DNA from: an uncultured Lachnospiraceae bacterium
GTDB lineage: Bacteria; Bacillota; Clostridia; Lachnospirales; Lachnospiraceae
Direction of reading: 5' to 3'
Assembly: GCA_947175435.1 (NCBI GenBank)
Contig: CAMWMS010000009.1
Span: forward strand, 1 to 35,226
Length of the DNA stretch: 35,226 nt
The position numbers and the translations under genes are program-made. Position 1 is the stretch's first letter. Each line of letters starts with the position of its first letter. Below, one piece after another: positions 1-35,226 of this stretch. The notes beneath the pieces are model-generated. The model searched no databases. It saw only the letters and a program-made list of their open reading frames with translations, and was not told the origin of the DNA.

Positions 1-2
1 TC

Positions 3-677
3 GGAGCGGAGGCATTACTCAGGTGGGGATGCGAGCAGTACGGCAATGTATCTCCCGCGGTGTTCATTCCGATTCTGGAGGAGAGCGGACTGATCATTCC
101 GGTCGGAAAATATGTCATGTGGCAGGCGGCTCAGACATGCCGTAAATGGAGGGAGATTATCCCGCACTTCCATGTCAATGTGAATCTGTCCTATGTCCAG
201 ATGAACAAGAGTGATCTGATCGAGGATGTGGAGAAATGCATCAAGGAAGTAGGTATTCCGCCGGAAAGCCTGGTGCTGGAGCTGACAGAGAGCGGCTATA
301 TTGAGACAGACAGCAGGATCAAGAGCCTGTTTAAAGATCTGAAGGAGAAAAACATTGATCTGGCGCTGGATGATTTCGGAACAGGTTATTCCAATATGCG
401 TTATCTGAAGGAGATACAAGCGACTACAGTCAAGATTGACAGAAGTTTTGTCGTGCAGGCGCTTAAGAATGATCATGACTATAATATTATCAATCATATT
501 ATTGACATGGTGCACAGCTTGGGATTTTCCGTATGCATGGAAGGCATAGAGGAAGAAGATGAGCTGAACAAGATGATGGAGACGAAGCCGGATATGATAC
601 AGGGATATTTCTTCGGAAAGCCCTCGCCGGCCGACCAGTTTGAGGAGCAGTTCCTACATACTACAAGTTTTCTTTGA
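3..677 (+). CDS. EAL-domain cyclic-di-GMP phosphodiesterase (3' part, cut by window edge)
   Basis: The reading frame is open from base 3, so the gene starts before the window; about 224 codons remain. The visible part is most of an EAL domain, which hydrolyses cyclic di-GMP to pGpG. The conserved metal- and substrate-binding stretches are present: GAEALLRW near the left edge, NVNLSYVQM, LVLELTES, DDFGTGYSN, VKIDRSFV, MEGIEEEDEL and the closing QGYFFGKP. This suggests an active enzyme, although the EAL signature itself and any sensory or GGDEF domain lie outside the window. The gene runs into the convergent LacI-family gene and the two overlap by 17 bp at their 3' ends. No terminator is visible between them. 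Confidence 0.9.
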   Translation, partial: GAEALLRWGCEQYGNVSPAVFIPILEESGLIIPVGKYVMWQAAQTCRKWREIIPHFHVNVNLSYVQMNKSDLIEDVEKCIKEVGIPPESLVLELTESGYIETDSRIKSLFKDLKEKNIDLALDDFGTGYSNMRYLKEIQATTVKIDRSFVVQALKNDHDYNIINHIIDMVHSLGFSVCMEGIEEEDELNKMMETKPDMIQGYFFGKPSPADQFEEQFLHTTSFL

Positions 678-1689
678 TCCGGATATCGATGTCCACATAA
701 TCATTGCAGACGGCGGGAAGTTCGCCGGTGGTCAGATAGGTAAACAGAATAGCAAGGGGCTTAGAACCCTGTAAGAAGGGCTGTTGGCAGATAGTAGCTG
801 CGATCAGTCCTTTTTCTATATACTCTCTTGTAGTATCGACGATATCGTTGGTGATGACGGTAATCCCGTTCTGACGTCCTGAGTCGGTCACGGCACGACA
901 GCCGCCGTAGACGCCGCCGGCGGTAAAATAGAGCGCATTGATCTCGGGATGGCGCACGAGCAGCGAGGCAGTGAGGTCGTAGCTTTCCGATTCATTGTCA
1001 TTATTATTGACGATATCCACTATGCGGATATTGCCGTAGGCAGCCGTGGCATGACGAAAGCCTGCGATACGTTCGGTGTGGCACAGGATATTCCGGGAAC
1101 CGGATATGATACCTACACGGACATCACCCTGAATGTGATTACAGGTCATCAGGTGCATGAGACCGCCGGCAGTTTCTCCCGAACGATAGAAATGACAGCC
1201 GATATAAGCGATACGCCTGGAGTTCTCGATATCCGTATTCAGCGTAACTACGGGGATACCGAGGGCGTGAAGTTCATCGATTTTCTCCCGTACGGCGGGA
1301 TCGTTGTAGGGGGAGAGTGCGAGGCCGTTGATACCTTCGGCGACAAGTTGGTCGATGGCATGTAGTTGCTGCTTTAGATCATAGTCGGTCTGACGAATCA
1401 GCACGGAACAGTTATAGTCTATAAGTTCCTCCGCCTTGGCGTTGACACCTGCCAGAATGTCATCATAGAAGACTGTTCCCAGCCCCAGCAGGACGACTCC
1501 GAGCTTCAGATTCTTCTTGCGGGCGGCGAGAACGATCCCGGCCTTATTGGGTTTATAGTCCAGAGTCTGTGCGATTTCCAGTACTTTCTGCCGCGTCTGT
1601 GCATTGACAGAACCGCGGTTGTTCAGTACGCGGTCTACCGTGCCGCGGGATACGCCTGCAAGGGCGGCGATCTCTTTGATGGTTGCCAT
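661..1689 (-). CDS. LacI-family transcriptional regulator
   Basis: A 342-residue protein with an N-terminal LacI helix-turn-helix (MATIKEIAALAGVSRGTVDR, then VLNNRG and the hinge region LDYKPNKAG), followed by a periplasmic-binding-protein-like sugar-sensing domain from about residue 60 to the end. The start at 1689 is chosen because AAAGGA lies about 7 bases upstream; a longer frame back to 1734 has no such signal. The gene is divergent from the xylB-like operon across about 310 bp. That region holds a LacI-type palindrome with a central CG, so the protein probably represses the sugar operon and perhaps itself. The effector sugar cannot be read from the sequence. Confidence 0.9.
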   Translation of the reverse strand: MATIKEIAALAGVSRGTVDRVLNNRGSVNAQTRQKVLEIAQTLDYKPNKAGIVLAARKKNLKLGVVLLGLGTVFYDDILAGVNAKAEELIDYNCSVLIRQTDYDLKQQLHAIDQLVAEGINGLALSPYNDPAVREKIDELHALGIPVVTLNTDIENSRRIAYIGCHFYRSGETAGGLMHLMTCNHIQGDVRVGIISGSRNILCHTERIAGFRHATAAYGNIRIVDIVNNNDNESESYDLTASLLVRHPEINALYFTAGGVYGGCRAVTDSGRQNGITVITNDIVDTTREYIEKGLIAATICQQPFLQGSKPLAILFTYLTTGELPAVCNDYVDIDIRIKENL

Positions 1690-1892
1690 GGGGAGTTCCT
1701 TTCTATAGATCGTTTGTGTGATTTTTGGCTGCATTTAGAGTAGCATAATGGGGGTGGGAAGTCAAATGCGGGGATAGGCCACTCGGACGCACCGCAATTC
1801 TGCGCTGTGCATTGGCTGGGGGATAAGGAGTAACGAAATAGACAATATGGAAGGTTACGTTTTGTGTATTATTACGAAAAAATTTTATGGTC

Positions 1893-1921
1893 TTGATTTT
1901 GCGTCGGGCAAAGATTATCAT
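1893..1921 (+). promoter_or_regulatory. Candidate promoter of the sugar operon
   Basis: TTGATT (1893-1898) and TATCAT (1916-1921) are separated by 17 bases, a plausible housekeeping promoter. It lies about 80 bases before the xylB-like start codon and directly upstream of the palindrome at 1937-1950. The rest of the 1690-2000 gap shows no coding potential. Confidence 0.5.
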
Positions 1922-1936
1922 GAAATTAATAGGTAG

Positions 1937-1950
1937 CGTGCACGTGCACG
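1937..1950. promoter_or_regulatory. Candidate LacI-family operator
   Basis: CGTGCACGTGCACG is a perfect 14-bp palindrome with CG at its centre, the usual form of LacI-family operators. It sits just downstream of the candidate -10 box, near the expected transcription start, where a bound repressor would block initiation. A further half-site-like GCGTGCAA follows at about 1957-1964. Confidence 0.6.
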
Positions 1951-2000
1951 GTCGAGCGTGCAAGATAGATTTGCAGGCTGAGTAAGAATGGAGGGTTACC

Positions 2001-3476
2001 ATGTTGTATATTGGCGTAGACTTAGGAACCAGCGCCGTGAAACTTCTGCTGATGGAGGGAAACGGTAAGATCGTAAATATTGTATCAAAGGAATATCCGC
2101 TCTATTTCCCGCATCCGGGCTGGTCGGAACAGAAGCCGGAGGATTGGTATGAGCAGAGCGTGGCAGGAATCAAAGAATTGATTGCCGGTGTGGACAGAAG
2201 TCAGATTGCGGGAATCAGTTTCGGCGGACAGATGCATGGACTTGTCATTCTGGACGAGAATGATGAAGTAATTCGTCCGGCTATCCTGTGGAATGATGGG
2301 AGAACTACGGAGGAATGCGATTATCTGAATCAGGTGATCGGCAAGGACAAATTGTCGGCTTATACCGCCAATATATCTTTTACGGGATTTACCGCGCCGA
2401 AGGTACTCTGGGTGAAAAATAAGGAACCCGAGAACTTTGCCAGAATCAGGAAGATCATGCTTCCCAAGGATTACATTGCCTATAAGCTTACGGGAGTCCA
2501 CTGCACCGATGTGTCAGATGCGTCAGGCATGCTTCTTTTCGATGTGAAGAACCGCTGCTGGTCTAAGGAGATGTGCGAGATCTGCGGGGTGAAGGAAGAG
2601 CAGCTGGCGAAAGTGTATGAGAGCTATGAGACGGTGGGGACGGTACTGCCTGAAATTGCGGAAGAACTGGGTATTCCGGCCACAGTAAAAGTGGCGGCCG
2701 GAGGCGGTGACAATGCGGCGGCAGCCGTGGGAACCGGTACGGTGGGTGACGGAATGTGTAATATTTCGCTGGGCACCAGCGGTACGATCTTTATTTCTTC
2801 CGGTAAGTTCGGCGTGGATAAGTATAATGCGCTTCATGCTTTTGCACACGCGGACGGGCATTATCATCTGATGGGGTGCATGTTAAGTGCGGCCTCCTGT
2901 AATAAATGGTGGATGGACGAAATCATCGGCACCACGGATTATGCGGCGGAGCAGAAAGCGATAACCGATGATAAGCTGGGGGAGAATCATGTATATTTCC
3001 TGCCTTATCTGATGGGAGAGCGTTCTCCTCACAATGATCCTAATGCACGGGGCACTTTTATCGGCATGACGATGGATACCACCAGAGCGGACATGACGCA
3101 GGCGGTACTGGAGGGTGTGGCTTATGCCTTGCGGGACTCGTTGGAAGTGGCGAAGTCTCTGGGAATTAAGATAGAACGGACGAAGATCTGCGGCGGCGGC
3201 GCGAAGAGCCCGCTGTGGAAAAAGATGATTGCCAACATCATGAACCTGAAGGTGGATGTGATCGAGAGCGAGGAGGGACCCGCTATGGGCGGCGCGATGC
3301 TCGCGGCGGTTGCCTGCGGTGAGTATACAAGCGTGGAAGAAGCGGCGGCGAAGATCGTCAAAGTAGTGGATACGGTAGAGCCCACGCTTGAACTTGTGGA
3401 GAAATATGAGGCCCGATATCAGAAATTCAAGAAGATCTATCCGGCGTGTAAGGAACTGTTCGGCGCTATCATGTAA
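2001..3476 (+). CDS. xylB: FGGY-family carbohydrate kinase, xylulokinase-like
   Basis: A 491-residue FGGY sugar kinase, the normal length for xylulokinase, which phosphorylates D-xylulose to xylulose 5-phosphate in the cytoplasm. Seen: the N-terminal phosphate-binding strand YIGVDLGTSAVK, the XylB-like segment GGQMHGLVILD followed by RPAILWNDGRT, the ATP-site glycine stretch VAAGGGDNAAAAVGTG and the C-terminal ICGGGAKSPLWKKM. GGAGGG lies 6 bases before the ATG at 2001. It is the first gene of a three-gene operon with a DUF4867 protein and an L-fucose/L-arabinose-isomerase-like enzyme, not with xylA. The true ketose might therefore be another pentulose or deoxyketose; family assignment is firmer than substrate. 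Confidence 0.88.
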   Translation: MLYIGVDLGTSAVKLLLMEGNGKIVNIVSKEYPLYFPHPGWSEQKPEDWYEQSVAGIKELIAGVDRSQIAGISFGGQMHGLVILDENDEVIRPAILWNDGRTTEECDYLNQVIGKDKLSAYTANISFTGFTAPKVLWVKNKEPENFARIRKIMLPKDYIAYKLTGVHCTDVSDASGMLLFDVKNRCWSKEMCEICGVKEEQLAKVYESYETVGTVLPEIAEELGIPATVKVAAGGGDNAAAAVGTGTVGDGMCNISLGTSGTIFISSGKFGVDKYNALHAFAHADGHYHLMGCMLSAASCNKWWMDEIIGTTDYAAEQKAITDDKLGENHVYFLPYLMGERSPHNDPNARGTFIGMTMDTTRADMTQAVLEGVAYALRDSLEVAKSLGIKIERTKICGGGAKSPLWKKMIANIMNLKVDVIESEEGPAMGGAMLAAVACGEYTSVEEAAAKIVKVVDTVEPTLELVEKYEARYQKFKKIYPACKELFGAIM

Positions 3477-3591
3477 AAGCGCTATAAATAAATAGTAACT
3501 GTTCAGAAGGTGCAGCTTCGTAACTGTGAAGAACAGAGTTATGAACAGCTATAATAAATATTGCAAACGTACAGAAAGGAGCGTATTACCA

Positions 3592-4215
3592 ATGGAGATC
3601 AAAAAAATTACAGACTCCGCATTTCGTAAATACGGCAGAGTCGTGCAGGGAATCGACTTCAGTGATCTGATGGAGGCTATTAAGAAAGAAACGCCGCTGC
3701 CGGAAGGCGTTGCCTATGAACCTTCGGTTAAGGTGTTAGAGGCGACGACCGCGGCGAAAGAATTACAGAAGAGAACATACGGAGAGCTGCCCATTGAGGT
3801 GGGATATTGCAACGGTCATAATTATAAGCTGAATGCGGTAGAGTACCACAGAAGCTCCGAGATCAATGTGGCGGCCACGGATGCGATTTTAATCGTCGGT
3901 ATGCAGCAGGATATTACGGATGATTTTACATACGACACGTCCTTAATGGAAGCATTCCTGGTGCCTGCGGGCACAGCAGTAGAAATTTATGCCACAACGC
4001 TTCACTATGCACCCTGCAGTGCAGACGAAGGCGGATTTCAAGTAGGGATAGTACTGCCTGCGGGCACGAATTACCCCTTGGACGAGGCACACGCGGATTG
4101 GGAGGATGCCCTGATCACGGCGAAGAACAAGTGGTTGATCGGTCATGCGGAAGGCGGACTGGATGCAGGTGCACATATCGGACTGATCGGAAAGAATCTT
4201 GATATCAGAGAGTGA
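3592..4215 (+). CDS. DUF4867 family protein, probably cupin-like
   Basis: A 207-residue cytoplasmic protein that I assign to DUF4867 from its overall pattern and its position beside FGGY kinase and sugar isomerase genes. No signal peptide or membrane segment is present. The centre and C-terminus (VEIYATTLHYAPC followed by GFQVGIVLPAGTNYPL) look like the strands of a cupin-type barrel, but no full metal-binding histidine set is evident. The start at 3592 follows AAAGGAG by about 10 bases; the longer frame from 3526 has no clear signal. Placed between kinase and isomerase, it may act on the same sugar, for example as an epimerase, mutarotase or auxiliary isomerase; this role is inference. Confidence 0.75.
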   Translation: MEIKKITDSAFRKYGRVVQGIDFSDLMEAIKKETPLPEGVAYEPSVKVLEATTAAKELQKRTYGELPIEVGYCNGHNYKLNAVEYHRSSEINVAATDAILIVGMQQDITDDFTYDTSLMEAFLVPAGTAVEIYATTLHYAPCSADEGGFQVGIVLPAGTNYPLDEAHADWEDALITAKNKWLIGHAEGGLDAGAHIGLIGKNLDIRE

Positions 4216-4308
4216 TGCGAGAAGTGCACAAATAGCTGAGATAACAAACTCGAAACAGCAGAAATATTGTAATGAAACCGGGCAACCCGGATAAAGGAGG
4301 AAAATAAA

Positions 4309-5793
4309 ATGAACAATTTACCCAAAGTAAAAATTGGTATCGTAGCCGTAAGCCGTGACTGCTTCCCGGCTTCGCTGGCAGTTAACAGAAGAAAAGCTCT
4401 TGTGGAGGCATACAAGGCAAAATATGATGCGGCGGACATCTATGAGTGTCCTGTCTGCATTATCGAGAGCGAGATCGACATGGTGAACGCCCTTAAGGAC
4501 ATCAAAGATAACGGGTGTAATGCTTTGTGCGTATATCTGGGCAATTTCGGACCGGAGATTTCGGAGACATTGCTGGCGAAGCACTTTGAAGGACCTAAGA
4601 TGTTTGTGGCAGCTGCGGAGGAATCACAGGAAGATTTGATTCAGGGACGCGGCGACGCATACTGCGGTATGCTGAATGCAAGTTATAACTTAAAGCTGCG
4701 CAATGTGAGAGCATACATTCCGGAATATCCGGTAGGCGATGCGGAGGACTGTGCGGATATGATCCATGAGTTTGTTCCGATCGCGCGTGCTGTTGCGGCA
4801 CTTGCAAGCTTGAAGATCATTTCCTTTGGCCCCAGACCGCTTAATTTCCTGGCTTGTAATGCGCCGATCAAGCAGCTTTATAATCTGGGTGTTGAGATTG
4901 AGGAGAACTCTGAGCTGGATCTGTTTGAAGCTTTTAATAAACATGAAAATGATCCGCGAATCCCTGATGTGGTAAAAGATATGGAAGCGGAGCTCGGTGA
5001 TGGCAATAATAAGCCCACCATCTTGCCGAAGCTGGCGCAGTACGAGCTGACGCTTTTAGACTGGATCGAGGAACATAAGGGATATCGTGAATATGTAGCG
5101 ATTGCCGGAAAATGCTGGCCTGCATTCCAGACACAGTTCGGATTCGTGCCCTGCTATGTGAACAGCCGCTTGACGGGAAGAGGCATTCCGGTATCCTGTG
5201 AGGTAGATATCTACGGCTGCTTAAGTGAGTTTATCGGCGAGGCGGTCAGCGATGATATCGTAACGCTTCTGGATATCAATAACTCCGTACCGAAGGATAT
5301 GTATAAAGAATCCATCGAAGGTAAGTTTGATTATAAATTCACCGATACTTTCATGGGATTCCACTGTGGTAATACCTGCTCCAAGAAGTTGTCCAAGTGC
5401 AGCATGGAATATCAGATGATTATGGCGAGAACACTTCCGGAAGAAGTGACACAGGGCACGCTGGAGGGCGATATCGTTCCCGGCAATATCACATTCTATC
5501 GTCTGCAGAGTACGGCTGACAATATCCTGCGGGCTTATGTGGCAGAGGGTGAGGTTCTGCCGGTAGCTACCAGGTCATTCGGCGGTATCGGTGTATTCGC
5601 GATTCCGGAGATGGGAAGATTCTACCGTCACGTGCTGATCGAGAAAAATTATCCTCATCACGGTGCGGTTGCGTTCGGTCACTATGGCAAGGCATTGTTT
5701 GAGGTATTTAAGTATATCGGCGTGGATGTGAGTGAGATCGGTTATAATCAGCCGAAGAACATACCCTATCCGACGGAGAACCCGTTCGCATAA
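4309..5793 (+). CDS. L-fucose/L-arabinose isomerase family protein
   Basis: A 494-residue protein resembling the L-fucose/L-arabinose isomerase superfamily, which interconverts aldoses and ketoses using a Mn-type divalent metal. The N-terminal alpha/beta domain begins KVKIGIVAVSRDCFP; the central part holds IPVSCEVDIYGCLSEF, where the acidic metal ligands would lie; the C-terminal part has HCGNTCSKKL and NYPHHGAVAFGHYG with candidate catalytic histidines. AAAGGAGG precedes the ATG by about 8 bases. It would supply the ketose for the upstream kinase. Two hairpin terminators follow, so it is the last gene of the operon. The exact substrate is unknown. Confidence 0.8.
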   Translation: MNNLPKVKIGIVAVSRDCFPASLAVNRRKALVEAYKAKYDAADIYECPVCIIESEIDMVNALKDIKDNGCNALCVYLGNFGPEISETLLAKHFEGPKMFVAAAEESQEDLIQGRGDAYCGMLNASYNLKLRNVRAYIPEYPVGDAEDCADMIHEFVPIARAVAALASLKIISFGPRPLNFLACNAPIKQLYNLGVEIEENSELDLFEAFNKHENDPRIPDVVKDMEAELGDGNNKPTILPKLAQYELTLLDWIEEHKGYREYVAIAGKCWPAFQTQFGFVPCYVNSRLTGRGIPVSCEVDIYGCLSEFIGEAVSDDIVTLLDINNSVPKDMYKESIEGKFDYKFTDTFMGFHCGNTCSKKLSKCSMEYQMIMARTLPEEVTQGTLEGDIVPGNITFYRLQSTADNILRAYVAEGEVLPVATRSFGGIGVFAIPEMGRFYRHVLIEKNYPHHGAVAFGHYGKALFEVFKYIGVDVSEIGYNQPKNIPYPTENPFA

Positions 5794-5815
5794 TTAACAG
5801 GTAAGCATAAAATAA

Positions 5816-5860
5816 AACTGCCGCTTCACGAAAATGTATTCGTTGAAGCGGCAGTTGTTA
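5816..5860 (+). terminator. Intrinsic terminator after the sugar operon
   Basis: A perfect 13-bp stem, AACTGCCGCTTCA (5816-5828) with TGAAGCGGCAGTT (5844-5856), is followed by a short T-rich stretch. It lies 23 bases after the isomerase stop codon. Confidence 0.75.
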
Positions 5861-5914
5861 TTCTATTAGGAAATTACTCGTTCATGCACGAGTTTGCAAA
5901 GCGGATCTCGCAAT

Positions 5915-5944
5915 GTTAATTTGCGAAGCAAATTAACTTTTTTT
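5915..5944 (+). terminator. Second intrinsic terminator, perfect hairpin with T tract
   Basis: GTTAATTTGC (5915-5924), loop GAA, then GCAAATTAAC (5928-5937) and seven T residues. It ends at the stop codon of the convergent gene at 5943 and terminates rightward transcription. On the opposite strand the T tract is missing, so the leftward gene is not obviously served by it. Confidence 0.8.
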
Positions 5945-7166
5945 ACATGGTCGTATCTAACACAGAACCGGTGCTTGCGGCATTATAGCTGCCCTGACTC
6001 GTGTAGGTCTGATTATTCAGGGATTCACCCTGCGTAGCATAGCGGTAGATCTGGTTGACACGATCTGTCATCTTCTCTGCAAAAGAATACGCGCCGGAGA
6101 ACAGATTCTTCACACTGCTCATATCGGATTCCATAAATTTCTCTTCATCAATGGATAAAGACTTGTCGGAACCAACCGTGATCCCCATCTTGGCAAAAGC
6201 GCTCTTGTTGTCGGCCACCAGCTCCTTCAAATAATCAGTCTGCTTGATGACATTGGAGTTCTCACTCTCAGAAGACTTCTTAATCAGTTCATTGTAGTCT
6301 TTTACGAGACCGGACAGAGCGTCAAATATATTGCTTTTGTTATCATTACTGATCGTCATGTTGCCCAAGTTCTCTACAGACTTATAAAGCGCGCTTGCCA
6401 GTTTAGCCGAAGCAGCGTCCTTGGCAGTCTTGGAAGTTCCTTTGTTGGAAGAAGTGCTGTCCGTTTTGTCACTTGAAGAAACACTTCCCATTGTGCCGGC
6501 ATATTTTGCTTTGGAAGAAGTAACTGCTTCGCCTTCCCCAGCCTCACGGTAGATTTTGCTCGCTCTGTCAGCTGCCTTATCTGCGAAAGAACCAATGCCT
6601 TTAAACAGAGTAGTCAGCGTAGGCACGGTGGTTGCACCCGTCTTTTCGTTTACTTTCTTGAAAGTGTCTTCATCAATTGATAATGTACGGTCTGAATTCA
6701 TCGTGATTCCGACTTTGGCAAATAATTTGTAATTCTGATAAGTATAGTCGTTCAGTGCGTCAGCCTGCGCCTGTACCTTGGCGTTTTTACTATTGGAAGC
6801 GCTCTTCATCATGGCATTGTAATCCTTGACGAATGCGGATACACTGTCATACAGCTTATCGATGTTATCTGCGCTGTAGTCGAGACCGCTCATACTTGAT
6901 GCGGTTTCATAGAATTTCCTTGCTGCGCTGGCAGAGGCAGCATCCGTCTCCTTTGTCTTGGAGCTCTTTTTAGAAGAGGTTTCATCCTCCTCGTCTACCT
7001 TGGCATAATAAGACTTCAACATTTTGCCATAGCTGCCGTTCTTGATGGAAGCGTAGTCTGATAATAAGGAAGACATGTCTGATGAACCTGAACCTGATCC
7101 CCCGCCCAGCAGACTGGAATAAGTGTCTGTGAGACCGGAACCTAAACCGTTTAATCCAATACCCAT
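5943..7166 (-). CDS. Hypothetical protein with two tandem FliD-C-like repeats
   Basis: A 407-residue protein without signal peptide or membrane segments. It has a Gly/Ser-rich N-terminus (GIGLNGLGSGL), a charged linker, and two homologous repeats of about 125 residues (about 80-206 and 250-376). Each repeat contains VKDYN, then FAKVGIT or FAKMGIT, then LSIDEDTF or LSIDEEKF, then SFADKAADR or SFAEKMTDR. The order (helix, GI strand, L-[ST]-ID-E, F) resembles the C-terminal part of the flagellar cap protein FliD. GGAGGG lies 7 bases before the ATG at 7166, so this start is preferred over 7181. A flagellar or secreted filament-associated role is inference; I do not recognise a named family. Confidence 0.7.
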   Translation of the reverse strand: MGIGLNGLGSGLTDTYSSLLGGGSGSGSSDMSSLLSDYASIKNGSYGKMLKSYYAKVDEEDETSSKKSSKTKETDAASASAARKFYETASSMSGLDYSADNIDKLYDSVSAFVKDYNAMMKSASNSKNAKVQAQADALNDYTYQNYKLFAKVGITMNSDRTLSIDEDTFKKVNEKTGATTVPTLTTLFKGIGSFADKAADRASKIYREAGEGEAVTSSKAKYAGTMGSVSSSDKTDSTSSNKGTSKTAKDAASAKLASALYKSVENLGNMTISNDNKSNIFDALSGLVKDYNELIKKSSESENSNVIKQTDYLKELVADNKSAFAKMGITVGSDKSLSIDEEKFMESDMSSVKNLFSGAYSFAEKMTDRVNQIYRYATQGESLNNQTYTSQGSYNAASTGSVLDTTM

Positions 7167-7344
7167 ATGATATCCCTCCATGTTGTGAAATAAAATAGTG
7201 ACATCCGTGTCCTATTATTACGTTAATGTGATCTGTTATGCCGCTAATGACGGCATTAAGACATAGATAGTCTTACATATATTATCTCGGCATTTCTTTG
7301 AATTTGTAAAGAGGAAAATCGAAAAAATTTAAGATTTTTATGAC

Positions 7345-7388
7345 AAAAATATGCCGCCTCACAACATTCTGTGGGACGGCGTATTTTT
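7345..7388. terminator. Bidirectional terminator-like hairpin
   Basis: The arm from AAAAATATGCCG (7345 on) pairs with the arm ending CGGCGTATTTTT (to 7387) with few mismatches around the loop ACATTC. T runs lie on both strands. It ends the leftward PfoR-like gene that stops at 7417. Confidence 0.7.
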
Positions 7389-7416
7389 GCGGGCAGAAAA
7401 GAAGATGTCTGTTTGC

Positions 7417-8469
7417 CTAATTTTCCAGTTTTAAGTCGTTTTCTTTGATCCAGCCGATCTTACGCAGAAAGTTGCCTACAAACAGAGAGATAAGCGCAGG
7501 CAGAATGAAACTGATCATGATCAGACTGATCCAGTCCATGGCAGTAATGGATATTTTATTGCCCAGCGCCATGTCGTTTAACCATCCCGTGTAGACACCG
7601 ATCTGGCCTACCAGACCGCAGGTGCCCATACCGGAAGCGACGGGAGTGCCGTTCATCTGCAATTTGAATATACAGGTTGCGAGAGGGCCGGTGGCAGCGG
7701 AAGCAATGATCGGCGGTATCCAGATTCTGGGGTTCTTAATGATATTGCCCATCTGGAGCATGGAAGTGCCCAGTCCTTGAGAAACCAGACCGCTCCATTT
7801 GTTTTCTTTAAAACTCATCACTGCGAAGCCTACCATATTAGCGCAACAGCCGGCCACGGCAGCACCGCCGGCAAGACCGGTGAGTGACAACGCGGCGCAG
7901 ATCGCGGCGGATGAGATCGGCAGAGTCAGCGCGATGCCGACTACTACGGATACGATGATGCCCATAAGGAAGGGCTGTAAGTCCGTCGCCCACATGATCA
8001 GACGTCCGAGAGAGCTTGCCACTGTGCCGATGCCCGGTGCCAGCAGAGTGGAAAATGCCACACCGACATAAATTGTTACAAAAGGAGTGACGAGAATATC
8101 GACCTTGGTCTCCTTGGAGACCAGTTTGCCGCATTCCGCAGCCAGAATCGCTATGATCAGGACTGCGAGAGGGCCGCCCGCACCGCCCAGCTCGTTGGCG
8201 GCTCCGCCCACTGCAGCAAGGGAAAAGAGTACGAGCGGCGGAGCCTGCAGGGCAAAGCCGATGGAGATCGCCATAGCCGGGCCGGCCATATTGGTAGCGT
8301 AGGTGCCTATAGTTACCAGATACTCCATGCCGATCTGCTGACCCAGCGTCTTAATGATCGTACCGATCAGCAGGGAGCAGAACAGACCCTGCGCCATGGC
8401 GCCCAGACAGTCTACCCCATATCGTTTCATAGAGAAAATAATGTTCTTGCGTTTGAGAAATTCTTTCAT
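7417..8469 (-). CDS. PTS IIC-like / PfoR-type integral membrane protein
   Basis: A 350-residue polytopic membrane protein with about eight to ten hydrophobic segments and Gly/Ala-rich loops such as AAVGGAANELGGAGGPLA and SLTGLAGGAAVAGCCANM. This pattern matches the PTS_EIIC_2 / PfoR family, annotated as a PTS sugar IIC subunit or as the perfringolysin regulator PfoR. No IIA or IIB gene lies nearby, so it may not act as a classical phosphotransferase transporter. The start at 8469 follows AAAGGA by about 10 bases; the ATG at 8496 lacks a Shine-Dalgarno sequence. It is monocistronic and ends at the hairpin at 7345-7388. Confidence 0.8.
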   Translation of the reverse strand: MKEFLKRKNIIFSMKRYGVDCLGAMAQGLFCSLLIGTIIKTLGQQIGMEYLVTIGTYATNMAGPAMAISIGFALQAPPLVLFSLAAVGGAANELGGAGGPLAVLIIAILAAECGKLVSKETKVDILVTPFVTIYVGVAFSTLLAPGIGTVASSLGRLIMWATDLQPFLMGIIVSVVVGIALTLPISSAAICAALSLTGLAGGAAVAGCCANMVGFAVMSFKENKWSGLVSQGLGTSMLQMGNIIKNPRIWIPPIIASAATGPLATCIFKLQMNGTPVASGMGTCGLVGQIGVYTGWLNDMALGNKISITAMDWISLIMISFILPALISLFVGNFLRKIGWIKENDLKLEN

Positions 8470-8646
8470 GATGGTTGATTCCTTTCCTGGAAACATGAAT
8501 GATTGACGAGACAGGTGTAAAGACTTCTGTCTTGTCAGTTACGTTACATCATATTGTAATGGAATGTGGGGGAATGTCAAGGGGATTTACACGGCGCACA
8601 AAATCAGATATACTGGTTGTAGGCACAGGAAGACGGGAGGTATGGG

Positions 8647-9135
8647 ATGAAGAAAGCAAGAAACGAATTACTGCAGTTCCTGGCGGGGCTGGCGATGCTG
8701 ATCGCTGGGCTGTTTATTTTTTCGCAGAAGGTCATGGTATCTTCCGGATTCTTCGGATACGGATTCAGCCTTGGTGGTTTTCATATGGGCAACGGTCTGA
8801 TTATGGTGCCTTTTATCATCGGGGTAGTCTGGATGTTTGCATCCGGGGGGAGTATTGCGTCGAAGATATTTACGGCGGCGGGGGTATTTATCGTTGTCGT
8901 GGCGGTCATCATGACTACACATATTTCTCTGGTACATGTTACTCTGTACGAGTGGGTGGTGATCTTAGTGCTGATTTTCGGCGGCGCAGGATTGCTTGCG
9001 AGGATTCTTTTCAGGGCAAGGCCCGCATCGGATGATAGACGGCAGGATGATCCCGGTCGTCAGATCGAGGAGACGAAATCCAGAGTCGACGCAATTGAGG
9101 ATGAATTGGAGTGTATGAAAAGGGAGAAGAGATAA
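8647..9135 (+). CDS. Small membrane protein with C-terminal charged helix
   Basis: A 162-residue protein with four hydrophobic segments in the first 120 residues (from LLQFLAGLAMLIAGLFIF to WVVILVLIFGGAGLLARI). A strongly charged, probably coiled-coil tail follows, with RQIEETKSRVDAIEDELE near the end. GGGAGG precedes the ATG by about 7 bases. The function is not recognised; such four-helix proteins are common and mostly unnamed. It stops 57 bp before the deacetylase start, with a 12-bp hairpin between them that could be its terminator. Confidence 0.75.
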   Translation: MKKARNELLQFLAGLAMLIAGLFIFSQKVMVSSGFFGYGFSLGGFHMGNGLIMVPFIIGVVWMFASGGSIASKIFTAAGVFIVVVAVIMTTHISLVHVTLYEWVVILVLIFGGAGLLARILFRARPASDDRRQDDPGRQIEETKSRVDAIEDELECMKREKR

Positions 9136-9146
9136 TAAAAAATATG

Positions 9147-9188
9147 ATACCCTGCATATACTTGTAATAACAATAGTATGCAGGGTAT
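9147..9188 (+). promoter_or_regulatory. 12-bp inverted repeat covering the deacetylase ribosome binding site
   Basis: ATACCCTGCATA (9147-9158) and TATGCAGGGTAT (9177-9188) are perfect complements with an 18-base loop. The AGGG at 9182-9185, the only Shine-Dalgarno-like sequence for the ATG at 9193, is inside the second arm and would be hidden if the hairpin forms. It could equally be a weak terminator for the upstream gene or a protein operator. Confidence 0.5.
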
Positions 9189-9192
9189 TATT

Positions 9193-9699
9193 ATGCGTAA
9201 AAAGAAAACACATTGGAACGATAAGATTAAACTTGCGATGTGTGAATTAGAAGGAAAAATGCAGAAAGATTACGCAACAGGCGGGAATGAGCGGGTATGG
9301 CCGGCACCGGATCAGGTAGAAGCATGGACAGCACAGCGGCAGAGAGAGAAAAGCAGCGGCCGGTATTGCGGCAGTCAGCACTGTGGCAGCAGTGTGCCCT
9401 CCGAATACCGGACAAAGGAGGAGCAGAAACGAAAGGGATTTGTGCAGAATGTATTGATGCAGGTGGCGAAGTCGGCGGCATTTGCGCTGGCAACCGTTGC
9501 GCTGATACAGGGAGTGGTTAAGGTGCTGCCGGATTCCATTACGGTCAGCAGCTCCGTGGGCGGTCGGGAACTGCCGATCTATTGTGTGGAGACGGATAAA
9601 AAACAGGTGGCCCTCAGCTTCGATGCTGCATGGGGGAATGGTCGGTTGATGGAACGGGATTTCCGTGATAGAGTGCATATTTGTGTAGCAGTGAAATAA
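9193..9699 (+). CDS. PdaB-like polysaccharide deacetylase, 5' part interrupted by mobile element
   Basis: The host-derived part is codons 1-149 (9193-9640). It has a basic, poorly conserved N-terminus, a membrane anchor at about residues 87-108 (AKSAAFALATVALIQGVVKV) and the start of a NodB-type deacetylase domain, ELPIYCVETDKKQ then LSFDAAWGN, including the motif-1 aspartate. The frame then enters the inserted element and ends after 19 foreign codons at 9699. The histidine motif and all later motifs are missing, so this fragment cannot be an active enzyme. The rest of the gene starts at 21137. PdaB-type enzymes are linked to spore peptidoglycan maintenance in Bacillus; this gene's role is inferred from similarity. 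Confidence 0.85.
   Translation: MRKKKTHWNDKIKLAMCELEGKMQKDYATGGNERVWPAPDQVEAWTAQRQREKSSGRYCGSQHCGSSVPSEYRTKEEQKRKGFVQNVLMQVAKSAAFALATVALIQGVVKVLPDSITVSSSVGGRELPIYCVETDKKQVALSFDAAWGNGRLMERDFRDRVHICVAVK
9631..9652. repeat. Left attachment site (attL): 10-bp core plus left terminal arm
   Basis: Core TGGGGGAATG at 9631-9640 is identical to the right copy. Inside the element it is followed by GT and then CGGTTGATGG (9643-9652), which is the inverse complement, apart from one extra T, of CCATCACCG at the right end. Confidence 0.85.
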
Positions 9700-9840
9700 G
9701 GATTTGTGACTGGCAGGAAGGTATCGGCGAAAAAATCGTGGATACTTTTTTTGTGTTTCCCTGCTTTTGTGTTCCTGCGCTTCCTCATGTACAAAGCACA
9801 GTCCCTGTGCCGGGTACTCCCGAGAAAGGAGGGCTAAAAG

Positions 9841-10038
9841 ATGAATGACACAGCAAAAAGAAGGCTCAGGCTGAAAGAAATCCATAATAACACCTACGAC
9901 ACGGACGAGGTTCTTGAACTGCTTAAAGGTTTTGAGGGAACGAACCATTATGGTGGTGCTGCGGCGTTCGTATGTGCGTTGCTGAGCATACAGCCCGAAA
10001 ATATCTGGTCGCTATTTGAATACGTTAAGGGAAAATAG
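9841..10038 (+). CDS. Small hypothetical protein of the element
   Basis: A 65-residue protein with an excellent ribosome binding site, AAAGGAGG 9 bases before the ATG. It is mostly helical and charged at the N-terminus (AKRRLRLKEIHNN), with a central LELLKGFEGTNHYGG and a hydrophobic C-terminal half. I do not recognise a family. It is the first gene inside the left end of the element and is followed by an XRE-type gene in the same direction. Size and position would fit an accessory or regulatory protein, but nothing in the sequence assigns a role. Confidence 0.65.
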   Translation: MNDTAKRRLRLKEIHNNTYDTDEVLELLKGFEGTNHYGGAAAFVCALLSIQPENIWSLFEYVKGK

Positions 10039-10108
10039 AGATTCTATCCGGACGAGTGGATAAATATGGAAATTCCGTACACAACAGAGAAAGGAGATTA
10101 TTACACAA

Positions 10109-10444
10109 ATGAACAACGTAAAGTATTACAGTATCAATGAAGACGCAGCTCGCTGCGCAAAGGAGCTAAACAGTTTTTATGGAATGCATATCAGTTACAA
10201 ACCGCTTTGGCACACGTTGATAGAGCGCAACATGAGGAAAGAAGACTTAAGGCTTGCCGCCGGACTGACCACAAATATGATTGCCAATATGGGTAAGGAA
10301 GGGAAGAATATCAGCATGGACAAACTTGCCCATATCTGCGTGGCACTGGATTGTGATATTACGGACGTGATTGGGTTGGCCAGCGACGAGCCTTCCACCA
10401 TAGGAGGGAACGATAATGGGGAAATTAATAGAAAGAATTACTGA
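10109..10444 (+). CDS. XRE-family helix-turn-helix protein
   Basis: A 111-residue protein whose middle (residues about 30-95) is a Cro/C1-type helix-turn-helix of the small HTH_26-like kind: LWHTLIERNMRKEDLR, AAGLTTNMIANMGKEGKN and MDKLAHICVALDCDITDVI. This arrangement is very common for regulators in Firmicute mobile elements. AGAAAGGAG lies about 10 bases upstream. Its last 29 bases overlap the start of the tnpV-like frame at 10416, suggesting coupled translation. Its target is unknown; it is distinct from the leftward XRE repressor at 10828. Confidence 0.8.
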   Translation: MNNVKYYSINEDAARCAKELNSFYGMHISYKPLWHTLIERNMRKEDLRLAAGLTTNMIANMGKEGKNISMDKLAHICVALDCDITDVIGLASDEPSTIGGNDNGEINRKNY

Positions 10445-10786
10445 GAACAGCATTGATTATATTCTGGTAGGCGATTACTATATTCCGGACTTAAAATTGC
10501 CAGCGGAAAATCGCCCCATCGGACGTTATGGGCGGCTGCACAAGGAATATCTCAAGCAGGAGCATCCGGCACGGTACACTTCCCTATTCTTGACTGGGGA
10601 GTTATGGACATACCTTGCCGACCTGAGCGAGCAGGCTGAGGAACGGCTGCTCTTATCATAGAGCAAATGAAAGCTGCCGAGGGAGTGACTGAGGGACTGA
10701 AAAGCCGAAATCAATGGGTAGGGCAGATGAATAATATCCGTAACCGGGCAGAGGAAATTATAAGGAGTGAATTGATATATATTTGA
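10416..10786 (+). pseudogene. tnpV: TnpV-like transposon protein, frameshifted
   Basis: The first 81 codons (10416-10661) match the TnpV family pattern: VGDYYIPDLKLPAENRPIGR, HKEYLKQEHPARYTSL and LWTYLADLSEQAEER. The frame then ends at TAG 10659-10661. The expected C-terminus continues in another frame from about 10652 (IIEQMKAAEGVTEGLKSR, then MNNIRNRAEEIIRSE) and stops at 10786. One base lost near 10650 explains this. The start has AGGAGG 8 bases upstream. TnpV is an accessory gene of Tn4451-like mobilizable transposons, with no well-defined function. Its decay suggests that it is dispensable here. Confidence 0.8.
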
Positions 10787-10827
10787 TTGCGACATGGAGC
10801 GACCAGATGGATGAATGACTGGTTCCT

Positions 10828-11184
10828 CTAATTCTTTTTACGATCTAATACCGCCTGAATCATGATGGCAGCGATTTCCTGTTCGCCGGGTGATGTGTTT
10901 TCCCAAAGCTCTGTCAATTCCCTGATTTTACTGATTTCATTATTTGCCAGAGAATCTTGGAGAAGATAATCAGGGGAGATTTTTAGTGCATTGCAAATAT
11001 TTATAAATACTGGCAAGCTTGGAACCTTCGTCCCACCTTCAATCTGCCGAAGATAGGTTGCGTTGACGTTGCATAGCTCTGAAAGCTTGTCAGCCGTGAG
11101 TCCCCGGTTCTTTCTCACTATGTTAATCCGTTTGCCTAATCCTTTACTTTCCATTTGTTCACCCATTTCATAAGCTGTTAGCAT
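10828..11184 (-). CDS. XRE-family repressor-like regulator
   Basis: A 118-residue protein with a classic Cro/C1 helix-turn-helix at about residues 16-75 (LGKRINIVRKNRGLT, ADKLSELCNVNATYLRQIEGG, PSLPVFINICNALKIS), followed by a helical tail that may serve for dimerization. It is the only leftward gene of the element, the typical arrangement of a phage-like repressor. The start could be the ATG at 11184 (weak upstream GAGAAC) or at 11154; neither has a strong ribosome binding site. Three AGACTATA boxes lie upstream, and a fourth precedes the recombinase operon, so it may regulate both itself and excision; that is inference. Confidence 0.82.
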   Translation of the reverse strand: MLTAYEMGEQMESKGLGKRINIVRKNRGLTADKLSELCNVNATYLRQIEGGTKVPSLPVFINICNALKISPDYLLQDSLANNEISKIRELTELWENTSPGEQEIAAIMIQAVLDRKKN

Positions 11185-11201
11185 TTATTTTGTTCTCTTT
11201 T

Positions 11202-11269
11202 AGACTATATTAAACATAGGGATTGCAATAGATACTATAAGACTATATAATATAAGCCAATAGACTATA
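11202..11269. repeat. Three AGACTATA direct repeats upstream of the XRE repressor
   Basis: AGACTATA occurs at 11202-11209, 11240-11247 and 11262-11269, in an AT-rich stretch containing the promoter region of the leftward repressor. The inverse complement, TATAGTCT, includes a -10-like TATAGT, so the boxes may be operators, overlapping promoter elements, or both. Confidence 0.5.
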
Positions 11270-11499
11270 AAACATGAATAAGGAATAGTAAAATGGAATG
11301 GGACTACTTTAAAGACAAATTTTTGTTTTACTGAATGACAGGGAGGATTTGTGAATTGTTATTTTGGACGCAGACGAGCGGAATAATCTGCTTACTGGCA
11401 GGACGGGCGGGAATGTAGTTGAACTTGTGTGCTGGGAAGCCACAGATAAAGAGGACAAATGGAAGAACACAAACTGACGGTTTTTATGGGCGTGGTGTT

Positions 11500-11654
11500 A
11501 TTAAAAAAGCGCTGCCACGGATTCGTTTGCAAGGCAAGTGGTTGGAACGGGCAGGATTTGTACAGGAGATAAAATCAAAGTGAATTGTCAGTCGGGGCAG
11601 CTTATTATCACAAAGGATGATCCGGAACCAGGCATCGGAATGAAAAATAGATAA
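11500..11654 (+). pseudogene. SymE-like toxin remnant, frameshifted
   Basis: Two adjoining frames together give a SymE-like fold core: KKALPRIRLQGKWLERAGF in the first frame and, after a shift near 11560, TGDKIKVNCQSGQLIITKD in the second, ending at TAA 11652-11654. SymE proteins are AbrB-fold toxins. No start codon or ribosome binding site lies close by, so this is a decayed copy. Other gene scraps surround it: an open segment at about 11365-11478 with NLLTGRTGGNVVEL, and one at about 11717-11860 with KVTYQDEDKDSYIPYLCDL. I cannot assign either; the whole 11185-11877 stretch otherwise looks degenerate. Confidence 0.6.
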
Positions 11655-11877
11655 ATATGGAGATTTTAGGATGTATTTCTTAGATAGCCTATTCCATCTG
11701 GAAAAGTATTTTATAAGGTCACATATCAGGATGAAGACAAGGATTCTTACATTCCATATTTATGTGATCTTTTTTTGCGATTGGAAAGGAGGATAGAATC
11801 AGAGTCAAATTACGGAGAATTATATAAGAGTTGCTTGAAATGTGTGAATGCAGGAAGAAAGAAAAGAGGGAATGACA

Positions 11878-12405
11878 GTGAGGAATTTGAAAAAAACAAC
11901 AAGCAGAACAATATGTGTGCTTTTGACTGCGGTGATGCTGTGTGCGGATACGGGAGTGACAGTATATGCGACATCGGGAGCGGAGCAAAAAGTTTTAGAG
12001 GGAGTCGTGGAGGAAATTTCGACGGGAGAAAAGCAAACAGAAGAAGGCCAGGCAGAGGAGCCTTCCAAGGAAGATGAGCGAACAGAAGGGGATATAACGA
12101 AAGAAGGAGAGACAGGAGAATCTTCTTCGGAGAAAATGCCGGTGAAAGGAGAAAATACGGACGAAAAATCCGATGAAGAGAATGCGGAAACAGGTGTAAC
12201 AGAAGAAAATCCTGTGACGAAAGAAGGGACGGAGGCAGAGAATCCTGATGTTGAAGATGAGGAAAACATAGGGGATGCGTCGATAGAAGAATCTGTGTCG
12301 GAAAATGATGTAGAAGGAGATTTGGAAGATAATTTGGAGGTCGAAGTTAATGCTTTCAGAGATAATATTGCAAGTGGTGAGTATAAAAAAATGGCAACAA
12401 TATAA
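11878..12405 (+). CDS. N-terminal part of BspA-type surface protein: signal peptide and acidic linker
   Basis: From a GTG at 11878, GAGGG lies 7 bases upstream. The 175-residue product begins with a Sec signal peptide (MRNLKKTTSRTICVLLTAV, then GVTVYA as likely cleavage site), followed by about 120 residues very rich in Glu, Asp, Ser and Thr. It stops at 12403-12405 only because the frame shifts at a run of seven A (12385-12391). The frame one base back continues as KNGNNIIWTITADG into the large repeat protein. The acidic linker probably spans the cell wall. An ATG at 11872 is an alternative start, but its spacing to GAGGG is too short. Confidence 0.8.
   Translation: MRNLKKTTSRTICVLLTAVMLCADTGVTVYATSGAEQKVLEGVVEEISTGEKQTEEGQAEEPSKEDERTEGDITKEGETGESSSEKMPVKGENTDEKSDEENAETGVTEENPVTKEGTEAENPDVEDEENIGDASIEESVSENDVEGDLEDNLEVEVNAFRDNIASGEYKKMATI
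12385..12391 (+). other. Seven-A tract at the frame junction of the surface protein gene
   Basis: TAT followed by seven A and TGG. In the upstream frame it reads Tyr-Lys-Lys-Met and stops five codons later. With eight A, or after a -1 slip on AAA, it reads Tyr-Lys-Lys-Asn-Gly and enters the 1833-codon frame. Candidate for phase variation, polymerase slippage or programmed frameshifting; a sequencing error cannot be excluded. Confidence 0.7.
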
Positions 12406-12431
12406 TCTGGACCATTACTGCGGATGGGATA

Positions 12432-15400
12432 TTGACGGTAGAGGGAGAAGGTGATTTTTCGGATAATTACAGGATACCTTGGCGTGATTATAGCCACTCT
12501 ATTAAATCTGCTGAAGTAAATGTTAAAGGTATGACGAATGCTTCCTATATGTTTTATGACTGCAGCAACCTGACGAGTGTAGATGTGAGCGGCTTTGATA
12601 CGAGTGAAGTAACAGATATGAGTTATATGTTTCATCAATGTAGTAGTCTGACAAATTTAGATGTGAGCGGTTTCGATACGAGCAAAGTAACAGATATGGA
12701 TCATATGTTTAGTTATTGTAAAAATCTGATAAATTTGGATGTGAGTGGCTTTGACACGAGTCAAGTAACAGATATGGATCATATGTTTGGTGGCTGTATC
12801 AACTTGATGAGCTTGGATGTGAGTGGTTTTGACACGAGTGAAGTAACAAATATGTGGGCGATGTTTAATGGATGTGTCAGCCTGATCAACTTGGATGTGA
12901 GCGGCTTTGACACAGGTCAAGTAACAAGTATGGGTTGGATGTTTAACCGTTGTATCAGTCTGACAAGTTTGGACGTGAGTGGCTTTGACACGAGTCAAGT
13001 AACAGATATGAGGTACATGTTTAAAGATTGTATCAGTTTGACAAGTTTGGACACAAGTGGCTTCACTGGTAATATTTCAGAGATGTATGCTATGTTTAAA
13101 GGCTGTGGCAATTTGACAAGCCTTGATTTAAGTGGGCTGGCTGTTAGTAAAGGGGTTCAGACTGATGATGTGTTTACAGGGTGCACAAGTTTGACTACAA
13201 TTCATACCCCGCTTAATCTTGAACGGTCAATTACGCTGCCCGGGGAATCGACAGATATATGGTATCAGATGGATGGAGCAGAAATTACAGAACTCCCGAT
13301 GTATTTAAATTACAGTATTGTGATAAGCAAAAATGAAATACCGGTTATTAAATCAGCGTTAACGGCAACGAAAACAAAGACAAATTATGGCTGTGGAGAT
13401 CGGGTGGATATCGATGATTTGACTGTAACGTATTATGATGCTGACGGTATAGGAACTAAAATAACAGAGGGCTATTCTACAAATGCGGATGAGATAGATA
13501 TGTCTACCTTGGGCATCAAGATATTGAAGATAACTTATAATGGTTTGACCGCAACAGTGATGTTAAATGTCAAAAGCGGTTTCAATGGAAGTTTTGGCGC
13601 TATTACATGGGTCATTGATGTGGATGGGAAATTAACGGTGGATGGAACGGGTGATTTTTCAGATGATGACGGTTATTTCAATCAGGAGAGAGCACCGTGG
13701 TATGATTATGCGGATGATATCATATCTGCGGAAGTAAATGTTACAGATATGACGAACGCCTCTTATATGTTTAACGGGTGCAAGTATATTACAAGTATAA
13801 GTTTAGCGGGGGTTGATACGAGCAGAGTAACAAATATGGGCGGGATGTTTTATGATTGTGAGAGTCTGAAACGTTTGGATTTGAGCGGTTTAGACACGAG
13901 TCAGGTAACAAATATGTCTGAGATGTTTTATAATTGCAATAGTCTAAAAAGTTTGAATGTGAGCGGCTTTGATACAAGCCAAGTAACGAATACGAGAAGG
14001 ATGTTTTATGATTGTGAGAGTATGAAAAGTTTGGATGTGAGCGGCTTAGACACGAGTCAAGTAACGGAAATGGCTGGTATGTTTAGCGGGTGTAGCAGCC
14101 TAACAACCTTGGATGTGAGTGGCTTTAACACAAGCCAAGTAACAAGTATGTGGGATATGTTTAATAATTGCGAGAGCTTAACCAACTTGGATGTGAGCGG
14201 TTTAGACACGAGTCAAGTAATAGATATGGCTGGTATGTTTAGTGGGTGTAGCAGTCTAACCAACTTGGATGTGAGCGGCTTTGACACGAGCCAAGTAACA
14301 GATATGGCTGATATGTTTAGTGAGTGTAACAGTCTAACTAGCCTAGATGTGACTGGTTTCGATACAAGTAATGTAATAGATAGAGAATATGGTGGATGGC
14401 AAGGTATGGATGGAATGTTTTCATCTTGTAGCAATTTGGCAAGCTTGGACATAAATAGTTTCAATATGAGTAAATTAGACAGCGTATCTGGTATGTTTAT
14501 TGGTTGCACAAGCCTTGCAACAATTTATACTCCATGCAATATAAAATGTCCAGTTTCCCTCTCAGGGTCGTGGAATACAAAAGATATTTGGTATGATGAA
14601 GACGGGAATAAATATACAGAATTACCACAGAATCTGGACTACAGCATTCTCATCAGAAGAAATAAAATGCCTACTTTCGGTGAAATTGAGGCAAAAAAAG
14701 TAGAAACCGATTATATCTGCGGTGATACGGTCCATATTGATGATTTAACGGTATTATATTATGATGATTACGGCGTAGCGCATACACTTGGGAGCGGTGA
14801 ATATGCAACTAACGTTGATGAAATCGATATGTCAACGGCAGGAGAGAAAACATTAATTATAACCTATAATGATGGCTGGGACATTCTCACTTATAGAATC
14901 AAACTGACTGTAGCAAAGTATATGTTGAATGCTGACAATGTAATGATAACGCTGTCAGACACCTCGGATTATGTTTATGACGGAAATCCCAAAATACCTG
15001 AGGTAACGGTAGTGTATGTACTTGACAGTTACGCTGTAAGCGAAAATTCCACAACTGGCAGATATATCACATTGGAGAAAGACAGAGACTACACCGTAAC
15101 CTATGAAAACAATACAGACGCATTTGAAACCAATGCGGATATAGAGATGGCGAAAAATGCTCCCAGAGCCATTATTACAGGAAAGAATCAGTATGGCGGA
15201 ACAATCAGCAAATACTTTTCCATTCGAAAAGCAGAAGCGCCAAGGGGAGAGGAACAGGCTGTATTGATTCAGGACTTTGGTGAGGTACAAGAAGGACGTA
15301 CATTTGATCTCTCGGGATGTTTTGCAGATTATGGCAGTAAGACCAGATATTCGGTGGGACTGCCTATAGAGGACAATACGGTGCCCGGCAGTGTGCTTTC

Positions 15401-17933
15401 CGGGAAAGTTTCAGTGGATAAGAACGGCATTTTAACCTACGGAACAAATGCGGGAAAGGCCGGGGATTTTGCAATCATTCCAATCGTGGTTTCTTTCTCC
15501 AATTATAAAAGTGCCGGTCTTAATGTGAAAATCATATTTGATAAGCTGACACTGACGGTAGCCGATCCCATGGCTGTCCCAGAATCTGAAAGGCAGCTTG
15601 TTGCAGGCTCAAAGGTCACCCTGACATGCGAAACGGCAGGCGCGGGGATTTATTATACGACAGGTGACAGTGAGAAAGCATTGGCAGATCCGACGAAAAA
15701 AGACATTCGATATACAGAACCGATTACCATCGACAAAGATATGTATATAAAGGCAGTGGCCATAAAAGACGGCAACCGGAGCAAAATAGTTACGCTTCAT
15801 TATACTGTAATTGATGCGGCAGATAAAGTTTTAAGACCTTATGCTGTTCCGGGACAGGGTACAGTCGAGAACGGGACGAAAGTGGAATTAAAGTGCGATA
15901 CACCTGCTGCGGAAATTTATTATGTGACGGGTCAGAATGTGGATATGCTCGGCGCTGTGCCTGTGGATGATGCCCATAAGTATACGGAACCGATTGAGAT
16001 TACTAAGGATATGGTAATTAAAGCGATTGCCAAAAAAGACGGTATGAAGGACAGTGACCTTTCGACATTCAAATATAAGACCAAAGTGATACTTGATGCG
16101 CCTGTGGCTGATCCGGATCCCGGCATAGTTGACCGGGGAAGTTACATATCTTTGAAAGCTGGCAGCAATGTCAACATTTACTATACAATGGATCTGAGTA
16201 ATCCAGTGACGTCAGGATCGGCAAAGCTTTATGAGAAAAAGATTCGGGTTGACGGTGATCCAGGCAGTTCCATAGTTATTAAGGCCGTTGCGGAAAAGGA
16301 CGGTATTTATAGTGAGACTGCTGTCTTTACCTACACGGTTTCCGAAAATATAGTAAAAGGTTTACAGGTTATGCTGGCAGGCGATGACGAATTTACCTAC
16401 ACTGGAAGAGCCATTACTCCCGCAGTCATCGTTACTTATAATGGGGAAGAACTTACGGAAGGCAAAGACTATACGGTACGGTACAGCAATAATGTGAAAG
16501 CGGCGGATAAAAATGCGGGCAAGGCACCCAAGATCACGGTAACCGGCAAAGGCAATTTGACCAATAGCAGAAGTGTTACTTTCTGCATTGCACCCAAGGA
16601 CATTGGAGATGAAGTGGATGTAGTGGGTGGAAACATTGTGGTTGTGCAAGGAAAGACTGCTTCGCCTGTACTGTTTTATGACGGTGTGAAGCTGACTGCG
16701 AAGGATTTTGTGAACCCGGATGCTAAGAAGAAATATAATCAGGATGATACGGTGACGATTACAGGGAAGGGTAACTTCGAAGGGACGCGCGATATCGATG
16801 TCAAGGTTGTCAATAAGGCGGATTTGAAGAAATTCACTGTTACTATCAATAATCAGGCATTAAAAGAGGAACCCTTGGTTTATGACGGTGAAGCAAAAAC
16901 ATTAGATGGTTATTTCGAGGTTTTTGACAAAGCAGATAAATCAAGTCCTTTAGAAGAGTCTAGTGATTATACAGTCATTTATCCTAGGAATAATATCAAT
17001 GCGGGCAAAGTAAAGTTTACGGTTATAGGATTAGGTGAATATTACGGAACGGTTACTAAGACTTACACGATTAAGCCCAGAGTTGTTAAAACAGAGGCGG
17101 ACGGCAATATGGAAGTGAACGTAGATGATGGTGATAATTACTCTTTCAGAAATGGCGGTGTTACAATACCTGATTTAACTGTCATCTGCGATGGCGATGT
17201 CCTGGTTCCGGGAAAAGATTATAAGGTTACATATAGCAACAACAAGAAAATCTGTACGGATAGCAAGGCAAAATGCACCATATCCTTCACGGGCAATTAT
17301 AAAGGTAGCAAAGCGCTTACGCGGAAATTTAATGTTATTCCTGCTGTGCTGGATGATGTCGATCAGGTTAACGGATCGGAAATCGTTGCAGTCGGCGACA
17401 TGGTTTATAAAGGCAAACCCGGCGCTTATAAGTCAGTGCCTTATGTGACTGCAAACGGTGTACTGCTGAAATCCGCTGATTATAAGGTGTCTTATTATCA
17501 AGATCAAGACATGACACAGGTGATTGACGGCAAGACTGATTCGAGTTCGGTTGATCTTGCTGAAAGCGATAAGCAGACTGTGTATGTGAAGATTGAAGGT
17601 AAGGGGAACTACGAAGGCACTTTAACTGCGGCGTACAATGTCTACAGATTAACGGAGGATGTCATTGATCTTTCAAAGGCAAAGATAAATTTTGTTGGAG
17701 GAAATAGAGTAGCATATACCGGGGAAAGCGTTGAGCCTGAAATAGAGGTTATGTACAAGTCAGGAAAAGAATGGAAAAAAGTAGATGCCGATGATATTGG
17801 GGCATACGTGAAGGTTACTTATATCAATAATTTGAACAAGGGCAAGGCATCTGTAATGATCAATGGCAACGGCGGCAAATACGCGTGCAGCAAAACCGCA
17901 GTGTTCAGCATTGTGCCAAAGAGCATGAAGTAA
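12432..17933 (+). CDS. Giant BspA-family leucine-rich-repeat surface protein, main body
   Basis: The open frame runs without a stop from 12387; 12432 is merely its first TTG and has no ribosome binding site. Layout by nucleotide: eight DUF285/BspA repeats of 26 residues (about 12530-13200, unit MFxxCxSLTxLDVSGFDTSQVTD), a Big_3-like domain (13320-13570), a linker and ten more repeats (13745-14545), another Big_3-like domain (14640-14920), then YDG-like and linker sequence. Three chitobiase-C-terminal-like domains follow (15560-16345: IYYTTG, IYYVTG, IYYTMD), then about five YxG-P-V-Y-NN domains to the end. There is no LPXTG motif or membrane anchor, so cell attachment is unclear. The family is associated with adhesion. 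Translation as secreted protein needs the frameshift at 12385-12391. Confidence 0.88.
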   Translation: MTVEGEGDFSDNYRIPWRDYSHSIKSAEVNVKGMTNASYMFYDCSNLTSVDVSGFDTSEVTDMSYMFHQCSSLTNLDVSGFDTSKVTDMDHMFSYCKNLINLDVSGFDTSQVTDMDHMFGGCINLMSLDVSGFDTSEVTNMWAMFNGCVSLINLDVSGFDTGQVTSMGWMFNRCISLTSLDVSGFDTSQVTDMRYMFKDCISLTSLDTSGFTGNISEMYAMFKGCGNLTSLDLSGLAVSKGVQTDDVFTGCTSLTTIHTPLNLERSITLPGESTDIWYQMDGAEITELPMYLNYSIVISKNEIPVIKSALTATKTKTNYGCGDRVDIDDLTVTYYDADGIGTKITEGYSTNADEIDMSTLGIKILKITYNGLTATVMLNVKSGFNGSFGAITWVIDVDGKLTVDGTGDFSDDDGYFNQERAPWYDYADDIISAEVNVTDMTNASYMFNGCKYITSISLAGVDTSRVTNMGGMFYDCESLKRLDLSGLDTSQVTNMSEMFYNCNSLKSLNVSGFDTSQVTNTRRMFYDCESMKSLDVSGLDTSQVTEMAGMFSGCSSLTTLDVSGFNTSQVTSMWDMFNNCESLTNLDVSGLDTSQVIDMAGMFSGCSSLTNLDVSGFDTSQVTDMADMFSECNSLTSLDVTGFDTSNVIDREYGGWQGMDGMFSSCSNLASLDINSFNMSKLDSVSGMFIGCTSLATIYTPCNIKCPVSLSGSWNTKDIWYDEDGNKYTELPQNLDYSILIRRNKMPTFGEIEAKKVETDYICGDTVHIDDLTVLYYDDYGVAHTLGSGEYATNVDEIDMSTAGEKTLIITYNDGWDILTYRIKLTVAKYMLNADNVMITLSDTSDYVYDGNPKIPEVTVVYVLDSYAVSENSTTGRYITLEKDRDYTVTYENNTDAFETNADIEMAKNAPRAIITGKNQYGGTISKYFSIRKAEAPRGEEQAVLIQDFGEVQEGRTFDLSGCFADYGSKTRYSVGLPIEDNTVPGSVLSGKVSVDKNGILTYGTNAGKAGDFAIIPIVVSFSNYKSAGLNVKIIFDKLTLTVADPMAVPESERQLVAGSKVTLTCETAGAGIYYTTGDSEKALADPTKKDIRYTEPITIDKDMYIKAVAIKDGNRSKIVTLHYTVIDAADKVLRPYAVPGQGTVENGTKVELKCDTPAAEIYYVTGQNVDMLGAVPVDDAHKYTEPIEITKDMVIKAIAKKDGMKDSDLSTFKYKTKVILDAPVADPDPGIVDRGSYISLKAGSNVNIYYTMDLSNPVTSGSAKLYEKKIRVDGDPGSSIVIKAVAEKDGIYSETAVFTYTVSENIVKGLQVMLAGDDEFTYTGRAITPAVIVTYNGEELTEGKDYTVRYSNNVKAADKNAGKAPKITVTGKGNLTNSRSVTFCIAPKDIGDEVDVVGGNIVVVQGKTASPVLFYDGVKLTAKDFVNPDAKKKYNQDDTVTITGKGNFEGTRDIDVKVVNKADLKKFTVTINNQALKEEPLVYDGEAKTLDGYFEVFDKADKSSPLEESSDYTVIYPRNNINAGKVKFTVIGLGEYYGTVTKTYTIKPRVVKTEADGNMEVNVDDGDNYSFRNGGVTIPDLTVICDGDVLVPGKDYKVTYSNNKKICTDSKAKCTISFTGNYKGSKALTRKFNVIPAVLDDVDQVNGSEIVAVGDMVYKGKPGAYKSVPYVTANGVLLKSADYKVSYYQDQDMTQVIDGKTDSSSVDLAESDKQTVYVKIEGKGNYEGTLTAAYNVYRLTEDVIDLSKAKINFVGGNRVAYTGESVEPEIEVMYKSGKEWKKVDADDIGAYVKVTYINNLNKGKASVMINGNGGKYACSKTAVFSIVPKSMK
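12531..13200 (+). repeat. First block of eight 78-bp BspA repeats
   Basis: Tandem 26-codon units, each with a Met-x-x-Met-Phe start, Cys, Leu and the core LDVSGFDTSQVTD. The DNA is nearly identical between neighbours (for example ttggatgtgagtggctttga recurs), so unequal recombination could change copy number. Confidence 0.85.
13745..14545 (+). repeat. Second block of ten 78-bp BspA repeats
   Basis: Same unit as the first block with more divergence, beginning at MTNASYMF as the first block does. The preceding module (TWVIDVDGKLTVDGTGDFS) parallels the one before the first block, showing an internal duplication of a module plus repeats. Confidence 0.85.
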
Positions 17934-18040
17934 AAAAGAAATGATTTACGAGAAAAGTACCGAAATCTTCGGGTTGCGGTACTTAAGATAATAAAAGCGT
18001 AGCGGTATGCGGATAGTATGATAACCAAATAAGGATTCGG

Positions 18041-18093
18041 GAAAGCAGTTATCTTGATGGCGGTGTGGATCGTCAAGGTGGCTGCTTTCTTTT
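18041..18093 (+). terminator. Intrinsic terminator after the surface protein
   Basis: A 17-bp stem with several G-U pairs: GAAAGCAGTTATCTTGA (18041-18057) with TCAAGGTGGCTGCTTTC (18073-18089), then TTTT. A smaller hairpin, AAGTACCG with CGGTACTT, lies at 17955-17984 without a T tract. Apart from these and an AGACTATA box, 17934-18324 shows no gene. Confidence 0.7.
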
Positions 18094-18256
18094 GCTTGGA
18101 CGGGCTTCACAGATAGTATTCGGTAGAACCCTATACAGGTTCAGATAAAGACCATTACAGGCAGAATTTCCATGAGGGCGGCTAAGAGTGGTAGCCTATT
18201 TCTAAAAAAACGGTATGATTGCGTGACCGATATTGAGTAAAAATATATGTGATTGC

Positions 18257-18264
18257 AGACTATA
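18257..18264 (+). promoter_or_regulatory. AGACTATA box before the recombinase operon
   Basis: A fourth copy of the octamer found three times before the XRE repressor. It lies directly after TTGCAG (18254-18259, overlapping) and before TATAAA about 15 bases further, so it could sit inside the promoter of the 58-codon gene and recombinase. Confidence 0.4.
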
Positions 18265-18324
18265 CAGTTCGCATATAAATAACAAAACGGAACCTGCTAC
18301 AAAATCAAATAAGGAGGTTAACAG

Positions 18325-18501
18325 ATGAAAGAGCCAAGCACATATAAAGTCGTCAGGGAATATGGCAATCAATACGGGTTGGAAGAACTAATGCGGCGGA
18401 TTATACGTTGTCATCTCGGGGAAAGTAATTATGCCGAAAGGGCAGGTGTGCAATTCCCGGAATCCAAGGTAGATGATTATGGCGTGCAGCTTACCGGATA
18501 A
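18325..18501 (+). CDS. 58-residue protein preceding the serine recombinase
   Basis: An open frame of 58 codons with AAGGAGG 7 bases before the ATG, the best ribosome binding site of the region. The product begins MKEPSTYKVVREYGNQYGLE and continues with LMRRIIRCHLGESNYAER; it is small, basic in the centre and soluble. It ends 7 bp before the preferred recombinase start, so the two are probably translated together. I do not recognise a family. Small proteins beside serine integrases sometimes act as recombination directionality factors; here that is only a position-based guess. Confidence 0.7.
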   Translation: MKEPSTYKVVREYGNQYGLEELMRRIIRCHLGESNYAERAGVQFPESKVDDYGVQLTG

Positions 18502-18508
18502 AGAGCAT

Positions 18509-20101
18509 ATGCCTGAAAATAATAACCAGTTAAAAACAGCATTATACATTCGTCTTTCGAGAGAAGACGGCGACAAATCGGAGAGCCTGAGTATAAGCAA
18601 TCAGCGTTTGCAACTGATGGAATATGTCAGCAGGAAGACGGATTTGTACCTGTATGATACATACATAGATGATGGCTATACAGGAACTAATTTTAATCGT
18701 CCTGCTTTCGAACGGATGATTAAGGATATTGAGTCCAGAAATGTACAGTGTGTGGTTGTCAAAGATTTGTCCAGACTGGGCAGAAACATGCCAGAGGTTT
18801 CAAGGTACATAAACGAGTATTTCCCGGCTAAAAAAGTTCGCTTTATTGCCATAAACGACAGTGTGGATAGAAAGTATTACGATAACGACGCCAGTGAAGA
18901 TATGATGATTGATGTCAAAAATATGTTTAATGGTTTTTATCCAAAAGATATATCCAAAAAGGTACGCTCGACTTTCAGAACCAAACAAAGCAATGGTCAG
19001 TTTATAGGTGCGTTTGCCAGCTTTGGATATGTTAAGTCGACCAAGGACCACAACAAACTGGAAGTTGATGAGTATGCGGCCGGTATCGTAAGGCGTATTT
19101 TTGCCATGTATGTCAAAGGCATAGGACAGAATACAATCGCAAAAATTCTAAATGAGGAGAACATACCATGTCCGTCAGAATACAAGAAGCAGCAAGGGCT
19201 CAACTATCATAACAGCAACCGGCTTGATGCAACCTCTTATTGGACATATTCTACGATAAGAAATATTTTAAAGAATGAAATTTATATTGGAAATATGGTG
19301 CAGAATAAGAGCTTTAGGCAGATGTGCAAGAAAAGTGCGGTAAGCCTTCCCAAGGAGCAGTGGATTGTTGTTGAGAACACGCACGAGCCGATTATAGATA
19401 GGGATACATGGGATAAAGTTCAGGACTTGTTGAAGAGAAATACAAGGCATACCAGTCTTACAGAAAATGTCCACATGTTTGCAGGTTATTTGAAGTGCGG
19501 TGACTGTGGGCGTGCCATGGTTAAAATTAGACGTAAAGGTGTCTGCTTCTTTAACTGCGGCAGTTATAACCGGTACGGAAAGAAATTCTGCAGCATTCAC
19601 AGTATCACGGAACAGGAGCTGGAGGGAATCGTACTGGATGATTTGAATCTGATTATCAGTTCTGTAAAGGATATCAGCCGGCTGATTGAAGAAGAAAACC
19701 AGAAGCAAAGAAAGAATCATGCAGATTTTCTGGGAGATATCTCTAAGTATCAGGTAGAAATTGACCGACTCGTAATGAAGAAGGAACGTGCCTACGAAGA
19801 TTATTCAGACGGCCTCATTACAAGAGATGACTACATGAGGTACAGAGATAAATATGAGCAACAGATTAGTACTGCCCGCTCTGCGATTGAAAAAATCAAT
19901 CAGTTGAAAAGCCAGGTGCCTGCAAAGAATCCATGGATTGAAAAACTGCTGCAATATGAGAAGCTGTACCGCCTTGACAGGGATATAGTAGTGGAAATGA
20001 TTTCCATGATTTACATCTATGAGGACAATACGATTAAGATTGTCTATAACTTCTCTGACGAATTGGAAGCATTATTAAACCGGCATGCCTGCAGTGATTA
20101 G
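18509..20101 (+). CDS. Large serine recombinase (TnpX/TndX-like)
   Basis: A 530-residue site-specific recombinase that probably inserts and excises this element. Order: a resolvase catalytic domain (residues about 10-155) with LYIRLSRED carrying the nucleophile Ser17, SLSISNQ, DDGYTGTNFNRPAFERM and VVKDLSRLGRN with conserved arginines; a recombinase domain (FGYVKSTKDHNKLEV onward); a zinc ribbon with CGDCGRAM and NCGSYNRYGKKFC; and a coiled-coil C-terminal region. All catalytic motifs are intact. The start at 18509 follows the upstream stop by 7 bases; a longer frame opens at 18473 with a weak AAGG. It lies near the right end of the element, as in Tn4451-like transposons. Confidence 0.93.
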   Translation: MPENNNQLKTALYIRLSREDGDKSESLSISNQRLQLMEYVSRKTDLYLYDTYIDDGYTGTNFNRPAFERMIKDIESRNVQCVVVKDLSRLGRNMPEVSRYINEYFPAKKVRFIAINDSVDRKYYDNDASEDMMIDVKNMFNGFYPKDISKKVRSTFRTKQSNGQFIGAFASFGYVKSTKDHNKLEVDEYAAGIVRRIFAMYVKGIGQNTIAKILNEENIPCPSEYKKQQGLNYHNSNRLDATSYWTYSTIRNILKNEIYIGNMVQNKSFRQMCKKSAVSLPKEQWIVVENTHEPIIDRDTWDKVQDLLKRNTRHTSLTENVHMFAGYLKCGDCGRAMVKIRRKGVCFFNCGSYNRYGKKFCSIHSITEQELEGIVLDDLNLIISSVKDISRLIEEENQKQRKNHADFLGDISKYQVEIDRLVMKKERAYEDYSDGLITRDDYMRYRDKYEQQISTARSAIEKINQLKSQVPAKNPWIEKLLQYEKLYRLDRDIVVEMISMIYIYEDNTIKIVYNFSDELEALLNRHACSD

Positions 20102-20117
20102 CGGGCTGCCGGTTTTG
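20080..20117 (+). terminator. Terminator overlapping the end of the recombinase gene
   Basis: CCGGC (20080-20084) and GCC pair with GGC and GCCGG (20104-20112), followed by TTTT. The stem begins inside the last codons of the recombinase. Confidence 0.6.
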
Positions 20118-20400
20118 TGTGAATCCATTAGTGGAAATATTAACGGCTTTTGCATAACAGAATCAATGAAATAAGATATCCATAGTGAGGTAAAGCGGTT
20201 GTATTTGCAGTGAATATTGCCTATAATAGAATCAAGAGCGGAGATGTGAAGGGTGGATGTGTTGAAACTGTAAAGTCTATGCGGCTCCGTTTGCTGTATT
20301 TTGAACGAGGATGATATCAATTATGTGGAAGCGAATAAGTTGGATAAAGGCATAGATTCTATTAAATCGACCGAACTGTGTCACACGAAAAGGCAATGCG
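20118..20400 (+). pseudogene. Remnant of an Uma2-family gene with its promoter
   Basis: This stretch is a decayed copy of 24405-24830. Shared parts: GAAATATTAAC-like leader, ATGAAATAAGATA, the promoter TTGTAT-17-TATAAT (20199-20227), AGAATCAAGAG, a start-like GTGGATGTGTTGAAA matching ATGGATGCATTGAAA, and, after a large deletion, GCGGCTCCGTTTGCTGTATTT followed by GATGATAT and AATTATGT. A stop follows the sixth codon and one T is lost later, so no protein is made. The conserved promoter may now serve the PIN gene at 20434. Confidence 0.7.
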
Positions 20401-20433
20401 AATGATACAGGAGAAATTAAAGGAGGGTTGAGT

Positions 20434-20865
20434 GTGAAAATTTATTTAGATAACTGTTGTTATAACAGACCTTTTGATGACCAGAGTCAGATAAAAATTC
20501 ATCTTGAGGCACAAGCCAAATTATATATTCAAGCTAAGATTAGAGAAGGAGCCTATGATTTAGTTTGGTCTTACATTTTGGATTATGAAAATGGGAAAAA
20601 TCCATATGAGGAAAAACGACTTGCGATTGCTCCATGGAAGACGATTGCATCCTCGTGTATCGCGGAAGAAACAGAGGATATTCTCTCATTTGCAGAATCA
20701 CTTGCTTCCAAGGGAATAAAGACATTTGATGCTTTGCACATTTCCTGTGCGGTAGCGGCTGAGTGTGAATATTATTTAACTACTGATAAAAAGTTGTTGA
20801 ATACACCAGTACCGGAAATAAAGATTGTTAATCCTGTTGTTTTTGTAAGTGAAATGGAGGGATAA
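20434..20865 (+). CDS. PIN-domain protein, probable toxin-type ribonuclease
   Basis: A 143-residue PIN-domain protein. The N-terminus VKIYLDNCCYNRPF carries the first conserved aspartate; the C-terminal half has FDALHISCAVAAECEYYLTTDKKLL with further acidic residues expected at the metal site. PIN proteins cut RNA and often act as toxins of type II modules. The GTG at 20434 lies 6 bases after GGAGGG; the TTG at 20428 is too close to it. The next gene starts 2 bp after the stop. The pair is located at the right end of the element, where it could favour retention. No experiment supports toxicity here. Confidence 0.82.
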   Translation: MKIYLDNCCYNRPFDDQSQIKIHLEAQAKLYIQAKIREGAYDLVWSYILDYENGKNPYEEKRLAIAPWKTIASSCIAEETEDILSFAESLASKGIKTFDALHISCAVAAECEYYLTTDKKLLNTPVPEIKIVNPVVFVSEMEG

Positions 20866-20867
20866 AT

Positions 20868-21071
20868 ATGAGAACAGATACTGTGGTTAAGCAGGAAGGG
20901 ATAAATGCGTTAATTGCCCAATTAGGTTATGTTGATGCGGAACGTTTTATTGCTTTGATAAACAGCGAGTCTTTTGATTATACAAAATGGCGAGAACAGT
21001 TTTTGGATGCAGAATCTAGTGTGCGTGAACTAAGCCGAAAGGCTATGATGTATTCTGAAAAAAATGTTTAA
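20868..21071 (+). CDS. Small partner of the PIN protein, putative antitoxin
   Basis: A 67-residue protein beginning MRTDTVVKQEGINALIAQLG and containing RFIALINSESFDYTKWREQ. It starts 2 bp after the PIN gene stop, with GGAGGG inside the end of that gene, so the pair is cotranscribed and translationally coupled. Its acidic, helical nature and size fit an antitoxin, but there is no recognisable DNA-binding motif, and the toxin-first order is the less common one. It is the last gene of the element; a strong hairpin follows at 21082. Confidence 0.65.
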   Translation: MRTDTVVKQEGINALIAQLGYVDAERFIALINSESFDYTKWREQFLDAESSVRELSRKAMMYSEKNV

Positions 21072-21081
21072 CTGTTAGTTT

Positions 21082-21118
21082 GGAAAAAGGACAGTGTCAT
21101 GGGGTCCTGTCCTTTTCC
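21082..21118. terminator. Terminator just inside the right end of the element
   Basis: GGAAAAAGGACAG (21082-21094) pairs with CTGTCCTTTTCC (21107-21118), one A bulged, with A and T runs that make it work on both strands. It ends element transcription 19 bp before the right core. Confidence 0.75.
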
Positions 21119-21127
21119 ATTAACAGT

Positions 21128-21146
21128 CCATCACCGTGGGGGAATG
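21128..21146. repeat. Right attachment site (attR): right terminal arm plus 10-bp core
   Basis: CCATCACCG (21128-21136) directly precedes the core TGGGGGAATG (21137-21146). In the circular form it would face CGGTTGATGG from the left end. The 12 bases between the arms are centred on GA. Confidence 0.85.
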
Positions 21147-21718
21147 AGGATACTGGCCGGATTCTGGAGATTCTTAAGAAGCATAATGTGAAAGTGACGT
21201 TCTTCATGACCGGCGGATGGGTGGAGAGCTACCCGGATGACGTGAAGGCAATTCTGGCGGACGGGCACGACCTGGGCAACCACAGCGAGAATCATAAAAA
21301 TATGTCCCAGCTTTCCGACGAACAGTGTCAGGAAGAGCTGATGAAAGTACATACTAAGGTGCAGGAGCTTACCGGCTATGAGATGTGCCTTTTCAGACCG
21401 CCTTATGGAGATTATGACAATCATGTCATAACAAATGCACATAAATGCGGTTATTATCCGATTCAATGGTCGATCGATTCTCTCGATTGGAAGGACTACG
21501 GAGTGGACGACATCGTCAAGCGCGTGGTGGAGTCTGATAAGTTGAATAACGGAGCGATTATACTTATGCATAATGGGGCAAAATACACGGCGGACGCGCT
21601 GGAGTCGGTCATTACCGGACTGCAGGATAAAGGGTATGAGCTGGTGCCGATCTCGCAGCTGATTTACAAGGACAAATATCACATGAAGGCGGACGGGACG
21701 CAGGTGTCAGGGCAGTAA
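21137..21718 (+). CDS. PdaB-like polysaccharide deacetylase, 3' part
   Basis: The 3' part supplies most of the NodB-type catalytic domain: WGNEDTGRILEILKKHN, TFFMTGGW, the metal-binding GHDLGNHSENH (motif 2), LFRPPYGDYD (motif 3), SIDSLDWKDYG (motif 4) and AIILMHNG (motif 5). The motif-1 aspartate is missing because it lies in the 5' part ending at 9640. Joined through the 10-bp core, the frame codes for about 339 residues with one anchor segment and all five motifs. In place, the frame opens at a TTG (21080) inside the element's terminator, with no ribosome binding site, so it is probably not translated. The overall pattern matches PdaB-type sporulation deacetylases. Confidence 0.85.
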   Translation, partial: WGNEDTGRILEILKKHNVKVTFFMTGGWVESYPDDVKAILADGHDLGNHSENHKNMSQLSDEQCQEELMKVHTKVQELTGYEMCLFRPPYGDYDNHVITNAHKCGYYPIQWSIDSLDWKDYGVDDIVKRVVESDKLNNGAIILMHNGAKYTADALESVITGLQDKGYELVPISQLIYKDKYHMKADGTQVSGQ

Positions 21719-21742
21719 AGGAGTGCAAACGGCACTCTATGA

Positions 21743-21784
21743 AAGAGGCTGTGCATTAAGCATGCTTAGTGCGCAGCTTCTTTT
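21743..21784 (+). terminator. Terminator after the deacetylase gene
   Basis: AGAGGCTGTGCATTAAGC pairs with GCTTAGTGCGCAGCTTCT around GCATGC-type centre, followed by TTTT. A smaller GAGTGC/GCACTC hairpin precedes it at 21721. Confidence 0.65.
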
Positions 21785-21856
21785 CGGTTAACGGGATACT
21801 GCCGTGGAAGATACTTTAATCAAACCTTGTATATATACAAAATACACATAATTTTT

Positions 21857-21926
21857 TTGACGTCCATAAATTTTCTGCATAAATTTAACAATTTTTCTGT
21901 AAATATTCTCCAGTATGTTATATAAT
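21857..21926 (+). promoter_or_regulatory. Promoter region of glgC-glgD
   Basis: TTGACG (21857-21862) is followed after 17 bases by TAAATT (21880-21885). A second possible -10, TATAAT, lies at 21921-21926, 33 bases before the start codon, with a poor TGTAAA 17 bases upstream. Which one is used cannot be told from the sequence. Confidence 0.45.
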
Positions 21927-21959
21927 CTGTTTATCAAGAAAAATAGGAGGAATCGTATT

Positions 21960-23165
21960 ATGGCAAAAGAAATGATTGCAATGCTTCTTGCCGGCGGACA
22001 AGGTTCACGCCTTTATGCACTTACAGAGAAACTTGCAAAACCAGCAGTTCCTTTTGGCGGTAAATATCGTATCATCGATTTCCCGCTTTCTAACTGCGTC
22101 AATTCAGGTATTGATACCGTAGGTATCCTGACCCAGTATCAGCCGCTGGAGTTAAACGAATACATAGGCAACGGCCAGCCGTGGGATTTGGATCGTCTCT
22201 ATGGAGGAGTGCATGTACTGCCGCCTTATCAGAAAGCGCATGGGTCAGACTGGTATAAAGGCACGGCAAATGCGATTTATCAGAATATATCGTTTATCGA
22301 GCGCTATGACCCGAAATACGTTATCATTCTTTCCGGTGATCAGATCTGTAAACAGGACTACAGTGATTTCCTTGAATTCCACAAAGCGAAAAACGCGGAA
22401 TTCAGTGTTGCCGTTATGGAAGTTCCGTGGGAGGAGGCATCCCGTCTCGGTCTAATGGTAGTGGACGAGAACGATAAGATTACGGAATTTCAGGAGAAAC
22501 CGAAAAATCCTAAGTCCAATCTGGCTTCCATGGGTATCTATATTTTCAACTGGGATATCCTGAAAAAATATCTGGAAGAGGACGAGGCTGATCCGGAATC
22601 CGATAACGACTTCGGTAAGAACATAATCCCTAATCTGCTCCGTGATAATCGTCAGATGTATGCTTATCATTTCGGCGGATACTGGAAAGACGTAGGAACC
22701 ATTTCTTCCCTGTGGGAAGCGAACATGGAAGTTTTGGACCCTGAACATAGCGGTATTAACCTTTTTGACGAGGGTTGGAAGATCTACAGCCGCAATGCAG
22801 GTATGACAGGACACAAGATCAGTGCAGGCGCAGTTGTAGAGAATGCAATGATCACCGATGGGTGCCGGGTCAAGGGTACGGTAAAGCATTCCATTCTTTT
22901 TGCCGGCGTAAAGGTAGAAGCCGGTGCGGTGGTGGAAGACGCTGTTATCATGGGCGGCACGACAATCAAGGCGGGCGCGGTTGTGAAGCACTGTATCGTG
23001 GCGGAAAATGTGACGATCTGTGAAAATGCCGTAGTAGGTGCAATGCCCACCGGGGACGAAAAGGGCGTAGCGATCATCGCTTCGGGTGTTACCATAGGTG
23101 AAAATGTCGTGGTAGGTCCTAATGCTATGGTGAATAATAATGTAGAAGGTGGTGAAGTACAATGA
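21960..23165 (+). CDS. glgC: Glucose-1-phosphate adenylyltransferase, catalytic subunit
   Basis: A 401-residue ADP-glucose pyrophosphorylase, which makes ADP-glucose from ATP and glucose 1-phosphate, the committed step of bacterial glycogen synthesis. The nucleotidyltransferase domain starts [18 protein letters not shown] with the intact GGxGxRL loop, then [20 protein letters not shown]; later [10 protein letters not shown] lies at the sugar-phosphate site. The C-terminal third is a left-handed beta-helix of hexapeptide-like repeats ([15 protein letters not shown] and similar). AGGAGG lies 9 bases before the ATG at 21960; the frame upstream to 21915 has no signal. It overlaps glgD by 4 bp. 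Confidence 0.96.
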
Positions 23166-24307
23166 TAAAATCAAGCACAAATGTAATCGGTATTATTTTC
23201 CCTAACAGTTATGACGCTCTGGTTCCGGAGCTGGTCAGTGTGCGTTTGATGGCTTCTATTCCTTTTGCCAGTCGTTATCGTATCATTGATTTTATCCTGT
23301 CCAGTATGACGCACTCAGGCATTGATAATATTTCCGTTATCGTAAATCAGAACTACCATTCATTGATGGACCACTTGGGCTCCGGCCGTGAGTGGGATCT
23401 GGTTCGTAAGAATGGTGGTCTGCATATTTTCCCGCCTTTTGCAGAGAAAAAAGTAGACGGGCCTTATGTCGGACGTGCCGGCGCTCTGGCGAATCTTCTG
23501 AATTTCTTAAAAGCACAGAAGGAAAAATATGTGGTCATGTCAGATACCAATGTTGTGGTCAATTGTGATTTCAATGCCATGCTTCAGGCACATGCAGACA
23601 ACAAGGCGGATATCACGATCGCATACAACGAGCAGGAATTGCCGAAGGAACTGCTGGATTATCAGACCAGCGACAGAGTCTTCTATTACACCTTTGATGT
23701 GGAACAGGGGCGTATCCGTAAAGTGTACATTAATCCGAAGACAGACGGTGTGCAGAATACTTCCATGAATATTTTTGTCATGGAGCGTGAACTGCTGATC
23801 GATCTTGTCAGCAATGCATATATGCAGGGACGGTCCTTCTTTATGCGCGATATTATCATGCCCCAGCTCGGCAAGCTGAACGTACAGGCTTACAAGTATA
23901 CAGGTTATGTAGCGCGTATCAGCGGTATGAAGAGTTACTTTGAAGAGAATATGAAGCTTCTGGATGACTATAATCTGGACGCTCTGTTTGCGGGAGCTCC
24001 TATATATACGAAGATTCGTGGCGATAACCCGACGCATTACAAGGACGGAGCAAAGGTGCAGAACGCGATGATGGCAGATGGCTGTGTGATTGAAGGTGAA
24101 GTGGAGAACAGCGTGATCTTCCGTGGCGTTAAGGTCGGCAAAGGCGCTAAGATCAAGAATTGTATCCTGATGCAGGATACCGTGGTGGAGGCCGGCGCGA
24201 ACGTGGAATATCTCATCACTGACAAGAATGTCACCATCACAGCGGGCAAAGAGATGAAAGGCACCGATACTTTCCCGGTTTATATTGAGAAGTTTAAGAC
24301 GGTATAG
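23162..24307 (+). CDS. glgD: Glucose-1-phosphate adenylyltransferase, GlgD subunit
   Basis: A 381-residue GlgC paralogue, typical of Firmicutes. The N-terminal loop reads [14 protein letters not shown] instead of the glycine-rich GGxGxRL of GlgC, so this subunit is probably not catalytic by itself but modulates GlgC in a mixed tetramer, as known for GlgD proteins. [12 protein letters not shown] and the C-terminal beta-helix ([20 protein letters not shown]) are conserved. The start codon overlaps the glgC stop in an ATGA arrangement, indicating coupled translation. A clear terminator follows; no other glycogen gene lies in the window. Confidence 0.95.
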
Positions 24308-24362
24308 GCAGGCTGCAGGTGCCGAGTCAGTAACATGAACTCTGATAAACCAGTAATATTAT

Positions 24363-24405
24363 AAAGCCGACAGATCTGTGACGAGTAGCAGACTGTCGGC
24401 TTTTT
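24363..24405 (+). terminator. Terminator of glgC-glgD
   Basis: AAAGCCGACAG (24363-24373) and CTGTCGGCTTT (24393-24403) form a perfect 11-bp stem with five T residues from 24401. Confidence 0.85.
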
Positions 24406-24482
24406 GTGGAACTGCTGGCGGAAGTATTAACTGTTTTTCACAATGAAATTGATGAAATAAGATACTGGAATGGTGAAAATGG

Positions 24483-24511
24483 TTGTATATACGGAGAATA
24501 TTGTCTATAAT
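24483..24511 (+). promoter_or_regulatory. Promoter of the Uma2-family gene
   Basis: TTGTAT (24483-24488), 17 bases, TATAAT (24506-24511). The same promoter with the same spacing is kept in the decayed copy at 20199-20227, which supports that it is real. Confidence 0.7.
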
Positions 24512-24536
24512 AGAATCAAGAGTGGAGGTGCGAAGG

Positions 24537-25070
24537 ATGGATGCATTGAAACATGAAGAAACTTATACCATAGATGATATTTATGCTTTACCGGATGGAG
24601 AGCGTGCAGAGCTGATTGATGGAAAGATATATTATATGGCTCCGCCGAGTTGGACGCATCAACGAATAAGTAGTAGATTGCATCAAGTAATCGCGAATTA
24701 TATTGACAGTAAAAATGGAACATGTCAAGTTTTAGCGGCTCCGTTTGCTGTATTTTTGAATGAAGATGATATAAATTATGTTGAACCGGACATTTCTGTG
24801 ATTTGTGATGAGTCTAAATTAGATGAAAAAGTCTGTCATGGCGCACCGGATTGGATCATTGAAATTGTATTGCAAAGCAGTAAATCGAGAGATTATATGA
24901 CAAAGCTGTTTAAATATCGTACAGCAGATGTCAGAGAGTATTGGATTGTTGATCCGGAAAATCGGATGGTTATGGTTTATGAGTTTGAAAAAGATATAGT
25001 GGAACAATATAATTTTGGTGAAGAGGTGCCGGTTGGAATATATGATGGTTTTTCAATAAAAGTAGAGTAG
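24537..25070 (+). CDS. Uma2-family (DUF820) restriction-endonuclease-fold protein
   Basis: A 177-residue protein of the Uma2/DUF820 family, which has a PD-(D/E)XK nuclease fold but mostly unknown function. Typical parts: YTIDDIYALPDGERAELIDG at the start, IYYMAPPSWTHQRIS, then YVEPDISVICDESKL and PDWIIEIVLQSSKSRD carrying the presumed acidic and polar catalytic residues, and VREYWIVDPENRMVMVYEF. GGAGG lies 8 bases before the ATG at 24537; the frame from 24483 starts inside the promoter and is rejected. A broken copy of this gene and its promoter lies within the mobile element at 20118-20400. Confidence 0.88.
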   Translation: MDALKHEETYTIDDIYALPDGERAELIDGKIYYMAPPSWTHQRISSRLHQVIANYIDSKNGTCQVLAAPFAVFLNEDDINYVEPDISVICDESKLDEKVCHGAPDWIIEIVLQSSKSRDYMTKLFKYRTADVREYWIVDPENRMVMVYEFEKDIVEQYNFGEEVPVGIYDGFSIKVE

Positions 25071-25177
25071 TTAAGGCAAAATATAAAGATGAATTAGAAA
25101 ACGAGTATACTCAGAGCGGACAGCAGTATGGTGCCGGAATCTGTCAGACAAAGCTAATCTGTACGGGGAGGTTACGT

Positions 25178-25393
25178 ATGAATAAAGAATCCTTTTCATT
25201 TGTTGTGTATATGATTCATGCCTGTGCCGATAAGTGGAATATGATGCCCTCCGAGGTTTATCGGACATTACAGAGTGTAGGGTGCATTGATGGTTTCCTT
25301 GTACCACATTATGATATTCTGCATACACAAGGAACCGGATATATTGTGGATGATATCAAAAAATATCTGAAAGTGCGGGGTGTGGCAGTATGA
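25178..25393 (+). CDS. DUF3791 protein, putative antitoxin
   Basis: A 71-residue protein of the DUF3791 type (FSFVVYMIHACADKWNMMPS, then ILHTQGTGYIVDDIKKYL). GGGGAGG lies 6 bases before the ATG. Its last four bases overlap the start of the DUF3990 gene (ATGA), so the two are translationally coupled. DUF3791 genes are regularly found beside DUF3990 genes, and the pair is regarded as a possible toxin-antitoxin unit; in that reading this is the protective partner. No DNA-binding motif is visible. Confidence 0.78.
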   Translation: MNKESFSFVVYMIHACADKWNMMPSEVYRTLQSVGCIDGFLVPHYDILHTQGTGYIVDDIKKYLKVRGVAV

Positions 25394-25827
25394 TCGTTTA
25401 CCATGGATCAACAGAGATTGTGAGAAATCCGGATATAGGACATTCCTATCGGTCGCTTGATTTTGGCATGGGTTTCTATGTAACTACAGTCAGAGAGCAG
25501 GCGGAAAGATGGGCAAGGAGAAAGGCACATATTCTTGGAAAAGATAACGCGGTTCTGAATATTTATCGGATGAATGATGTTGCCAGTGAGTTTGTGGTAA
25601 AATCTTTTGATGAAGATTTGGTGGAATGGATTGATTTTGTGTGTAAATGTCGGGATGGGAAGAAGGACTATCTGAAGTATGATTTGATATTTGGAAAAGT
25701 GGCAAATGATAAGGTGTTTCGGGTAGTAGATATGTATCATACGGGGATCTGGGATAAGGAGCGAACTGCATTGTTAAAATGCAGTTTTTTTAATATACTT
25801 AAAGCCGGATACAGCGAATCCGTTTGA
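25390..25827 (+). CDS. DUF3990 protein, putative ADP-ribosyltransferase-like toxin with altered C-terminus
   Basis: A 145-residue protein with the DUF3990 pattern: MIVYHGSTEIVRNPDIG, then SLDFGMGFYVTTVREQAERW and YDLIFGKVANDKVF. The His-Gly-Ser, the FYVTT strand and an acidic C-terminal region resemble ADP-ribosyltransferase-like folds; this is a family-level inference. The end is odd: after HTGIWDKER the frame runs through a perfect terminator hairpin (25764-25792) and on to 25827, and family members are usually somewhat longer with a different tail. A 3' deletion that joined the gene to a terminator would explain this, so activity is uncertain. Confidence 0.75.
   Translation: MIVYHGSTEIVRNPDIGHSYRSLDFGMGFYVTTVREQAERWARRKAHILGKDNAVLNIYRMNDVASEFVVKSFDEDLVEWIDFVCKCRDGKKDYLKYDLIFGKVANDKVFRVVDMYHTGIWDKERTALLKCSFFNILKAGYSESV
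25764..25792 (+). terminator. Terminator hairpin inside the 3' end of the DUF3990 frame
   Basis: AACTGCA (25764-25770) pairs with TGCAGTT (25780-25786), followed by a run of T to 25791. Located within coding frame, 36 bases before the stop codon. Confidence 0.65.
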
Positions 25828-25837
25828 GGAGGTAAAC

Positions 25838-28417
25838 ATGGATAACAGAGCAGTAGCGAAGAAAATTGCAGGGGAAGCAATCGTACTATTAAAAAACAAT
25901 GAACACCTTCTACCTTTTCCAAAGGGGCAGAAGGCGGCATTTTTCGGAAGAGCGCAGATTGATACCGTCTATTCCGGAAACGGGTCGGGTGCGGCTCACA
26001 AATCGGGATGTAAGACGATATTAGAGGAATGTGAGAAAAAGGGAATTTGTGCAGAACACAGGCTGAAAGAGTATTATGCAGAGCAAATTGCCAAAGATGA
26101 GAGTACAAAAGAAAATGAATTCGATTGGGCTGATATAGGCAAAGTGATCGCCAGCGGCGCTATGTATGAAATCTTCGGAAAGTATCATGCGCCCATAGAG
26201 GAATATGAGATATCGGAAGAACAGATGAAGACTGCTGGACAGTATACGGACACAGCGGTTCTGGTGCTCGGAAGGAATTCCGGCGGTGAGGAATGCGACA
26301 GACATCTGCAGGGAGATTATTATTTGACGGATTCGGAGAAAGATTTGACGGAGCAGGTGTGCGGACATTTTGAAAAGGTAGTCCTGATCTTAAATGTCAA
26401 TGGACTGGTGGATTTATCATGGGCGGAGGACTATCCGCAGATTAAGAGTATTCTGTTTGCCGGGATTTTAGGGGAGGAAGGCGCTGCTGCACTGGCAGAA
26501 ATTCTGACCGGAACAGTCAATCCGTCGGGCAGGCTGGCATTTACCATTGCAAGAGAATATGGGGACTATCCGGCAGCCAGACACTTTTCATGGGATAAGG
26601 AAAACGAAGAAAGTTTGCTTACCTATGAAAGTTATGGATTAAGCGCAGAGGAAAATGGAAGCACGGGATATGCCAAAAGTCCGGTTACTGTTTACTATGA
26701 AGATATCTATGCAGGATATCGATATTTTGATACCTTTGCAAAGGAACCGCTGTATGCCTTCGGCTATGGATTATCTTATACGGAATTTGAAATTAAGTGC
26801 CTTGGTGCAGTAAAGGGACAAGAGGGTATTGAAGTACGGGTGTGTATAAGGAATATTGGAAATACAGCAGGTAAGGAAGTCGTACAGCTATATCTGGCAA
26901 ATAGCAACAGTGCTTATGAACATGCTTTTCAGGAATTAAAAGGATTCGAAAAGACAGAGTTTATACAGCCGGGAGAGGAAGAACAGCTCTGCATTACGGT
27001 TCCGTGGAAGGATTGGAGCAGTTATGATGAAGAAAAGGCGGCTTATCTGATCAGGCAGGGGGATTACCGGATTCTGATCGGGAATTCCTCGCGAAATACA
27101 AAAGTTGCTGCGCTGGTGCGGGTAGAGCAGGATATTCTCATGGAGCAGTGTACAAACCGCCTCGGTATTAAGGAATGCAATCGTGTGAAGCTGGAATTTC
27201 TGACTTGTTTAGGGAAGCGGGGAGAAAGTATCGCTCAGGATAAGGTGATAGAAGGAAACACTCTGGGGAAGATTTTGGAGGGAAATTCTCAGGAGGAGAT
27301 GATAGAAGGAAATACTCTGGGGAGGATGATGCCGGAGCAGAAGCCGGGCGAAAATACATCGAAATGGGATTCATGTGTACCGGAAATTAGTATAAATCCT
27401 GAAGACGTTAAAGTGATGGAGCATATGAATGTTCCGGAAACCTGTGACAGCATAAGGGAAAAGGTTAAGAACCTGTCTGTCGAACAGCTTGCGGCACTCT
27501 GCGTGGGATATGGGCCGGGTACGCCATTTGCTGCTTTCCGAGAGGAAAACGATCCGGAAACGATTTACGACCGGAATGGGAAACCGATTACAACCAACAG
27601 CCATCCCATCGGATATAATGGTTATGTTTCGCCGGCGATCGAGGAAGCGGGAATCTATTCTGTGTCATATAAGGATGGCCCGGCGGGGATCGGTGAGATG
27701 GCATGGCCGTCGGAAATGCTGATGGCTTGTGCATTTAATAAGAAGATGTGGTATGAATTCGGGAACGCCGTAGGAGCGGAGTGCGAAAAACAGCAGGTTG
27801 ATGTCTGGCTGGCACCGGCGGTAAATCTGTTGAGACACCCTTTGGGTGGGAGAAACTTTGAGTACTTTTCGGAAGATCCCTATTTAACCGGAATCTGTGC
27901 CTGTGAGGTGACGAAGGGGGTTCAGAGAAATCATCCGGTTCTGGTCTGCCCCAAGCATTTTGCGGTAAATGAGCAGGAGACCTTCCGCCGGGGAAGCAGC
28001 AATAAACATTATGACGCGGCGGATTCCATTTTAAGCGAGCGGGCGGCAAGGGAGATATATCTGAAACCTTTTGAAATGCTGGTAAGAGAGGCGGATGTTG
28101 CCTGCCTGATGACATCTTTTAATAAGATCAACGGTGTGTTTGCGGCAGGAAATGCAGACCTTTGCACCCATATCTTAAAGGAGGAATGGGGATACAGAGG
28201 TGTGGTCGTCACGGACTGGGGCGATATGGATGTGGTAGTGGACGGCGCGGATGCCGTTGCGGCGGGCAACGATGTGGTCATGCCCGGAGGCCCTCCGGTA
28301 ATTATGCAGATTCTGCAGGGGTATCAGGAAGGCAGGGTGTCCCGGGGAAATCTGGAGGTCGCGGTCGGGCATTTATTGTATATGACTGAGAAAATATCCG
28401 ATTCAGCGGGCCATTGA
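25838..28417 (+). CDS. Glycoside hydrolase family 3 enzyme with permuted domain order
   Basis: An 859-residue cytoplasmic GH3 enzyme, probably a beta-glucosidase or related exo-glycosidase. The usual order is reversed: residues about 1-240 match the GH3 C-terminal domain (EAIVLLKNNEHLLPF, then GRNSGGEECDRHL with an acid/base-region glutamate), followed by an FnIII-like domain (GYGLSYTEFEIKC to about 430), a low-complexity linker with repeated EGNTLG and EGNS, and then the GH3 barrel domain from about 545 (YKDGPAGIGE, NLLRHPLGGRNFEYFSEDP, PKHFAVNEQE and the nucleophile region GVVVTDWGDMD). This permutation is known for some clostridial and Ruminococcus beta-glucosidases. GAGGAGG lies 6 bases before the ATG. 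No signal peptide. Confidence 0.9.
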   Translation: MDNRAVAKKIAGEAIVLLKNNEHLLPFPKGQKAAFFGRAQIDTVYSGNGSGAAHKSGCKTILEECEKKGICAEHRLKEYYAEQIAKDESTKENEFDWADIGKVIASGAMYEIFGKYHAPIEEYEISEEQMKTAGQYTDTAVLVLGRNSGGEECDRHLQGDYYLTDSEKDLTEQVCGHFEKVVLILNVNGLVDLSWAEDYPQIKSILFAGILGEEGAAALAEILTGTVNPSGRLAFTIAREYGDYPAARHFSWDKENEESLLTYESYGLSAEENGSTGYAKSPVTVYYEDIYAGYRYFDTFAKEPLYAFGYGLSYTEFEIKCLGAVKGQEGIEVRVCIRNIGNTAGKEVVQLYLANSNSAYEHAFQELKGFEKTEFIQPGEEEQLCITVPWKDWSSYDEEKAAYLIRQGDYRILIGNSSRNTKVAALVRVEQDILMEQCTNRLGIKECNRVKLEFLTCLGKRGESIAQDKVIEGNTLGKILEGNSQEEMIEGNTLGRMMPEQKPGENTSKWDSCVPEISINPEDVKVMEHMNVPETCDSIREKVKNLSVEQLAALCVGYGPGTPFAAFREENDPETIYDRNGKPITTNSHPIGYNGYVSPAIEEAGIYSVSYKDGPAGIGEMAWPSEMLMACAFNKKMWYEFGNAVGAECEKQQVDVWLAPAVNLLRHPLGGRNFEYFSEDPYLTGICACEVTKGVQRNHPVLVCPKHFAVNEQETFRRGSSNKHYDAADSILSERAAREIYLKPFEMLVREADVACLMTSFNKINGVFAAGNADLCTHILKEEWGYRGVVVTDWGDMDVVVDGADAVAAGNDVVMPGGPPVIMQILQGYQEGRVSRGNLEVAVGHLLYMTEKISDSAGH

Positions 28418-28420
28418 TTC

Positions 28421-29599
28421 TTACGCTTTCGGTTTCCGAAGCACCAGAATGCCGGTCACCAGCAATACGGGGAAGATGACTGCTGTCAGAATACCCATTT
28501 TAAGTTCATCCGAAGCGATGCTTGAAATATATCCTACCAGTGTGGGACCGCTGGAGCACCCCAGATCGCCGGCCAGCGCCAGCAGTGCAAACAGGGCGGT
28601 TCCGCCGTTTCTAATCGACGCGGCAGCCTTGCTGAAGCTGCCGGGCCACATGATGCCCACGGACAGCCCGCAGATGCCGCAGCCCACAAGAGACAGGGCA
28701 GGGGAGGGCGACAGAGAGATCATCAAGTAGGAAAGGATACAGAGGATTCCGCTTCCGATCATGAATCTGTCCAGATCGATCCGGTCCCCGAATTTGCCGT
28801 AGAAGGCTCTGGCGCTTCCCATCAGGACGGCAAAGGTCATGGGACCTGCCAGATCGCCCAGCGTCTTACTCACGCCAAGTCCTCTCTCGGCAAAGGTAGA
28901 CGCCCATTGGCTCACGGACTGTTCGCTGGCGCCTGAACACAGCATCATGAGCATGAGCAGCCAGAAAACTCGGTTTCGGCACAGATCCAGCATGGACATG
29001 CCGGCTTCGCCTTCGTCTACCAGCGGCGCGATAGGCGCTTTGGCGAAGATAAAAGCGTTTACGACGGGAATAGTGATCCAGATACAAGTCAGTATTTTCC
29101 AATTGGCAATTCCGAATATTCTAAAGAAGAGCGTGGAGAGAAGTACGACTCCCACATGACCCCAGCAATAGAAAGAATGGAGTAGGCTCATCGCCTTTTC
29201 CTTATTATCCGTAGGGCAGCTCTCCATGATCGGGCTGACCAGTACTTCCAGCAGCCCGCCTCCGAGGGCGTAGATCATAACGGAGACCAGTAACCCGGCG
29301 TAAGTGCTGGGCAGTAGTTCCGGCAGAACGGCGAGCCCCAGGAGCCCTGCCGCGGACAGAATATGGGCGAGCAGAATGGAAGCCCGGTAACCGATCTCAT
29401 CCACGAAGCCAGCAGACAGCAGATCCACCAGTAGCTGGATACCGAAGTTGAAGGTGATTAGCATGGTGATCTGACTGAGAGGGATGCCGTATACGCTTTC
29501 GAAGGTTAAAAACAGTAGAGGAACGAAGTTATTGACGATCGCCTGTACGATATATCCTACGAAACATGCGTAGATTGTCTTTTGATAGTTGGGATTCAT
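28421..29599 (-). CDS. Major facilitator superfamily transporter
   Basis: A 392-residue protein with about twelve hydrophobic segments and a central charged loop (APLVDEGEAGMSML), typical of MFS carriers. The A-like loop between segments 2 and 3 reads GFVDEIGYRASIL, a variant of the G-x-x-x-D-R/K-x-G signature. AAGGAGC lies about 8 bases before the ATG at 29599, preferred over the TTG at 29632. It is convergent with the GH3 gene, with 3 bp between stop codons and no separate terminator. The substrate is unknown; a sugar or sugar-derivative role fits the neighbours but is not shown. Confidence 0.87.
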   Translation of the reverse strand: MNPNYQKTIYACFVGYIVQAIVNNFVPLLFLTFESVYGIPLSQITMLITFNFGIQLLVDLLSAGFVDEIGYRASILLAHILSAAGLLGLAVLPELLPSTYAGLLVSVMIYALGGGLLEVLVSPIMESCPTDNKEKAMSLLHSFYCWGHVGVVLLSTLFFRIFGIANWKILTCIWITIPVVNAFIFAKAPIAPLVDEGEAGMSMLDLCRNRVFWLLMLMMLCSGASEQSVSQWASTFAERGLGVSKTLGDLAGPMTFAVLMGSARAFYGKFGDRIDLDRFMIGSGILCILSYLMISLSPSPALSLVGCGICGLSVGIMWPGSFSKAAASIRNGGTALFALLALAGDLGCSSGPTLVGYISSIASDELKMGILTAVIFPVLLVTGILVLRKPKA

Positions 29600-29644
29600 G
29601 GGACTGCTCCTTGTGTTTTCATATTCTATCAATAAAGCCTTATG

Positions 29645-29663
29645 ATGAAATGTTCCGTTTCAT
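29645..29663. promoter_or_regulatory. Palindrome before the MFS gene, possible operator
   Basis: ATGAAA (29645-29650) and TTTCAT (29658-29663) flank TGTTCCG in the divergent region between the MFS and DUF3160 genes. It is a candidate regulator site only; no adjacent regulator gene is present. Confidence 0.3.
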
Positions 29664-29853
29664 TAAGTCCATGCCTATTATACTATCAGGACTGTCTTTT
29701 GCACAGATAATCTTTCTTTTTCTTTCACACTTACATCTTGCTTGTGAATGTGTGAACAGTAACAATATTTTCTTATTTTCCGAAGTGGGGTGTCATTCTT
29801 GTTTTTTTCGATTCCCTAGAGTAGAATAGTTGTATCGAGGGGAGGAATTGGTT

Positions 29854-32058
29854 GTGAAAAAAAGAACAATTGCAGCGTTTATGGCGATGGTGCTGCTTAC
29901 CGGTACGCTGAGCGCGTGCGGCGCGGGACAAACGAACGATGAAGCTATAACGGAAGAGACTTCTGACGGGCAGCAGGAACAGGCGAAAAACGAAAGCGGG
30001 GAAGCAGCCGAAACGGCTGCAGGCGATACACAGTTCGGTCAGAGCACGGCAACGATTCGGGAGATCGGGATCACGCCCTGCGTAGAGCCCTATACGGTGG
30101 AACCTGATCTGAGCAATATAGATAACTCGTGGCAGTTCTGGTACGACGATGATGTCAGGGAGAAGCTGGTGAAGAATGGATTTGTCGTGCGCGCAGGGGG
30201 CAGCGCCGAGTTTTTTGAGGAATATGAGCAGAATCGGTATCTGCAGCAGGCCAGCTTCGTGACGGTGGATTCTTTGATGCATACCTATCATTTGTATTTC
30301 GGGCATCTTCTGAAAAATGTGGAGCGGGACTATCTGTCGGACCGGCTAGGACAGTTGAGCCGGCAAATGCTGGCGGACAGCAAGGAAGCTTATGATCGGC
30401 TGAAAGGCAGTGAGTGGGAGAGCGCGGCAAAGCGCAACGTCGCTTTTTTCACCGTAGGAGCGAAGCTGCTTGATGACAGCACGGAGGTAGAGGATTATGT
30501 GAAAGACTCCGTGCAGTATGAACTGGGCTGTATCGAAGAGTCGGAGGATATCTTCGAGTCATCGATTACCGGTGAGATGGAGGATTATACGCAGTACATA
30601 CCGCGAGGCTATTATGAGGGTGATGAGGCGCTGGAACGGTATTTTAAGGCGATGATGTGGTATGGCAGGATTCACTTTGAGCAGGATAAGGAGGACCTGG
30701 ACAGAAGCGCACTGTTGATTTCACAGGCACTTTCGGAGGATAAGCAGGCTTATGAGCTCTGGCAGTCGATCTATGACGTGACGGCCTTTTTCACAGGAGA
30801 GAGTGACGATGCGGACGTGACGGATTATCTTCCGATCATACGGGAGGCATACGGAGAGAATATCACAACTGACACACTTGTCGGAAATGAAAAGGCGTTT
30901 GAACAATTTCATTCCATGACGGCTATGCTGCAGATCCCGCAGATCAATTCCGTGCCCATCGGGGACGGGGAGGACAATGTGATTCCGGGTTTCCGGTTTA
31001 TGGGACAGCGGTTCAGTGTGGATGCCGCAATCATGCAGAAGCTGATCTACAGCGATGTGAAGGAGAACAGTGCCGGGGATAAGCGTATGCTTCCGGACGT
31101 GCTGGATGTTCCGGCGGCGCTCGGCAGTGATACGGCGCTTGCGATTCTGGAGGAGAGCGGTGCGGCAGAGTATCGCCGATATTCCGAGAATATGGAGCGG
31201 CTCAGGAGTGTTCTGGGAGAGGAAGATCAGGACAGGTGGTCGGCAAGCCTGTATGCCGGCTGGCTCAATACGCTCCGTCCCTTATTGGAGGTAAAAAGTG
31301 AGGGATATCCGATGTTCATGCAGGGAGAAGAGTGGGCGAAGAAGAATCTGGAGTGCTTTGCGGGCAGCTTCACGGAGTTAAAGCACGATACCATACTTTA
31401 TACGAAGCAGGTTATGGCCGAGATGGGCGGCGGTTATGAAGAGGAACCGGACGACAGAGGATATGTGGAGCCGGAACCGCTGGTGTATGCCAGATTTGCC
31501 GAGTTGTCAGACAGGACAGCAGAGGGACTGAAGAAATATGGAATGCTCAGTGCTGCGGAGGAAGAGAATCTCTCCCGTCTGTCACAAATCGCGGATCAGC
31601 TGTTGACGATCTCGAAGAAAGAACTCCTGGATGAAGTGCCCACGGAGGAAGAATTTGAGTTTATCAGAAGTTACGGCGGTAATATCGAGCATTTCTGGTA
31701 TGAGGCAGTTAAAGATCAGGCAGACGATCCCGATCAGATATTCAGTGAGGAGTATCAGGCGGCGATCGTGGTGGATATCGCAACAGACCCTAACGGCACC
31801 GTGCTGGAAGCGGCGACGGGAAGACCTTCCTTTATGGACGTGATCGTGAAAGTAGACGGTAAGCTGAAGATCGCCAGAGGAAGCGTCTATACCTTTTATC
31901 AGTTTGACTGGCCGATGAACGACCGGCTGACAGATTCGAAGTGGCAGACGATGATGGGCATACGGCCCGACGAGGAAGGAGTCTATCACTATGAGAACAA
32001 GCCGGTAAAACAGCCGGCGTGGACGGACAGTTATCGGTATCGGTATGAATGGGAATAG
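29854..32058 (+). CDS. DUF3160 family lipoprotein
   Basis: A 734-residue exported lipoprotein: basic start VKKRTIAAF, a hydrophobic core and the lipobox LSAC with Cys22, then an acidic, Gln/Glu-rich spacer to about residue 65. The rest matches the DUF3160 family, seen in FVTVDSLMHTYHLYFGHLL, YDVTAFFTGESDD, IPGFRFMGQRFSVDA and a C-terminal MDVIVKVDGKLKIARGSVY. GGGGAGG lies 8 bases before the GTG at 29854; the TTG at 29830 is upstream of that signal. The function of DUF3160 is unknown. Its gene end overlaps the next gene by 14 bp, so the two are cotranscribed. Confidence 0.88.
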   Translation: MKKRTIAAFMAMVLLTGTLSACGAGQTNDEAITEETSDGQQEQAKNESGEAAETAAGDTQFGQSTATIREIGITPCVEPYTVEPDLSNIDNSWQFWYDDDVREKLVKNGFVVRAGGSAEFFEEYEQNRYLQQASFVTVDSLMHTYHLYFGHLLKNVERDYLSDRLGQLSRQMLADSKEAYDRLKGSEWESAAKRNVAFFTVGAKLLDDSTEVEDYVKDSVQYELGCIEESEDIFESSITGEMEDYTQYIPRGYYEGDEALERYFKAMMWYGRIHFEQDKEDLDRSALLISQALSEDKQAYELWQSIYDVTAFFTGESDDADVTDYLPIIREAYGENITTDTLVGNEKAFEQFHSMTAMLQIPQINSVPIGDGEDNVIPGFRFMGQRFSVDAAIMQKLIYSDVKENSAGDKRMLPDVLDVPAALGSDTALAILEESGAAEYRRYSENMERLRSVLGEEDQDRWSASLYAGWLNTLRPLLEVKSEGYPMFMQGEEWAKKNLECFAGSFTELKHDTILYTKQVMAEMGGGYEEEPDDRGYVEPEPLVYARFAELSDRTAEGLKKYGMLSAAEEENLSRLSQIADQLLTISKKELLDEVPTEEEFEFIRSYGGNIEHFWYEAVKDQADDPDQIFSEEYQAAIVVDIATDPNGTVLEAATGRPSFMDVIVKVDGKLKIARGSVYTFYQFDWPMNDRLTDSKWQTMMGIRPDEEGVYHYENKPVKQPAWTDSYRYRYEWE

Positions 32059-33493
32059 AGCGCGAATGAGAAAAGTACTGTTGTGCATAATGGCGTTGGT
32101 GGGAACCGGCGCCGTTTTGTATATGCTGTGGATGAACGGAACTTTTTTGCCCCGCTGGATCAGGTGGGAGAGTGGGATAAGCTGTGATCCGGCAGGAAAA
32201 TATGAAATTACGCTGGAACAGAAAAAGGTTTCTGTTATATATGACACAAATGTCATATGGACTTCTCCGAAGGGAGTCAAAGTGCAGAGCGTTTTATCTG
32301 CGGATATAGACGGCGATAAGACGGAGGAAATGATTCTGCTTTGCTGGAAAATCGGACGGTATGGCAGGAGCAAACCGTTCTGGGTGGAGAAGGATGAGAA
32401 GAAGTGGTCTCAGCATATCTTCGTATACGGACTGCATGAAGGGGAAGTCAGACCGAAGTGGATGTCTTCGTATATCGGGCAGGATGTCGTAGAGATGACC
32501 GTGCGGGAGGGCACAAGGCAGCTTCTGCTGACTGATCCTGATGGTGGATTGAGCAGTTGGATCTGGGATTCGTGGGGATTTGCAAAAGAAACGACAGAAG
32601 TGTCATTTGTTGCGTTTGGTGATAACTTGATTCATGAACCATTATATCGGTATAGCTTACATAATGATGGAAACTTTGACTTTTTATTTGAAAATATAAA
32701 GGAGACCATTGCTAAGAGCGATATTGCCGTGATCAATCAGGAGACCCCGCTTACCGATGATCCTGCCATGTACGGTGATTATCCGCGGTTCGGCACACCG
32801 GCGCAGGTGGGGGAGGCAATAGCGGATGCCGGGTTTGATGTGGTGGCATGTGCCACTAATCATGCCCTTGACCGGGGAATGGCGGGGATTGATTTTACGA
32901 AGAAGTTTTTTGAGGAGCGTAATATTATTTGTCTCGGGATACAGACCGGAGAGGAGAGGGAATACAAACCATATGACATGATTGTCAGAAATGGAATCCG
33001 GTTTGCGATGCTCAACTATACATACGGCACAAACGGAATCGGGATTCCTGAGGAGGTCCCTGATTCGGTGCATCTGCTTGCCGACGAAGACAGGGTCAGA
33101 GAGGATATCGGGGAGGCAAAATCACAAAGCGATGTCGTAATCGTTTTTGCACATTGGGGGACGGAATATGAGGAGGAACCCGATGATTTTCAGAAGAAGT
33201 GGGCGGAGATTTTCCTGGAGAGTGGAGTGGATGTAGTCATCGGCACCCATCCTCATGCGCTGCAGCCTTATGAAGTCCTGCGGGATGACAGCGGACATGA
33301 GATGTTGGTTTATTATTCCATCGGAAACTACATCAGCGCCCAGCCGGAGCAGTCCTGTGTGAAGGGCGGCATGGCTGAATTTACCGTATCGCTCACGGCC
33401 GACGGGTACGCGGTTACCGAATATAATCTCAGGCCACTTGCGATAACGTGGCAGGAGGGCGGGAAGTGCACGGTGGATTTTGCACAGCCGTAA
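32045..33493 (+). CDS. CapA-family (PGA_cap) metallophosphatase-like protein, membrane-anchored
   Basis: A 482-residue protein with an N-terminal membrane anchor (VLLCIMALVGTGAVLYMLWM), a short beta domain of about 130 residues with an FG-GAP-like ADIDGDKTEEMILL, and a CapA/PGA_cap domain from about residue 180: FVAFGDNLIHEPLY, NQETPLTDD, CATNHALDRGMAG, FAHWGTEYE and GTHPHALQPYE, with metal-binding Asp, Asn and His positions intact. CapA proteins are linked to poly-gamma-glutamate capsule production, but many are of unknown role and no capB or capC gene is here. It overlaps the DUF3160 gene; the ATG at 32066 is an alternative start. Confidence 0.87.
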   Translation: MNGNRARMRKVLLCIMALVGTGAVLYMLWMNGTFLPRWIRWESGISCDPAGKYEITLEQKKVSVIYDTNVIWTSPKGVKVQSVLSADIDGDKTEEMILLCWKIGRYGRSKPFWVEKDEKKWSQHIFVYGLHEGEVRPKWMSSYIGQDVVEMTVREGTRQLLLTDPDGGLSSWIWDSWGFAKETTEVSFVAFGDNLIHEPLYRYSLHNDGNFDFLFENIKETIAKSDIAVINQETPLTDDPAMYGDYPRFGTPAQVGEAIADAGFDVVACATNHALDRGMAGIDFTKKFFEERNIICLGIQTGEEREYKPYDMIVRNGIRFAMLNYTYGTNGIGIPEEVPDSVHLLADEDRVREDIGEAKSQSDVVIVFAHWGTEYEEEPDDFQKKWAEIFLESGVDVVIGTHPHALQPYEVLRDDSGHEMLVYYSIGNYISAQPEQSCVKGGMAEFTVSLTADGYAVTEYNLRPLAITWQEGGKCTVDFAQP

Positions 33494-33554
33494 GAGACGG
33501 CTTGCATATTTCCACAAAATATAGTATATATAGATAGACCGTAGTGCAACAGAA

Positions 33555-33655
33555 TAACAGGGGCGCTGGACACAAGTCTGGCTGAGATGCAGAGGCGTAA
33601 TGTCGCTTCCGGTCCCTTGAACCTGATCCGGGTAATGCCGGCGTAGGAAGAATAT
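33555..33655 (+). promoter_or_regulatory. TPP riboswitch (THI element) aptamer
   Basis: The conserved blocks of the thiamine-pyrophosphate aptamer are present in order: GGGGCGCTGG near 33560, GGCTGAGA (33580-33587), a variable stem, CCCTTGAACCTGATCCGG (33614-33631) and GTAATGCCGGCGTAGGAAG (33632-33650). It lies in the leader of a thiT-like gene, which fits thiamine-dependent control. Confidence 0.93.
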
Positions 33656-33686
33656 TCGACGTAGCAGTCTGACTGTAGGTCGGACT

Positions 33687-33755
33687 GTGACTATTTGAGC
33701 AACAGAATAGTAGTCGTTTTTTTCGTACCGCGTTATGCCTGAATGCACGCGGTAC
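33687..33755 (+). terminator. Expression platform of the TPP riboswitch: terminator and second hairpin
   Basis: GACTATT (33689-33695) pairs with AGTAGTC (33709-33715, one G-U), followed by seven T (33717-33723), a terminator that ligand binding could favour. A second perfect hairpin, GTACCGCGT (33725-33733) with ACGCGGTAC (33747-33755), follows and ends 8 bases before the AGGAGG of the next gene. Confidence 0.7.
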
Positions 33756-33777
33756 ATTTTATCAGGAGGAAACGACT

Positions 33778-34368
33778 ATGGCACAAAAAACAAACAAAAT
33801 CCGTGCGCTGACTGAGGGCGCTATCATGATCGCTGCGGCGACTGTACTGGGATATTTTCGGATATTCCGTTTTCCGTTCGGCGGTTCCGTTGATCTGGCA
33901 CTGGTACCGATTCTGGTGTACTGCTTACGCTGGGGACCGCGGTATTCGCTGCTGTGCTGTTTTGTCAACGGTGTGCTGCAGTATTTTCTGGGCGGAGGCA
34001 TTGCGATCTCATGGCAGTCCATGCTGCTTGATTATGTGGTGGCTTATACGTTAGTATTCTTATGCGGATTCGGCGCCGGTAAGAAATTGGGCTGGCTGTG
34101 GGGCACCGTTCTGGGGTCCTTCGGACGATGGATATCACTGACCCTGTCAGGGGGACTATTGTGGTATATGTATATGCCTGAGACTTTTCTGGGGATGCCG
34201 ATGGTGAACCCGTGGGTATATTCCATATTGTTAAACGGCGTGCTTGTGCTTGCCGTGATGGCGGTTGATCTTGTCGTGCTGGGCGCCATGCAGAGTGTTC
34301 CGGCGCTTCGACGGCTGGTTTTAGCCTGTCAGACGGAAAAGAAGTGCAAGTCTGAAACAGAACAATAG
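33778..34368 (+). CDS. thiT: ThiT-like thiamine ECF transporter substrate-binding subunit
   Basis: A 196-residue membrane protein with about six hydrophobic segments, the usual size of the S component of an energy-coupling-factor vitamin transporter. RALTEGAIMIAAATVLGYF and FPFGGSVDLALVPI resemble ThiT, and WGPRYSLLCCFVNGVLQYF contains conserved aromatic and asparagine positions around the thiamine site. The TPP riboswitch directly upstream strongly supports thiamine or a precursor as substrate. AGGAGG lies 8 bases before the ATG. The shared EcfA/EcfT energizing module is not in the window. Confidence 0.92.
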   Translation: MAQKTNKIRALTEGAIMIAAATVLGYFRIFRFPFGGSVDLALVPILVYCLRWGPRYSLLCCFVNGVLQYFLGGGIAISWQSMLLDYVVAYTLVFLCGFGAGKKLGWLWGTVLGSFGRWISLTLSGGLLWYMYMPETFLGMPMVNPWVYSILLNGVLVLAVMAVDLVVLGAMQSVPALRRLVLACQTEKKCKSETEQ

Positions 34369-34472
34369 CTTCGGTTGACTTCGCGTTCAGAGCAGGCGTG
34401 TTCAGGCATTATGAAATGTATGGGAGATATTCTGTCAGGCAATGTGCAAAAGAGACGGCGGAGGGGCGTATT

Positions 34473-35226
34473 ATGTTCAAGAAATATAGACAAACAGACT
34501 TTTTATCCGGAGATATTTTCCTGCCGATGATACAGTTTGCGATTCCGCTTCTTTTTTCTACGTTGTTTCAGCAATTATATAATACGATCGACACGCTGAT
34601 TGTCGGGCGTACATTAGGAGAGGCGGCGCTGGCGGCGATCGGTGCATCCTCGCCGATTTATGATATGTTGATAGGGTTTGCGCTGGGATTCGGCAACGGT
34701 CTTGCCATTGTGACGGCCCGGTGTTTCGGTTCCCGAGATGAGAAGATGTTAAAGGATTCCGCTGCCGCGGCTATGGTGATCGGTGTGGCTGTCGTGGTGC
34801 TGATTACCTTGCTGTCGCAGGTTGTGTTGAGGCCACTATTGCAGATCTTACATACGCCGGAGGAAGTGATAGATGAGGCGTACCGGTATATCTCTATCAT
34901 CACGCGATATACGCTGGTTATGTTTGCTTACAATTTATGTGCGGGATTGCTGCGGGCGATCGGCAACAGCCTTATGCCGCTCATCTTTCTGATTATTTCG
35001 TCCTTTGCCAATATTGTGCTGGATTATGTGTTTATTGTGGTCATGGGCAGAGGACTTGGCGGGGCTGCCGAAGCGACAGCGATTGCACAGGGCATTTCCG
35101 TGCTGCTCTGCCTGATTTATATTGCGAAAGCAGTACCCATTTTGATACCGAAAAAGGAAAACTTCAAGGTCGATATGCCTTTATATAAGGAAATGACGGC
35201 GCAAGGGTTTTCCACGGCATTTATGA
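34473..35226 (+). CDS. MATE-family efflux transporter (5' part, cut by window edge)
   Basis: An open frame of 251 codons running off the window. The N-terminus (MFKKYRQTDFLSGDIFLPMI, FAIPLLFSTLFQQLYNTID) and the following hydrophobic segments match the MATE family of cation-coupled multidrug efflux carriers; TLIVGRTLGEAALAAIG and GFGNGLAIVTARCFGSRDE are typical of its first half. GGAGGGG lies 6 bases before the ATG at 34473. It starts 104 bp after thiT, with no clear terminator between, so readthrough from the thiT transcript is possible. Substrate unknown. Confidence 0.9.
   Translation, partial: MFKKYRQTDFLSGDIFLPMIQFAIPLLFSTLFQQLYNTIDTLIVGRTLGEAALAAIGASSPIYDMLIGFALGFGNGLAIVTARCFGSRDEKMLKDSAAAAMVIGVAVVVLITLLSQVVLRPLLQILHTPEEVIDEAYRYISIITRYTLVMFAYNLCAGLLRAIGNSLMPLIFLIISSFANIVLDYVFIVVMGRGLGGAAEATAIAQGISVLLCLIYIAKAVPILIPKKENFKVDMPLYKEMTAQGFSTAFM

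Follow-up and report, generated by a model that had tools for sequence, protein, structure and literature searches.

An element inside a PdaB-like deacetylase gene

The window, by which we mean the whole 35,226-nucleotide stretch of Lachnospiraceae DNA analyzed here, contains an 11,506-bp integrated element that lies inside a single polysaccharide deacetylase gene, PdaB-like in sequence (Table 1). The translation of the 5' half ends in ...LSFDAA and is followed by the TG of a Trp codon, the insertion codon being the TGG of the catalytic motif FDAA-W-GNED. Intact orthologues, with L042 and L061 among the closest, are continuous across the insertion site, and the joined window sequence agrees with these two. 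The top NCBIfam match of the joined protein is TIGR02764 (spore PdaB) at 219.7 bits, below the curated cut-off of 237.4, and the split gene is the top PdaB match genome-wide. Spo0A is also present in the host genome. The gene appears to be of the sporulation type, with a PdaB assignment just under the cut-off. It is found, whole or in part, in 76 of 77 genomes of the genus.

Table 1. Features of the window, with coordinates, strand and the evidence for each.
Feature	Position	Strand	Evidence
5' half of split PdaB-like deacetylase gene	9178..9632	+	ORF; intact orthologues; TIGR02764 for joined protein
TG crossover dinucleotide in attL	9631..9632	+	attL/attR and empty sites of relatives
Right arm of attP palindrome, GGGGAATGGTCGGTTGATGG, element-derived	9633..9652	+	14/20 symmetric about TG; contains CGGTTGATGG
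Cro/C1-type HTH protein	10109..10444	+	PF13443
TnpV-family protein	10416..10661	+	PF14198
HTH regulator	10828..11184	-	PF12844
Cargo: 1833-aa BspA/DUF285 leucine-rich-repeat surface-type protein	12432..17933	+	Domain search
Conserved 58-aa ORF, overlaps recombinase start in another frame	18325..18501	+	Homologues precede the recombinase gene in most relatives
Large serine recombinase, 542 aa (Resolvase + Recombinase + Zn ribbon)	18473..20101	+	Domain search; relatives
PIN-like protein, weak (PIN E 0.017, below cut-off)	20428..20865	+	Pfam
Small ORF adjoining PIN-like protein	20868..21071		
Left arm of attP palindrome, CCATTAACAGTCCATCACCG, element-derived	21117..21136	+	Symmetry about TG; contains CCATCACCG
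TG crossover dinucleotide in attR	21137..21138	+	attL/attR and empty sites of relatives
3' half of deacetylase gene (WGNEDTGRIL... to stop)	21137..21718	+	ORF; Polysacc_deac_1; orthologues

The 58-aa ORF matches no family in a Pfam search; judging by its position, it is perhaps a recombination directionality factor. The directionality factor of skin, skr, overlaps the start of spoIVCA in another frame (PMC6957869), and the window ORF is placed in the same way relative to its recombinase. A GCATATAWATA block at ~18251-18270, 5' of this ORF and the recombinase, is conserved in relatives. A search for a sigma-E/K promoter 5' of the recombinase gave no convincing match, and we recognized no promoter type in the conserved block. 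The PIN-like protein and the ORF beside it are a possible toxin-antitoxin pair. Cargo DNA (12432-17933) has no match to L006 or L007, and the element of L072, at only 5.4 kb, lacks the giant BspA-like leucine-rich protein. An apparently minimal 3.3-kb element, with little beyond a recombinase, lies in the deacetylase gene of L119 (~781-4105). Outside the window's element, within 24383-25767, positions 25147-25763 are ~86% identical to DNA beside the recombinase inside the element of L007/L072, which suggests that gene cassettes move between element and chromosome. Elsewhere in the host genome, contig C38:63-4193 (L002-L004) carries three tandem serine recombinase genes, a different kind of element.

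Attachment sites and the crossover dinucleotide

The original prediction, made from the window alone, put both ends of the element within a few bases of their actual positions, recognized an imperfect inverted repeat in the joint of the circle, and attributed the recombinase to large serine recombinases related to TnpX and TndX; all three points are borne out by comparison with relatives. It also proposed TnpX/TndX-type transposition with crossover at a GA dinucleotide (9636-9637 / 21142-21143) inside a shared 10-bp core, and the junctions of relatives, together with their empty sites, bracket TG instead. We number from the T of the core, TGGGGGAATG, as position 1. In L072, whose recombinase is 98% identical, attL reads TGGGGG whereas attR reads TGGGGC, as do L042 and L061, the nearest empty sites; exchange must therefore fall before position 6. 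Position 5 differs in L010 and L080, and position 3 is non-host in L075, L079 and L082, so that TG, with which the TGG codon begins, alone remains. The attR base preceding position 1 is element-derived, and differs from the host base in several elements including that of the window. Provided that the family has a single crossover point, TG is well supported as that point, and it still falls within the shared 10 bp.

The 10-bp core was also considered as a target duplication and rejected. The length shared by attL and attR varies among relatives, from 11 bp in L073 to 5 in L072, 4 in L010 and L080, and 2 in L075, L079 and L082; because it shrinks to 2 bp, the identity is not a duplication and is partly an accidental likeness of attP and attB.

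Symmetry of the circle joint was examined in 11 elements, each joint being reconstructed from the attR arm followed by the attL arm. In the window joint, ungapped 20-bp arms about TG at core positions 1-2 match at 14/20 positions (CCATTAACAGTCCATCACCG against the reverse complement of the right arm, CCATCAACCGACCATTCCCC; P = 3 × 10−5 for one centre, 6.5 × 10−4 for any centre), whereas equally long arms centred on GA are at background level (5/20). TG was the centre of the top dinucleotide-centred 20-bp palindrome in 11/11 joints, with 12-15 matches, as against 0-10 for GA. It is likewise the top centre in L119 (arms 17/20 symmetric), L082 and L085, the last in a cwlD gene where CA is TG on the other strand. 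The left arm carries a conserved outer block, CCATYAAC (21117-21124), and nearer relatives conserve both this block and an inner block, CATNCCCC. Serine integrase attP half-sites are ~25 bp long with an outer zinc-ribbon motif (PMC3783163), and the arm spacing in the window is consistent with such half-sites.

The sequences on which the GA proposal was built do exist, at exactly the positions given: CCATCACCG at 21128-21136 and CGGTTGATGG at 9643-9652 are inverse complements except for one extra T (CGGTGATGG, the reverse complement of CCATCACCG, against CGGTTGATGG), and the predicted joint CCATCACCG-TGGGGGAATGGT-CGGTTGATGG has GA at the centre of a 12-base spacer. When the 80-nt joint is shuffled by mononucleotides, 1.3% of shuffles contain an arm of 9 bp that has no more than one bulge and a spacer no longer than 20, which makes the observed pair mildly unusual. 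These arms are not a matched pair, however, since an inner block of one side is set against an outer block of the other. Moreover, positions 6-7 read CA in the L072 attR and in empty sites L042 and L061, and TA or AA in other relatives. Comparing the ends across relatives therefore upheld the boundaries and the inverted repeat but neither the GA crossover nor the pairing of the arms. Taken together, an integrated element, its deacetylase site and a TG crossover make up a reading that we regard as very probably correct.

Recombinase class and target choice

The affinity with TndX that might favor a GA crossover is real. TndX is the closest named recombinase in a plasmid search (36.4% identity over 93%), TnpX is the top PDB match, the window enzyme nests near TndX in a recombinase tree where the TndX branch is long, and TndX itself uses GA (PMC3672683, PMC4430133). 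The element shares with those of TndX (Tn5397) and TnpX (Tn4451) a broad recombinase lineage and a TnpV-family gene. Unlike them, it uses TG rather than GA and one fixed target codon rather than relaxed GA sites, and its recombinase has no DUF4368 match, compared with 59.8 bits in TndX (L110). No conjugative genes were recognized among the element proteins searched. Of the features of the TnpX/TndX class, only homology was found, and since related elements lack a GA-centred geometry, that geometry lends no support to the class assignment. We consider GA crossover extremely improbable. The recombinase is a distant, site-specific relative of TndX, and we file the element as a site-specific large serine recombinase (LSR) element that would work like an intervening element.

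Relatives of the recombinase, 46-99% identical, lie at the same codon of the same deacetylase gene. Such insertions occur in at least 15 genomes of the genus (G000, G009, G011, G012, G015, G040, G045, G046, G049, G056, G060, G063, G068, G073 and G075) and in 9/19 family-level matches; three of the 19 (L122, L124 and L126) gave no target assignment. They are also found in public records (L008-L012) and in other genera (L111-L114, L119-L121, L123 and L128). Other relatives lie in cwlD-like amidase genes (L085, L086, L115, L116, L118 and L125) or other Amidase_3 genes (L117, L127 and L129), at the GHGG motif with the dinucleotide CA (TG on the other strand). The top match of the cwlD target is TIGR02883, with a score just under the curated cut-off. 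Symmetry at the amidase CA is 15/20 in L085, weak in L125 (10/20) and without a clear peak in L127. In a tree of 51 recombinases, grouping by target exceeds chance, with several switches. As among the site-specific LSRs of Durrant et al. 2022 (PMC10083194), diverse LSRs converge on one codon of one gene family; unlike those, the window clade additionally targets the amidase GHGG codon. The deacetylase target is absent from the main text of that study, and we found no earlier reports of deacetylase or cwlD insertions in the literature searched.

Further breaks in the deacetylase gene lie near residues 96, 110 and 184 of a 260-aa query, and those at 96 and 184 adjoin distant recombinases (24-29% identity). 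Altogether it is split in ~32 of the 77 genomes of the genus, some cases being uncertain owing to contig ends. Two independent recombinase elements occupy different codons of one deacetylase gene in L010, L083, L089 and L113. In four genomes (L143 in G050, L144 in G004, L145 in G052 and L146 in G005), an intact gene is followed within ~0.1-1.8 kb by a second 3' copy that starts at residue 110 or ~181-184, possibly left by elements bringing a replacement 3' end.

Selection on the split genes and possible excision

Joined split genes are free of stops, and where two of them have an element in common, their pairwise omega is 0.03-0.06. For window/L072/L073 and L080/L081, recombinase dS is far below host dS. 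Recombinases so much less diverged than the host gene indicate that these elements moved recently, so intact halves there say little, and we set aside their dN/dS as proof of selection while split. Most insertions are recent. The 4.1-kb elements of L076 and L087 are collinear at 90-91% identity, with host flanks at 88-94%; because the elements have diverged like the flanks, this insertion probably predates the species split, and the deacetylase gene still has an omega of 0.029 at a dS of 0.30. The L082/L091 insertion may in part be similarly old (omega 0.088 for the 5' half, recombinase dS 0.42). Low omega in old insertions is not the pattern expected of a dead gene, and purifying selection acts on the split genes, including where the element is inherited vertically.

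The element could still be site-specific and integrative in the ordinary way, inactivating a deacetylase gene that vegetative cells can do without, with no programmed excision. Near-identical recombinases have recently spread horizontally among diverged hosts, and this, together with variable cargo and the outcome of the promoter search, would suit such an element. Against it stand the undecayed state of the split genes, with omega still 0.03-0.09 where the insertion looks to predate the species split (L076/L087, partly L082/L091), and the concentration of the clade's targets on cortex-type enzymes (deacetylase, cwlD and amidases). We give this explanation substantial weight, though somewhat below an even chance. 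A further reading is that no excision is needed and the gene halves function as split or truncated proteins, started for example at a TTG (21080) inside the element; an in-frame ORF (21080-21718) does cross from the element into the 3' half. Its product would be missing the deacetylase's motif-1 residues, elements with other ends do not conserve the element sequence that precedes the site, and the 5' half is conserved as well; we consider this reading very unlikely.

In our main reading, the recombinase joins a pseudo-palindromic attP, with 20-bp arms around TG, to attB at the deacetylase TGG codon; a serine integrase acting at TG in both integration and excision is well supported. Together with a directionality factor, perhaps the 58-aa ORF, it would then excise a circle and restore the gene exactly, as the geometry of insertion implies. 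We judge the chances to be even that excision is timed to sporulation, in the mother cell, as for skin, vfbin, gin and SPbeta (PMC5595907, PMC4191935, PMC10747680, PMC6957869); we infer this timing from the targets, the host Spo0A and these precedents. In Clostridioides difficile, cwlD and several polysaccharide deacetylases are under sigma-E control (PMC3789822). The element would thereby ride in a gene that only a terminal cell requires. Like skin in sigK, vfbin, gin in gerE, yin in yabG and SPbeta in spsM, it has a large serine recombinase, lies within the coding sequence of a sporulation-type gene (here a PdaB match just under the NCBIfam cut-off) with both halves intact, has att inverted repeats about a central dinucleotide, and would permit exact gene restoration. 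It differs from these in its target, a PdaB-like deacetylase (cwlD or amidases for relatives), in being short and without recognized phage genes, in its Lachnospiraceae gut host, and in that its excision during sporulation is a prediction.

More broadly, we tentatively propose, with a likelihood just short of even, that a Lachnospiraceae recombinase clade has specialized on active-site codons of spore-cortex enzymes, the deacetylase being a four-position hotspot (~40% of the genus, unrelated elements) that mother-cell excision rebuilds. The GA guess gives way to a mapped attachment site, comprising attP arms, TG and the attB codon, which is usable as an integrase tool or for testing. The comparison with ~15 related elements places this one in a mobile family that has repeatedly interrupted, but not destroyed, the spore-wall genes of gut bacteria, and many gut bacteria carry a spore-cortex gene in split form. 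Annotation pipelines would label the deacetylase gene as broken in many gut genomes, although it may be functional. If excision is developmental, programmed sporulation rearrangement would extend to new genes and to a large family that has been little studied.
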